Positions 1-50,156 of a DNA stretch of 50,156 bases are shown piece after piece; position 1 is the stretch's first letter, and each line of letters starts with the position of its first letter. Source of the DNA: Clostridia bacterium (GTDB taxonomy: Bacteria > Bacillota > Clostridia > Oscillospirales > Acutalibacteraceae); assembly GCA_017621885.1 (NCBI GenBank), contig JAGASD010000002.1:1-50156 (forward strand), read 5' to 3'. The position numbers and the translations under genes are program-made. Below the pieces are notes generated by a model. That model did no database searches and was not told the origin of the DNA. It saw only the letters and a program-made list of their open reading frames with translations.

Positions 1-79
1 AAAAAATCAATATTTTAAATGTTTTTATAGAAAATTGTTGGTGCTTATGGTATTATACCTAATATGAAACAGAATTTAA

Positions 80-196
80 AAAACAGTATATGCGGATGGT
101 GATAAGGATTACCTCGGAGTACGTGATAAAACAGTATTAGACAGTGTGTTTGATATTTATTATGAGCGAAATAAAAATAACCCCGTTTTTAAGTAA
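80..196 (+). pseudogene. possible 3' remnant of an unidentified gene
   Basis: This short open frame of about 38 codons closes with TAA and has no start codon or ribosome binding site. The translation (…ADGDKDYLGVRDKTVLD…YYERNKNNPVFK) has a charged, protein-like composition rather than AT-rich noise, and its frame is blocked upstream by TAA at 77-79. I do not recognise the family. It may be the tail of a decayed or frameshifted gene reaching in from the left, or chance. The rest of 1-257 holds nothing else I can support. Confidence 0.25.
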
Positions 197-257
197 CTTT
201 TAATTTTTAAGGAAGTGACCTCTTACGAGTAAAAATTTAAACGACCATTATAAATTT

Positions 258-1574
258 ATGACGGAAACACCCGTTGGTAGGCTCATCATAAAATTAGGCA
301 TTCCCACAACAATAAGTATGCTTGTAACCAATATATATAATATGGCTGATACATATTTTGTAGGTACATTGGGTACAAGCGCAAGCGGTGCCGTGGGTAT
401 TGTTTTCGGTCTTATGGCAATAATTCAGGCTGTGGGCTTTATGTTCGGGCATGGGGCAGGCAGTATAATCTCCCGTAAGTTAGGTGCTAAAGATACGGAA
501 ACTGCCAATCTTGTTGCATCAGCGTCTTTCTTCAGTGCAATTGTTTTCGGTGCGCTTATCGGTGCTTTAGGTATTGTTTTTTCAGACTCTTTTTTGCGCC
601 TTTTGGGAAGCACCGAAACTATTTTGCCCTATGCTAAAGACTACGCATTGTGGATATTACTTGCGGCTCCCCTTATGACCGCAAGCTTTGTTCTTAACAA
701 TATTTTACGGTATGAGGGTAAAGCGGCTCTTGCTATGGTTGGTCTAACCGTTGGCGGCGGTCTGAATATAGTGGGTGACTGGTTGCTTATTGATGTGTTT
801 TCGTTCGGTATAGAGGGTGCCGGTATTTCAACCGCAGTTTCCCAGGCAATAAGCTTTACAATACTTTTGAGTATGTTTTTGCGCGGTAAAACCCAAAGTA
901 AGATTTCCCTGCGTTTTTTCAAAAAAGGCTTACCTCATCTGAAGAATATAATATTTACAGGTTTTCCGAGCCTTACCCGTCAGGGCCTTTCAAGTATTGC
1001 AACAATGCTTCTCAACAATTCTGCCGGTTTTTACGGGGATGCTGCAGTTGCAGGTATGACAATTGTGGGCAGAATATGTTTCTTTATTTTTGCTGTTGGT
1101 CTTGGTATAGGTCAGGGTTATCAGCCCGTTTGTTCGTTTAACTATGGTGCAAAAAAAAACAGCCGCGTTAAAAAAGGCTTTTTCTTTACCTTGATTGTGG
1201 GGAGCGCTTTGCTTACAAGTCTTGCAATTGCAGGCCTTTTTGTCAGTGATTACCTTGTAGGTGTTTTTCGTGACGACCCCGAGGTTATAGCAATAGGCTC
1301 ATTTGCACTAAAAGTTCAATTGTGTGCGTTGGTGTTCCAGCCGTTATCTATTTGTATAAATATGACCTTGCAAAGTGTGGGTAAAAACAAAGCGGCAACG
1401 TTTTTATCTGCCGTGAGAAGCGGTGTGGCTTTTATTCCCGTAATTATAATCCTTTCAAAGCTTTTAGGTCTTACGGGTGTGCAGATTGCTCAACCTGTGG
1501 CAGATGTGCTGACGTTCATAGTTGCCGTACCCTTTACGGTTTCATTCTTTAGGCATTTACCTGCGGATGAATAA
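258..1574 (+). CDS. MATE family multidrug/metabolite efflux transporter
   Basis: This is a 438-residue MATE-type exporter, predicted to sit in the cytoplasmic membrane with about 12 hydrophobic segments and to extrude cationic compounds in exchange for Na+ or H+. The N-terminus (MTETPVGRLI, then IPTTISMLVTNIYNMADTYFVG) is the standard first MATE helix, and the second half repeats the fold (GFPSLTRQGLSSIATMLLNN, GQGYQPVCSFNYGA). Length is normal. The start is uncertain: no Shine-Dalgarno precedes ATG 258, whereas a good one (AAGGAAG, 209-215) lies further upstream. The same frame stays open back to 219 and would add about a dozen residues (TSKNLNDHYKF), but no ATG, GTG or TTG lies there. The gene stands alone, with a terminator just after its stop and a regulator gene next. 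Substrate cannot be told from sequence. Confidence 0.9.
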   Translation: MTETPVGRLIIKLGIPTTISMLVTNIYNMADTYFVGTLGTSASGAVGIVFGLMAIIQAVGFMFGHGAGSIISRKLGAKDTETANLVASASFFSAIVFGALIGALGIVFSDSFLRLLGSTETILPYAKDYALWILLAAPLMTASFVLNNILRYEGKAALAMVGLTVGGGLNIVGDWLLIDVFSFGIEGAGISTAVSQAISFTILLSMFLRGKTQSKISLRFFKKGLPHLKNIIFTGFPSLTRQGLSSIATMLLNNSAGFYGDAAVAGMTIVGRICFFIFAVGLGIGQGYQPVCSFNYGAKKNSRVKKGFFFTLIVGSALLTSLAIAGLFVSDYLVGVFRDDPEVIAIGSFALKVQLCALVFQPLSICINMTLQSVGKNKAATFLSAVRSGVAFIPVIIILSKLLGLTGVQIAQPVADVLTFIVAVPFTVSFFRHLPADE

Positions 1575-1577
1575 TTT

Positions 1578-1616
1578 ATCTTCCCGAGTCTTTGTTGATT
1601 CGGGAAGATTTTCTTT
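1578..1616 (+). terminator. intrinsic terminator after the MATE gene
   Basis: A 10-bp stem (ATCTTCCCGA, 1578-1587, with TCGGGAAGAT, 1600-1609) is followed by TTTTCTTT, directly after the MATE stop codon. Confidence 0.85.
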
Positions 1617-1688
1617 ACTTTTAAAAAAATATATAATATAATTTTGGTAATAGATAATTTTCGGAAGGGGAGAGTGTGATATAACCAG

Positions 1689-2765
1689 ATGATTTATAAT
1701 ATTGACAAAACAAAAAAAGAATCGGCATATATGCAGTTGTATAAGCAGCTGCGAGAGGATATTGTCAGCGGGGTTTATAAATACGGCTCAAGACTTCCCT
1801 CCAAAAGATTGGTTGCGGCTGAAACGGGGGTCAGCGTAATTACAACCGAGCACGCCTATGAATTGCTTTGTGATGAGGGTTATGCTGAGTCAAGGCAAAG
1901 AAGCGGATATTTTGTAATATACAGTGCGGATGCATGTTTGCCTGTTTCCGATAAAAGTGAAGCTGTTAAAAACCACAGCTTCCATAATGTAAAAACAGAG
2001 TTCCCTTTTTCAGTGTACAGTAAAACGGTCAGAAAGGTCCTGAGTGAATACGGGGAAGAATTACTTGTGAAATCTCCCAATAACGGTTGCAGAGAATTGC
2101 GTTCTGCAATTGCTTCATATCTTGCAAGAAGCCGCGGAATAAAGGTTGAGCCTAAGCAGATTGTCATAGGCTCGGGGGCTGAGTATCTATACAGTATTCT
2201 TGTGCAGACGGTAGGCAGAGATAAGGGAGTTGCCATTGAAGACCCTTCTTATGAGAAAATTAAAAAGGTGTATATTGCCAACGGTATTGAGTGCGAAATG
2301 CTGAAAATGGGGTCTGACGGAATTAAAACCAATGAGCTTGAAAAAGCAAAATCCCGCGTTTTGCACGTGACACCCTTTAACAGCTTCCCCAGCGGTGTTA
2401 CTGCAACCGCATCAAAACGCAGTGAATATGTTCGTTGGGCAAGAAATCGCAACGGCTTTATTATAGAAGATGATTTTGATTCCGAGTTTACGGTTTCAAT
2501 GAAAACTGCGGATACACTCTTTTCCCTTGCACCGGAATGTACGGTTTATATGAATACTTTTTCAAAAACCATTGCTCCTTCTGTCAGAATAGGTTATATG
2601 GTGTTACCCTTGAGGCTGCTTGAAGAGTATGAAAAAAAGGTTGGCTTCTATTCTTGCACGGTGCCTATTCTTGAACAGTATGTTTTAACAGAACTTATTG
2701 AAAACGGGGATTTTGAGCGGCATATAAACAGAGTGCGAAGGAAAAGAAGAAACAACAAAAGATGA
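1689..2765 (+). CDS. MocR/PdxR-type GntR regulator with aminotransferase-like domain, C-terminally short
   Basis: The N-terminal 70 residues are a GntR winged helix (YMQLYKQLREDIVSGVYKYGSRLPSKR, then VITTEHAYELLCDEGY). A class I aminotransferase fold follows, with the PLP-pocket aspartate region (FIIEDDFDSEF) and the Schiff-base lysine in NTFSKTIAPSVRIGY. MocR regulators use PLP or an amino compound as effector and often control an adjacent transporter or enzyme. The family is usually about 450-480 residues; this one stops at 358, right after the helix HINRVRRKRR, so the C-terminal small domain and its substrate-carboxylate arginine are missing. The next gene starts 31 bp later. It may be a truncated allele, a frameshift or a functional short form. 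The Shine-Dalgarno (AAGGGGAG) is distant from ATG 1689 (about 17 nt). Confidence 0.8.
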   Translation: MIYNIDKTKKESAYMQLYKQLREDIVSGVYKYGSRLPSKRLVAAETGVSVITTEHAYELLCDEGYAESRQRSGYFVIYSADACLPVSDKSEAVKNHSFHNVKTEFPFSVYSKTVRKVLSEYGEELLVKSPNNGCRELRSAIASYLARSRGIKVEPKQIVIGSGAEYLYSILVQTVGRDKGVAIEDPSYEKIKKVYIANGIECEMLKMGSDGIKTNELEKAKSRVLHVTPFNSFPSGVTATASKRSEYVRWARNRNGFIIEDDFDSEFTVSMKTADTLFSLAPECTVYMNTFSKTIAPSVRIGYMVLPLRLLEEYEKKVGFYSCTVPILEQYVLTELIENGDFERHINRVRRKRRNNKR

Positions 2766-2781
2766 AACCTGCTGAGCATGA

Positions 2782-4287
<1,506 letters not shown>

Positions 4288-4290
4288 AAA

Positions 4291-4326
4291 AGAACCGTTT
4301 CGCATAACGCGGAACGGTTTCTTTAC
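4291..4326. terminator. bidirectional terminator between abfA and purC
   Basis: AACCGTTTCGC pairs with GCGGAACGGTT around an ATAA loop, flanked by A-rich and T-rich tracts. It lies between two convergent genes and can serve both strands. Confidence 0.85.
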
Positions 4327-4336
4327 TGTGTGAGCT

Positions 4337-5020
4337 TTATCTGTTAAGAATGAGCTTTGTGAGTTCAACGGGTTCAACGATTGTGTCGCCCTTGTAAACT
4401 CTCATATTACCTGAAGCGATTTCGTCAATGAGAATAACTTCGTCATTGTTGTAACCGAATTCAAATTTAATATCCCAAAGGTCAAGACCGATTGTTTTAA
4501 GGTCATCGGCAATGATTTTTGTGATTTTAAGAGTCTGCTCTTTCATGCTCTCAAACATTGCGGGGCTCATAACACCGAGTGCTGCAAGACCTTCGCCTGT
4601 AACAAGGGGGTCGCCCTTTTCGTCGTTCTTGAATGTGCATTCAACATAGCCGCCTTCGAGAACTGTGCCGTCTTCAATATACTCACCGTATCTGCGAATA
4701 AAGCTGCCTGTTGCAACGAGTCTGCAGATAACCTCAAGACCGTGGCCGAAAACCTTACCGGGAAGAACCTCCATGGTTGCGTTTTCAACATCAGCACTTA
4801 CGTAGTGAGTTTTGATGCCTGCTTCTTTAAGCATATCAAAATAATAAATTGAAGTTTTGAGGTTTTCTTTACCGATACCTTCAATAGTAAGACCTACGCT
4901 GTTTTCACCGGGATCGAAAACGCCGTCTTTACCTGTGCAATCGTCTTTGAATTTAAGCATTACGTTGCCGTTTTCAAGCTCGTAAACGTCTTTGGTTTTA
5001 CCTTCGTAAACTTTTTTCAT
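4337..5020 (-). CDS. purC: SAICAR synthetase (phosphoribosylaminoimidazole-succinocarboxamide synthase)
   Basis: PurC joins aspartate to CAIR using ATP to give SAICAR, a step of purine synthesis in the cytosol. The 227-residue product has the N-terminal [12 protein letters not shown] strand-loop, the central substrate region ([18 protein letters not shown]) and the conserved C-terminal [14 protein letters not shown] segment. Length is normal. A strong AAAGGAG lies upstream of the ATG and a near-consensus promoter precedes it. The gene stands alone here rather than in a pur cluster. I see no purine riboswitch in the leader. Confidence 0.96.
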
Positions 5021-5070
5021 AAATTAACGCTCCTTTTACCAGCAATGGCATCAAATTTTTTACATAATGA

Positions 5071-5099
5071 ATTTTAAAACTGTTTAAGCAGAATGTCAA
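5071..5099 (-). promoter_or_regulatory. sigma-A type promoter of purC
   Basis: On the minus strand, TTGACA (5094-5099) is followed after 17 nt by TAAAAT (5071-5076). The start point would fall about 45 nt upstream of the purC ATG. Confidence 0.75.
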
Positions 5100-5196
5100 G
5101 GGTGATACAATATTTTTTTCTTCTTGTCAAAATGTTCTAAAAATTTGTTATAAATCACACTTTTTGAAAAAAAATTTTGTTGATTTTTTAGAGTGA

Positions 5197-6273
5197 TTAT
5201 AAACCCTTGCAGCTGAATTCTGTCCAAGCGGAATCCTTTGAAAGTGCGCCGCCGTTTGTGAATGTGCTTTTTGCAGAGCTTTCATTTTTAAGCCAGTAGC
5301 CGCACCATTTAAAAATATAGCTTGTATATGTGCCGGGGCTTGTACAACAGCTTGTGTGAATGCCGTCTATGAGTGATGCGTACACGGCAGGACCCTTGCA
5401 TACGTCATAAGCGGGTTTAACCCATCTGTCTGCATCAACAATCATATCTTTTGTGCCTGCAAGGAAAAGGGCAGGGGTATTAAGCTTTTCTGCTTCCTCT
5501 GTGTAGTTGCTGCCTGCTAAAGAAATAACGCAGTCAAAACGGCTGTCTGCGGCGGCAGCATTAACCGCGCTTCTGCCACCCTGAGAATGACCTGCAGCAG
5601 CGATTTTATCGGTTATGATATTTCCGTAAAGCACACTTGATGAGTTTTTGTTTTCGGAAATTATGAAGTCGAGGGATGATATCTGTGCTGTGCCGTCACC
5701 CGCCATTGTTACGTTGTTTGCAACAACAATGTAACCGCCCATTGCTAATTCCTTGAGCAAACTTTCATAAATTGTATAACTGAAGCCCGTGCCGTTTGCA
5801 AAGACTATTACAGGGTACTTTACGTTGCCTTTTTCAGCATTCTGAGGGTAAAATACAGTGTGTGTAATGCCGTTGTAATCTGCAGAATATTTGTTTACGG
5901 CAGAAATAACACCGTTGTCCTGCTGCGGTGCAGAGGTGGGATTATTGTTCTGGCTTTGCTGTGCTTGGGTGGGCTTCCGGGTTGCAGTTGTGGTATTTGT
6001 GTTGCCGGAGGTGTCGGTGTTCTGAGTTGAAGGCGCAGTGTTTTGCGCCGTAGCAGAGACCGAAGCGGGAACTGTTGATACGGGTTGACTGAGTATAACA
6101 GTTTCAAGGGTGTTGCTTTGAACAGTAACATTCTGATTTTGTTGGACTGTGGTATCATTGAGAATGGCTGAAACCTCGTCCGTGTTACCCGTTGGCGATT
6201 TAGCACAAGAGGTTAGTGAAAATGTTAATGAGAAAAGAAGTACTGCCGCAATTAAAACTTTAATTCTTTTCAT
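5197..6273 (-). CDS. secreted lipoprotein with alpha/beta hydrolase domain
   Basis: The 358-residue product begins with a lipoprotein signal (MKRIKVLIAAVLLFSLTFSL, lipobox LTSC, Cys23), so it should be lipid-anchored outside the membrane. Residues 24 to about 125 are a Thr/Gln/Asn/Ser-rich linker. The rest is an alpha/beta hydrolase of the dienelactone-hydrolase/chlorophyllase/PET-hydrolase-like type, with a nucleophile elbow GHSQGG (Ser230), a likely acid in AGTKDMIVDADRW and a likely catalytic His in DGIHTSCC. Several Cys near the C-terminus may form a disulfide. The substrate is unknown; an ester of a plant polymer is a fair guess given the neighbouring GH51 and esterase genes. No terminator is evident between it and purC. 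Confidence 0.85.
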   Translation of the reverse strand: MKRIKVLIAAVLLFSLTFSLTSCAKSPTGNTDEVSAILNDTTVQQNQNVTVQSNTLETVILSQPVSTVPASVSATAQNTAPSTQNTDTSGNTNTTTATRKPTQAQQSQNNNPTSAPQQDNGVISAVNKYSADYNGITHTVFYPQNAEKGNVKYPVIVFANGTGFSYTIYESLLKELAMGGYIVVANNVTMAGDGTAQISSLDFIISENKNSSSVLYGNIITDKIAAAGHSQGGRSAVNAAAADSRFDCVISLAGSNYTEEAEKLNTPALFLAGTKDMIVDADRWVKPAYDVCKGPAVYASLIDGIHTSCCTSPGTYTSYIFKWCGYWLKNESSAKSTFTNGGALSKDSAWTEFSCKGL

Positions 6274-6427
6274 AATTTATATCCCCTTATTAGATTATTT
6301 ACTTACAAATATATCATAATGCGCTTTTTTTAGCAATAGAGTGATGTACTTAAAGGCGTTTTGTACAATTGCGTTGGCTGTGAGTTGGTGAATGTGCCGA
6401 AACAGACTCGGGTGGCGTTATAAAATA

Positions 6428-6456
6428 TTGAATATTGCCGTTCGATGTATTATAAT
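6428..6456 (+). promoter_or_regulatory. sigma-A type promoter of the esterase gene
   Basis: TTGAAT (6428-6433), 17 nt, TATAAT (6451-6456), ending about 35 nt before the ATG. Confidence 0.65.
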
Positions 6457-6491
6457 TTTTTGGAAATATTTGGTGCTTGCGAGGTATAAAA

Positions 6492-7328
6492 ATGGTACAC
6501 AAAAGAATTGAATTAAAGGATTATTTCAGCTTTTTGGGAAATAACGGGGCAAATCCCGTTGTTGATGTTTATCTTCCGTACAATATGGTTGAAATGAACA
6601 GACAAAATCAGAAAAGACCGTGTATGGTCGTTTGTCCCGGCGGCGGTTACGGCTTTTGTTCCGAGCGGGAGTCTGAGCCCATTGCATTGCATTTTTTGCC
6701 CGAAGGCTTTAATGTTTTTGTGATTACGTATTCAGTTGCACCCCACCGCTTTCCCACACAGCTTTGTGAGGTTGCTGCGCTTATGGAGCTTATTTATAAA
6801 AACGCCGATGAATGGAATTGCGATACCGAAAAGATTGCAATTATGGGCTTTTCTGCAGGAGGACATCTTGCGGCGCATTACTCAACAATGTTTGATTGTA
6901 AGGAGGTTCGTGCGGTTTTTCCTGAAAGTAAATCTGTTAATGCATCCGTTCTTTGCTACCCCGTAATAAGCGCACAAGCTGTTACGGCGCATATGGGCAG
7001 CTTTGAAAATCTTTTGGGTCATAAGCCCGAAACACAGGAAGAAACGGATTATTTCTCCTGCGACAAGCACGTTAAACCCACAACACCGCCTGCATTTTTA
7101 TGGCATACTGCAGGGGATAATTGCGTTCCCCTTAAAAACAGCCTTCTTTATGCGGAGGCTTTGTGGAAAAATAAAGTGCCTGTTGAGCTTCACGTGTATC
7201 CCTTCGGAGACCACGGCTTGTCCACCTGCGATAAAGCTACCATTGACGATATGACGGGGATTTTCGAATACAACAGTGCTTGGTTGAAAAACGTAAAGAA
7301 ATGGTTGAAATTGATATTTGAGTTATAA
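6492..7328 (+). CDS. alpha/beta hydrolase, acetyl(xylan)esterase-like (BD-FAE family)
   Basis: This 278-residue cytosolic esterase carries the oxyanion-hole motif CPGGGYGFCSERE, nucleophile elbow GFSAGGH (Ser121), probable acid Asp209 (AGDNCVP) and catalytic His241 (FGDHGLS). This is the layout of small hydrolases that remove acetyl or feruloyl groups from plant oligosaccharides. The start at ATG 6492 is preferred to an in-frame TTG at 6477 because GAGGT (6481-6485) sits at the right distance. No signal peptide, so it would act inside the cell, like the GH51 enzyme nearby. It is divergent from the lipoprotein hydrolase and ends in a strong terminator. Confidence 0.85.
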   Translation: MVHKRIELKDYFSFLGNNGANPVVDVYLPYNMVEMNRQNQKRPCMVVCPGGGYGFCSERESEPIALHFLPEGFNVFVITYSVAPHRFPTQLCEVAALMELIYKNADEWNCDTEKIAIMGFSAGGHLAAHYSTMFDCKEVRAVFPESKSVNASVLCYPVISAQAVTAHMGSFENLLGHKPETQEETDYFSCDKHVKPTTPPAFLWHTAGDNCVPLKNSLLYAEALWKNKVPVELHVYPFGDHGLSTCDKATIDDMTGIFEYNSAWLKNVKKWLKLIFEL

Positions 7329-7333
7329 AATAA

Positions 7334-7376
7334 AAAAAGTTGTTGCGATTATTGTATCACAACAACTTTTTCTTTT
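7334..7376. terminator. bidirectional terminator, esterase/sugar kinase
   Basis: A 16-bp stem with one mismatch (AAAAAGTTGTTG… with …CAACAACTTTTT) is followed by TCTTTTTT. It lies between convergent genes. Confidence 0.9.
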
Positions 7377-8285
7377 TTATTTAAATAATTCCTTATAGGT
7401 GGGCATTGAGTTTTGCGCACCCATACGGCTTACTGCAATTGACCCTGCCTTGTTACCCATATCGCAGGCTTTCAGAATATCGCCGTTTTTTAAATATTCA
7501 AGAGCCATTGCGGCTGTAAAGCAATCACCTGCGGCAGTTGTGTCAACAACGTTGCTTTCGTAAGCGGGGAGGAGTGTAAGGCTTTCGCCATCCCACACAG
7601 AGCAACCTTTTTCCCCCAATTTAATTATAATAAACCTTGCTTTGCTTCGATCCATAAGGGTTTTTGAAGCCTTCAGAATATTATCTTCGCTGTCGGGATA
7701 AATACCGGTGAGCGCTTTTGTTTCGCTCTCGTTAGGGGTAACTATTGTTGCGCCCTGCATTTTTTCAAGGCTGAAGGCTTTTGCAGGACCGCAGTCTATT
7801 ACCGTTGTGATGCCTTTTTTTATAGCGGAATTAACGCTGCTTATAACGACCTCTTCATTTGTTTCAAACTGCACAAGAAGTAAATCAAAAGAGTTGTTTT
7901 CAATTGATTTTACGGCATCCTCTGATTTGATTTCTGCATTTGCGCCTTCGTAAACAACAATTCTGTTTTTTCCTTCACCGTCAAGAATGATTACCGCAAG
8001 GCCCGTGCTTGTGCCGTTCGTTGCAATACAGCTTGTGTCAATACCTTCATTCTGCAGGTTTTCTAAAAGTGTTTTTCCGTTCTCGTCTTCTGCAACCTTG
8101 CCAATCATTTTTACTTTTGCACCGAGGCGGGCAAGGGCGGTAGCCTGATTTGCACCTTTACCGCCGTTAGCGTAGCTGTATGTAGTACCCAAAAGATTTT
8201 CGCCAACGTCGGGCACCTGTTCCATATTTAAAATAAGGTCTTTATTTATACTGCCCACAACAGCGGCACGAATATTTTCGTACAT
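7377..8285 (-). CDS. rbsK: ribokinase (PfkB-family sugar kinase)
   Basis: This 302-residue kinase phosphorylates ribose or a related sugar with ATP. It has the N-terminal VVGSINKDLILNMEQVP strand, PfkB signature 1 (GGKGANQATALARLGA) and signature 2 with the catalytic Asp (DTTAAGDCFTAA). The start at 8285 (MYENIRAAVVG) is chosen because a GGAG overlaps the end of the upstream epimerase gene and the sugar-binding core begins right away; the open frame runs further upstream only because it overlaps that gene. It is co-transcribed with the epimerase. The pairing allows a role on ribose, allose/allulose or another pentose/hexose, and no transporter is nearby to decide. Confidence 0.88.
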   Translation of the reverse strand: MYENIRAAVVGSINKDLILNMEQVPDVGENLLGTTYSYANGGKGANQATALARLGAKVKMIGKVAEDENGKTLLENLQNEGIDTSCIATNGTSTGLAVIILDGEGKNRIVVYEGANAEIKSEDAVKSIENNSFDLLLVQFETNEEVVISSVNSAIKKGITTVIDCGPAKAFSLEKMQGATIVTPNESETKALTGIYPDSEDNILKASKTLMDRSKARFIIIKLGEKGCSVWDGESLTLLPAYESNVVDTTAAGDCFTAAMALEYLKNGDILKACDMGNKAGSIAVSRMGAQNSMPTYKELFK

Positions 8286-8292
8286 AAAATAA

Positions 8293-8958
8293 TCACTCCA
8301 GATATTCCTTGAAGGCCTTTGCAGCTTCTTCAAGGGATTTGTCTTTTAAGAACAATGAGCTTGTGCCGAGAACGTAAATATCTGCACCGCAACGGCTCAT
8401 TTTTCTGCCGTTTTCGAGGCTGATGTTGCCGTCAACCTCAATGAGTGTGTCACCATAGCCCCATTTTTTCAAAAGCTCGCGGGCTTCGGTAACCTTTCTT
8501 TCGGCACCCTTGAAAATCTTCTGGCCTGCAAAGCCGGGGCTTACGGTCATAACAAGGAGCATATCAAAGTAGTCCGTAAGATTTTTTACGCTTTCGACGG
8601 GAGTCTGGGGGTTAATTGCAAGACCTGCCTTGTACCCCTTGTTCTTTATAAGCTCAAGTGTTCTGTGAATGTGAACTTCGGACTCGTAATGAACGCAAAC
8701 GATGTCGTTCTCATCAAGCTTCATCTGTTCAACAAAACGACCGGGCTCATTTACCATCAGATGGATATCCAAAGGCATATCCGTTACCTTTTTGATTGCA
8801 TTGATTAAATCAAAGCCCAACGTAATATTGGGTACAAAAGCACCGTCCATAATGTCAATATGTAAATAATCAATGCCTGCTGTTTTTAAATTGTTTATTG
8901 CGTTTTCAAGATTTAAAAGGTCAGCACACATTATTGATGCGGATAAAAGTTTTTTCAT
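8293..8958 (-). CDS. rpe: ribulose-phosphate 3-epimerase family (Rpe or allulose-6-P epimerase)
   Basis: This 221-residue TIM-barrel epimerase interconverts ketose phosphates at C3. It shows HIDIMDGAFVPNITLG, DIHLMV and the phosphate loops EVDGNIS and GADIYVLGTSSLF. Some positions look more like D-allulose-6-phosphate epimerase AlsE than Rpe: the start SASIMCADLL, MTVSPGFAGQ (Rpe usually MSVNPGFGGQ) and GTSSLF. The start at 8958 is set by AAAGG eight bases upstream. It leads the operon with the sugar kinase, supporting either a ribose/pentose or an allulose pathway. Confidence 0.85.
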   Translation of the reverse strand: MKKLLSASIMCADLLNLENAINNLKTAGIDYLHIDIMDGAFVPNITLGFDLINAIKKVTDMPLDIHLMVNEPGRFVEQMKLDENDIVCVHYESEVHIHRTLELIKNKGYKAGLAINPQTPVESVKNLTDYFDMLLVMTVSPGFAGQKIFKGAERKVTEARELLKKWGYGDTLIEVDGNISLENGRKMSRCGADIYVLGTSSLFLKDKSLEEAAKAFKEYLE

Positions 8959-8990
8959 AATGTCAGCCTTTCGGGAGTTAATATAAAAGA

Positions 8991-9019
8991 ATTTTATCAT
9001 AATGAATAATACCTGTCAA
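8991..9019 (-). promoter_or_regulatory. promoter of the epimerase-kinase operon
   Basis: Minus strand: TTGACA (9014-9019), 17 nt, TAAAAT (8991-8996). This is a consensus-quality promoter about 35 nt from the start codon. Confidence 0.8.
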
Positions 9020-9105
9020 ATAATTATACCGTTGTTCCGATTATTATTATCATTGCCTACTGCAGGGTCCGAAACTCCTCGCTCCTAATTCCTCACTAAT
9101 TTGTA

Positions 9106-9135
9106 TTGACATTTATAAATGTTTTATGTTATAAT
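9106..9135 (+). promoter_or_regulatory. promoter of the T-box operon
   Basis: TTGACA (9106-9111), 18 nt, TATAAT (9130-9135). Transcription would start near 9142, just before the T-box stem I. Confidence 0.85.
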
Positions 9136-9157
9136 TTGTCGCATAATTTTGTTAAAT

Positions 9158-9408
9158 GCCGTGAAGGGAACAAGTAGCGTTAATTTGCGTAAAAAAGAGA
9201 GCTGCCGTTTGGTGAGAGGCGCGTGAGCAGTTAATGTGAATACATCCCGGAGCATCGCACCGAAATAACAGTAGGCTGCGGCGGGTGCGCCCGTTAAAGC
9301 GTGTGGGTTTTGATACCCTGTAAGGCGGTTTTTGTGAAAAAATCGCGAATAAAGGTGGTAACACGGGTTATGCTCGTCCTTTGGTTTTCAAGGACGGGTT
9401 TATTTTTT
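9158..9408 (+). promoter_or_regulatory. T-box leader, specifier UAC (tyrosine)
   Basis: All T-box landmarks are visible. Stem I begins with GGGA (9166-9169) pairing TCCC (9245-9248). Inside it are AGTA (9173-9176, S-turn strand), the helix CGTTAA/TTAATG (9178-9183/9231-9236) and, on the opposite strand, GAA then the specifier TAC (9241-9243) followed by A. The distal arm closes with CTGC/GCAG (9202-9205/9227-9230). A second domain carries CGAA…AGTAGG (9261-9275), and a stem III GGGT/ACCC follows (9305-9318). The T-box core AAAGGTGGTAACACGG (9351-9366) has UGGU (9356-9359), which complements ACCA of a tRNA with discriminator A, as tRNA-Tyr has. A terminator hairpin follows. Uncharged tRNA-Tyr should favour antitermination. 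Confidence 0.9.
9375..9408 (+). terminator. regulated terminator of the T-box leader
   Basis: CGTCCTT (9375-9381) pairs AAGGACG (9390-9396), followed by a T-rich tract. It is the alternative to the antiterminator formed by the T-box core. Confidence 0.85.
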
Positions 9409-9429
9409 TATAGAAAAGGAATGAAAGCT

Positions 9430-11070
9430 TTGCCTATTACAGATTTTCTTGTTAATAACGCAAAAAACTACAAGGACGAGGTTGCACTCGTTGAAATCAA
9501 CCCTGAAATTCAGGAGAAAAGTCGCCAGACCTGGAGAGAGTATTCTCTTATTGAGCCCAATCCCTTCAATGCAGGCAGAAATGAAATGACCTGGGGCGAT
9601 TTTGATAAAAAAGCCAACCGCTTTGCAAACCTTCTTCTTTCAAGAGGAATAAAAAAAGGGGACAGAGTTGCAATTCTTCTTATGAACGGTATTGAATGGC
9701 TTCCCATATATTTCGGTATTCTTAAAGCAGGTGCTCTTGCTGTGCCCCTTAACTACCGTTATACTGCAGACGAAATCAAATATTGTCTTAAACTTTCTGA
9801 TAGTGACGTGCTCGTTTTCGGTCCCGAATTTACGGGTCGTGTTGAGCAGATAAGTCACAGAATCCCCGACGTAAAATATACATTCTACGTTGGTGAGGAT
9901 TGTCCCACGTTTGCAGAAAGCTACGACAGACTTGTTACATATTGTTCATCAAAAGCACCGGATGTGAAAATTACCGATGAAGATGAAGCGGCTGTTTATT
10001 TCTCATCAGGTACAACGGGCTTCCCTAAAGCAATTCTTCACGCTCACAAGAGCCTTGTTCACGCAGCATTAACCGAGCAGAATCACCATTCTCAGGGCAG
10101 AGATGACGTTTTTCTCTGCATTCCGCCTCTTTATCACACGGGTGCTAAAATGCATTGGTTCGGCTCGCTCGTCGCAGGCAGCAAGGCAGTTTTGCTTAAA
10201 GGCACAAAGCCGCAGCTTATAATCGAAACAGCAAGTCAGGAGCGTTGCACAATCGTGTGGCTTCTTGTTCCGTGGGCGCAGGATATTCTTGACGCTATTG
10301 ACAGCGGTGAGATTGATTTGAATGAGTACGAGCTTTCTCAATGGAGACTTATGCACATCGGTGCACAGCCCGTTCCGCCCAGTCTTATTAAAAGATGGCT
10401 CAAGATTTTCCCCCATCATCAGTACGATACAAACTACGGTCTCAGTGAATCTATCGGTCCCGGTTGTGTGCATCTCGGTGTTGAAAACGTTCACAAGGTC
10501 GGTGCTATCGGTAAGGCAGGCTACGGTTGGGAGGTTAAGATTGTTGACGAGCACAGAAATACGGTTCCGCGCGGTGAGGTCGGTGAACTTGCAGTCAAAG
10601 GTCCCGGTGTAATGCTTTGCTACTATAAGGATGAAAAAGCAACCAACGATGTTCTCGGTGACGGGTGGCTCTTTACGGGCGATATGGCTCAGGAGGATGA
10701 AGACGGATTTATATACCTTGTCGACCGCAAAAAGGATGTTATTATTTCAGGCGGTGAAAATCTTTATCCCGTTCAGATTGAAGATTTCCTTCGTAAGCAT
10801 GAGGATATTAAGGATGTTGCGGTTATCGGTCTTCCTGATGCGCGTCTCGGTGAAATCGCCGCCGCCATTATTGAGGTTAAAGAGGGGATAACCCTTACAG
10901 AAGAGGACGTTAACGATTTCTGCTATGATTTGCCCCGTTATAAGCGTCCCAGAAAAGTCATATTTGCAAACGTTCCCCGTAACCCTACGGGTAAAATCGA
11001 AAAGCCGAAGCTTCGCGAAATATACTGTGGCGAAAGCCTTGTTGCTTCGCAGAATGAAATCAAGAAATAA
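9430..11070 (+). CDS. AMP-forming acyl/aryl-CoA ligase
   Basis: This ANL-superfamily enzyme activates a carboxylic acid with ATP and joins it to CoA. Motifs: phosphate loop SSGTTGFPK (about residues 192-200), NYGLSES, YKDEKATNDVLGDGWLFTGDMA with its hinge, GGENLYPVQIEDFL, and the C-terminal catalytic Lys522 in PTGKIEK. I prefer TTG 9430 as start because AAAAGGA ends nine bases before it. The ATG at 9421 directly abuts that site and is too close, but would add only three residues. The gene is first in an operon with iorA and iorB behind a tyrosine T-box. This points to an arylacetate such as 4-hydroxyphenylacetate or phenylacetate as substrate, rather than a fatty acid. That substrate is inferred from context. 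Confidence 0.88.
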   Translation: MPITDFLVNNAKNYKDEVALVEINPEIQEKSRQTWREYSLIEPNPFNAGRNEMTWGDFDKKANRFANLLLSRGIKKGDRVAILLMNGIEWLPIYFGILKAGALAVPLNYRYTADEIKYCLKLSDSDVLVFGPEFTGRVEQISHRIPDVKYTFYVGEDCPTFAESYDRLVTYCSSKAPDVKITDEDEAAVYFSSGTTGFPKAILHAHKSLVHAALTEQNHHSQGRDDVFLCIPPLYHTGAKMHWFGSLVAGSKAVLLKGTKPQLIIETASQERCTIVWLLVPWAQDILDAIDSGEIDLNEYELSQWRLMHIGAQPVPPSLIKRWLKIFPHHQYDTNYGLSESIGPGCVHLGVENVHKVGAIGKAGYGWEVKIVDEHRNTVPRGEVGELAVKGPGVMLCYYKDEKATNDVLGDGWLFTGDMAQEDEDGFIYLVDRKKDVIISGGENLYPVQIEDFLRKHEDIKDVAVIGLPDARLGEIAAAIIEVKEGITLTEEDVNDFCYDLPRYKRPRKVIFANVPRNPTGKIEKPKLREIYCGESLVASQNEIKK

Positions 11071-11083
11071 GAGGTAATAGATA

Positions 11084-12817
11084 ATGAAAAAGCTTTTATT
11101 AGGTAACGAAGCCGTTGCACGCGGTCTCTATGAGGCAGGCTGCCGTGTGGCTTCAAGCTACCCCGGTACTCCCAGTACAGAGGTTACTGAGTGTATTGCA
11201 AAATACACTGAAATTACAAGTGAATGGGCACCCAATGAAAAGGTGGCTTGCGAGGTCGCTTTCGGTGCGGCAGTCGCAGGTGCGCGTTCATTCTGCGCAA
11301 TGAAGCACGTTGGTCTTAACGTTGCCGCCGACCCTCTTTTTACATCATCATACACAGGTGTTAATGCAGGTATGGTTATTGTTGTTGCCGATGACCCCGG
11401 TATGCATTCTTCACAGAATGAGCAGGATAGCCGTCACTATGCTAAGGCTTCAAAAATTATGATGCTTGAGCCTTCCGACTCGGATGAGTGTCTTAAATAT
11501 TCAAAGCTTGCATTTGAACTTTCAGAGCGCTTTGATACACCTATTCTTCTTCGTCTTACAACACGCGTTTCTCACTCAAGAAGCCTTGCAGAGGTTAGCG
11601 AAAGAGTGGATAACGGACTTAAAGCTTATGAAAAGAATCCTCAGAAATACGTAATGGTTCCTGCAAACGCAAAGGTTAAACACGTTGAGGTTGAAAAACG
11701 TATTCTTGACCAGGTTGCATATTGCGAAGCAGAAGCAGTTGAAGCAGGTCTTAATACAGTTGAATACAACAGCAAAAAAATCGGTGTTATTACATCGGGT
11801 ATCTGCTACGAATATGCAAAAGAGGCATTGGGAGAAAACGCATCTTACCTTAAACTCGGTTGCGTGTACCCGCTTCCCGAAAAGCTTATTAAAGACTTTT
11901 ACAATGAATGCGAGACCGTTTACGTTCTTGAAGAGCTTGATGATTACATTGAAACTCATTGCCGTAAAATAGGTGTTGAGGTTAAGGGTAAATCCGAATT
12001 TACTCTTCTCGGTGAGTATTCACAGGGCCTTATCAGAAAAGTTATTCTCGGTGAAGAAACATCAGCTCTTAAAGCAGATGTGCAGATTCCCCCCAGACCT
12101 CCCGTTCTTTGTGCAGGTTGTCCCCACAGAGGTCTTTTCTACACACTTAAAAGACTTAACGTTACAGTAAGCGGTGATATCGGCTGCTATACTCTCGGTG
12201 TTGCAAAGCCCTTGGGTATGATGGATACGGTTCTTTGCATGGGCGGCAGTGTTTCGGGTCTTCACGGCAGAAATCTTGCGAATCCGGAAATGGCAAGCAA
12301 GAGTGTTGCGGTTATCGGTGATTCAACCTTTATCCATTCAGGCGTTACAGGTCTTATTGATATTGCCTACAACAACAGTAATTCTGTTACAATTATTCTT
12401 GATAACAGCATTACGGGTATGACGGGTCATCAGCAAAATCCCACAACAGGCTACAATATCAAGGGCGAGCCTGCAGCGGCAGTAAGTCTTGAAAAGCTTT
12501 GCGAGGCTGTTGGTATCAGCAATGTTTTTGTTGTTGACCCCTACGACCTTGACGATTGCTATACTAACATCAGCAAGGCACTTTCGCTTAACACTCCTGC
12601 TGTTGTTATTTCAAGAAGACCTTGCGCTCTTCTTAAAACTGTTAAACACAATCCGCCCCTCAAGGTTAACAAGGATAAATGTAAGTCTTGTAAAATGTGT
12701 ATGAAAATAGGTTGTCCGGCTATCAGTATGAAGGATGGCAAGGCAGAAATCGACTTTACACAGTGCCTCGGTTGCAATGTTTGTTCACAGCTTTGCAAAT
12801 TCGGCGCAATTGAATAA
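11084..12817 (+). CDS. iorA: indolepyruvate:ferredoxin oxidoreductase, alpha subunit
   Basis: IorA is the thiamine-diphosphate and iron-sulfur subunit that interconverts arylpyruvates and arylacetyl-CoA plus CO2 with ferredoxin. The 577-residue protein begins with the domain KKLLLGNEAVARGLYEAGC…SYPGTPSTE. It has the TDP-binding region (CAGCPHRGLFYTL, GDIGCYTLG, GDSTFIHSG, DNSITGMTGHQQNP) and ends in a two-cluster ferredoxin domain with Cys533, 536, 539, 544 and Cys561, 564, 567, 571. All cluster ligands are present. It starts 13 bp after the ligase gene and is followed by iorB, a complete two-subunit enzyme. The reaction is reversible, and the T-box argues for the carboxylating direction here. 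Confidence 0.95.
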   Translation: MKKLLLGNEAVARGLYEAGCRVASSYPGTPSTEVTECIAKYTEITSEWAPNEKVACEVAFGAAVAGARSFCAMKHVGLNVAADPLFTSSYTGVNAGMVIVVADDPGMHSSQNEQDSRHYAKASKIMMLEPSDSDECLKYSKLAFELSERFDTPILLRLTTRVSHSRSLAEVSERVDNGLKAYEKNPQKYVMVPANAKVKHVEVEKRILDQVAYCEAEAVEAGLNTVEYNSKKIGVITSGICYEYAKEALGENASYLKLGCVYPLPEKLIKDFYNECETVYVLEELDDYIETHCRKIGVEVKGKSEFTLLGEYSQGLIRKVILGEETSALKADVQIPPRPPVLCAGCPHRGLFYTLKRLNVTVSGDIGCYTLGVAKPLGMMDTVLCMGGSVSGLHGRNLANPEMASKSVAVIGDSTFIHSGVTGLIDIAYNNSNSVTIILDNSITGMTGHQQNPTTGYNIKGEPAAAVSLEKLCEAVGISNVFVVDPYDLDDCYTNISKALSLNTPAVVISRRPCALLKTVKHNPPLKVNKDKCKSCKMCMKIGCPAISMKDGKAEIDFTQCLGCNVCSQLCKFGAIE

Positions 12818-12835
12818 GAAAGGGGCGCGTATATT

Positions 12836-13405
12836 ATGAATAAATCAATTATGATTGTTGGTGTCGGCGGTCAGGGTACTCTTCTTGCAAGCCGTATTTT
12901 AGGCAGTGCTCTTCTTTCAAAGGGCTACGATGTAAAGGTTTCTGAGGTTCACGGTATGAGTCAGCGCGGAGGTTCCGTTGTAACCTACGTTAAATATGGC
13001 GAAAAGGTGTATTCACCCGTTGTCGGTGAGGGCGAAGCGGATTTGATTCTTGCCTTTGAACAGCTTGAAGCCGCAAGATGGCTCTCTTGTCTTAAACCCG
13101 AGGGAAAGGTTATCGTAAACACACAAAAAATTGATCCTATGTCAGTTGTTATCGGTGATTGTGAATATCCTGAGGGCGTTCTTGATGCTGTTAAAGCAAC
13201 AGGTGCAGCAGTTGTGGAGCTTGATGCACTTCCTCTTGCAGTTGAAGCAGGTTCACCCAAAGCCACGAACGTTGTTCTCATTGGAGCAATGGCAAAAAAT
13301 ACGGATATTGACAAGGAAATCTGGATAGATGCAGTAAAAGCCTGTGTTCCCGAAAAATTCCTTGAAATGAACCTTAAGGCTTTTGAATTAGGTTACAATC
13401 AATAA
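12836..13405 (+). CDS. iorB: indolepyruvate:ferredoxin oxidoreductase, beta subunit
   Basis: This 189-residue subunit is the gamma-type domain of 2-oxoacid:ferredoxin oxidoreductases. Typical segments are IMIVGVGGQGTLLASRILG, SEVHGMSQRGGSVVTYVKYG and the GSPKATNVVLIGAMA strand near the end. It pairs with IorA to form the active enzyme. It starts 18 bp after iorA with its own strong AAAGGGG and is last in the operon, before a terminator. Normal length. Confidence 0.95.
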   Translation: MNKSIMIVGVGGQGTLLASRILGSALLSKGYDVKVSEVHGMSQRGGSVVTYVKYGEKVYSPVVGEGEADLILAFEQLEAARWLSCLKPEGKVIVNTQKIDPMSVVIGDCEYPEGVLDAVKATGAAVVELDALPLAVEAGSPKATNVVLIGAMAKNTDIDKEIWIDAVKACVPEKFLEMNLKAFELGYNQ

Positions 13406-13411
13406 AATGGA

Positions 13412-13450
13412 AAGAAGATGCGCTAAATAAGGTGCATCTTCTTGTTTTTT
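13412..13450 (+). terminator. terminator of the ligase-iorAB operon
   Basis: AAGAAGATGC (13412-13421) pairs GCATCTTCTT (13434-13443), followed by GTTTTTT. Confidence 0.9.
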
Positions 13451-13474
13451 ACATATACTGTATTGGTGAAGCTT

Positions 13475-14164
13475 ATGGTAAAAATGTATTTTAAGCCGAG
13501 ATTAAAACGCCCACCGCCAATACGGGCGAAAAGATATGTTCCTAAAAGAAAAGCAAATACCATTATTTTCAGGGCGGTTTCGGTGTTCCTCGTAATCAGT
13601 ATTCTGACGGTTATCTGTGATATTAAAATGCGACCCGTTATTCAGACGGTAGGGGGAACGGCTCTCAAAAACTCACTATCCAACGTTCTTGACAGAACAG
13701 TTAACGAAATTGTTGATGAGTTGGGTGTGCGATACGGTGATATGGTTAATGTTGAAAGAAATCCCGACGGTACGATTGCCGCAATAACTCTTAACAGTTC
13801 CTACATAAACGGATATAAGGCGGATTTATCTGACGGTTGCTCCGACAGACTTGCAAAATTTGATAAAACAGAAATTCCTATACCGTTAAGCGCTATCGTG
13901 GGTTTTGCTTTTCTGGATAATGAAATGTTCGACATAAATGTTACTGCAACAATATACGGCTTTGCAGTAACGGATGTCGTTTCAAAATTTGAAAGTGCAG
14001 GTATAAACCAGACACGGCATACAATTTATCTTGATGTTCAGGCATCAGCTCATGCGTATATGGGCTTTTGCCTTCTTAACGAGAGCGTTGACGAAACAAT
14101 AATTCTAGTTGAAACAATAATTGTGGGGGAGGTACCCCAATCGTATTATGTGAGAAGTAATTAA
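13475..14164 (+). CDS. yunB: sporulation protein YunB
   Basis: The protein (about 229 residues) has a basic N-terminus (RLKRPPPIRAKRYVPKRK), one membrane segment (IIFRAVSVFLVISILTVIC) and an external domain. That domain has the YunB hallmarks: IPIPLSAIVGFAF, the AGINQTRHTIYLDVQ segment and the C-terminal ETIIVGEVPQSYY. YunB is a membrane protein made during sporulation and needed for fully resistant spores in Bacillus; its molecular role is unknown. Start choice is weak: ATG 13475 has GGTGA a few bases upstream, and ATG 13484 is also possible. It overlaps nothing and ends in a bidirectional terminator. Its presence argues the host forms spores. Confidence 0.87.
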   Translation: MVKMYFKPRLKRPPPIRAKRYVPKRKANTIIFRAVSVFLVISILTVICDIKMRPVIQTVGGTALKNSLSNVLDRTVNEIVDELGVRYGDMVNVERNPDGTIAAITLNSSYINGYKADLSDGCSDRLAKFDKTEIPIPLSAIVGFAFLDNEMFDINVTATIYGFAVTDVVSKFESAGINQTRHTIYLDVQASAHAYMGFCLLNESVDETIILVETIIVGEVPQSYYVRSN

Positions 14165-14168
14165 AAAT

Positions 14169-14207
14169 CCCGTTACAGCTTTATTAACTGTAACGGGAGA
14201 GTTTTAT
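14169..14207. terminator. bidirectional terminator, yunB/apgM
   Basis: A perfect 10-bp stem CCCGTTACAG/CTGTAACGGG (14169-14178/14188-14197) between convergent genes, with T-rich flanks on both strands. Confidence 0.9.
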
Positions 14208-15412
14208 TCTTTTATAAATTTATCCATAAGTGTATGTCCGATTTCTATGTAATTGCCCGTAGCCTTTGCGGTTGCTTCGGTAAATGATGTAACGCCGTTG
14301 TCGGACTCTTTTGATTTTTGGTAAATCATATAGGGCACCGCATCACCTGCGTGTGTCATTGTAACAATGGGTGTGGGATGGTCGGGGAGAACCATTATTT
14401 TGAAATCGTCATATTTCTGTAATGCGTCAACAAGCTTTGAAAGAACCTTTTCATCAATGATTTCAATTGATTTCACCTTGTTTTCGGGCTCGTTTCTGTG
14501 ACCGCATTCGTCGGGAGCTTCAATGTGGATATAAACAAAGTCTTTTGTTTCAAGCTCCTTGATTGCACATTCCGACTTGCCGTCAAAGTTTGTGTCAATA
14601 TAGCCCGTTGCACCTTCAACCTCGGGGTCGTTCATGCCTGCGCATTTTGCAATACCCTTGAGAAGGTCAACTGCAGAGATAATTGAGCCGTCAACACCGT
14701 ATTTTTCTTTGAAATCGGGAAGCGAGGGTTTTGTTCCTTCACCCCAGAGCCATATTGAGTTTGCGGGGCGCTTACCCTCTGCGATTCTCTTTTTGTTTAC
14801 GGGATGATCCATAAGGAAATCATAGCTTGCTTTCATCATACCGATAAGTTCTTTTGCATTTTCACTCTGTGAAAGGTGTTCACCGATTACCTTGCCCGAA
14901 ATATCGTGGGGAGGGGTAAGCTTACCTAAATCAAGAGTGCCGCCGTGCCATACAAGGCAATGACGGTAAGCAACACCGCTGTAAAATCTGAAAATATCAT
15001 TACCGAAATGCTCTTCAACACTTTTGATGATTTCAGCAGCTTCAGCGGTTGAAATGTCACCTGCACTATAGTCAACCATTGTTTTGTCTTCGTATTTTTC
15101 CTCATCGGAAAGTGTTACGAGGTTGCAACGGAAAATAATATCGCTGTCAAGCATATCAACACCGATGCTTACTGCCTCAAGAGGGGAGCGGCCTGTGTAA
15201 CACTCCTTGGGGTTGTAACCGAGTACGCTCATATTTGCGATGTCGCTGCCGGGCTTGAGACCCTCTGCAACAGTTTTAACAAGACCGACCTCACCCTTGC
15301 TTGCCAATTTGTCAAGACAAGGCTTGTTTGCCAGCTCCATAGGAGTTTTGCCGCCTAATACAGGAACGGGGTAGTCAGCCATTCCGTCATATAAAACAAC
15401 TACATATTTCAT
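14204..15412 (-). CDS. apgM: cofactor-independent phosphoglycerate mutase, archaeal (ApgM) type
   Basis: This 402-residue alkaline-phosphatase-superfamily enzyme resembles archaeal-type 2,3-bisphosphoglycerate-independent mutases. It carries the metal-binding start (VVVLYDGMADYP), the catalytic Ser region (LKPGSDIANMSVLGYNP), GRSPLEAVSIGV, and metal ligands in HIEAPDECGHRNE and MVLPDHPTPIVTMTHAGDAVPY. It either interconverts 3- and 2-phosphoglycerate or, as proposed for some bacterial members, acts as an alternative homoserine kinase; sequence alone does not decide. The start has AAAGAGG upstream and a good promoter. Single gene, no operon partner. Confidence 0.88.
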   Translation of the reverse strand: MKYVVVLYDGMADYPVPVLGGKTPMELANKPCLDKLASKGEVGLVKTVAEGLKPGSDIANMSVLGYNPKECYTGRSPLEAVSIGVDMLDSDIIFRCNLVTLSDEEKYEDKTMVDYSAGDISTAEAAEIIKSVEEHFGNDIFRFYSGVAYRHCLVWHGGTLDLGKLTPPHDISGKVIGEHLSQSENAKELIGMMKASYDFLMDHPVNKKRIAEGKRPANSIWLWGEGTKPSLPDFKEKYGVDGSIISAVDLLKGIAKCAGMNDPEVEGATGYIDTNFDGKSECAIKELETKDFVYIHIEAPDECGHRNEPENKVKSIEIIDEKVLSKLVDALQKYDDFKIMVLPDHPTPIVTMTHAGDAVPYMIYQKSKESDNGVTSFTEATAKATGNYIEIGHTLMDKFIKE

Positions 15413-15447
15413 AGCTTTACCTCTTTCAATAACTGATTATATTAGAT

Positions 15448-15477
15448 AATATACAACTATTTTTCGGTACTTGTCAA
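15448..15477 (-). promoter_or_regulatory. promoter of apgM
   Basis: Minus strand: TTGACA (15472-15477), 18 nt, TATATT (15448-15453), about 35 nt before the ATG. Confidence 0.65.
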
Positions 15478-15579
15478 TAAATTCAAAATTAAAAAATAAA
15501 ATATGTCATAAAACTTGAAATATCAGATGAATTAGAGTAATATGAACATATCAAAATGTTTACCAAAGGAGAAATAATT

Positions 15580-16392
15580 ATGAAATTACCTATTGCCATA
15601 CAGCTTTATTCCGTTCGTGATGATATGGAAAAGGATTTTGAGGGTACATTAAAAAAGGTTAAAGAATTAGGCTATGTGGGCGTTGAGTTTGCAGGTCTGT
15701 TCGGTAAAAGCGGTGCAGAGGTTAAGGCTCTTTGTGATGAAATCGGTCTTATTCCCGTTTCTGCCCACGTTCCTTATTATGATATGCTCGAAAATCCTCA
15801 GGCAGTTCTTAAAGATTATCAGGATTTAGGCTGTGAATATGTTGTTGTTCCTTATCTTACTGAGGAATGCCGTCCCGGTACAGACGGTTGGGATGCAACT
15901 GTAAAGGGTATCGGCAAAATCGGTGAAGCTGCAAAAGAAATGGGTATGCTTCTTCTTTATCACAACCACGATTTTGAATTCCTTAAAATTGACGGTGAAT
16001 ATGCACTTGATATTCTTTATAACACAATTCCTGCAGAACTCCTTGCAACCGAGATTGATACCTGCTGGGTAAATGTAGGTGGTGAGGACCCTGCTGCTTA
16101 CGTTGAAAAATATTCGGGCAGAGCACCTATTGTTCATCTTAAAGATTTCAGCGGTTCAAAGGGTAACGGCCCTCTTTACAAGCTTATCGGTATTGAGGAA
16201 GAGGAAACAGAGTCAAAGAGCACATTTGAATTCCGTCCCGTAGGCAGCGGTGTTCAGGACTTCCCCAAGATTATCGCCGCTTCAGAAAAAGCCGGAGCAC
16301 AGTGGGTTGTTGTTGAACAGGATGACCCCTCAATGGGCAAAACACCAATTGAATGTGCAGAGATGAGCATCAACTATTTGAAAACTTTGTAA
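15580..16392 (+). CDS. sugar phosphate isomerase/epimerase (xylose isomerase-like TIM barrel)
   Basis: This 270-residue protein belongs to the AP-endonuclease-2 superfamily that includes IolE/IolI and tagatose/allulose epimerases. Visible elements are IQLYSVRDDMEKDFEGTLKKVKELGYVGVEFAG, VSAHVPYYDM, LLLYHNHDFEF (metal-ligand His), ATEIDTCWVNVGGEDP (Glu, Asp) and APIVHLKDF (His). The expected metal site is therefore intact. The start at 15580 is set by AAAGGAG (15565-15571); an in-frame ATG at 15556 lies before that site. Substrate unknown. It stands alone between apgM and a repeat region. Confidence 0.88.
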   Translation: MKLPIAIQLYSVRDDMEKDFEGTLKKVKELGYVGVEFAGLFGKSGAEVKALCDEIGLIPVSAHVPYYDMLENPQAVLKDYQDLGCEYVVVPYLTEECRPGTDGWDATVKGIGKIGEAAKEMGMLLLYHNHDFEFLKIDGEYALDILYNTIPAELLATEIDTCWVNVGGEDPAAYVEKYSGRAPIVHLKDFSGSKGNGPLYKLIGIEEEETESKSTFEFRPVGSGVQDFPKIIAASEKAGAQWVVVEQDDPSMGKTPIECAEMSINYLKTL

Positions 16393-16498
16393 TATCACGC
16401 AAACAACTTGTTTTAACTCACTCGCAGTATCTTTATACGGCGTTGTTTTTAAAACTGCGTTCTTTACGTAATCTTACAAAGTTTGGTTTTGATGTCTA

Positions 16499-16530
16499 AA
16501 ACCCCCGTCTGATTTCAGGCGGGGGTTTAA
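16499..16530 (+). terminator. strong GC-rich terminator
   Basis: AAACCCCCGTCTG (16499-16511) pairs CAGGCGGGGGTTT (16516-16528) with one G-U. It is 107 nt after the isomerase gene and probably ends its transcript. Confidence 0.85.
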
Positions 16531-16633
16531 ATGCAAAATTTGTAATTAAAGGAACGTACCCTTTGATTGGATATGAATTGTAAATTGCAAATGCAAGTAG
16601 CAAGTTTCGGGATTATAAAATAACGTGTGGTGT

Positions 16634-16763
16634 TGCGAAGCCTATCCTCCCTGCTTGTAGGGAGGGGGACCATTCTCGGGTAAAATTGTTGTTTCTGATA
16701 TGCTTGCTTCGAGTGATAAAGTGATTTATAAAATAAAGTTCGGGCGGAATGGTGGAAGGTACC
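16634..16763 (+). repeat. dispersed intergenic repeat, copy 1
   Basis: This copy starts TGCGAAGCCTATCCTCC, has the hairpin CCTCCCTGCTTGTAGGGAGG, then GGGGGACCATTCTCGG, a TTGTTGTTT block, and ends GGGCGGAATGGTGGAAGGT. The same blocks occur in the same order at 49964-50100. It carries no reading frame worth reporting. The family resembles non-coding repeats scattered through gut Clostridia genomes; that comparison is from memory, not a search. Confidence 0.75.
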
Positions 16764-16807
16764 ATTACTGCAAAGTGCGGAAAAGAATAGAGAAAAAATA
16801 ATAAATT

Positions 16808-16825
16808 GAGGGAGTTCGAGTCTCT
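16808..16825 (+). repeat. tRNA T-arm-like 18-mer, left copy
   Basis: GAGGGAGTTCGAGTCTCT matches 17926-17943 exactly and resembles the T-arm of the real tRNA-Ser(GCU) at 18003-18093. The two copies are direct repeats and flank the four-helix-bundle gene pair. Confidence 0.8.
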
Positions 16826-16879
16826 TGCACACTTGAATTGACACAAAATTAAAAATGGCGACTAAAAGTGATGTAACAA

Positions 16880-17242
16880 TTATAAACCACCATAAATAAA
16901 GTGCCACCAATATGGATAAACAACTTCGGATGCGCTTCCTGATGCAGACCAAATTGTTTCCCAAGATGTTTCTTGCCATACACCATTGTTGTTACGGAAT
17001 GTTAAGACATTGGCGTCTGTCATACCCTTACTGACATAGTAGACCTCAGATGTATTTCCATCACAACTTAAAACTTTAAAATATTCCATTTCTCCAAGCA
17101 TTGTATTTTGTGTATACGCTTGTTGAAAATCATCATAATATTTTTTCGTGAGTATCTCGCATCTGAACAAGGATACAGCCCAAAATACAGCCGGTATCAT
17201 AATAGCAACTATAGCAATTATCAATATTACTTTCTTTTTCAT
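16880..17242 (-). CDS. small membrane-anchored protein of unknown function
   Basis: A 120-residue protein with one N-terminal hydrophobic segment (VILIIAIVAIMIPAVFWAVSLF, residues 5-26) after a Lys-rich start, then an external domain of about 90 residues with a Trp/Tyr-rich end (ETSWETIW, YPYWWHFIYGG). I do not recognise a family. Its ATG overlaps the stop of the upstream four-helix-bundle gene (ATGA) and AAGGAG lies within that gene, so the two are translationally coupled. The pair sits in an accessory patch between tRNA-like repeats. Confidence 0.7.
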   Translation of the reverse strand: MKKKVILIIAIVAIMIPAVFWAVSLFRCEILTKKYYDDFQQAYTQNTMLGEMEYFKVLSCDGNTSEVYYVSKGMTDANVLTFRNNNGVWQETSWETIWSASGSASEVVYPYWWHFIYGGL

Positions 17243-17592
17243 TTGGTGTTCTCCTTAGCGGTTTTACAAGAGGCTATCAAAAGTCTGCGGATATTACCAC
17301 ACAATTTTTCAGTGCGTTGATATGCTTGTGTATCAATTCTTTTAGTTTCGTGCATTAATTTTAACCAATAACTTGTTTCGTTAGATTCTTTTAAAGCTAT
17401 TTCTAATTTGGCGATAAAATCCCGTTTGCTTTGTGCGTATTGTGCTTCGCGGATATTTGCACCAACTGAAGTGCCGGCTCTTGCGAGCTGATCGGTCATA
17501 TAAGAGCTTTTAGGAGCAGTTACACCATCTACGAGATTAACAATAGCAACCGCAAATTCAAAGGATAAATCAAGTAATTTATTATCTGACAT
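17239..17592 (-). CDS. four-helix bundle protein (S23/IVP family)
   Basis: This 117-residue, all-helical protein carries the family signature: FEFAVAIVNLVDGV, YMTDQLARAGTSVGANIREAQYAQSKRDFIAKLEIALKES (residues about 31-70) and NETSYWLKLM. The family was first seen in 23S rRNA intervening sequences and is structurally like Avd of diversity-generating retroelements. Most members have no known function and occur alone in accessory DNA. There is no rRNA or reverse transcriptase here. The start at 17592 has AAAGGACGG upstream and a promoter (17615-17643) that touches a hairpin array; upstream in-frame codons would read through that array and are rejected. It is coupled to a small membrane protein gene. 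Confidence 0.88.
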   Translation of the reverse strand: MSDNKLLDLSFEFAVAIVNLVDGVTAPKSSYMTDQLARAGTSVGANIREAQYAQSKRDFIAKLEIALKESNETSYWLKLMHETKRIDTQAYQRTEKLCGNIRRLLIASCKTAKENTK

Positions 17593-17614
17593 ATAAACAC
17601 CGTCCTTTGTAGTT

Positions 17615-17643
17615 ATGATAACATATTTTGGTATGATTTTCAA
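17615..17643 (-). promoter_or_regulatory. promoter of the four-helix-bundle gene
   Basis: Minus strand: TTGAAA (17638-17643), 17 nt, TATCAT (17615-17620). The -35 element shares its last base with the first heptamer of the hairpin array, so occupancy of the array could affect it. Confidence 0.6.
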
Positions 17644-17809
17644 TGATATATCGCTAAGGCGATATGATATACGGTTGAACCATATGATATATTTGCAAAA
17701 CAAATATGATATAATATCCGTTCCATTTATACGCGCAGCGTATATCATCCGCCACAGCGGATATCATACCGTGGGTATATCATCCGTTCAAAAAAAGAAC
17801 GGATATCAT
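17643..17809. repeat. symmetric hairpin array, 4 x ATGATAT then 4 x ATATCAT
   Basis: Four ATGATAT heptamers (starts 17643, 17664, 17684, 17706) are followed by four ATATCAT heptamers, their reverse complement (starts 17742, 17761, 17777, 17803). Between them are small hairpins with unrelated stems: ATATCGC/GCGATAT, GGTT/AACC, ATATTTG/CAAATAT, TATACGC/GCGTATA, ATCCGC/GCGGAT, ATACC/GGTAT and ATCCGTTC/GAACGGAT. Stem sequences differ while the heptamers stay fixed. It lies directly upstream of the four-helix-bundle promoter. It is not a CRISPR array, because spacers are themselves palindromic and short. Confidence 0.85.
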
Positions 17810-17811
17810 TG

Positions 17812-17848
17812 AAAAAAGCACTTAACGTTAAACGTTAAGTGCTTTTTT
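17812..17848. terminator. long perfect palindrome, bidirectional terminator
   Basis: An 18-bp stem (AAAAAAGCACTTAACGTT with AACGTTAAGTGCTTTTTT) and a one-base centre. It would insulate the hairpin array from the tRNA side on either strand. Confidence 0.75.
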
Positions 17849-17850
17849 CA

Positions 17851-17870
17851 TGGCGCAGAAGGAGAGACTC
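17851..17870 (-). repeat. duplicated 3' end of tRNA-Ser(GCU)
   Basis: These 20 bases are identical to 18003-18022, the 3' end of the real tRNA gene including CCA, T-stem and half the T-loop. The match then stops. This resembles an attachment-site scar or a partial duplication. Confidence 0.85.
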
Positions 17871-17871
17871 A

Positions 17872-17927
17872 CAAGGCTCCGCCTTGCATTCGCTACGCGA
17901 AAAACCGATTATGTTCGGCTTCGCCGA
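17872..17927. repeat. three triloop hairpins between tRNA-like pieces
   Basis: CAAGGC-TCC-GCCTTG (17872-17886), TTCGC-TAC-GCGAA (17889-17901) and TCGGC-TTC-GCCGA (17915-17927) follow each other between the tRNA 3'-end copy and the T-arm 18-mer. All have 5-6 bp stems with three-base loops. Confidence 0.75.
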
Positions 17928-17943
17928 GGGAGTTCGAGTCTCT
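17926..17943 (+). repeat. tRNA T-arm-like 18-mer, right copy
   Basis: Exact copy of 16808-16825. Relative to the real tRNA-Ser gene its T-arm lies on the opposite strand. Confidence 0.8.
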
Positions 17944-17968
17944 CCGCATACTTTGTTTAGTACAAAAA

Positions 17969-18000
17969 TAAAAAGGATACCCGAAAGGATATCCTTTTTA
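17969..18000 (-). terminator. terminator of the tRNA-Ser transcript
   Basis: TAAAAAGGATA (17969-17979) pairs TATCCTTTTTA (17990-18000); read on the minus strand a T-rich run follows. It starts two bases after the tRNA 3' end. Confidence 0.85.
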
Positions 18001-18002
18001 AT

Positions 18003-18093
18003 TGGCGCAGAAGGAGAGACTCGAACTCTCGCGCCGGTTTCCCGACCTACGCCCTTAGCAGGGGCGCCTCGTCACCAACTTGAGTACTTCTGC
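18003..18093 (-). tRNA. tRNA-Ser(GCU)
   Basis: Class II tRNA with long variable arm. The acceptor stem GCAGAAG/CTTCTGC has discriminator G and encoded CCA. The anticodon stem-loop CGCCC-CTGCTAA-GGGCG gives anticodon GCU, reading AGC/AGU. The T-arm is GAGAGTTCGAGTCTCTC. It is the second gene of a two-tRNA transcript. Confidence 0.96.
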
Positions 18094-18135
18094 ATTGGTA
18101 ACTGAATACGGTTATTCAATTGTCCTCAAAAGAGG

Positions 18136-18224
18136 TGGCGCAGAGAGTGGGATTCGAACCCACGGTACGTTGCCGTACGACGGTTTTCAAGACCGTTCCG
18201 TTATAACCACTTCGGTATCTCTGC
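18136..18224 (-). tRNA. tRNA-Ser(UGA)
   Basis: Class II tRNA. The acceptor stem GCAGAGA/TCTCTGC has discriminator G and encoded CCA. The anticodon loop CTTGAAA in an ACGGT/ACCGT stem gives UGA, reading UCN codons. The long variable arm is CGTACGGCAACGTACC-like. First gene after the promoter at 18241-18269. Confidence 0.96.
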
Positions 18225-18240
18225 ATATATCAGCCTTGAT

Positions 18241-18269
18241 ATATTATCATATAAAAACTACTTTGTCAA
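18241..18269 (-). promoter_or_regulatory. promoter of the tRNA-Ser pair
   Basis: Minus strand: TTGACA (18264-18269), 17 nt, TAATAT (18241-18246), reading into tRNA-Ser(UGA). Confidence 0.75.
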
Positions 18270-18490
18270 TCGGTTTTTTATCAAAAATCAAATTTTTTTA
18301 TTTTGCTTAATTGAAATTATAGGGATATACCCGCAAAGCGCTCTTCTATGTAAAAAGTTTCTAAAAATGGTAATGATATATTATCTATTTTTTCTTTCTA
18401 TTATAGTTGATTTTGATATAATTTTAGTGTAATATGTATAAATGTAAAGTGAAAAAACTACATTTTAATAAAACTTTTTGGAGGATTTGT

Positions 18491-20899
18491 ATGAATTATA
18501 AGCTTACTAAGAAACAAGCAAAAGAGATGCTTGAAAATAAACTCCTTCATTATTTCGGTATTTCAACCGAAAATGCAACTAACGAACAGTATTACAAAGC
18601 TATTGTTATGATTGTGCGCGATATGATGGCGCAGGGCAGAGCCGAGTTCTCAAAAAAGGTTGATGAAGATGGCAAAAAGCGCGTTTGCTACCTTTCTATG
18701 GAATTTCTTATGGGACGCTCTCTCAAGAATACCCTCTATAATCTTAACCTCACAAATACTTTTTCGGGCGTGCTGAAGGATTACGGCATAAAAATCGAAT
18801 CTCTTTACGAATGCGAGCCTGATGCAGGCCTCGGTAACGGCGGTCTCGGCAGACTTGCCGCATGTTATCTTGACGGTCTTGCAACCCAGGGTTACCCTGC
18901 AAGAGGTTATTCAATTCTTTACGAATACGGTATTTTCCGTCAGAAGCTTATCGACGGCAGACAGACTGAGCTTCCCGATAACTGGCTTCCCGGTGGTGAG
19001 GTTTGGCTTGCTCCCCGCGAAAGCAGTGCGGTGAACGTATGCTTTGAGGGAAGAGTAAAGGAAATATGGGATAACCAGTATCACCACGTTGAAATTGAAG
19101 ACGGCAACGTTATTCAGGCTGTTCCTTACGATATGTTTGTTGCAGGTAAGGATGGCAAGGGCATCAGTGTTCTTCGCCTTTGGAGTGCAAGAGCCCCCGA
19201 GTTTGATATGAAGTCATTTAACCAGGGTGACTTTATGCGCTCAATGGAGCGTCAGGCAATGGCAGAGGTTATCAGCAAGGTTCTTTATCCTATGGATAAT
19301 CATCCCGAAGGCAAGTCTTTAAGACTTCGTCAGCAGTATTTCCTTGTTTCTGCATCAGTTCAGGATATTGTCCGTCATCACCTTCGTGAATACGGCACAG
19401 TTGACAATCTTCCCGAAAAGCTTGCTATTCATATTAACGATACACATCCCACAATGGCAATTCCCGAGCTTATGCGTATTCTTCTTGATGAATGCGGTTA
19501 CGGTTGGGATGATGCATGGCGCCTTGTTACAAATACGGTTGCATATACAAACCATACTGTTATGAGTGAGGCGCTTGAGTGCTGGAGCGAAGAGCTTGTT
19601 AAACGCCTTATTCCCCGTGTATACGATATTATAAAGGAAATTGACAACCGCTTCCGTGCTTACGTGTGGGAATGCACACACGATGCAGACTACGTTGAGC
19701 GCACAGCTATCATTTCAGGCGGTGCAGTTCGTATGGCTAATCTCTGCGTTGCGGCTTGTCACAGCGTTAACGGTGTTTCTGCATTGCACAGTCAGATTCT
19801 CAAAGACAGCCTTTTTAATGATTTCTACAAGCTCACTCCCGATAAATTTACGAACGTAACAAACGGTATCGCTCACAGACGTTGGCTTTGCCAGGCAAAC
19901 CCCGGTCTTACAAAATACATTAAAGAGCTTCTCGGTAATGATAAGTTCGTTTATGATGCAGAGCATCTTTCAAAGCTTGCATATTTCAAGGATAACGAAG
20001 AGGTTCTTGAAAAAATCGGTGAAATCAAAAAAGCAAACAAAGAAGCTTTTGCTAAACATATTTATAAGACAACAGGTGTAAAGCTTGATACGAATTCAAT
20101 TTTTGATGTTCAGGTGAAACGTCTTCACGAATATAAGCGTCAGCACCTTAACGCTTTGAATATCGTTTCCGAATACCTTGCAATTAAAGAAAATCCCGAC
20201 GGAGATTTTGTTCCCAAAACATATATATTCGGTGCAAAGGCGGCTCCCGGTTACTACGTTGCCCAAAGAATTATCAGTATGATTCTCGCACTTGGTGAGA
20301 TGATTGACAAAGACCCGGATGTAAGAGGAAGACTTAAAGTTCTCTATGTTGAGGATTACAATGTTACCAATGCTGAAAGACTTATGCCTGCGGCAGATGT
20401 TTCAGAGCAGATTTCACTTGCAGGTAAAGAGGCGAGCGGTACGGGTAATATGAAGCTTATGATGAACGGTGCTCTTACAATCGGTACTCTTGACGGTGCG
20501 AACGTTGAGATTCACGAGGCTGTGGGGGATGATAATATGTTCCTCTTCGGTATGAAGGCTCACGAGGTTGCAGACCTTAAAAAGAACGGCTACAATCCTC
20601 AGAACTATTACAATAATAATGCTGAACTCAGAAAGGTCCTTGATTTCATTTCACGCGGCGGAATTGACGGTAAGGATTTCTCTGATATTTCAGGTACAAT
20701 TATTCATCACGATCCCTTTATGGTTCTTGCTGATTTTGCGGATTATCAGAGAGCGCAGAAAAAAGTACGTGAAACCTTTCTCGATAAAAAGGCTTGGAAC
20801 CGTATGTCACTTTTAAATATTGCAGGCTCAGGCAGATTTGCTGCTGACAGAGCAATTAACGAATATGCAAAGGATATATGGAATACACAAAAAATGTAA
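18491..20899 (+). CDS. glgP: glycogen/starch/maltodextrin phosphorylase
   Basis: This 802-residue PLP enzyme releases glucose-1-phosphate from alpha-1,4-glucans. It shows YLSMEFLMGRSL, DAGLGNGGLGRLAACYLD, the long central LPEKLAIHINDTHPTMAIPELMR block, RLHEYKRQHLN and the PLP site EASGTGNMKLMMNGALTIGTLDGANVEI with Lys655 as Schiff-base residue. Family members usually have Ser where this has Gly (GTSNMK to GTGNMK). The start at 18491 is fixed by GGAGGA; the open frame continues upstream but without a second binding site. Length is normal. It stands alone, with no other glg genes beside it. Confidence 0.97.
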   Translation: MNYKLTKKQAKEMLENKLLHYFGISTENATNEQYYKAIVMIVRDMMAQGRAEFSKKVDEDGKKRVCYLSMEFLMGRSLKNTLYNLNLTNTFSGVLKDYGIKIESLYECEPDAGLGNGGLGRLAACYLDGLATQGYPARGYSILYEYGIFRQKLIDGRQTELPDNWLPGGEVWLAPRESSAVNVCFEGRVKEIWDNQYHHVEIEDGNVIQAVPYDMFVAGKDGKGISVLRLWSARAPEFDMKSFNQGDFMRSMERQAMAEVISKVLYPMDNHPEGKSLRLRQQYFLVSASVQDIVRHHLREYGTVDNLPEKLAIHINDTHPTMAIPELMRILLDECGYGWDDAWRLVTNTVAYTNHTVMSEALECWSEELVKRLIPRVYDIIKEIDNRFRAYVWECTHDADYVERTAIISGGAVRMANLCVAACHSVNGVSALHSQILKDSLFNDFYKLTPDKFTNVTNGIAHRRWLCQANPGLTKYIKELLGNDKFVYDAEHLSKLAYFKDNEEVLEKIGEIKKANKEAFAKHIYKTTGVKLDTNSIFDVQVKRLHEYKRQHLNALNIVSEYLAIKENPDGDFVPKTYIFGAKAAPGYYVAQRIISMILALGEMIDKDPDVRGRLKVLYVEDYNVTNAERLMPAADVSEQISLAGKEASGTGNMKLMMNGALTIGTLDGANVEIHEAVGDDNMFLFGMKAHEVADLKKNGYNPQNYYNNNAELRKVLDFISRGGIDGKDFSDISGTIIHHDPFMVLADFADYQRAQKKVRETFLDKKAWNRMSLLNIAGSGRFAADRAINEYAKDIWNTQKM

Positions 20900-20958
20900 T
20901 GTTTTTTCGGCTTTTTGACGAATTTAAAATATTATTTGTGTTTTAATGCAAAATTAAC

Positions 20959-20987
20959 TTGACTTTTGTTGCGGTTTAGGTTAATCT
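20959..20987 (+). promoter_or_regulatory. promoter of the first envelope paralogue
   Basis: TTGACT (20959-20964), 17 nt, TAATCT (20982-20987), about 60 nt before ATG 21052. Confidence 0.6.
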
Positions 20988-21051
20988 AGAGATACTGAAA
21001 AAGAATGTTATGTTGTCATTAATGACGCATAGTGAAAGGGGTATTATACCA

Positions 21052-22095
21052 ATGAAAAATTCTGATATGAAGGTTATTGCTATAATTCTCAGTATAGCAC
21101 TTTTCTTCACAATCGTAACAAGCAACGCTGTATCAATCGCATCTGTTATTATGCTCGTTAAAGACAACGGCGCAGCAGCAGGCGAAGCAGTAAACAACGG
21201 TGATCAGGCCGGCAACAACGGTGGCGACGCAGCTACTAATGACAACAGCGGCTCAACCGATACTGCAACAAACAGCGGCTCAACCGATACTGCAACAAAC
21301 AGCGGTTCAACCGATACTGCAACAAACAGCGGTTCAACTGACACTGCAACAAACAGCGGTTCATCAAACAGCGGTTCAACAAACAGCGGTTCATCAAACA
21401 GCGGTTCATCAAACAGCGGTTCATCAAACAGCGGTTCATCAAACAGCGGTTCATCAAACAATGGCGGCACAGCAGCTGCTGACAACAACCCCATTATGAA
21501 GGATCCTTTTGCAGCATATTCAAAAGCTGCTAACGATATCCACACAAAGGGTATTGCAGGCTACAATAAAATCGGTTGGCAGAAGCCCCTTAAAATTGAG
21601 GGTCTCGGAATTCTTGATAGTGCTATTGTTCCTATCTTAGAGAAATTTATGACAACTGAAGATGAAGCAGAAGTTAAGCAGAATGCAAAGGGCTCTGACG
21701 ATGCTAAGAACAGAATGCCTGCAAGTAACTGCTCAAAGAAGTACATCAAGAGTGCAACTGCTAAGGCAGATGGCAACAACTACGTTGTAACAATCGTTAT
21801 GGTAGATTTCACTAACCCCTCTTATGCTGATACTGACGGTCTTCAGTTAATGTCAAGAGAATTCCTTGACTATAAGGACGTTGAAAAGGAAGCTAAGAAT
21901 ATTCCTATTGTTAGGAGCCTTGAAGGTCAGATCGTATACAAAGATTATACCATTACAGCTGTAATGACAAAAGACGGCAAGTTCGTAAGCATTACTCACA
22001 GGGGTGTTGGTTATATTAAAGCTCTCCTTAACGGTTCAATCAATGCTACAGGTGAACTTGAATTCAACGCTAAGTACACAGATTTCAAATATTAA
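21052..22095 (+). CDS. membrane-anchored envelope protein with Ser/Gly/Asn/Thr repeat linker
   Basis: A 347-residue protein of unrecognised family. Residues about 5-33 form one hydrophobic helix (VIAIILSIALFFTIVTSNAVSIASVIMLV). There follows a low-complexity linker of about 70 residues built of four NSGSTDTAT units and seven NSGSS-type units, then a domain of about 200 residues (KDPFAAYSKAANDIHTKGIAGYNKIGW … GELEFNAKYTDFKY). The linker is coded by near-perfect DNA repeats. Start ATG 21052 follows GAAAGGGG. The next gene has the same plan and a similar tail (…KY), so the two are tandem paralogues. The C-terminal domain should lie outside the cell. Confidence 0.8.
   Translation: MKNSDMKVIAIILSIALFFTIVTSNAVSIASVIMLVKDNGAAAGEAVNNGDQAGNNGGDAATNDNSGSTDTATNSGSTDTATNSGSTDTATNSGSTDTATNSGSSNSGSTNSGSSNSGSSNSGSSNSGSSNSGSSNNGGTAAADNNPIMKDPFAAYSKAANDIHTKGIAGYNKIGWQKPLKIEGLGILDSAIVPILEKFMTTEDEAEVKQNAKGSDDAKNRMPASNCSKKYIKSATAKADGNNYVVTIVMVDFTNPSYADTDGLQLMSREFLDYKDVEKEAKNIPIVRSLEGQIVYKDYTITAVMTKDGKFVSITHRGVGYIKALLNGSINATGELEFNAKYTDFKY
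21244..21456 (+). repeat. coding tandem repeats, 27-bp x 4 then 15-bp x 7
   Basis: Four 27-bp units starting AACAGCGGYTCAACYGAY (21244, 21271, 21298, 21325) are followed by seven 15-bp units of AACAGCGGTTCATCA type (21352-21456). Both multiples keep frame, so unit gain or loss would change linker length only. Confidence 0.92.
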
Positions 22096-22108
22096 TTTTG
22101 AACATATT

Positions 22109-22137
22109 AACCAACTCGCTTAGGCGGGTTGGTTTTT
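22109..22137 (+). terminator. terminator after first envelope paralogue
   Basis: AACCAACTCGC pairs GCGGGTTGGTT around TTAG, followed by TTTT. Confidence 0.88.
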
Positions 22138-22220
22138 TGTTATATTGCTTGACTTTTTTTTCTTTTTAATATAATCTTATATATGGTATTTATCATATTA
22201 TGAGAGAGGTATCGCTTTTT

Positions 22221-23360
22221 ATGAAGAGATATAAATTAAAAAAATGGCATATTGTTTGTAGTGTTATATTGAGCGTTATGATTTGCTTCAGCGGTTTTAT
22301 CGGTATGGTTATTACAGGTGTTGTTGCTCAGGGTAATATTGACGGCACACTTAAATACAATATAGGCAACAATAATACACAGAATGCAAATGTGAATAAT
22401 AATACCGTAAATAATGATGCTGCTTATTATGATGATAACGGCACCGTCGTTTATGATGATAATAATTCATCTGCAGATTATTCAGGTGATACTAATAATG
22501 GTAATGCTGTCAGCAACGGTAACACCAACAACTCAACAGTCGGTTCCCAATCTCACCAGCCTTCAAATAACAATGCAGGCGGTAATAGCGGCAGTACAAA
22601 TACAAACACTCAGACCGCGGTTGTTAATAAAAATAACCTTCCCACGAATCCCACAAAGGCAGATATTGTTAATATCTACGCTACTCTTATGAATAAAGCA
22701 AAGGCGGACAAGCCCGGCTTTACAAAGGTTGAGTATCAGGAGCTTCCCGGTGACCCTGCAAACCGAGTTGTTTCCCAGGGCGAGGAGCACGTTACAGCAG
22801 AATATATAGAAAAGCTTTTCGGATTTATTGAAGATCTTGGCGTTTTCGTTCCTAAAGAGAAGGCGGAGGCTGAGCCGTATATTCATGAAAAAGGCGACGA
22901 CGATATGTCAAAATTCCCTGTTTTTTCAAGGGAAAAGGGTTCTTACCTTACTGATCCAAAGGCTATTGATAAATATACTTACACAAAGCTTTCTAACGGA
23001 AACATAAAAATGACATTCGTGCTTGTTCCGGAGAATAATCCGGAGCCCATCGGCGAAAATACAAACGTTGCGCCCAGCTACACGGGTGCTGTGTTTTCAC
23101 CAATGTCCAAAGAGCAGATTGACGGAACTGTTTACCATCCCATTGTAACTATTTTTGCAAAGGATATTCAGTATTCGCTCAGATATCATGATTGCTCCGT
23201 AGTGGTTGAATTCAATCCCAATACAATGCAAATAGTAAATCTTGAACAGGTTGCAAGAGTAAGCATTAAAGGTCAGGGCGACGTTGTCGGTGTGGGTGTA
23301 ATCGGCGTTGAGCGTCAGGAGCTTATAGGTACTGTTATAATCAAAGATTTAAAATATTAA
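22221..23360 (+). CDS. membrane-anchored envelope protein, paralogue of preceding gene
   Basis: This 379-residue protein has one N-terminal hydrophobic helix (IVCSVILSVMICFSGFIGMVITGVVA), an Asn/Ser/Tyr/Asp-rich low-complexity linker (about residues 45-140) and a C-terminal domain of about 230 residues ending ELIGTVIIKDLKY. Plan and ending match the upstream gene, but the linker is diverse Asn-rich sequence rather than regular repeats. Family unknown; placement suggests an extracytoplasmic role. ATG 22221 has GAGAGGT upstream at a slightly long distance; the open frame begins at 22200 but that codon precedes the binding site. It has its own promoter region and terminator, so the pair is not one operon. 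Confidence 0.8.
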   Translation: MKRYKLKKWHIVCSVILSVMICFSGFIGMVITGVVAQGNIDGTLKYNIGNNNTQNANVNNNTVNNDAAYYDDNGTVVYDDNNSSADYSGDTNNGNAVSNGNTNNSTVGSQSHQPSNNNAGGNSGSTNTNTQTAVVNKNNLPTNPTKADIVNIYATLMNKAKADKPGFTKVEYQELPGDPANRVVSQGEEHVTAEYIEKLFGFIEDLGVFVPKEKAEAEPYIHEKGDDDMSKFPVFSREKGSYLTDPKAIDKYTYTKLSNGNIKMTFVLVPENNPEPIGENTNVAPSYTGAVFSPMSKEQIDGTVYHPIVTIFAKDIQYSLRYHDCSVVVEFNPNTMQIVNLEQVARVSIKGQGDVVGVGVIGVERQELIGTVIIKDLKY

Positions 23361-23366
23361 GAACTG

Positions 23367-23400
23367 AAGCCGAAACGGATTTTTTCGTTTCGGCTTTTTT
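23367..23400 (+). terminator. terminator after second envelope paralogue
   Basis: AAGCCGAAACG/CGTTTCGGCTT stem with a T-rich loop, followed by TTTT. Confidence 0.9.
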
Positions 23401-23488
23401 AATAAGTTTCAGTTGCTTCTAATTGTGTGTTGTATTTATACTGATGTTATGGTAAAATGTAATTGAAATTTCTTAGGGGAGGAATAAA

Positions 23489-24220
23489 ATGTTTTTATGG
23501 GGTCTTTTTATAGCACTGATTGTCATTGAAATTATTTTTACACCGTTGTTTCTCAAGGCGCAATGGCCTCAGGCGTGTTTTAAATCGTTAATATATAAAA
23601 TGATTTGTTCAACTGCATTTGTAGGCATAGGTGTTTTGTCTGTGCTTATTTCGGGGAATGACTCTGTTTATGCAATAATGATGCTTGTGGGACTCGGCCT
23701 CGGATGGATAGGCGATTATTTCCTTCATGCAAAGACCACAAATACATATTTTGCAATCGGTATGATAAGCTTTATGCTGGGGCATATTGCCTATATCGCT
23801 TGTTATATGCGGACTCTTCCCGTGGTTTCTCCCGAATACAATATGTTTAACCTTGTTGAGATTGTAATCATTGCGGCGCTTCTTGTTCTCAGTTATATAG
23901 GAGCAGTTAAATTCAAGGTTGAGTTTTCAATGAAGCTTTTGAAATTCGGTGTTATTGCTTATACCGCAATTCTTATAACTATGTTTATAAAAGCTTCTGC
24001 GTTAGGCATAACTTATTACAAAACAGGTGCAGAAAACGGCTGGATTGCGTTGATTGTTCTTGTGTTGGGTTCCTTGTGCTTTACTCTTTCGGATGCTACC
24101 ATAGGTCTTTTGATGTTTGCAGGTAAAAAGAAAAATAAGCCTCTTAAAGTGTTTAATATTGTTACTTATTTTGCGGGGCAGACATTACTTGCTTCATCAA
24201 TACTTTTTATAAATGCTTAA
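23489..24220 (+). CDS. YhhN family (lysoplasmalogenase-like) membrane protein
   Basis: This 243-residue multi-pass protein (about 8 helices) has the YhhN/TMEM86 pattern: GLGLGWIGDYFLHA, then GMISFMLGHIAYIACY, and a late LGSLCFTLSDATIGL segment. Characterised members cleave the vinyl-ether bond of lysoplasmalogens, lipids found in many anaerobic Clostridia. GGGGAGG precedes the ATG. It is 18 bp upstream of ttcA and likely co-transcribed. The acidic residues expected for catalysis are present (GDYF, SDAT). Confidence 0.8.
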   Translation: MFLWGLFIALIVIEIIFTPLFLKAQWPQACFKSLIYKMICSTAFVGIGVLSVLISGNDSVYAIMMLVGLGLGWIGDYFLHAKTTNTYFAIGMISFMLGHIAYIACYMRTLPVVSPEYNMFNLVEIVIIAALLVLSYIGAVKFKVEFSMKLLKFGVIAYTAILITMFIKASALGITYYKTGAENGWIALIVLVLGSLCFTLSDATIGLLMFAGKKKNKPLKVFNIVTYFAGQTLLASSILFINA

Positions 24221-24238
24221 AGGATTTTAAATAATAAT

Positions 24239-24955
24239 ATGAGAAGAATTTTAAGCCGTACACGGGCGGCTGTTGATGATTATAAAATGATACAAAAGGG
24301 TGATAAAATTGCTGTTGGCGTTTCGGGTGGTAAGGATTCACTTTTGTTACTGAAGGCATTGTGCGAGCTGAAAAGATTTTATTCGGAAGAGTTCGATGTT
24401 GTTGCGCTGACACTTGATATGCGCTTTAATAATCAAGACAGTGATTTTTCAAAAATAGCACGGCTTTGTGAGGAATACGGAATTGAATACGTTGTGAAAC
24501 CAACGGATTTATATGAAATAATTTTTAATATAAGAAAAGAAAGTAATCCATGCAGTCTTTGTGCAAGAATGAGAAGGGGAATGCTTCACGATACTGCCAA
24601 AGAATTGGGATGTAATAAAATAGCTTTAGGGCATCACCTTGATGATGCGGCGGAAACATTCCTTATGAATTTGTTTATTGAAAGCAGGATCGGATGTTTT
24701 GCCCCCGTAACGTATCTTTCAAGGAAAGATATTACTATGATAAGACCTCTTATATACGTAAGAGAAAGAGAGGCTCAGGCGGCTGCTGAACGCCTTAATT
24801 TACCTGTTGTTGAAAGTGGGTGCCCTGCAAATGAACGCACTAAGAGAGAAGATGTTAAAAAGCTTATAAATGAATTATCCGCACAGTTTGGTGATGTTCC
24901 CGAAAAAATAGTCGGTGCAATGCAACGGTGCGGAATTGACAGATGGGATAAATAA
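24239..24955 (+). CDS. ttcA: PP-loop tRNA thiolation protein, TtcA family
   Basis: This 238-residue enzyme adenylates and thiolates a tRNA base; TtcA itself makes 2-thiocytidine-32. It has the PP-loop SGGKDSLLLLKAL and the CSLCARMRRGML pair of cysteines that hold an Fe-S cluster. LGHHLDDAAETFLMNLF and a late Cys (SGCPANERTKREDV) follow. Other TtcA/TtuA-like subgroups share these motifs, so the modified base is not certain. The Shine-Dalgarno AAAGGA overlaps the end of the YhhN gene, giving a rather long spacing. Confidence 0.85.
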   Translation: MRRILSRTRAAVDDYKMIQKGDKIAVGVSGGKDSLLLLKALCELKRFYSEEFDVVALTLDMRFNNQDSDFSKIARLCEEYGIEYVVKPTDLYEIIFNIRKESNPCSLCARMRRGMLHDTAKELGCNKIALGHHLDDAAETFLMNLFIESRIGCFAPVTYLSRKDITMIRPLIYVREREAQAAAERLNLPVVESGCPANERTKREDVKKLINELSAQFGDVPEKIVGAMQRCGIDRWDK

Positions 24956-24957
24956 AA

Positions 24958-24998
24958 ACAGAGCATTTCGGTTTTGTACCGAAATGCTCTGTTCGATT
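24958..24998. terminator. bidirectional terminator, ttcA/htrA
   Basis: A perfect 15-bp stem (24958-24972 with 24978-24992) and a five-base loop, A-rich on the left and ending in T-rich sequence on the right. Confidence 0.92.
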
Positions 24999-25002
24999 TT
25001 TA

Positions 25003-26574
25003 TTAATAACCGAATTCTTTAAAATAACTGCTGAAGGGATTTGTTTCAATTTCTTGCTCGGTTACAATGTTTGTACCTTTATCTTCAACAAGGGCAACAG
25101 TGATTTTATAGGTATCCTGAATAGCCCCCTTGTTATTGAATCTGCAAATTTCAAGGGTGAGCTTGTCACCAACCTTCGATTCTTCAATGGTTTCAAGAAG
25201 AATATCGGTGGTTTCCAGTTTCTTTCCGTTAACTGCTGTAATAACGTCGCCAACCTCAACATTCTGGTTAGCCATATCACTGTTTTCGTCAATTGTAGCA
25301 ATAACAATTGAACCGTAGGGAAGGTCGTTTTTCCAAGCAAGTGAAGAGTAGGTGTAGTCAGTAGAAACAGGGAAATATGTTATACCAAGCATTGGTCTGT
25401 TGGTTACATAGCCGTGCTCAATGATTTGGTTGTAAACATCAAGAACAGTTTTTGTGGGGACTGAAAAGCCCATTCCCTCGTATTCGGTGCTTGAAATTTT
25501 TGAGGAATTAAGACCGATAACCTGACCGTATTCATTAACGAGTGCACCGCCTGAGTTACCGGGGTTGATTGCTGCATTGTGCTGAATGCACGGAAGGTCA
25601 TAAGAGCTGTTTGTTGTGGGTACGGGGCGGTCAATAGCACTAATCATACCGCTTGTAAATGAACCGAAAAATTCAGTACCGCCGGGGTTGCCTATTGCAT
25701 AAACAGTCTGGCCTACTGCAAGCTTATCTGAATTACCGAAGGTTGCGGATTTGTAATCAGCACCGTCAACGCGTATAACACCGACGTCGGTTTTGGAATC
25801 TATTCCCACAATTTGTGCATCTACCTCAGAGCCGTTTGCAAACTGAACCTGGATTGTTACGCCCTTATCGGCAATAACATGCGCTGCGGTTAAAATATAG
25901 GTGTATTTTTTCGTTTTGTCGGGACCGACAACAATGCCTGAGCCTTCGCCGGCTTTGTCTTTCTGAGAATAAACAATAACACCGACGTTTATATCCTTTA
26001 CCTCTTGATAAATCTGCTCGGGTGTCATTGCGCCCTTGCCCGAATACTTGGAATAAGAAACGGGAGAGTCCTCAACATTGGGTTTTGCTCCATCGCCTAC
26101 GGGTCCGTTTACACCCTCACTTGCGGCCTCTGTTGATTCAACCTTTTCGTTCGAGTTGTCCGTAAGAGCGTTGCCGCCGTTTTTAGAATTCATTCCGACT
26201 GCAACAGATGCACAAACAATTGAAAGACACACAAGTATAATGAAAATTATTTTTCCCGGATCTTTTTTCTTTTTCTTTTTTTCTTCAAACTGCGCACCGT
26301 TTATTGAAGTGTTAACGGGATTGGTGTATTGCTGATTATAGTATTGCTGATAGGGTGGCTGTTGCTGATTTCCATAGGGTGAGCGATTTCCCTGAGGTGC
26401 CTGATAATATTGGTTTTGGTTATAATAGCCGGGTCGCTCGGATTGAACATTCTGTGCGTTGGTATTGTCGGGGTGTGGTGCCTTGTTCTGATAAGTGTTG
26501 CTATATTCTGTTGGAGTGCTTTCCGGATTGTAGTTGGTTTCCGGTGTTGTGTTTGGGGTATAGTTTTCGTCCAT
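25003..26574 (-). CDS. htrA: HtrA/DegP-type serine protease with PDZ domain
   Basis: This 523-residue membrane-tethered protease degrades misfolded exported proteins. It has a long Asn/Gln/Tyr/Pro-rich cytoplasmic N-terminus (about residues 1-100), a Lys-rich stop and one membrane helix (IIFIILVCLSIVCASVAVGM). The trypsin-like domain has triad His232 (TAAHVIAD), Asp263 (SKTDVGVI) and Ser341 (NPGNSGGAL); a PDZ domain follows (VGDVITAVNGKKLETTDILLETIEE). The start at 26574 (MDENYTPN) follows GGAGG; upstream in-frame codons lie before that site. It is downstream of and in line with a two-component system, 121 bp after the kinase gene, so an envelope-stress circuit is plausible. Confidence 0.94.
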   Translation of the reverse strand: MDENYTPNTTPETNYNPESTPTEYSNTYQNKAPHPDNTNAQNVQSERPGYYNQNQYYQAPQGNRSPYGNQQQPPYQQYYNQQYTNPVNTSINGAQFEEKKKKKKDPGKIIFIILVCLSIVCASVAVGMNSKNGGNALTDNSNEKVESTEAASEGVNGPVGDGAKPNVEDSPVSYSKYSGKGAMTPEQIYQEVKDINVGVIVYSQKDKAGEGSGIVVGPDKTKKYTYILTAAHVIADKGVTIQVQFANGSEVDAQIVGIDSKTDVGVIRVDGADYKSATFGNSDKLAVGQTVYAIGNPGGTEFFGSFTSGMISAIDRPVPTTNSSYDLPCIQHNAAINPGNSGGALVNEYGQVIGLNSSKISSTEYEGMGFSVPTKTVLDVYNQIIEHGYVTNRPMLGITYFPVSTDYTYSSLAWKNDLPYGSIVIATIDENSDMANQNVEVGDVITAVNGKKLETTDILLETIEESKVGDKLTLEICRFNNKGAIQDTYKITVALVEDKGTNIVTEQEIETNPFSSYFKEFGY

Positions 26575-26695
26575 TATGGATCCTCCGTTTTGGGAAATTA
26601 ATTTGAGTTTCATTTGTAATTATATATTGATTATGTTATACCAAAATTTTATGAATAAATTATAACTATCCGGTAAATAAAGAATAAACTGTAAG

Positions 26696-28183
26696 CTATT
26701 TTGGAAGCTTAACCGTAAATCGGGTGAAATTATCCGGCTTGCTTTCAACCGTAACGGTACCGTTGTGAAGCTCAACAATGCTTTTTATAAGGTAAAGACC
26801 AAGACCGGTGCTTTTTACGTCAGTACTCCGTGATTGGTCAACCTTATAAAACCTTTCAAATACCTTGGGAAGCTCTTTTTCGGGTATACCTTTACCTGTA
26901 TTTGTAATGGCAAAATATATGTTGTTTTTATCGGATGCCGTGTTTACGGTGATTTTTCCGCCTTCGTTGGTGAACTTAACCGCATTGTCGACCAAGTTAT
27001 AAATAACCTGATCAATCATAGCACTGTCACCGTGAATAACCGATTGCTCCAAATCCTCAAGACCGCATATTTCAATCTTCTTTTCTGAAATAAGCTGTTC
27101 GAAGCCAAGAAAGGTTGTAACAAGCTTTTGTGAAATATCAAGCTTTTCTACCGTCATATCAACGTTGCCCGTTTCAATTTTTGAAATGTTCAGCATTGTC
27201 GTAACCATTTTTGAAAGACGATTGATTTCGGAAGAAACAATGTTCAGGTAGTAATTCTGCTTCTCGTGGGGGATTGTGCCGTCAAGAATACCGTTTATAA
27301 AGCCGCCTATGGTAGTCATAGGTGTTTTGAATTCGTGGGAGACATTGGCAACAAAGCTCCTTCGGGAGTTTTCAAGCTGAGCTAAGGCGTTTGCCATAGC
27401 GTTGAATTTCGTAATAAGTGCCGCTAATTCGTCATTGGTGTTTAGCTCAGGGACTCTGTATGAAAAATCACCAACTGAATAGCATTTTGTTGCGTTTTCA
27501 AGGTTTCGGATGGGTTTTGCAATGCGTTCTGTCATAAGTCCTACGGCAATTGTAACAAGCACAAGAGCAATTGCGGCAGATATTATAAACATAACAAAGG
27601 TTTTTTGAATGTAATCGTAAATCGTTCCCGTAACGGGTGCAGATACAATACAAAAACCGCGATAACTGTTGTTTACGTAAAACGGCGCCATTGACACGGA
27701 CTGATAGCCGTCATAAACTCCGTTTAAGGTGGATATTTCAGAAACTTCACCGGTTTTGACTCTGTTAAGGTATGTTAACGGTACTTGTATTTTGCTGTGT
27801 TTATCACAAACGTGTATATTACTTACCTGCATACCTGAAAGGGTTTCGGGGCAGATAATAACACTACCCTTTGTGTCACATATATAGACGTCGTATCCGG
27901 TACATTCCGAAAGTATTTCAACGTTTTTGCACAGAGTGATGGCAACACCCTGAGGATTGTTTTTGATTGCATCGGAATTAAGAATTTCCGCAGTCATCTG
28001 AGCAAGATTTATAACGTTACTTTTTGTTTTATCAAGAACCTGCGAGGTCAGAGTTTTTGTTATAAACAGCATCAGTGAACTGCCTATAATAAGAAAGCTT
28101 ACAAGAACAATTGATGAAAATATTGTGAAATACTTGAAAAAGAATGTACCTCTTTTACCTAAAGCAAACGTTCTCTTTTTCAT
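26696..28183 (-). CDS. sensor histidine kinase
   Basis: A 495-residue OmpR-type partner kinase. Two membrane helices (about residues 17-38 and 190-215) bracket an external sensor domain of about 150 residues. Then come HAMP (ERIAKPIRNLENATKCYSVGDFSYRV), HisKA with phospho-acceptor His283 (NVSHEFKTPMTTIGG) and HATPase_c with N box (NLVDNAVKFT), G1 (TNTGKGIPE), F box (FERFYKVD) and G2 (STGLGLYLIK). It starts 5 bp after the regulator stop and shows no clear Shine-Dalgarno, so translation is probably coupled to the regulator. The signal sensed is unknown. Confidence 0.94.
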   Translation of the reverse strand: MKKRTFALGKRGTFFFKYFTIFSSIVLVSFLIIGSSLMLFITKTLTSQVLDKTKSNVINLAQMTAEILNSDAIKNNPQGVAITLCKNVEILSECTGYDVYICDTKGSVIICPETLSGMQVSNIHVCDKHSKIQVPLTYLNRVKTGEVSEISTLNGVYDGYQSVSMAPFYVNNSYRGFCIVSAPVTGTIYDYIQKTFVMFIISAAIALVLVTIAVGLMTERIAKPIRNLENATKCYSVGDFSYRVPELNTNDELAALITKFNAMANALAQLENSRRSFVANVSHEFKTPMTTIGGFINGILDGTIPHEKQNYYLNIVSSEINRLSKMVTTMLNISKIETGNVDMTVEKLDISQKLVTTFLGFEQLISEKKIEICGLEDLEQSVIHGDSAMIDQVIYNLVDNAVKFTNEGGKITVNTASDKNNIYFAITNTGKGIPEKELPKVFERFYKVDQSRSTDVKSTGLGLYLIKSIVELHNGTVTVESKPDNFTRFTVKLPK

Positions 28184-28188
28184 AATTT

Positions 28189-28881
28189 TTATTTAGTTTC
28201 AAACTTATAACCTACGCCCCATACTGTTTTGAGCTCCCATTTGTCAGAAACTCCCTCAAGTTTTTCGCGAAGACGCTTAACGTGTACGTCAACTGTACGG
28301 GAATCACCGTAGTATTCAAATCCCCATACCTCATCAAGGAGCTGGTCGCGTGTGTATACTCTGTTAGGGTTGCTTGCAAGGTGAAATATAAGCTCAAGCT
28401 CTTTTGGCGGGGTGTCAATGCTTTTGCCGTCAACAGTGAGCTCGTAATTTGTAAGGTTGATGGTGAGCTTATCATAGCTGACCTCTTTAACGGTCTCTGT
28501 AGCAACCGTAGTTGTTGCTGAGCGCCTTAAAACCGCCTTTACTCTTGCAATAACCTCTTTTGTTTCAAAGGGCTTTGTAATATAGTCGTCTGCACCAAGC
28601 TCAAGGCCTAAAACCTTGTCAAAGGTTTCGCCTTTAGCAGTAATCATAATAATGGGTGTCTGAGAGTCTTTTCGTATCTCTCTGCATATTTGCCAACCGT
28701 CAAGATGGGGGAGCATTATATCAAGCAGCACAAGGTCGGGGTTAAAGCTGTTGAAAACAGACACCGCTTTTAAACCATCGGTTTCAACCGCTGCTTCAAA
28801 GCCCTCCTTTTCAAGATATATACGTAGTAATTCGCAAATGTTAACGTCATCGTCAACGATAAGTATTTTTGTGTTTGCCAT
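28189..28881 (-). CDS. OmpR/PhoB-family response regulator
   Basis: A 230-residue regulator. The receiver domain has the acidic pocket (LIVDDDVNI), phospho-acceptor Asp54 (LLDIMLPHLDGW), Thr (MITAKG) and Lys (ITKPFE). The winged-helix output domain is complete (LTVDGKSIDTPPKELELIFHLASNPN … RTVDVHVKRLREKL … VWGVGYKFE). First gene of an operon with the histidine kinase and probably htrA. AGGAGG precedes its ATG. Confidence 0.95.
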   Translation of the reverse strand: MANTKILIVDDDVNICELLRIYLEKEGFEAAVETDGLKAVSVFNSFNPDLVLLDIMLPHLDGWQICREIRKDSQTPIIMITAKGETFDKVLGLELGADDYITKPFETKEVIARVKAVLRRSATTTVATETVKEVSYDKLTINLTNYELTVDGKSIDTPPKELELIFHLASNPNRVYTRDQLLDEVWGFEYYGDSRTVDVHVKRLREKLEGVSDKWELKTVWGVGYKFETK

Positions 28882-28980
28882 AAGTAGGCCTCCTTTTGCT
28901 TAACAAACTACATTTGTTATTATTATAATAAACCATAATTCAGAAAAATATATGAACAATTTTTTAAATAATAATGTAAT

Positions 28981-29032
28981 AAATTAAAACAATGGCAACA
29001 AAACGTCTGTAAAGAGCCGACTTGTTGCCATT
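28981..29032 (-). terminator. terminator of the surface protein gene
   Basis: AATGGCAACAA (28991-29001) pairs TTGTTGCCATT (29022-29032); read on the minus strand it is followed by TTTTAATTT. Confidence 0.8.
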
Positions 29033-29048
29033 GCAATTTTAAATGATT

Positions 29049-30935
29049 TTATTTTCGCTTTTGCGCCTTGGCTTCAAGCTTCGCTTTTTTCGCTTTTTCT
29101 TTGGCTTTGCGTGCTTTTGTAACACTGTCGGGAGTTTTGCCGTTAACCTTCTTTTTCTTTTTAATGAGAATAAGTGTTACGGCTAAAGCAACCAGAAGAA
29201 GCACACATAAAGCAGTAGAAACGCCTAATGTAACTTTACGCTTCTGACCTTCGGGCGAGTCGTCAAAGAAGCTGTCAGCCTCGGAGGTTGTTGTTAAGTT
29301 GCTGATAGGAACAACCTGAATGATTCCGTTTTCAGCAAGAACGTATTTGTAGCCCTCCGGGAGTGTTTCATAAGTTGCCTGGCTGACAATATTTCCGTTC
29401 TGGTCAACAAGCTGCCCCTTTTCGTTAAGGGAAAGAATGTTTCCGAAAAGATGAGGTCCTGTTAAGTTCAAGCCGGGAAGATTGACTGACCCCTGAGGAA
29501 GAGTGAAGGTAACATTGCCTCCGGCGCCGCCGGAACCGCCGGAACCGCCGGAACCGCCGTTGCCGCCGTTGCTGTTGTTGACAATTGTCTGTATAATGCC
29601 TGTAAGATTGCTGTCCGGACCGGGGGTTACGCCCTGATAGATGTTGAGCTTATACGTTGAGGTGGCAGTATTTCCGTTTGCTGTGTAACGGCAGACAATG
29701 TTCAGCACCTGGTGTTCAACGTTTTTGATTGAGATTTTGTTGTATTGCGAACCGAAAATCGGCTGACCGTTAAGCGTTATGATTGATGAAGCGCTTACAG
29801 GTGTCGGGTTAATTGAAATCTCTGTGCGGCTGTGGTCAAGATATACGTTATATTCGTGAACGTCGGAATAGAATTCATTGTCAAGCTTAAAACGGTCTGT
29901 CTTTTTAAGAACGATATCAAAGCATTCGTTGTAACTGTATTTTGACTGGGATATTGTTATCTTTGCATCCTGATACGCCATGCTCTGCAATATGTAATAG
30001 GGAATGGAACGGTTAATCTGGGCGCGTATGATTGCTTCAGGGTCAAGAGAAAGCTTGTAATGAGTACCGAGCATAGCGGTAAGGTACTTTTGCTGGATTT
30101 CTTCATACGAAGCTTTTTGTGAGTCGATTGCCAAACCGTAATTACGTATGGTCATAACCGCAACTCTTTTGTAAACCTCGTTGCGTGTGATTGTCGTAAC
30201 CTCGGTTGCTGACACATAACCGCTGGTGAAAAGCGCCATAAGTGATGTGTAATAAACATAGTCGTTAAAGGTTAAGCCGTTATCGTTACCGAAAAAACGC
30301 TTTATGAACGCTGTGAGTGCAGAATTCTGACCCGAAAGTGAAGAAAGATAAATAACAAGAGCTTCTTCTAACGGTGTCCCTGCGGGAATTGTAAGATGTT
30401 CACCCTTGTAAACATAATAAAGGTCATTTTTCATCATAGCGTACAAGGCGCTTATCATCAATATCTTTTCAGGGTCATTCTGCTCCTCTGCTGTAATTAT
30501 GATACCTTGCTCCCTGAGCCAGTCTGCCTTTGTCCGGTCGGAAACATTGGGCTCGGAAATAATTGTGAGAGCACCAACCTGTTCAAGAAGATAAAGATAA
30601 GCGGCTCTTTGTGAGTTTTCGTCAAGAGTATAGGTTTTTATACACTCGTTTACCTCAGCCATAAAGTGGGGGGCATCGGTTATGTAGGGGTAATCAGTTA
30701 CGGGATAGAGAGTGTTTTCTGTGACAATGCCGCCCGCTGTGAGCATATCCTCTTTAATAACAAGCTTTCTTAGCCATGAAATATCATTTTCGCTGTAAGC
30801 GTATTGTGTCTGGAATCCCGGGTTTGAAATATCAATATCGGGAGCAAATTCTCTTGCGCTTACAGAAGCGGTCAAAGAGGAGGCAAGAACAATAAATGTT
30901 ATAACAAACGCAAGTATTCTGTGTGTTTTTTTCAT
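29049..30935 (-). CDS. secreted, C-terminally membrane-anchored surface protein, unknown function
   Basis: A 628-residue protein with a signal peptide (ILAFVITFIVLASSLTASVSA) and an external region of about 400 residues without recognised motifs, mostly helical at first (YLYLLEQVGALTII, ALVIYLSSLSGQNSALTAFIKRFF). A beta-rich part with LNGQPIFGSQYNKI follows, then a Gly/Ser linker (GGSGGSGGSGG, about residue 470) and another short external piece. The C-terminal helix VSTALCVLLLVALAVTLILI is followed by a long Lys/Ala-rich cytoplasmic tail. The layout is that of a type I membrane protein; there is no LPXTG. It is 61 bp downstream of galM on the same strand but has its own AAAGGAG. I cannot name a function. 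Confidence 0.75.
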   Translation of the reverse strand: MKKTHRILAFVITFIVLASSLTASVSAREFAPDIDISNPGFQTQYAYSENDISWLRKLVIKEDMLTAGGIVTENTLYPVTDYPYITDAPHFMAEVNECIKTYTLDENSQRAAYLYLLEQVGALTIISEPNVSDRTKADWLREQGIIITAEEQNDPEKILMISALYAMMKNDLYYVYKGEHLTIPAGTPLEEALVIYLSSLSGQNSALTAFIKRFFGNDNGLTFNDYVYYTSLMALFTSGYVSATEVTTITRNEVYKRVAVMTIRNYGLAIDSQKASYEEIQQKYLTAMLGTHYKLSLDPEAIIRAQINRSIPYYILQSMAYQDAKITISQSKYSYNECFDIVLKKTDRFKLDNEFYSDVHEYNVYLDHSRTEISINPTPVSASSIITLNGQPIFGSQYNKISIKNVEHQVLNIVCRYTANGNTATSTYKLNIYQGVTPGPDSNLTGIIQTIVNNSNGGNGGSGGSGGSGGAGGNVTFTLPQGSVNLPGLNLTGPHLFGNILSLNEKGQLVDQNGNIVSQATYETLPEGYKYVLAENGIIQVVPISNLTTTSEADSFFDDSPEGQKRKVTLGVSTALCVLLLVALAVTLILIKKKKKVNGKTPDSVTKARKAKEKAKKAKLEAKAQKRK

Positions 30936-30996
30936 TGATTTCGTCTCCTTTCGTCAAAAAATAAATAACTTAAACAGTATATCAAAAAAATGAAAA

Positions 30997-32043
30997 TCAG
31001 TCAACATCGAAACTGAATACGGTTTTGGAAACATATTCCTCACCTGCATCATATGTGCAACCGGGCCATTGCGGATGATTGGGAGTATCGGGGTATACCT
31101 GTGTTTCAAGGCAGAATGCGCAACGCTTTGTCATGGGTACACCGCCCTTGCCCTTTATTGTGCCGTCAAAGAAATTGCCTGTGTAAAGCTGGATGCCGGG
31201 AAGGTCTGTTTTAACCTCCATCGAAATACCGCTTTTGTCAGCCTTTGCAATTGCGGCAGTCTTTAACGTGCCGTCGTAGTCTGCAATGCAGAAATTGTGG
31301 TCATAACCAAGACCGTTTTTAAGCTGTGTGAAATCTTCTTCAATATCTCTGCCTATAGTCTTCTCTTCGCGGAAATCAAAGGGTGTGCCTTCAACTGAGG
31401 GTAAATCACCCGTGGGTATGCTCACTTCATCAATTGGTGTGTAGCGGTCTGCATTGATTTTAAGTGTGTGGCTGAGAATATCACCGCTGTCATATCCGTT
31501 GAGGTTGAAATATGCGTGGTTCGTAAGGTTGATAACGGTCTTTTTATCAGAAACTGCACGGTATTCAAGCTCTACGTCGTTGTTTTGGGTAAGCGTGTAT
31601 GTAACCTTAACATCAACGTTACCGGGGAAGCCTTCCTTACCGTCGGGGCTGTGGTATGTAAAAGCAACAGAATTGTCTGAAAGAACTTCACTGCTCCATA
31701 CAGCAGAGCTGTATTCTCCGCCTCCGTGGAGACTTGTTATACCCTTTTCGTTAAGTGTAACGTTGTATTCTTTGCCGTCAATGCTGAATTTGCCGTCTTT
31801 TATGCGGTTTGCATACTGACCTACAACAACGCCCTGATAATCAGAACGGTTAACATGACCGTCAAGGTCCTCGTGACCAACGAGAATATCAACAAAATCT
31901 CCGTTGGTGTCTTTTATAATGATTTTATCAAGTGTGGCTCCTTTTTCAAGAAGCTGAATTTTAGTGCCTTTTGTATTCTCTATAACAAAAGCGTTAACGG
32001 GCTTTTCATTTAAATAACCGTATATAAATTGCGTAACAGACAT
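30997..32043 (-). CDS. galM: aldose 1-epimerase (mutarotase)
   Basis: This 348-residue cytosolic enzyme equilibrates alpha and beta anomers of glucose, galactose or related sugars. It has the YANRIKDGKF loop, SLHGG, the catalytic His176 in NLTNHAYFNL, FDFRE, NFCI and the catalytic Glu313 in CLETQVYPDTPNHPQWPG. A GGAGG precedes the ATG. It is not within a gal operon; the surface protein gene follows on the same strand. Normal length. Confidence 0.95.
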   Translation of the reverse strand: MSVTQFIYGYLNEKPVNAFVIENTKGTKIQLLEKGATLDKIIIKDTNGDFVDILVGHEDLDGHVNRSDYQGVVVGQYANRIKDGKFSIDGKEYNVTLNEKGITSLHGGGEYSSAVWSSEVLSDNSVAFTYHSPDGKEGFPGNVDVKVTYTLTQNNDVELEYRAVSDKKTVINLTNHAYFNLNGYDSGDILSHTLKINADRYTPIDEVSIPTGDLPSVEGTPFDFREEKTIGRDIEEDFTQLKNGLGYDHNFCIADYDGTLKTAAIAKADKSGISMEVKTDLPGIQLYTGNFFDGTIKGKGGVPMTKRCAFCLETQVYPDTPNHPQWPGCTYDAGEEYVSKTVFSFDVD

Positions 32044-32190
32044 AACATTACCTCCAAATTACTCTATTATAAATATACCTTAAATCGTAATTTAAGTCAA
32101 GGAAATAAGCTATTATTGAGAAGTATTTCACAGAAGTTTACAGTTTGTTATAAAAAGTTTAACAATTGTATGGTATTAGTTCGTTGATTA

Positions 32191-32220
32191 TTGACGCTGA
32201 GTATGGTATTATATTACTAT
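32191..32220 (+). promoter_or_regulatory. probable promoter of the FHA-FtsW/PBP operon
   Basis: TTGACG (32191-32196), 18 nt, TACTAT (32215-32220), 30 nt before the TTG start codon. Confidence 0.5.
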
Positions 32221-32250
32221 AAATAAATATGATTAGCGAGGTGGCGGTTT

Positions 32251-33933
32251 TTGGAAAGCATAATTACGCTTGCGGCACCGTATATGCGGTATGTAATGCT
32301 TTTTGTGATTTTATATGTGGTTGCACGTATGCTTCTGGCAATGTTTTTTAAGAAAACAAGTGATCCTTTAAGGGGTAAGCTGGTTGATAATATAACGGGC
32401 GAAGAAATATCCTTATATGACCGCGAAACTTCAATTGGCAGAAATAAAAAATGTGATATTGTTTTGCCGTTTGATACAATTTCACGTCTTCATGCGGTTA
32501 TAACTTACCGCAGTAAAGGTTTTATGATTTTTGACACCTTTTCAAAATCGGGGATTGAGGTTAACGGAGAAAAAATAAATTCTAAAGCCTATGTGCATCA
32601 CGGTGATACGATTACGCTGGGCGGTCTTGAGTACGTGCTTTACGAGGCAAGGTATAAGTTTATAAAAGACAAAAGCCGTGCGTTGGGCAGTCCGTCTTAC
32701 GGGATAATTCTGTTTCTGCTTGCTCTTTTCAACATTTGCGCAATGCTTCTTAATATGTATCCTGAGGGCAAATTGGCAACGCATATAATCGGCATTTATA
32801 TTGGCTTTATAGTGCTGCAGTGGATTTATTTTGCCTTTGCAACGTATGTTATGCGTATCCACAACTTTGAATGTGAAATGATTGCCTTTGCATTTACTTC
32901 AATAGGTCTTGCCATTGTGGGAAGCATCTATCCCGATGCGGTGATTAAGCAGTTTCTTGCAATTGCAGTAGGTGTCGTGGGCTTCTGCGTTATGGTTGTG
33001 GTCCTTAGGCATATTGACACAATGAAGTCCATAAGATGGGTGCTTGCAAGTGCTTCGATATTAATCCTTGCGGTAACTCTTTTAATTGCGGAAACAACCA
33101 ACGGTGCCAAAAACTGGATTTCACTTGGCGGAATATCAATACAGCCCTCTGAGCTTGTTAAGGTTGCGTTTATTTTTGTGGGAGCGGTAACTCTTGAAAA
33201 ATTGCAATCCATAAAAAATCTTTCCATGTACATCGTCTTTTCCGCTGTTTGCGTGGGCGAGCTTTTCCTTATGTATGATTTCGGTACGGCACTTATTTTC
33301 TTCTTTACGTTTATTGTTATTGCATTTATGCGCTCGGGTGATGTGAAAACGCTGTCGCTTGTATGTATCGTTGCGGCTGTCGGTGCTGTGCTTATTCTTA
33401 TTCTGAAGCCCTCTGTAGCCAGTCGTTTTTCTACCTATACTCACGTGTGGGAATATATGGATGAGGGCGGTTATCAGCAGACCCGTACACTTATTTATTC
33501 TGCAAGCGGCGGACTTTTCGGTCTCGGACTCGGAAACGGTGAGTTGAGAAACATTTTTGCCGCGTCTGAGGATTTGGTTTTCGGTGTTGTTTGTGAAGAA
33601 TTCGGAATGATAATGGGCTTCCTTGTGCCGCTTACTTATGTGGCGATTGCCGTATGGGCAATTATAAATGCAGGAAAAACCAAATCTACCTTCTATACCA
33701 TCGCAGGTGTGGGTGCTGTTGCAATGCTGCTCTTCCAGTCAATGCTCAGCATATTCGGTATTACTGATTTACTGCCCCTTACGGGTGTTACGCTTCCCTT
33801 TGTAAGCAAAGGCGGTACAAGTATAATCAGTTGCTTCTGCCTGATGGCATACATCAAAACTCTTGATATTCGCACGTTCGCAAGCTTTAAGCCTCGTCTT
33901 GAGGCCGAGGAGGAAGCGGGGGAGGAAGAATGA
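32251..33933 (+). CDS. FHA domain fused to FtsW/RodA-type peptidoglycan polymerase
   Basis: This 560-residue SEDS protein polymerises lipid II glycan strands together with a class B PBP. After one N-terminal helix (MRYVMLFVILYVVARMLLAMFF) comes an FHA phosphothreonine-binding domain at about residues 45-130 (DRETSIGRNKKCDIVLPFDTISRLHAVI, DTFSKSGIEVNG). A SEDS core of about ten helices follows, with NGAKNWISLGGISIQPSELVKVAF, SRFSTYTHVWEYMDEGGYQQTR and TGVTLPFVSKGGTS. A TTG start is used: GAGGTGG lies six bases upstream and no ATG fits better. It overlaps the PBP gene by 4 bp (ATGA). The FHA part suggests control by Ser/Thr kinase phosphorylation. Confidence 0.92.
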   Translation: MESIITLAAPYMRYVMLFVILYVVARMLLAMFFKKTSDPLRGKLVDNITGEEISLYDRETSIGRNKKCDIVLPFDTISRLHAVITYRSKGFMIFDTFSKSGIEVNGEKINSKAYVHHGDTITLGGLEYVLYEARYKFIKDKSRALGSPSYGIILFLLALFNICAMLLNMYPEGKLATHIIGIYIGFIVLQWIYFAFATYVMRIHNFECEMIAFAFTSIGLAIVGSIYPDAVIKQFLAIAVGVVGFCVMVVVLRHIDTMKSIRWVLASASILILAVTLLIAETTNGAKNWISLGGISIQPSELVKVAFIFVGAVTLEKLQSIKNLSMYIVFSAVCVGELFLMYDFGTALIFFFTFIVIAFMRSGDVKTLSLVCIVAAVGAVLILILKPSVASRFSTYTHVWEYMDEGGYQQTRTLIYSASGGLFGLGLGNGELRNIFAASEDLVFGVVCEEFGMIMGFLVPLTYVAIAVWAIINAGKTKSTFYTIAGVGAVAMLLFQSMLSIFGITDLLPLTGVTLPFVSKGGTSIISCFCLMAYIKTLDIRTFASFKPRLEAEEEAGEEE

Positions 33934-35318
33934 AAACTACGGCTAAAAGAAGTTGTATAATAATTGTTCTTATTGTTGCGGTTGTTGCGGGTCTTACGGT
34001 ATTGGGCGTGAGATTTGCCGTGAACGGTGAGGAATGGGCAACGCTCCGCGCAAATGAGCATCTTAACGAGGGCGGCAGCTTTATTGCTGCAGGTAACGTT
34101 ACCGACAGAAACGGTGAAATTCTTGCGTATACCGAAGGGGAGGAAAGGCGTTACAACGACTCTGAAAGAATAAGACGCTCAACGCTTCATATTCTGGGTG
34201 ATACCGAAGGGTATATTTCATCCGGTGTTCAAACTGCGTACAAAACAAGGCTTGCGGGCTACAGCCCCGTAACCGGTCTTCATTCCTTGAAAAAATACGG
34301 TAAGGGTAACGATGTTTCTCTTACAATTGACAGTCAGGTTTGCGCTCTGGCGTACGATTGCCTTAACGGTAAAAATGGTGTCGTTGCTGCCTATAACTAC
34401 GAAACGGGTGAGATTTTATGCTCTGTTTCGAGTCCTAATTACGATATTGAAAACAAGCCGTCTTCCGAAGAGATTGATAAAAATGAAGACGGTAAATATG
34501 ACGGAATATATCTTAACAGACTTGTTGACGGATTGTATACACCGGGCTCTGTTTTTAAAATAATAACAACTGCAAGCGCGGTTGAGAATGTTCCGAATCT
34601 TGATTCGTGGACATACACCTGCACCGGTGAAGAAATTGTTGACGGTGTAAAGGTTACTTGCCCGAGTGTTCACGGGGAAATGGATTTTGAGGAAGCCTTT
34701 GCAAACTCCTGTAACGGTGCTTTTGCCGTAATGTCAAAGGAATTGGGCAAAGAAAAGCTTTCGCTTACTGCAAAAGAATTTCGTTTCGGTGAAAGCTTTG
34801 CTTTCGGCAATTCCGAAACAGATGCCAGTATTTTTGATGTGTCAGCGGCAAATGACGCAGACCTTGCGTGGGCAAGCGTAGGGCAGTATACAACGCTTGT
34901 TAATCCGTATCATATGCTGACGATGCTGGGTGCTGTTGCCAACAACGGCGAGGCAGTGTTCCCGTATGCAGTATCCACCATAACTTCACCGGCGGGCAGA
35001 GTCGTTCAGGAAACAAAACCGCGAAGCGAGGTGTATATAACACCTGAGGTTGCAAATAAAGTTGAGGCTATGATGCGTAATAATGTAGAAACCAATTACG
35101 GCGATTATAATTTTGAGGGACTTTCAATGTGCGGCAAAACAGGTACTGCCGAGGTTGCAGACGGTTCAAAGCCCCACTCATGGTTTGCAGGCTTTTCACA
35201 AAATCCTCAATGTCCCATTGCAATAGTAGTTGTGGTTGAAAACGGAGGTTGGGGAGCATCAACGGCTCTTCCGATAGCATCAGAGGTTATGGAAGCTGTT
35301 TATAAAACACTTTCATAA
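33930..35318 (+). CDS. class B penicillin-binding protein (PbpA-like transpeptidase)
   Basis: A 462-residue peptidoglycan transpeptidase with an N-terminal anchor (CIIIVLIVAVVAGLTVLGVRF), a short pedestal domain (GNVTDRNGEILAYTE) and the transpeptidase domain. Catalytic motifs: SxxK at Ser207 (TPGSVFKI), SxN at Ser260 (ANSCNGAF) and KTG at Lys403 (CGKTGTAEV). The short pedestal is typical of PbpA-type enzymes partnered with SEDS proteins in Clostridia and Actinobacteria. Translational overlap with the upstream FHA-SEDS gene supports a working pair. Only a weak hairpin overlapping its stop codon acts as terminator. Confidence 0.94.
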   Translation: MKTTAKRSCIIIVLIVAVVAGLTVLGVRFAVNGEEWATLRANEHLNEGGSFIAAGNVTDRNGEILAYTEGEERRYNDSERIRRSTLHILGDTEGYISSGVQTAYKTRLAGYSPVTGLHSLKKYGKGNDVSLTIDSQVCALAYDCLNGKNGVVAAYNYETGEILCSVSSPNYDIENKPSSEEIDKNEDGKYDGIYLNRLVDGLYTPGSVFKIITTASAVENVPNLDSWTYTCTGEEIVDGVKVTCPSVHGEMDFEEAFANSCNGAFAVMSKELGKEKLSLTAKEFRFGESFAFGNSETDASIFDVSAANDADLAWASVGQYTTLVNPYHMLTMLGAVANNGEAVFPYAVSTITSPAGRVVQETKPRSEVYITPEVANKVEAMMRNNVETNYGDYNFEGLSMCGKTGTAEVADGSKPHSWFAGFSQNPQCPIAIVVVVENGGWGASTALPIASEVMEAVYKTLS

Positions 35319-35335
35319 TTGGAAAGTGTTTCTTG
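35305..35335 (+). terminator. weak terminator overlapping the PBP stop codon
   Basis: AAACACTTTC (35305-35314) pairs GAAAGTGTTT (35322-35331), followed by TCTT. The stop codon is within the loop side of the hairpin. Confidence 0.55.
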
Positions 35336-35348
35336 TATACTATTTTTG

Positions 35349-35377
35349 TTGACTTGTTCCGACAAATATTGTAAAAT
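35349..35377 (+). promoter_or_regulatory. promoter of the ABC exporter operon
   Basis: TTGACT (35349-35354), 17 nt, TAAAAT (35372-35377). The spacer contains a small palindrome TTGT-TCCG-ACAA that could be an operator. Confidence 0.75.
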
Positions 35378-35416
35378 AAATGTTAATTGTAAAAATAAAC
35401 TGAAAGGCTGAAATAA

Positions 35417-36118
35417 ATGAGCTTTATTGAATTTGACTCCGTGTATAAAAGATATAAAATGGGTGAAATCGTTATCAATGCTGCTGACGGTGTTACCTTT
35501 AACGTTGAGCAGGGTGAATTCTGTGTAATTGTAGGTGCCAGCGGTGCCGGTAAGACAACTGTCCTTAATATTCTCGGCGGTATGGATGACTGTGACGACG
35601 GTAAAGTCCGTGTTGCAGGTGACCTTGTAAACGAATATGACAGCAAACGTCTCATTGAATACAGACGTTATGATGTGGGTTTTGTTTTCCAGTTTTATAA
35701 CCTTGTTCCCAACCTTACCGCTCTTGAAAATGTTGAGCTTGCAACACAGATAGGTACAAAGGCGCTTAATCCCGCAAAGGTGCTTGAAAGAGTCGGTCTC
35801 GGTGAACGTCTTAATAACTTCCCTGCACAGCTCTCGGGCGGTGAGCAACAGCGTGTTTCAATTGCACGTGCGCTTGCTAAAAATCCCAAGCTTCTTTTGT
35901 GCGACGAGCCTACAGGTGCTCTTGACTATAACACGGGTAAGCAGATATTAAAGCTTTTGCAGGATACAAGCCGTGAGACAGGTATGACGGTTATTGTTAT
36001 TACTCATAACTCGGCAATTACACCTATGGCTGACAGAGTTATCTCTATGAAGAGCGGACGCGTTGTCAGTATAGAAACTAATGAGAATCCCGTTTCGGTT
36101 GCTGATATTGAATGGTAA
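35417..36118 (+). CDS. ABC transporter ATP-binding protein (MacB/LolD type)
   Basis: A 233-residue ATPase with Walker A (GASGAGKTT), Q-loop ([18 protein letters not shown]), signature [15 protein letters not shown], Walker B ([12 protein letters not shown]) and switch His (VIVITHNS). It powers the FtsX-like permease encoded 37 bp downstream. Such mechanotransmission-type systems move or sense peptides, lipoproteins or antibiotics rather than import nutrients. GAAAGG precedes the ATG. A TetR regulator gene lies just past the operon. Confidence 0.95.
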
Positions 36119-36155
36119 ACCATCTGATCTGATTTTTTGAAAGGATAATTTTAAA

Positions 36156-39100
36156 ATGACCGGTTCATATTTTACAGATAGTTTCCGTTCAATAAAACGG
36201 ACTTTCAGCAGATTTGTGTCAATTGTGGCGATTGTTGCATTGGGAAGCGGATTGTTCTGCGGACTTAATGCGGTTGGCCCCGATATGATGAATACTGCAA
36301 ATACATATTACGAAGACTATAATCTTATGGATTTAAGATTGCAGTCGTATCTTGGACTTTATGAAGAAGACCTTGATAAGGTACGCGCTATTGAAGGCGT
36401 AGAAGGCGTTCAGGGCGTTAAATTTGTTGACGGATACGTTCAGACCCCTAATGCAGAGGGTGAGTACGAAGGTATCGTTGATATTGACGGCTCCGAGCTT
36501 ACCATAAGAGTAACGGGTCTTGATTTAATGAGTGCCGTGAATTTTGAAGGCGGCGCAGATGACCCTAACTACATAAACAGACTAAAGCTTTTCAGAGACG
36601 GTGAGCTCAAGGGAAGATACCCTGAATCACCTAATGAATGTGTTGTTACCTGCAGTGATCTTACAACTCCCGAGCAATTTGTTATAGGCAGTAAAATTAA
36701 GGTTGTCGGTGATGATGAAGATATTTCCTATTACCTTAAATATGATGAGTTTACAATTGTCGGTGTTGTGCAGACACCTTATTGGGTATCTTACGAGCGC
36801 GGTGTTACCACAGCAGGCAGCGGTAAGCTTGGTGACTTTATTTACGTAAACAATGATGCTTTTACAGACAAAATCACATATTACAGCGAAGCGTATATAA
36901 CTCTTGAGGGTGCTGATGAGTTTGAAGCATATTCAGAAGAATATGATGATTTTGTTGAAGCAAAGCGTGAAGAAATTGCGGCTTTGGCAGAAACCTTTGC
37001 TGCAGACAGAAGGGCACAGCTGGCCGTAGGTCTTGAGCAGAAGGTTACAAGCGCCAAGCTTGAAATAGACCAGGCTGAAGCAACAATAAATCAGAAGCTT
37101 GCAGATGGTCAGAAACAGCTTGACGAGTTGTATGAAAAAGAGAAAAACGGTGCACAACAGCTTGCAGATGCTCAGAAGCTTATGGATGAGGAGTATGCGA
37201 AGGCACAAAACCAGATTCAGAGCGGCAGCGACAATTATATGGCGGCTGTTAATGAATACAACTCAAAGGTTATCGCTGTATCAAACGGTAAGGTTGAGCT
37301 TGCCAATAAAGAAAATGAATATAACAATAAAAAAGCTCAGGCAGACAGCGCAAAGGAGCAGCTCGATTCAGCTAACGTTCAGTTGACTGTTGCAGAAAAA
37401 GAGATTAAGTATATTGAAACTCTTGTAAATACAACGGAATCAACTTTAAATACACTTAAAGAAAATCAGGATGTGGCACAGAGCGACCTTGACCTTGATG
37501 CAATGGCGGGCAGACTTGAAGAAACTAACCCCGAGCTTGCAAAGCTTCTTTTTGCAGCATCTGACCTTACTGCGCAGGGTATGGCAGCCGATGCAATCGT
37601 TGAGGTTGACCGGCTTCTTGACCAGTATCAGTCGGAGCTTGCTGTAGCAAAACAGGAGTATGCTGCCGGCAAGGCGGAATATGAGAGTAGTCTTTCGCAA
37701 TGGCAACAGGCAGATGCACAGCTTGCAGCGGCAAATGCACAGCTTACCGCAGCAAAGCAACAGCTTGAAGATGCAGAGGGACAGCTTGAAACCTACAAGG
37801 AAAAGATTCAGGCGGGCGGTGATGAGCTTCAGTTCGGTGCAATTCAGGCACAGACCGAGTATATGACTGCTCAGGCAACTCTTGCCATTAAAAGCTCACA
37901 ATATCAGAATATTAAACAGATAATTGCTGATGCAGAAAAAGAATTTGAGACAGCCAAAGCGGAGGCTGAGAGTAAATTAGGCTCTGCAAAAACAGAATAT
38001 CAGAAGGGCGAAAGCCTGCTTCAGAATATCAAGGACGGTGTTGGCTGGTTCGTTTACACCCGCGATGACAGCCCGGGCTATACCGGTTATGGTCAGGCGG
38101 CATCTAATATGGTGCGTCTTGCTTATATTTTCCCCACCTTCTTTTTCATTGTTTCAACAATGGTTTGTCTTACAACGATGACAAGAATGGTTGAAGAGGA
38201 AAGAACTCAGTTAGGTACACTTAAAGCTCTGGGTTATTCGAACAAAATGATTTCCGGCAAATATTTGCTTTATGCGGTTATGGCAAGTCTTATCGGTGTT
38301 ATTTTAGGTGTTGTTTTAGGCTTTACCGTTATACCGATTGTTCTGTGCGCCGCGTGGGGTATTATGTATGAAATGCCCGAAACGATTATCAGCTTTATGC
38401 CTCTTTACCTTATTCTCGGTGTTGTTATTGCAATGGGCTCAACAGTTCTTGCAGCGTACCTTGCTTGCCGTAAAGAGCTTAAAGAGGTTCCTGCCGTCCT
38501 TATGCGACCCAAGCCCCCGAAGGCAGGTAAGAGAGTATTCCTTGAAAACGTTGATTTTATATGGAAAAAGCTCAGCTTTACCTCAAAGGTTACTGTGAGA
38601 AACCTTTTCAGAAACAAAAAACGTTTCCTTGTAACGGCTATCGGTATTGCAGGTTGTACAGCCCTTATTCTTGCGGCTTGCGGTCTCAGAGACTCTATAA
38701 GCGGTGTTATTGATAATCAATACGGAAAAGAAAACGGTGTGGCGCAGTATGACCTGCAGGTTGTTCTTAAAGATGGTCAGACATCGTATGCCGAAAGCGA
38801 TATAGTGCCACAGATAAACTCAATCAAGGGTATTGATAGCTCTATGCTGGGTTATCTCAAGGTTGGTCACGGATATTCTGACAGAAGCGACAAGAAAATG
38901 GAAGTTGATATTCTTGTTCCTGAGAATCCTCAATCATTTGTGAATTTTGTTAATCTGAAATTGAATGGTGAACAGATTCCTCTTACTGATGAGGGTGCGG
39001 TTATTACCAAAAAGTTCGCAAATAAAACAAATACCAAAATCGGTGACGTTGTTACCGTTTCTTGGACAGAGGGCTCCATAACCGTAAAATATGATGTTAA

Positions 39101-39737
39101 GGTTACCGGTATTGTTGATAACTACGCGTTCCATTACGTATATATGACGCCTGCGTACTATCAGAGCGTAACCGGTACAAGTCTTGAATACAACTATCTC
39201 TTCTGTAAGATTGACCAGGCTCTTACAAAAGAAGCCAAGGTGCATATGGAGAACACCATAAACGATATTAAGGGCGTTAACGGTTCGGTATTTACAACTG
39301 TTGTTATTGATAATTTCAACAACATAATAAATACGTTGAATATGGTTATTATACTCTTTATTGTTGCGGCAATGGCACTTGCTGTGGTTGTTCTTTATAA
39401 CCTTAATAATATCAACGTCAACGAACGAATAAGAGAGCTTGCCACACTTAAAGTTCTTGGTTTCTATGACGGTGAGGTATCGGCATATATTTACCGTGAA
39501 AACGTGATTCTTACACTTATCGGTATAGTTGCGGGCTTATTCCTCGGTATACCGCTTAATATTGCCGTTGTAGGTATTGTTGATATTGATACCCTTACGT
39601 TTAAAACGCAGCTTGAACCGCTGAGCTTTATTCTTGCGGCATCGATAACTATTGGATTTGCAATTCTGGTTAACCTTCTTATGCACTTTAAGTTGAAGAA
39701 AATCAGTATGGTTGAATCGCTTAAATCAGTTGAATAA
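36156..39737 (+). CDS. FtsX/MacB-type ABC permease with large external coiled coil
   Basis: This 1193-residue permease has an N-terminal helix (about residues 22-45) and an external MacB-like periplasmic domain. A long helical coiled-coil segment rich in Ala/Gln/Glu/Lys spans about residues 280-630 (DQAEATINQKLADGQKQLDE, QADAQLAAANAQLTAAKQQL). Then come three helices (about 652-780), a linker, another helix near 825, a second external domain and three C-terminal helices with the conserved NVNERIRELATLKVLGFYDGEV loop. FtsX-type permeases of this size transduce ATP hydrolysis to the external domain. Forms an operon with the ATPase gene; GAAAGGA precedes its ATG. Confidence 0.93.
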   Translation: MTGSYFTDSFRSIKRTFSRFVSIVAIVALGSGLFCGLNAVGPDMMNTANTYYEDYNLMDLRLQSYLGLYEEDLDKVRAIEGVEGVQGVKFVDGYVQTPNAEGEYEGIVDIDGSELTIRVTGLDLMSAVNFEGGADDPNYINRLKLFRDGELKGRYPESPNECVVTCSDLTTPEQFVIGSKIKVVGDDEDISYYLKYDEFTIVGVVQTPYWVSYERGVTTAGSGKLGDFIYVNNDAFTDKITYYSEAYITLEGADEFEAYSEEYDDFVEAKREEIAALAETFAADRRAQLAVGLEQKVTSAKLEIDQAEATINQKLADGQKQLDELYEKEKNGAQQLADAQKLMDEEYAKAQNQIQSGSDNYMAAVNEYNSKVIAVSNGKVELANKENEYNNKKAQADSAKEQLDSANVQLTVAEKEIKYIETLVNTTESTLNTLKENQDVAQSDLDLDAMAGRLEETNPELAKLLFAASDLTAQGMAADAIVEVDRLLDQYQSELAVAKQEYAAGKAEYESSLSQWQQADAQLAAANAQLTAAKQQLEDAEGQLETYKEKIQAGGDELQFGAIQAQTEYMTAQATLAIKSSQYQNIKQIIADAEKEFETAKAEAESKLGSAKTEYQKGESLLQNIKDGVGWFVYTRDDSPGYTGYGQAASNMVRLAYIFPTFFFIVSTMVCLTTMTRMVEEERTQLGTLKALGYSNKMISGKYLLYAVMASLIGVILGVVLGFTVIPIVLCAAWGIMYEMPETIISFMPLYLILGVVIAMGSTVLAAYLACRKELKEVPAVLMRPKPPKAGKRVFLENVDFIWKKLSFTSKVTVRNLFRNKKRFLVTAIGIAGCTALILAACGLRDSISGVIDNQYGKENGVAQYDLQVVLKDGQTSYAESDIVPQINSIKGIDSSMLGYLKVGHGYSDRSDKKMEVDILVPENPQSFVNFVNLKLNGEQIPLTDEGAVITKKFANKTNTKIGDVVTVSWTEGSITVKYDVKVTGIVDNYAFHYVYMTPAYYQSVTGTSLEYNYLFCKIDQALTKEAKVHMENTINDIKGVNGSVFTTVVIDNFNNIINTLNMVIILFIVAAMALAVVVLYNLNNINVNERIRELATLKVLGFYDGEVSAYIYRENVILTLIGIVAGLFLGIPLNIAVVGIVDIDTLTFKTQLEPLSFILAASITIGFAILVNLLMHFKLKKISMVESLKSVE

Positions 39738-39745
39738 AAACATTA

Positions 39746-39785
39746 AGAGCCCCAAGGCATTTTTGCCTTGGGGCTCTGATTTTTA
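39746..39785. terminator. strong bidirectional terminator, ABC operon/TetR gene
   Basis: A perfect 14-bp stem AGAGCCCCAAGGCA/TGCCTTGGGGCTCT with a T4 loop between convergent genes. Confidence 0.93.
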
Positions 39786-40406
39786 TTTTTTATTAATTGA
39801 TTTGAAGGTCGAGTAATTCTGATTGGTTTTGCTTGAACCGTTAAAATATACACCTGCAATATATATTGCCAGCTCTTCGGTGGGGATGGACATACCGTCG
39901 TTCATCCAATCGGTAAGAATACCCGTAACCCCCGAAAGGAAAAAGGATGTTGAATACTTTGCGGGAATATTGTCAGCGTAAATATCTTTTGAATTCGGAA
40001 TGCTTTTCAGTATGAGAGTTTGCATCTTTTTATAAAGCATATTGTTTGCATCATTTTTGATAATGAATTCACAAAGAGTTTCGTGTTCTTTGCAGAAAAT
40101 TAAAAGTCTGTTTGCATATTCGGCAAAACCCTCAATTGTTCCTATATCCGGTACAGTCTCATTTAAAACACTCACAAAGGTCTGATATGTTTCGGTTTGA
40201 ATCTGGTCAACCATATCGTTTAAATCAGTATAGTAAAAATAAAAGGTTGCTCTGTTAACGTCTGCAAGTGTTGTTAACTCGGTAACCGTTATTTGATTCA
40301 GCGTTTTGCTTTCCAAAAGTTCAAAAAGAGCATCACGTAAAGCTTTTTTTGTTCTTTTAACGCGTCTGTCTGTGTGGTTCAGACGTTGTTTTTTCTGTTG
40401 TGCCAA
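39783..40406 (-). CDS. TetR-family transcriptional regulator
   Basis: A 207-residue regulator. The N-terminal HTH is typical (RTKKALRDALFELLESKTLNQITVTELTTLADVNRATFYFYYTDLNDMVDQI). The C-terminal ligand domain has the TetR_C pattern seen in DhaS-like regulators (LLIFCKEHETLCEFIIKND, STSFFLSGVTGILTDWMNDGM). It is convergent with the ABC exporter operon and may control it, though that promoter has no copy of the palindrome found at its own start site. Autoregulation is likely from that palindrome. Confidence 0.9.
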   Translation of the reverse strand: MAQQKKQRLNHTDRRVKRTKKALRDALFELLESKTLNQITVTELTTLADVNRATFYFYYTDLNDMVDQIQTETYQTFVSVLNETVPDIGTIEGFAEYANRLLIFCKEHETLCEFIIKNDANNMLYKKMQTLILKSIPNSKDIYADNIPAKYSTSFFLSGVTGILTDWMNDGMSIPTEELAIYIAGVYFNGSSKTNQNYSTFKSINKK

Positions 40407-40426
40407 AATACCACATCCTTAAATTA

Positions 40427-40439
40427 CATAGATACTATG
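40427..40439. promoter_or_regulatory. candidate TetR operator
   Basis: The perfect palindrome CATAG-ATA-CTATG sits at the predicted transcription start of the TetR gene, between its -10 box and start codon. Such placement fits autorepression. Confidence 0.5.
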
Positions 40440-40443
40440 ACAC

Positions 40444-40472
40444 ATTCTACCATATATATTTCTTTTTTGCAA
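40444..40472 (-). promoter_or_regulatory. promoter of the TetR gene
   Basis: Minus strand: TTGCAA (40467-40472), 17 nt, TAGAAT (40444-40449). Confidence 0.6.
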
Positions 40473-40518
40473 TAAAAAGCGGAACATTGACATATATTTT
40501 TTTCTTAAAAATAAAAAA

Positions 40519-40560
40519 GAAACAACATTTTCGTGAATTGTTTTCCGAAAATGTCGTTCT
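40519..40560 (-). terminator. terminator of the DUF1015-nfo operon
   Basis: AACAACATTTTCG (40521-40533) pairs CGAAAATGTCGTT (40546-40558) with one mismatch; a T-rich run follows on the minus strand. Confidence 0.85.
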
Positions 40561-40577
40561 TTAGTTTTATATCGGCA

Positions 40578-41411
40578 TTATATTTTATATAGTCTTTTTA
40601 AAAGCTTTATTTCTTTTTTGTATCCGTCTGAATCGTTAGGCGTTTCAAGGTAGAAGGGGAGATGCTTTAATTCAGGGTGATTGATGATTTTTGCCATTGC
40701 GTCAATGCCGATACCGCCTTCACCGATTTTGGCGTGGCGATCCTTACGGCAACCGAGAAAGTTCATACTGTCGTTAAGGTGGATAGCCTTTAATCTGTCA
40801 AGCCCTATAATCTCATCAAACTCTTGAAGCACACCGTCAAGATTATTCACTATATCATAGCCGCCGTCAAAGACGTGACAGGTATCAAGGCAAACACCCA
40901 ATTTATCATTAAGCTTCACCTTGTCGATAATTGAACGCAGTTGAGTAAAGCTTTTTCCGATTTCGGTACCTTTACCTGCCATGGTTTCGAGCAAAACCAA
41001 CGTTTTTTGTTCGGGCTTCAGAACGCAGTTAAGCATATCTGCAATGTATTGTATACCTGCTTCTTCACCTTGGCCAACATGGCTTCCCGGGTGGAAATTG
41101 TACATAGCGCCGTCTATATATTCAAGACGGCTTATGTCGTCTGCCATTGTATTTTTAGCAAATTCTCTTAAACCCTCATCCTTTGAACAAGCGTTTAAGG
41201 TATATGGGGCGTGGGCAAGCGGATAAACTATACCGTTTTCTTTTCTGTATTCTTCAAAAGCCTCAATATCTTTAATATTCAGAGGCTTCGCTGACCCTCC
41301 GCGGGGATTTCTGGTGAAGAATTGAAAAGTGTCGGCATCAATGCGTGTTGCCTCTTTACCCATTGCAAGGAAACCGGCAGAGCTTGATAAATGGCAACCT
41401 ATAATTAACAT
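40578..41411 (-). CDS. nfo: endonuclease IV (AP endonuclease)
   Basis: A 277-residue zinc-dependent AP endonuclease of base excision repair. Conserved segments: [97 protein letters not shown] and FYLETPND, giving the full three-zinc ligand set. It begins 12 bp after the DUF1015 gene and shares its transcript. The Shine-Dalgarno is weak (GGTGA), consistent with coupling. Confidence 0.96.
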
Positions 41412-41423
41412 TAAATCACCGCT

Positions 41424-42668
41424 TTATTTTAATTTGTGTATGAACAGACCGCTTAAAAGCTTAGGCTCAAACCAGGTTGATTTTGGGGGCATAATCATAT
41501 TGGCGTCTGCAATATCCATAAGGTCATCAAGAGTGGTCGGATACATTGAAAAAGCAACAGCCATACCGCCGTCAACAAGTTTTTCCAATTCCTTGAGTCC
41601 TCTTATGCCGCCTATGAAATCAATTCTCTTATCTGTACGGGGGTCGCCTATGTTGAGTGTCGGAGTAAGAAGATTTTTCTGCAGTATTGAAACATCAAGG
41701 CGGTCAACGGGGTCGCCTTTGTCGAACGTACCGTCTTTTGCAGAAAGCTTATACCATTCTTTATTAAGATACATACCGAACGTGTGCTTTTCTTCGGGAT
41801 GGTATGCACCGTCACAGTTTGCTTTTTCAACGTTGAAATTTTCTGAAATTTCTTTGATGAATTCATTTTCGGTTTTGCCGTTAAGGTCGTTTACAACTCT
41901 GTTATAATCCATAATTTCAAGGTTCTCGGCAGGGAAAAGAACCGCAAGGAAGAAATTGAATTCTTCTGTACCGTTGTAACCCGGGTTTTGTTCACGGCGC
42001 ATTTTTGCAACATTTACTGCAGAAGCACATCTGTGATGTCCGTCTGCGATATAAAAATCACCTGCGTTTTCAAGAAGGGCGGAAAGCTGAGCAATTGTGT
42101 CTGTATTATCAATAACCCATACGGTGTTGCTTATGCCGTCATCTGTAACAAAATCATATACGGGCGCGTTGCTTTTAGCTTTTTCAATAATGCTTATGAT
42201 TTTTTCCTGACCTTTGTAACAGAGGAAAATAGGGCCTGTGTTAGCATCGCAGGTGTCAACGTGACGGATTCTGTCAGCTTCCTTATCGGCGCGTGTAAGC
42301 TCGTGCTTTTTTATGTGATTGTTTATATAATCATCAACACTTGCACAGCCGACAAGACCTGTTTGCTCTCTGCCGTTCATAATCTGGCGGTAAACGTAAA
42401 AACAGGGGATTGAGTCCTCTGCGAGTATGCCGTTTTTTTCAAAGCTATTTAAATTTTCACAAGCTTTGGCATAAACCTCGTCGCTGTAAAGGTAGGTGTC
42501 AGCCGGCAAATCAATTTCTGCCTTATCAATGTGTAAAAAAGAATAAGGATTTCCCTCGACCATTTCTCTTGCTTCATTGCTGTTCATAACATCGTAAGGA
42601 AGAGCTGCAACTCTTGAAGCGTATTCGGGGGTGGGTCTCAGGGCTTTGAACGGTTTGAAAATTGCCAT
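41424..42668 (-). CDS. DUF1015 family protein
   Basis: A 414-residue protein of the DUF1015 family. Recognisable segments are the start FKPFKALRPTPEYASRVAALPYDVMN, NPYSFLHIDKAEIDLP, YVYRQIMNGREQTGLVGCASVDDYINNHIKKHE, IADGHHRCASAVNVAK and FFLAVLFPAENLEIMDYNRVV. The biochemical role is not settled; the HHR-containing motif suggests nucleotide or phosphate chemistry. In other Clostridia it is often near serine-biosynthesis genes (from memory), but here it leads an operon with nfo. GGAGG precedes the ATG. Confidence 0.92.
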   Translation of the reverse strand: MAIFKPFKALRPTPEYASRVAALPYDVMNSNEAREMVEGNPYSFLHIDKAEIDLPADTYLYSDEVYAKACENLNSFEKNGILAEDSIPCFYVYRQIMNGREQTGLVGCASVDDYINNHIKKHELTRADKEADRIRHVDTCDANTGPIFLCYKGQEKIISIIEKAKSNAPVYDFVTDDGISNTVWVIDNTDTIAQLSALLENAGDFYIADGHHRCASAVNVAKMRREQNPGYNGTEEFNFFLAVLFPAENLEIMDYNRVVNDLNGKTENEFIKEISENFNVEKANCDGAYHPEEKHTFGMYLNKEWYKLSAKDGTFDKGDPVDRLDVSILQKNLLTPTLNIGDPRTDKRIDFIGGIRGLKELEKLVDGGMAVAFSMYPTTLDDLMDIADANMIMPPKSTWFEPKLLSGLFIHKLK

Positions 42669-42713
42669 TTTGGTTATCCTCCATAGATAATAATAAAAAA
42701 TAAGTACTTATAA

Positions 42714-42743
42714 ATTTTACTTTATTTTTATATGCTTTGTCAA
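42714..42743 (-). promoter_or_regulatory. promoter of the DUF1015-nfo operon
   Basis: Minus strand: TTGACA (42738-42743), 18 nt, TAAAAT (42714-42719). It is back to back with the promoter of the divergent gene. Confidence 0.7.
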
Positions 42744-42750
42744 TATATTA

Positions 42751-42779
42751 TTGCTTTTATCGAAAAAATATGGTAAATT
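42751..42779 (+). promoter_or_regulatory. promoter of the DUF2461 gene
   Basis: TTGCTT (42751-42756), 17 nt, TAAATT (42774-42779), about 70 nt upstream of the ATG. Confidence 0.5.
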
Positions 42780-42847
42780 ATACACAAATAAAAGGTGTAA
42801 ATAATATATATACACAATAGCTTATCAGAGTTGAAAGTGAGTAAACA

Positions 42848-43537
42848 ATGGATTTTAAAAACATAATGACCTATTGCGGTAAATTGCAAGCAAACAATGA
42901 CCGCACATGGTTTCATAATAATCACGAGGAATACGAAAATGCAAGGAGGGAATTTCTTGCTTTTCTTGATAATTTCAGATTTGTGTTAAGCAAGGAAGCT
43001 CCCGATATAGGCAAATCCATTATGTATATGGAGTCGCGTGAGTGGATGTACAGGGTTGCAAAGGATATGCGTTTTCATAAAAACGGTCCACCGTACAATC
43101 CTGCATTCAGAGCGTATATTGCCGCCGACAGAAAATCCTGGTTGCCAATCGGGTATTTTTTGCGTGTTTGTCCCGGGTCTTGCTGTTTCGGTACGGGGTT
43201 GTGGTGTGACACAACCGCAAAAATGAATAATATAAGAAAATATATTTCTTTACATTACGATGAGTTTTGCGATGCTCTGAAGGAGGGGAATATATCCGTA
43301 GGCGGTGAAAAGCTTAAAACTATGCCGCGCGGCTTTTCCGCAGATGACCCTGCCGCAGAGTATATAAAGCACAAAAGCTGGGTTATGATACTTGATATTC
43401 CCGACACGGACGTTACGTCATTTGATAACTTTACGGTATATCTTATGAATTATGTTAAACGTATGGAGCCTATGCGGAAATTTCTTTTGAAAGCGGCAAA
43501 TTATGTTGACAACCCAAGACCTGAATTTGAATGGTAA
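42848..43537 (+). CDS. DUF2461 (TIGR02453) family protein
   Basis: A 229-residue cytosolic protein of DUF2461. Family marks: LQANNDRTWFHNNHEEYENARREFLAFL, then MYRVAKDMRFHKNGPPYNPAFRAYIA, and GLWCDTTAKMNNIRKYI; the end is MRKFLLKAANYV. No function is established for the family. The Shine-Dalgarno is weak. Single gene, divergent from DUF1015, ending ahead of a repeat fragment and a strong terminator. Confidence 0.9.
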   Translation: MDFKNIMTYCGKLQANNDRTWFHNNHEEYENARREFLAFLDNFRFVLSKEAPDIGKSIMYMESREWMYRVAKDMRFHKNGPPYNPAFRAYIAADRKSWLPIGYFLRVCPGSCCFGTGLWCDTTAKMNNIRKYISLHYDEFCDALKEGNISVGGEKLKTMPRGFSADDPAAEYIKHKSWVMILDIPDTDVTSFDNFTVYLMNYVKRMEPMRKFLLKAANYVDNPRPEFEW

Positions 43538-43575
43538 AAATTAAATGCAAAATTAAAAAATCAAAATGCAAAATC

Positions 43576-43598
43576 TCGGAACGCTTACGCGTTGATTT
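43576..43598 (+). repeat. small hairpin repeat, copy A
   Basis: TCGGAACGCTTACGCGTTGA plus TTT, containing the hairpin AACGC/GCGTT. It matches 49721-49743 with one change and, inverted, 50105-50118. It is preceded by AT-rich words of the ATGCAAAATT type, as at the other copies. Confidence 0.75.
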
Positions 43599-43605
43599 AA
43601 ATTAT

Positions 43606-43641
43606 AAAAAGCAGTCTGTTTCAAACGAACAGACTGCTTTT
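43606..43641. terminator. bidirectional terminator, DUF2461/YerB
   Basis: AAAAGCAGTCTGTT (43607-43620) pairs AACAGACTGCTTTT (43628-43641) between convergent genes. Confidence 0.92.
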
Positions 43642-43653
43642 GCTTATATGGAT

Positions 43654-44739
43654 TTATGAAATTACTGTTGATGCTTCCTTTGAATCGGGTACGAGGGCAA
43701 AGTAGCTTCTGCCGGCATTAAGTGAGAGCTCGTTACCGTCAGCATCATATAATTTGAGCATATCGGTATATTCGCCCTTTTTCCAAGTTATATCCTGATA
43801 AGTACCGTTAGAAATGTATTTACCGCTGCCATCTGAAAGGTCAAAAGTTACACGGCCTTTAGAATCACCAAGGCTTGTTACGGTAACGTAGCAGATAATG
43901 ATATTTGTGAAATTCTGCTGTGTTCCGTTATCGTCTTTAAAAGGTGCGCCGTTAAGTGAGCTGTAATAAAGCTTTTCTTCTGCATTGTATTGATAAGTAT
44001 AAGTTGCATAGTTTGAGAAGGGGATAACGCATTCGGTACATGCTCCGCCTGCAAGCGCCTTCGGTGAGGCATTGAATTTAAACGGACTTTTATAATCCTC
44101 TTGAATTTCCGTTCTGAATTTCTTGCTTTCAATGGCGGCTGCAACCTTATCTTTAGTTGTGTATGCACGGTGCTCTGATGAAACGCTTCTTGAACTGTCA
44201 CGGGAAAAAGTGCTGCCTGCATACATACCGTCTATGTTATCGGTGCCCTGCTGTTTGATTGCAGAGTATGCCTGGGGGCTTCCGCCGAAGTGAACGAATA
44301 TTGCATCAAAGCCCTCTGCTAATTCAACAAAGTAATGTCTTGCGCTTCTTGTGGGACCTATTTTATCGGGGAGCCTTGAAGCATCGGAGAACATAAGAAG
44401 CATTCTTGTGATGCCGCCTTCAACAACCATTTCCCATACGATGTCGGCGCTTGCAATACCCCATTGCGGTCTTGCATCTTTATGGTTTTCAACGGATACC
44501 ATAACGGGTCTGTTGTTTAAAATTTCTTCGCTGTAATTAGCTTCGCCCGTTAACGGATTAACATTACCGCTTAAATAAGGTGATGTTGTGGGAGCAGTTG
44601 TCGGGGGGAGGGTTGTGGGCGGCGCGGTTGTTGCCGGCTCTTCCTTTTTGCCACAGCCTGTAAATGCACCTAAAATAAAAATAAGTGCAAGTGAGACAGA
44701 TAAAAATTTTACGAAAACTGAATTTTTGAATTTTGTCAT
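43654..44739 (-). CDS. yerB: YerB-like DUF3048 lipoprotein
   Basis: A 361-residue lipoprotein. The signal peptide ends with lipobox FTGC, followed by a Thr/Pro-rich linker (TTAPPTTLPPTTAP). The DUF3048 domains show NPLTGEANYSEEILNNRPVMVSVENH, DIVWEMVVEGGITRMLLMF, KIGPTRSARHYFVELAEGFDAIFVHFGGSPQAY and VTVTSLGDSKGRVTFDLS. Function is unknown; members are extracytoplasmic and common in Firmicutes. The start at 44739 follows AAAAGGA; an upstream in-frame codon at 44766 lies before that site. It is 90 bp downstream of the GT-C-like gene and could share its transcript. Confidence 0.9.
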   Translation of the reverse strand: MTKFKNSVFVKFLSVSLALIFILGAFTGCGKKEEPATTAPPTTLPPTTAPTTSPYLSGNVNPLTGEANYSEEILNNRPVMVSVENHKDARPQWGIASADIVWEMVVEGGITRMLLMFSDASRLPDKIGPTRSARHYFVELAEGFDAIFVHFGGSPQAYSAIKQQGTDNIDGMYAGSTFSRDSSRSVSSEHRAYTTKDKVAAAIESKKFRTEIQEDYKSPFKFNASPKALAGGACTECVIPFSNYATYTYQYNAEEKLYYSSLNGAPFKDDNGTQQNFTNIIICYVTVTSLGDSKGRVTFDLSDGSGKYISNGTYQDITWKKGEYTDMLKLYDADGNELSLNAGRSYFALVPDSKEASTVIS

Positions 44740-44829
44740 AGTGTCATTCCTTTTTAGTGTCAACACTGTAAGCGTTCATTACAAAAAAAGCTTGTGAATA
44801 TGTTTTTTCGTCATAAAATATAAATCTGT

Positions 44830-46962
44830 TTAATTCCAAAATTCAACAAGGTGTAAAAAAGTGCCGTACAGTGTCGGATTTTCTGTATTTATTGTAACAT
44901 CTGCCACGGAAAAAACAAGTGTTATTGTGTAAACAATACTTAAAATTGTTGAAATGAATAAAATTGAGTGGAGATTTATGTTACATTTTTTCAAATCTTT
45001 TTTATCAAATACAGCAAAAATAATTATTGTTGCCGCAAGGAAGAAAACGAAACCGAAATCGCTGTAATATCTCTGGAGCAAACCGCCTGCCTGTGTATCT
45101 GCAATTACAAGTGAAATACCTATACCTAACAAGGTCAGCACAAAAGCGAAAAGGTTGTTTTCTTTGAGCTTTTCTTTTACTTTCGGCAAGGCGAATATGA
45201 ACCATAAAACGGGAAGTGAGGTAATCAATCCGCCGAAGCAAAGCTCGTAAATGGTTTTACCTATATAATTTGTGTTAATTGCTACTGCTTCAATATAGGG
45301 GAAGGTAGCTGTGAATTGCGGAGGTTGGAAAAGATAGGTGAAAAGACCCAGCCCCGTTCTTCCGATTTCAAAACCTCGTCTTGTTACGTCGTTTGTAGTC
45401 AAGTTATAAGATGAACCGAAGTCTGTTACGGAACCGAAGCGGATGTAGTTATAATACATAATTCCTGCTGCAACAATAACAAACGGTATTGCGAGAGTAA
45501 TTAAATCGGTTATACCTTTTTTAGTGAAAATCTGTTTTTTTATAAAGAAATCCTTTGCAAAAATCGGTAACGCAACGGCACAAACAAGCACCATCTGAGG
45601 TCTGCAGCCTACTGAAAGGGCAAAGAATAAAGAACCGAGTAAATAGTAAAGCTTTTGCTTTTTTTCCGTTTCGTGTCCCTTTAACCAACAGAATATACCC
45701 CACACAACAAAAGCCATAGCAGTGATTATTGGCACGGAATAAAAGTCGGGGCGTTTAACAAGGAACATTGCACCGCAGCAATTTACAAAGGTTATTGCCG
45801 TAAGCAAATATGTTCCTACGGAAACGTTTTTAAATTTCTTTTTGGCTATAAGCTCAAGAAGAGCAAAAACACCTAAGGTGAATATTGCGGCAAACACCAT
45901 TATTCCCACGGCTGACGGGAAGGGTGCATCAAAAATCAACCTGCAGGGAAGGTACATCAGAAGTAACGGTACAATTCCGAAGTAAACGTAATAGTGACCG
46001 TTGAAGTAAGCAACGTCCCATTTGTAAACATCACCGGTAATTTCTTGTGCCATCTGCCTTGCACCGGTATCGTAAGGGTTTTCCATATCAATGAGCGATT
46101 GAGGAATGTCGTCGTTGTCTATATAAGTTTTGCCGTCTAAAACAGCCTGTGCAAGGTCATCGTACTGATTGTGGTGATCCATCGGAAGTCGGGCAAGATA
46201 TAATCCGTTTTCGTTAATATCGAAGCCTAAAAATGTGGGATTCATTGTTCCTGCGAAAACAATCAATGCACACTGAAAGGTAATGATAATCAACTTCAGG
46301 TTGCTTACAAGTGTCCCGTTGCTTTTCAGCTTGCGGTCATACAAAGGCGACCCGGGTCTGAAAACGTAAAGGAACAACAATCCGCAAGATAGGAGAATGA
46401 GTCTTAAAAAAGAAAATTCAAACGGTCTTTTGCTGTTTATTTCCAATGAATCGAGCATCAGCACACCTTCTGTATCGTCCGAAACAATGATTTTTATTTG
46501 TTCGGATTTTCCTGCAGTGTGAACGTTTGTGTATTCACTTTTTCTGATTCCGGGATAAATTGTTTTTTTAGGATTTCCGTAATAGTATTGATTTGCTTCG
46601 TCGGTAAGCTGCAGTCTGACAGTAACGGGCGAAGAAGCTTTTTCATTAAGCTTAAAATGAATGTTTTCGATTTCTTTATCAAGCTCTGTAATTTCTATCG
46701 ACTCTCCGCTGCGGAGGGCATAATAACCCTCGGGGGTTTTGAGTTTTTCAATGTACGGTGTTAAATTCACAGGCTCGTTTTTTTGTGTGGTGTAGAAATT
46801 TATGTTGAACAAGCTGAGCTCAAGCCCCACGCTCAATGTCAATATTGCACTGAAGGCAATTGCACAAGTTTTTGTGAATGACTGTGCACCGTTGCTTTTT
46901 TTATATAAAAACAAAGAAACTGCCGAAAAAGCAAGTAAAATCAACAAGCATATAATTATCAT
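44830..46962 (-). CDS. multi-pass membrane protein, GT-C glycosyltransferase-like
   Basis: A 710-residue protein with two N-terminal helices, an external beta-rich region (about residues 65-180), then about ten membrane helices. The segment YNGHYYVYFGIVPLLLMYLP-like (here YFNGHYYVYFGIVPLLL), preceded by DVYKWDVA, is typical of large bacterial GT-C/PMT-like membrane glycosyltransferases of unknown acceptor. An Asp pair usually found in the first large loop may be DINENGLYLARLP. The assignment is by layout only. AAGGGG precedes the ATG. It may act in cell-surface glycosylation. Confidence 0.65.
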   Translation of the reverse strand: MIIICLLILLAFSAVSLFLYKKSNGAQSFTKTCAIAFSAILTLSVGLELSLFNINFYTTQKNEPVNLTPYIEKLKTPEGYYALRSGESIEITELDKEIENIHFKLNEKASSPVTVRLQLTDEANQYYYGNPKKTIYPGIRKSEYTNVHTAGKSEQIKIIVSDDTEGVLMLDSLEINSKRPFEFSFLRLILLSCGLLFLYVFRPGSPLYDRKLKSNGTLVSNLKLIIITFQCALIVFAGTMNPTFLGFDINENGLYLARLPMDHHNQYDDLAQAVLDGKTYIDNDDIPQSLIDMENPYDTGARQMAQEITGDVYKWDVAYFNGHYYVYFGIVPLLLMYLPCRLIFDAPFPSAVGIMVFAAIFTLGVFALLELIAKKKFKNVSVGTYLLTAITFVNCCGAMFLVKRPDFYSVPIITAMAFVVWGIFCWLKGHETEKKQKLYYLLGSLFFALSVGCRPQMVLVCAVALPIFAKDFFIKKQIFTKKGITDLITLAIPFVIVAAGIMYYNYIRFGSVTDFGSSYNLTTNDVTRRGFEIGRTGLGLFTYLFQPPQFTATFPYIEAVAINTNYIGKTIYELCFGGLITSLPVLWFIFALPKVKEKLKENNLFAFVLTLLGIGISLVIADTQAGGLLQRYYSDFGFVFFLAATIIIFAVFDKKDLKKCNINLHSILFISTILSIVYTITLVFSVADVTINTENPTLYGTFLHLVEFWN

Positions 46963-47106
46963 ACATAAACCCCTTATAACAAAGTTGATACACTAATATA
47001 TTAAACCATAAAAAGCTCTTTTTGTAAATGTTAAACCAAGTTTTTTAATATCTTAAAATTCCCGCGCATAGATTGTTAGTAAGTAAAAAATAAAAAGGGG
47101 AATTTT

Positions 47107-48009
47107 ATGAAAAAAGTAATTAAAAACGAAACACTTACATACAGCGTTTATGAGAATTATGTTAACACAATGAAGAAAAAATATGTGGATTTGAATGTAA
47201 CTGCTTGCGGAAAATCCTTGCTCGGGAAAAGAATTTATTCGCTTGTATTGGGTCAGGGGCAGAAAAATGTGGTTTACGTTGGCGGTACGCACGGACTTGA
47301 ATGGATAACCTCTTTGATATTACTTGAATTTTGTGAAAATTTGCTGATTCAAAAAAATGCAGAAGGAAGCATTTGCGGTTATGATGTGAATGAGCTTTTA
47401 AATTCCGTTAAGCTTATTATAATACCCGAGCTGAATCCTGACGGGATTGAGATAGCCATAAGGGGTGCTGCTGCCTGCGGGAAATATAAAAAAGATGATT
47501 TTGAGGCTTGTGGCGGTGATTTCAGCGGTTGGAGTGCCAACGCAAGGGGTGTGGATATAAACCACAATTTCAATGCCGATTGGTATACGCTGCGTGATTT
47601 TGAAAGAGCGAGCGGTATAAATCAGCCTTCACCCCGAAGATTCGGCGGATTTTTCCCCGAAAGTGAGCCTGAAACAAAAGCGATAGCGAGAGTATGCAGA
47701 CAAATTTCTGTGGATTTACTTATGGCGTTTCATTCTCAGGGCGAGGAAATATATTATGAGTACGGCAAAAACACCCCTGAAAAATCATATACAATGGCGC
47801 GTGTTTTGTCAGCGGTAAGTAACTATACTCTTGTTAAAAATTCAGGTCACGCCGCCAGCGGAGGTCTGAAGGATTGGTTTATTGAAGAGTTCAAAAAACC
47901 TGCATTTACAATTGAAATCGGTAAGGGGGAAAACCCTCTTCCTTTAAATAAGTTCCACGAAATTTATGAAAGCGCAGAAGCACTTATGGTAATGGGGATG
48001 ATACTTTGA
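47107..48009 (+). CDS. M14 family zinc carboxypeptidase (peptidoglycan peptide-like)
   Basis: A 300-residue metallopeptidase with zinc ligands His62 and Glu65 (GGTHGLEW) and His209 (LMAFHSQGEE). Arg-type substrate residues lie in ARGVDINHNFNADW and the catalytic Glu270 in FTIEIGKGENPLP. It resembles gamma-D-glutamyl-diaminopimelate peptidases (M14C) that act on cell-wall or spore peptides. No signal peptide is seen, so it may recycle muropeptides in the cytosol or act in sporulation. The usual second Asn-Arg pair is Asn-His (DINHNF rather than DLNRNF), a small deviation. AAGGGG precedes the ATG. Confidence 0.88.
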   Translation: MKKVIKNETLTYSVYENYVNTMKKKYVDLNVTACGKSLLGKRIYSLVLGQGQKNVVYVGGTHGLEWITSLILLEFCENLLIQKNAEGSICGYDVNELLNSVKLIIIPELNPDGIEIAIRGAAACGKYKKDDFEACGGDFSGWSANARGVDINHNFNADWYTLRDFERASGINQPSPRRFGGFFPESEPETKAIARVCRQISVDLLMAFHSQGEEIYYEYGKNTPEKSYTMARVLSAVSNYTLVKNSGHAASGGLKDWFIEEFKKPAFTIEIGKGENPLPLNKFHEIYESAEALMVMGMIL

Positions 48010-48158
48010 AAATGCGAAGCGCAAAGTGCGGAATGAAGTCGGTATGGAGCAAAACAATGGTGAGCATGTCAGGTTGCTGATAGCTTTTATTGAAACAGAA
48101 CAAAAACAATCGTAGGGTAAGAAATTGTCCTTAATGCAAACAAAAAATAAAAAAACTC

Positions 48159-48187
48159 TTTACAAAGAACAAATGTTCTGCTATAAT
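48159..48187 (+). promoter_or_regulatory. SOS-controlled promoter of dinB
   Basis: TTTACA (48159-48164), 17 nt, TATAAT (48182-48187). One LexA box fills the spacer and another covers the start region. Confidence 0.85.
48166..48179. promoter_or_regulatory. LexA operator 1
   Basis: AGAAC-AAAT-GTTCT is a perfect palindrome close to the Gram-positive LexA box CGAACNNNNGTTCG, lying between the -35 and -10 of dinB. Confidence 0.85.
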
Positions 48188-48190
48188 AAA

Positions 48191-48204
48191 CAAACAAATG
48201 TTCG
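48191..48204. promoter_or_regulatory. LexA operator 2
   Basis: CAAAC-AAAT-GTTCG differs from the consensus box at one position. Its centre is 25 bp from that of operator 1, placing it over the transcription start. Confidence 0.75.
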
Positions 48205-48222
48205 ATAAAGGCGTGTGTTAAT

Positions 48223-49428
48223 TTGGAAAGAGTTATATTGCATTGTGATTGTAACTGCTTTTTTGCATCTGTTGAAGGTGTGCTTAATCCGGAATTGAAA
48301 AAATATGCTTATGCGGTTTGCGGTGACCCTGAATTCCGTCACGGGATTGTTCTCGCCAAAAATGAGACAGCCAAAAAATACGGAGTGAAAACCGGGGAGG
48401 CAATATGGCAGGCAAAGTCCAAATGCCCTGATTTGTTGACCGTACCGCCCCATTATAAGGTGTACAAAGAATTTTCTGAAAGGGTTTTCAGCATTTATTG
48501 CCGGTATACTGATTTGGTTGAGCCGTTTGGTATAGATGAGTGTTGGCTTGACGTTACGGGAACAACACATCTTTTCGGAAGCGGTAAAGAAATAGCGGAT
48601 GAGCTTCGTCGGGTTGTGAAAGAGGAAACGGGGCTTACTATTTCCGTCGGAGTGTCATATAACAAAATTTTTGCCAAAATGGGTAGTGACTATAAAAAGC
48701 CGGATGCCACAACAGTAATAAATGAAGAGAATTTTAAAGAGCTTCTTTATCCCTTGCCTGCAGGGGATATGTTTATGGTAGGCAGACAGACGGCGCAAAA
48801 GCTCAAAAATATAGGTGTCTTTACAATAGGTGATATCGCAAAGGTTGATCAAAATACTTTGAAGCGTATTTTGGGTGAAAACGGCAGAGCCTTGTGGCAG
48901 AGTGTAAACGGCTTTGATTATTCACAAGTGCACCCGTTTAATTACCGCGAAGCGTATAAATCCATAGGCAACGGTGCTACCTTCAAGCGTGACCTCGTGA
49001 GCCAGAAGGATATACGCACTTGTGTTTTCTTTTTGTGCGATAAGGTTGCGGCAAGACTCCGTAAGCATAACGTTGAATGCTCAGCGGTTCAGGTGGCAAT
49101 CAAGGATTCAAAGCTTCATAGTATAAGCCGTTGTGCCCAGCTCCGGTCACCGACGGATTTATCTTTTGATTTGCGACGTACAGCACTTAATCTTATTCAA
49201 GAAAACACGGACTTAAAAGAAAATCCCGTAAGGTCATTGACCGTTACGGGTACGAAATTGCTTGATGGAGATACTGTATGCGAGCAGATATCATTTTTTG
49301 ACCTTGAATATCACGAAAAAAGGGAAAAGGAGCAAAGGCTTGAGCACGCAAAGGATGATATACGGCATAAATACGGGCTCGGAACTTTAACAAGATGTTC
49401 TTTTATTCATAACGAATTTGGCTTTTAG
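48223..49428 (+). CDS. dinB: DNA polymerase IV (Y family)
   Basis: A 401-residue translesion polymerase. Catalytic residues: Asp9 in the first motif (HCDCNCFFASVE), Asp105-Glu106 in EPFGIDECWLDVTG. Helix-hairpin-helix region LKNIGVFTIGDIAKVD and the little-finger domain follow. Start is TTG 48223 (AAAGG 11 bases upstream); the polymerase core begins at once. The first motif usually reads HVDMNAFFASVE; here CDCNC is unusual. Two LexA boxes indicate SOS induction. No C-terminal beta-clamp extension is obvious beyond QISFFDLEYHEK, which resembles a clamp-binding QxxLF-type motif. Confidence 0.95.
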   Translation: MERVILHCDCNCFFASVEGVLNPELKKYAYAVCGDPEFRHGIVLAKNETAKKYGVKTGEAIWQAKSKCPDLLTVPPHYKVYKEFSERVFSIYCRYTDLVEPFGIDECWLDVTGTTHLFGSGKEIADELRRVVKEETGLTISVGVSYNKIFAKMGSDYKKPDATTVINEENFKELLYPLPAGDMFMVGRQTAQKLKNIGVFTIGDIAKVDQNTLKRILGENGRALWQSVNGFDYSQVHPFNYREAYKSIGNGATFKRDLVSQKDIRTCVFFLCDKVAARLRKHNVECSAVQVAIKDSKLHSISRCAQLRSPTDLSFDLRRTALNLIQENTDLKENPVRSLTVTGTKLLDGDTVCEQISFFDLEYHEKREKEQRLEHAKDDIRHKYGLGTLTRCSFIHNEFGF

Positions 49429-49439
49429 GGGGATTTATT

Positions 49440-49688
49440 ATGCGGTGTACTGTAACTGCAATGCGCTCCAAGGAGGTTGTTAACATTGATAACGGTTGCA
49501 GATTAGGTTGCGTTACGGATGTGGAAATTGACACCTGCACAGGCTGTCTTGTGAGTATAACCGTGTTCTGCGGCAAGGGTATATGCGGTTTCCTCGGCAG
49601 AGGCGAGGAAATAATAATCTGCTGGAAGGATATAATCGTAATAGGCGACGATATGATTCTTGTGAAAAAGGGCGGAGCGAAGCTGTGA
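49440..49688 (+). CDS. ymxH: YlmC/YmxH family sporulation protein (PRC barrel)
   Basis: An 82-residue PRC-barrel protein: KEVVNIDNGCRLGCVTDVEIDTCTG, then CGFLGRGEEIIICWKDIIVIGDDMILV. This matches the short YlmC/YmxH family found in spore formers; role unknown. It starts 11 bp after dinB with GGGGG upstream, so it is probably co-transcribed and could be SOS-inducible too. It is followed by repeats. Confidence 0.88.
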   Translation: MRCTVTAMRSKEVVNIDNGCRLGCVTDVEIDTCTGCLVSITVFCGKGICGFLGRGEEIIICWKDIIVIGDDMILVKKGGAKL

Positions 49689-49720
49689 AATTGCAAATTG
49701 CAAGTGGCAAGCGGCAAATT

Positions 49721-49743
49721 TCGGAACGCTGACGCGTTGATTT
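49721..49743 (+). repeat. small hairpin repeat, copy B
   Basis: TCGGAACGCTGACGCGTTGA plus TTT, one base different from copy A at 43576-43598. Confidence 0.75.
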
Positions 49744-49807
49744 TGTATAATGCGAAATGCAGAGTGCGAAGTGCGAAGTGAAGCATTCGCGTTGATTGTA
49801 GATTAAG

Positions 49808-49945
49808 TAGGGTACGCATCTATGCGTACCGCCCGAAAACGATAACACAGTAGGGTACGCATCTATGCGTACCGCCTGAAAACGATAACACAGTAGTACC
49901 GCCCGAAAACGATAACACAGTAGGGTACGCATCTATGCGTACCGC
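49808..49945 (+). repeat. 43-bp tandem repeat with 20-bp palindrome
   Basis: Two full 43-bp units (49808-49850, 49851-49893) contain the palindrome GGTACGCAT-CT-ATGCGTACC followed by GCCYGAAAACGATAACACAG. A third (49894-49920) has lost 16 bases of the palindrome, and a fourth (49921-49945) is cut after the palindrome. Units abut with no spacers. Confidence 0.9.
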
Positions 49946-49963
49946 ACAATTAAGTTGAAGTGA

Positions 49964-50156
49964 TGCGAAGCCTATCCTCCTTGCGAGCTTCAGCTCGGAG
50001 GGAGGGGGACCATTATCGGATGCAACTGTTGTTTTCTTACATTTACCACGGGTGATGAATTTATTTCAATAATCAAAGTCAGGGCGGAATGGTGGTAGGT
50101 GTTCAACGCGTAAGCGTTGTTGTGGTCTTGATTCACTTGTACCTTCCACCACCCCG
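49964..50156 (+). repeat. dispersed intergenic repeat, copy 2 (runs off window)
   Basis: Blocks TGCGAAGCCTATCCTCC, a CGAGCTTCAGCTCG hairpin, GGAGGGGGACCATTATCGG, TTGTTGTTT and GGGCGGAATGGTGGTAGGT repeat those of 16634-16763 in order. After a hairpin (AACGC…GCGTT) the window ends in ACCTTCCACCACCCCG, which is close to an inverted copy of the GGTGGAAGGT end, so a second inverted unit seems to begin. Confidence 0.75.

Follow-up and report, generated by a model that had tools for sequence, protein, structure and literature searches.

Tyrosine-specific T-box leaders are known from tyrS and from the tyrosine operon of the B. cereus group, where T-boxes control shikimate-derived tyrosine biosynthesis and phenylalanine-4-hydroxylase (PMC2494555). 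Porat et al. 2004 (cited in PMC4162585) described an aryl-acid pathway to the aromatic amino acids in Methanococcus maripaludis, and in methanogens Ior works together with a phenylacetyl-CoA ligase to assimilate indoleacetate and phenylacetate (PMC6737245). The latter source places the characterization of Ior in archaeal peptide fermentation and cautions that the presence of ior genes alone does not prove function, be it in fermentation or in biosynthesis. In the rumen, the carboxylation of phenylacetate and isovalerate goes back to the work of Allison in the 1960s, and phenylalanine is formed from phenylacetate in rumen cultures (both from PMC7356843, the former as a citation therein).

Here we analyzed a stretch of 50,156 nucleotides from a Clostridia bacterium of the Acutalibacteraceae (GCA_017621885.1, contig JAGASD010000002.1, positions 1 to 50,156), hereafter the window. 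As read from its sequence, it carries a closed operon of an acyl(aryl)-CoA ligase, iorA and iorB, headed by a tyrosine T-box and furnished with a promoter and a terminator. We consider it very likely that this operon is an arylacetate-assimilation unit, opened by uncharged tRNA-Tyr, that provides tyrosine by reductive carboxylation; we infer both substrate and direction, with 4-hydroxyphenylacetate as the most likely arylacetate. The window leader shares its RNA class and specifier logic with the tyrosine T-boxes above, whereas the targets of those are a synthetase, a hydroxylase or the pathway from shikimate, and the target here is a carboxylic-acid ligase with a ferredoxin-dependent 2-oxoacid oxidoreductase. 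With the archaeal pathway, as far as the cited sources describe it, the proposed route has in common a biosynthetic Ior (in methanogens alongside an arylacetyl-CoA ligase), reductive carboxylation and a second pathway running in parallel. In contrast to the archaeal case, the window ligase is of the FadD/4CL-like AMP-forming type and stands under a T-box, and we know of no T-box in the archaeal aryl-acid pathway. The proposed chemistry and the kind of host are also those of Allison's rumen carboxylation, as Ruminococcus flavefaciens and R. albus, along with many MAGs from ruminant guts, are among the 80 named relatives; however, that work, as cited, concerned whole-cell chemistry, while the window offers a proposed gene set with amino-acid-specific regulation. 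Like the phenylacetate-CoA ligase PaaK (TIGR02155), the window ligase would make an arylacetyl-CoA, and a PaaK-like gene follows iorB in several relatives, but the window ligase belongs to a different subfamily. The regulator class and the chemistry are therefore already known, and novelty would lie in their combination. The sequence-only reading had called a T-box on this gene trio unusual. Among the open-access papers listed in our searches, a set without the T-box surveys PMC2650889 and PMC2271356, no title or abstract opening joined a T-box to Ior or an arylacetate ligase. A T-box before this ligase recurs within the order and is not unique to the window.

The leader occupies positions 9152 to 9384 of the plus strand and matches the T-box family RF00230 over its full length (model positions 1-219); the cmscan score is 121.7 bits, with the gathering score at 93 and an E value of 1.5e-26. 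It contains both a UGGN antiterminator bulge, here UGGU at 9356-9359 (+), and a competing terminator hairpin at 9372-9399 (+) that is mutually exclusive with the antiterminator starting at 9352; the predicted folding energies are -13.6 kcal/mol for the terminator and -5.6 kcal/mol for the antiterminator. The bulge could pair with a tRNA ACCA end, and the genome's tRNA-Tyr (GTA) has the discriminator A that suits the fit first proposed from sequence, as does tRNA-Phe equally. A sigma-70-type promoter, TTGACA-18-TATAAT (9106-9135, +), agrees with the consensus at 12/12 positions. It is the best of eight promoter-like sites in 9000-13600, a number not above the shuffle mean of 7.7, and its weight lies in the perfect match and the location, not in the site count. 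At the operon end, a hairpin of 13 pairs is followed by a T run (13412-13443, +), and the sporulation gene yunB lies 3′ of it (13475-14164, PF09560). Together this confirms the T-box in the window, with a regulatory role well supported at the sequence level.

Three lines of evidence assign the specifier as UAC, a tyrosine codon, at 9241-9243 (+): the covariance-model alignment, a calibrated register and the reading of orthologous leaders. The RF00230 alignment gives, in order, GAA, UAC, A and UCCC (9245-9248), the same GAA-UAC-A arrangement that the sequence-only reading had put in stem I, and thus leaves an aromatic codon in the specifier position. Both loop-flanking helices named in that reading also pair, UCCC with GGGA at 9166-9169 and CGTTAA with TTAATG. 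The bases prioritized by TBDB, 2-4 nt 5′ of the specifier-bulge end (PMC7778990), likewise yield UAC. The register was calibrated on eight other T-boxes of the same genome whose genes match NCBIfam models, with alaS, ileS and a leuA-like gene below the NCBIfam cut-off and alaS and ileS present as fragments. An automatic caller ranked the expected codon first in five of the eight (pheS UUC, thrS ACC, trpB UGG, alaS GCU and ilvA AUC), placed the expected CUC of the leuA-like gene second, missed ileS (AUC by hand reading) and made no call for aspS. The frames AAU and ACA were dropped on the basis of the alignment, the one-base spacing and the conservation of UAC amid varied neighbors. On orthologous leaders the blind caller sometimes chose another frame; UAC fits when a fifth pair is counted into the helix. 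At L051, L056, L062, L150, L152 and L239 the helix found in a later scripted check begins two bases past UAC, and a strict spacing rule would read ACA at these loci.

The first gene (9421-11070, +) encodes a predicted AMP-forming acyl(aryl)-CoA ligase of 549 aa with N- and C-terminal AMP-binding domains (PF00501, 254 bits; PF13193, 47.3 bits), as in class I adenylate-forming acyl-CoA synthetases. Among its best 25 of 108 NCBIfam families, substrate-specific ones included, no cut-off was attained, and the best model was the generic acyl-CoA ligase NF004837 (414.3 against 476). The product of iorA (11084-12817, +; 577 aa) is identified as the indolepyruvate:ferredoxin oxidoreductase alpha subunit by TIGR03336 (712.7 bits against a cut-off of 650.9), and its TPP_enzyme_C, POR_N and Fer4 domains, all above cut-off, point to TPP binding and a 4Fe-4S center. 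The beta subunit is encoded by iorB (12836-13405, +; 189 aa; NF005325, 286.5 bits against 230; PF01558, 144.7 bits), so that each subunit exceeds an equivalog cut-off, with the second beta model, TIGR03334 IOR_beta, at 200.5, slightly under its cut-off of 205.8. This IorA is the single full-length one in the genome.

We propose that uncharged tRNA-Tyr would pair with the stem I UAC and, through its ACCA end, with UGGU; by the mechanism of the class, this would stabilize the antiterminator and allow polymerase to read through. The ligase would then use ATP to form an arylacetyl-CoA, most likely 4-hydroxyphenylacetyl-CoA. IorAB would carboxylate this ester with CO2, at the expense of reduced ferredoxin, to give the arylpyruvate, which an aminotransferase encoded outside the operon would turn into tyrosine. 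In this way, a gut bacterium would probably use three genes to rebuild tyrosine from carbon dioxide and an acid left as fermentation waste. The genome also has tyrA (PF02153) and pheA (PF00800), so the operon would be an additional, second route that supplements the prephenate route and does not replace it; the idea that it is essential for want of tyrA was rejected on these matches. Among 28 genomes examined, tyrA occurs in 23 and pheA in 25, counts that come with completeness data for the window's genome only.

Whether homologous operons share UAC or another aromatic specifier had been raised as a check, and every readable leader answers it in the affirmative. The survey comprised 209 orthologous ligase loci, with the window's own locus counted on top; of 145 other genomes in which the ligase was found, 16, mostly with partial genes, were left out. 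A T-box with a readable specifier was found at 44/209 loci, and with the window the specifiers are UAC (Tyr) in 41, UUC (Phe) in four and another codon in 0/45. A first pattern detected leaders at 10/80 loci and a later one at 36/209, to which a wider upstream search added three and a profile search five readable ones; the orthologous specifiers were assigned by manual reading of the sequences. No T-box was seen at 164/209 loci, among them those of Ruminococcus flavefaciens and R. albus, with upstream sequence shorter than 300 bases at 11 of the 209. One leader is cut off (L188, which ends before the specifier and is outside the 44), and L058 is also outside, with a T-box 2.8 kb upstream that reads AAC and was taken as another gene's. 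L136 and L141 duplicate L025 and L054; both remain in the count of 209 but were kept out of the tree, and the T-box of L025 is missing at L136 only because the flank there is shorter. The 45 leaders were found by one profile and are probably homologous, so the number of independent events is smaller. A scripted check, which received the codon in advance and thus tests the helix, not a blind specifier call, placed the 3′ helix strand one base after the codon in 33/45 leaders, two bases after in six and directly after in four (three of which fit one-base spacing too in a separate call), with no helix in two. The four UUC leaders score 116-140 bits against RF00230, and UUC occupies the columns of the window's UAC.

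The UUC leaders adjoin UAC congeners (L162 with L172, L186 with L168, and L203 and L217 near L239), and the ligases of L162 and L172 are 94% identical despite their different specifiers. No position was found at which a residue common to the UUC ligases is absent from the UAC ligases; at eight positions the common residue is present too in 15-29% of UAC ligases, and nine differ in paired comparisons without a common residue. Both the alternation and the missing separation would fit a substrate of phenylacetate or of broader aryl and acyl acids, with the tyrosine specifier as a proxy for aromatic shortage or with tyrosine made from phenylalanine, and rumen microorganisms are reported to form tyrosine from phenylalanine (cited in PMC7356843). 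We regard this reading as possible and, on balance, unlikely. IOR enzymes accept several aryl pyruvates, which would allow it; however, tyrosine from phenylacetate requires a ring hydroxylation that usually depends on oxygen, and the genome has a separate PaaK-ACT pair, with no T-box found on its contig, that is a better candidate than the window ligase for phenylacetate. For the window operon, we continue to favor 4-hydroxyphenylacetate. A similar gene set under a phenylalanine T-box in some relatives suggests that the module overall probably serves both amino acids, making phenylalanine and tyrosine from phenylacetate and 4-hydroxyphenylacetate. That the genes under UAC would supply tyrosine depends on the proposed pathway.

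The order T-box-ligase-iorA-iorB-PaaK-ACT is seen at three of the four UUC loci (at the fourth, the contig stops within iorA) and at the UAC loci L297 and L298; PaaK and ACT are absent after iorB in the window operon and at L013, L025 and L051. PaaK-like genes occur in 31/34 genomes, every one below the TIGR02155 cut-off. A class I/II aminotransferase is next in line at L048, and at L023, a locus without a T-box, a weak aminotransferase match (23% identity) follows iorB. A sodium:solute symporter gene follows the T-box at L016, L019 and L025 and the ligase at L060; the window's genome has no close homologue of it (best 29% identity). Directly downstream of the ligase, iorA was found at 18/44 T-box loci and at 45/164 loci without a T-box seen. 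It was not found there at 26/44 T-box loci, of which one had fewer than 900 bases downstream, and many flanks are about 1 kb, so that an iorA behind another gene would have been missed. Across five whole genomes of such loci, four have a full-length IorA elsewhere, and a search of the whole L062 genome returned no IorA.

These arrangements bear on the suggestion that the ligase acts on an unrelated acid of the fatty or hydroxycinnamic kind and is encoded with iorAB in one operon only because both happen to help in tyrosine shortage. Its generic family assignment and its structural neighbors by sequence, among them fatty-acyl, feruloyl and 4-coumarate ligases, would permit this, but the recurrence of iorA directly downstream, with PaaK and ACT then following at several loci, argues against it, and UAC-controlled ligases without iorA at other loci tie the ligase itself to tyrosine supply. 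We judge it very improbable.

The same genome holds a parallel cluster of T-boxes reading Ile (AUC) and Val (GUA), acyl-CoA ligases, VorBAC and IlvE. This cluster, the starvation control by 45/45 tyrosine or phenylalanine leaders, and the neighboring PaaK, ACT, symporter and single aminotransferase genes point to the anabolic direction that had been proposed from the sequence. Hardly credible, then, is the reading in which IorAB oxidizes aromatic 2-oxo acids to arylacetyl-CoA in amino-acid fermentation while the ligase acts on the CoA ester or retrieves arylacetate that was lost: Ior was indeed characterized in archaeal peptide fermentation and these genes alone leave function unproven, as cautioned above, but AMP-forming ligases are poorly suited to making ATP in reverse, the Ile/Val cluster stands against it, and tRNA-Tyr and tRNA-Phe leaders would induce breakdown just during shortage, the control logic on which the sequence-only reading had found it implausible and on which we reject it.

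With the arylacetate-assimilation reading, a T-box naming the scarce amino acid would give the direction of Ior from sequence alone in uncultured genomes. It would also supply candidate genes, and their control, for how rumen bacteria use phenylacetate and branched-chain acids, a chemistry known since the 1960s. In related gut and rumen bacteria, comparable gene sets stand under a switch for tyrosine or phenylalanine. The reading suggests that gut 4-hydroxyphenylacetate and phenylacetate are not waste only and that neighbors can take both back. We speculate, with some confidence, that Clostridia of the gut and rumen operate a salvage program for fermentation acids that is gated by tRNA, acid by acid, and in which arylacetates and branched-chain fatty acids each have their own ligase and 2-oxoacid:ferredoxin oxidoreductase, the T-box of the regenerated amino acid (Tyr or Phe; Ile; Val) opens each set, and changes between tyrosine and phenylalanine specifiers re-tune the route. 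If so, the cell would choose, for each amino acid, between sugar-based synthesis and carboxylation of scavenged acids. At loci without a T-box, CTTTAAAG is a possible upstream DNA operator, present in 17/170 upstream regions against 0.8 expected, where the expectation comes from mononucleotide shuffles and the T-box assignments from an earlier survey stage.

Upstream of the operon, a covariance scan with RF00230 returned a complete T-box at 9152-9384 (121.7 bits; gathering score 93), in agreement with the leader claimed in the sequence-only reading. The promoter, at 9106-9135 on the plus strand, agrees with the consensus in all 12 positions. On the same strand, a hairpin scan placed the leader terminator at 9372-9399, which frames the unit on its 5′ side, and an operon-end terminator hairpin is located 3′ of iorB at 13412-13443. 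The antiterminator (-5.6 kcal/mol) has bases in common with the leader terminator (-13.6 kcal/mol), and the two are mutually exclusive. The three genes, encoding an AMP-forming ligase (9421-11070, 549 aa), IorA (11084-12817, 577 aa) and IorB (12836-13405, 189 aa), are separated by gaps of 13 and 18 bases. IorA and IorB score above the equivalog cut-offs (TIGR03336 and NF005325), with IorB narrowly under the cut-off of another beta-subunit model, TIGR03334. By its domain matches the ligase is a good class I adenylating enzyme, but it falls under every NCBIfam cut-off among the 25 best families of the 108 matched. Because the next gene is the sporulation gene yunB, the operon is most likely limited to the ligase, iorA and iorB.

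The model alignment also gave the specifier proposed from sequence, GAA-UAC-A, with the Tyr codon one base ahead of a UCCC strand whose pairing partner is GGGA at 9166-9169. The register was calibrated within this genome, which has 12 T-box matches, on eight further leaders whose genes match NCBIfam models. An automatic caller ranked the expected codon first in five of the eight (pheS UUC, thrS ACC, trpB UGG, alaS GCU, ilvA AUC) and the CUC of a leuA-like gene second; the AUC of the ileS leader was read by hand, and the aspS leader had no readable specifier. The TBDB description gives a first-choice frame identical to our register and UAC as 99% of Tyr specifiers in that database (PMC7778990). 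The genome's tRNA-Tyr (anticodon GTA, discriminator A) is compatible with the suggested fit of UGGU to the ACCA end. The discriminator of tRNA-Phe is likewise A, so this fit is common to both tRNAs.

Within the order, 146 of the 394 genomes sampled, from 68 of 169 genera, have the ligase (E <= 1e-150), with a single match in all but one of them. We examined 209 ligase loci, 129 from these sampled genomes and 80 from named GTDB genomes (numerous ruminant gut MAGs among them, as well as Ruminococcus flavefaciens and R. albus), searching for T-boxes with a pattern and then with a profile derived from the initial set. A readable leader was found at 44 loci. Aromatic specifiers were indeed shared by the homologous operons: with the window included, 41 of 45 readable leaders were read as UAC and four as UUC (Phe), this ligase family giving no reading of any further codon. 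One additional leader is truncated ahead of its specifier. In a scripted helix check, where the codon was supplied rather than called blind, the 3′ helix strand began one base after the codon in 33 of the 45, two bases after it in six, and immediately in four. Three of these last (L162, L193, L199) are also compatible with one base in a separate specifier reading, and in the fourth (L217) the helix fit was placed wrongly. The helix was not found in L177, where the 5′ side is cut off, or in L203. RF00230 alignments of L203, L217, L162 and L186 (116-140 bits) have UUC in the specifier columns.

These UUC leaders adjoin UAC leaders from congeners (L162 with L172; L186 with L168 and L171; L203 and L217 with L239). 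On a FastTree phylogeny of 206 ligases, the minimum number of UAC/UUC changes is four, or at least three if two leaders of one genus are joined. The L162 and L172 ligases are 94% identical, and no residue separating UUC from UAC ligases was found. The sensed tRNA thus switched between Tyr and Phe with little change in the ligase, the pattern expected where an arylacetate is converted to an aromatic amino acid.

We propose that uncharged tRNA-Tyr would open the leader, that the ligase would produce 4-hydroxyphenylacetyl-CoA, that IorAB would work as a carboxylase, and that an unlinked aminotransferase would complete the route to the amino acid. Earlier work describes arylacetate assimilation via Ior in methanogens (PMC6737245, PMC4162585), and rumen cultures that convert phenylacetate to Phe and isovalerate to Leu (PMC7356843). 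There is a contrary point on the substrate: PMC7356843 cites rumen microorganisms that make Tyr from Phe, so a route from phenylacetate to Tyr is conceivable. We retain 4-hydroxyphenylacetate as the most likely substrate. Since the genome has tyrA and pheA, the arylacetate route would supplement existing Tyr/Phe biosynthesis. Five of 28 genomes examined were without tyrA and three of the five (L051, L066, L077) carry the T-box, counts to which we give no weight because these genomes are possibly incomplete MAGs.

T-box targets listed for the B. cereus group in one survey include tyrosine biosynthesis from shikimate and phenylalanine-4-hydroxylase (PMC2494555). A word search of its main text gave no ferredoxin or CoA, and one of PMC3766115 gave no ferredoxin, CoA ligase or acyl-CoA. 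Among the open-access papers listed in literature searches, no title or abstract start combined a T-box with Ior or an arylacetate ligase. The T-box-Ior operon is real, recurrent and well explained; what looks new is the combination of a known regulator class with known chemistry, in which the T-box indicates which way an ambiguous enzyme runs.

A branched-chain parallel lies outside the window on another contig of the genome (C55; L093 1577-15718), where CUC, AUC (Ile) and GUA (Val) T-boxes precede a leuA-like gene and two AMP-ligases. One strand carries the 2-isopropylmalate-synthase-like gene with the CUC leader and an AMP-ligase fusion. On the other, the AUC leader precedes an HTH-cupin-AMP-ligase and the GUA leader a second such ligase, followed by a P-loop protein, VorBAC and IlvE (VorB and IlvE above cut-offs, VorA and VorC identified via domain only). 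Its gene content is that expected for synthesis of Ile from 2-methylbutyrate and of Val from isobutyrate. The first ligase has relatives in 100 of the 147 genomes sampled from the order. Among 29 other loci scanned, eight yielded a leader read as AUC and six one read as GUA, the pattern showing no leader or no readable one in the remainder. In five AUC-leader genomes chosen and fetched with wide flanks (L299-L303), the C55 gene order is largely kept: all have the two ligases side by side, Vor genes follow in four (the fifth contig ends), IlvE was found in four, and the second leader is GUA in three, present but unread in one and not found in one. The parallel raises the likelihood that the aromatic set is anabolic too, since one genome would then apply this logic in two places.

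The two C55 acyl-CoA ligases (L093 6201-8471 and 8854-11139) have an N-terminal helix-turn-helix and cupin domain, with HTH_19 above cut-off solely in the second; an enzyme carrying a built-in regulator-like part is odd. The fusion adjoining the leuA-like gene with the CUC T-box (1577-4033, minus strand, 818 aa) joins a xylose-isomerase-like TIM barrel (AP_endonuc_2) to an AMP-ligase.

With wider flanks, the order T-box, ligase, iorA, iorB, PaaK, ACT was seen at three of the four UUC loci and at two neighbouring UAC loci, PaaK being the phenylacetate-CoA ligase family; the contig of the fourth UUC locus stops within iorA. PaaK and ACT are also present at UAC loci L019, L048 and L056, and absent from the inspected flanks of the window, L013, L025 and L051. 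At L048 the PaaK-like protein is under the TIGR02155 cut-off (552.4 against 646.3) and the next gene is a class I/II aminotransferase, which from its family would complete the path from arylacetate to amino acid within one T-box operon. A sodium:solute symporter stands between T-box and ligase at three UAC loci (L016, L019, L025) and 3′ of the ligase at L060, and an MFS transporter is 3′ of the ligase at L066. A fixed operon is argued against by the 26 of 44 T-box loci at which iorA was not seen directly downstream, many flanks being ~1 kb. Whole-genome searches of five such genomes found full-length IorA elsewhere in four, and the sole full-length IorA of the window's genome is that of the operon. 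This genome also has a two-gene unit of a PaaK-like ligase and an ACT-pair-like protein (C56; L334 3150-4900), a candidate phenylacetate branch; the genome-wide search found no T-box on that contig.

Contigs that bear a Lentisphaeria, Lentisphaerae or Victivallales label (L073, L074, L085, L091) carry the ligase at 72-74% identity, reflecting either inter-phylum transfer or wrongly binned contigs. Upstream of T-box-less ligase genes (e.g. at L022, L055, L069, L072 and L208), the promoter spacer or its vicinity contains a palindrome such as GCTTTAAAGC or ACTTTAACGCGTTAAAGT. Of 170 upstream regions, 17 have the motif CTTTAAAG, compared with 0.8 for mononucleotide shuffles, and the palindrome is possibly the operator of a regulator replacing the T-box.
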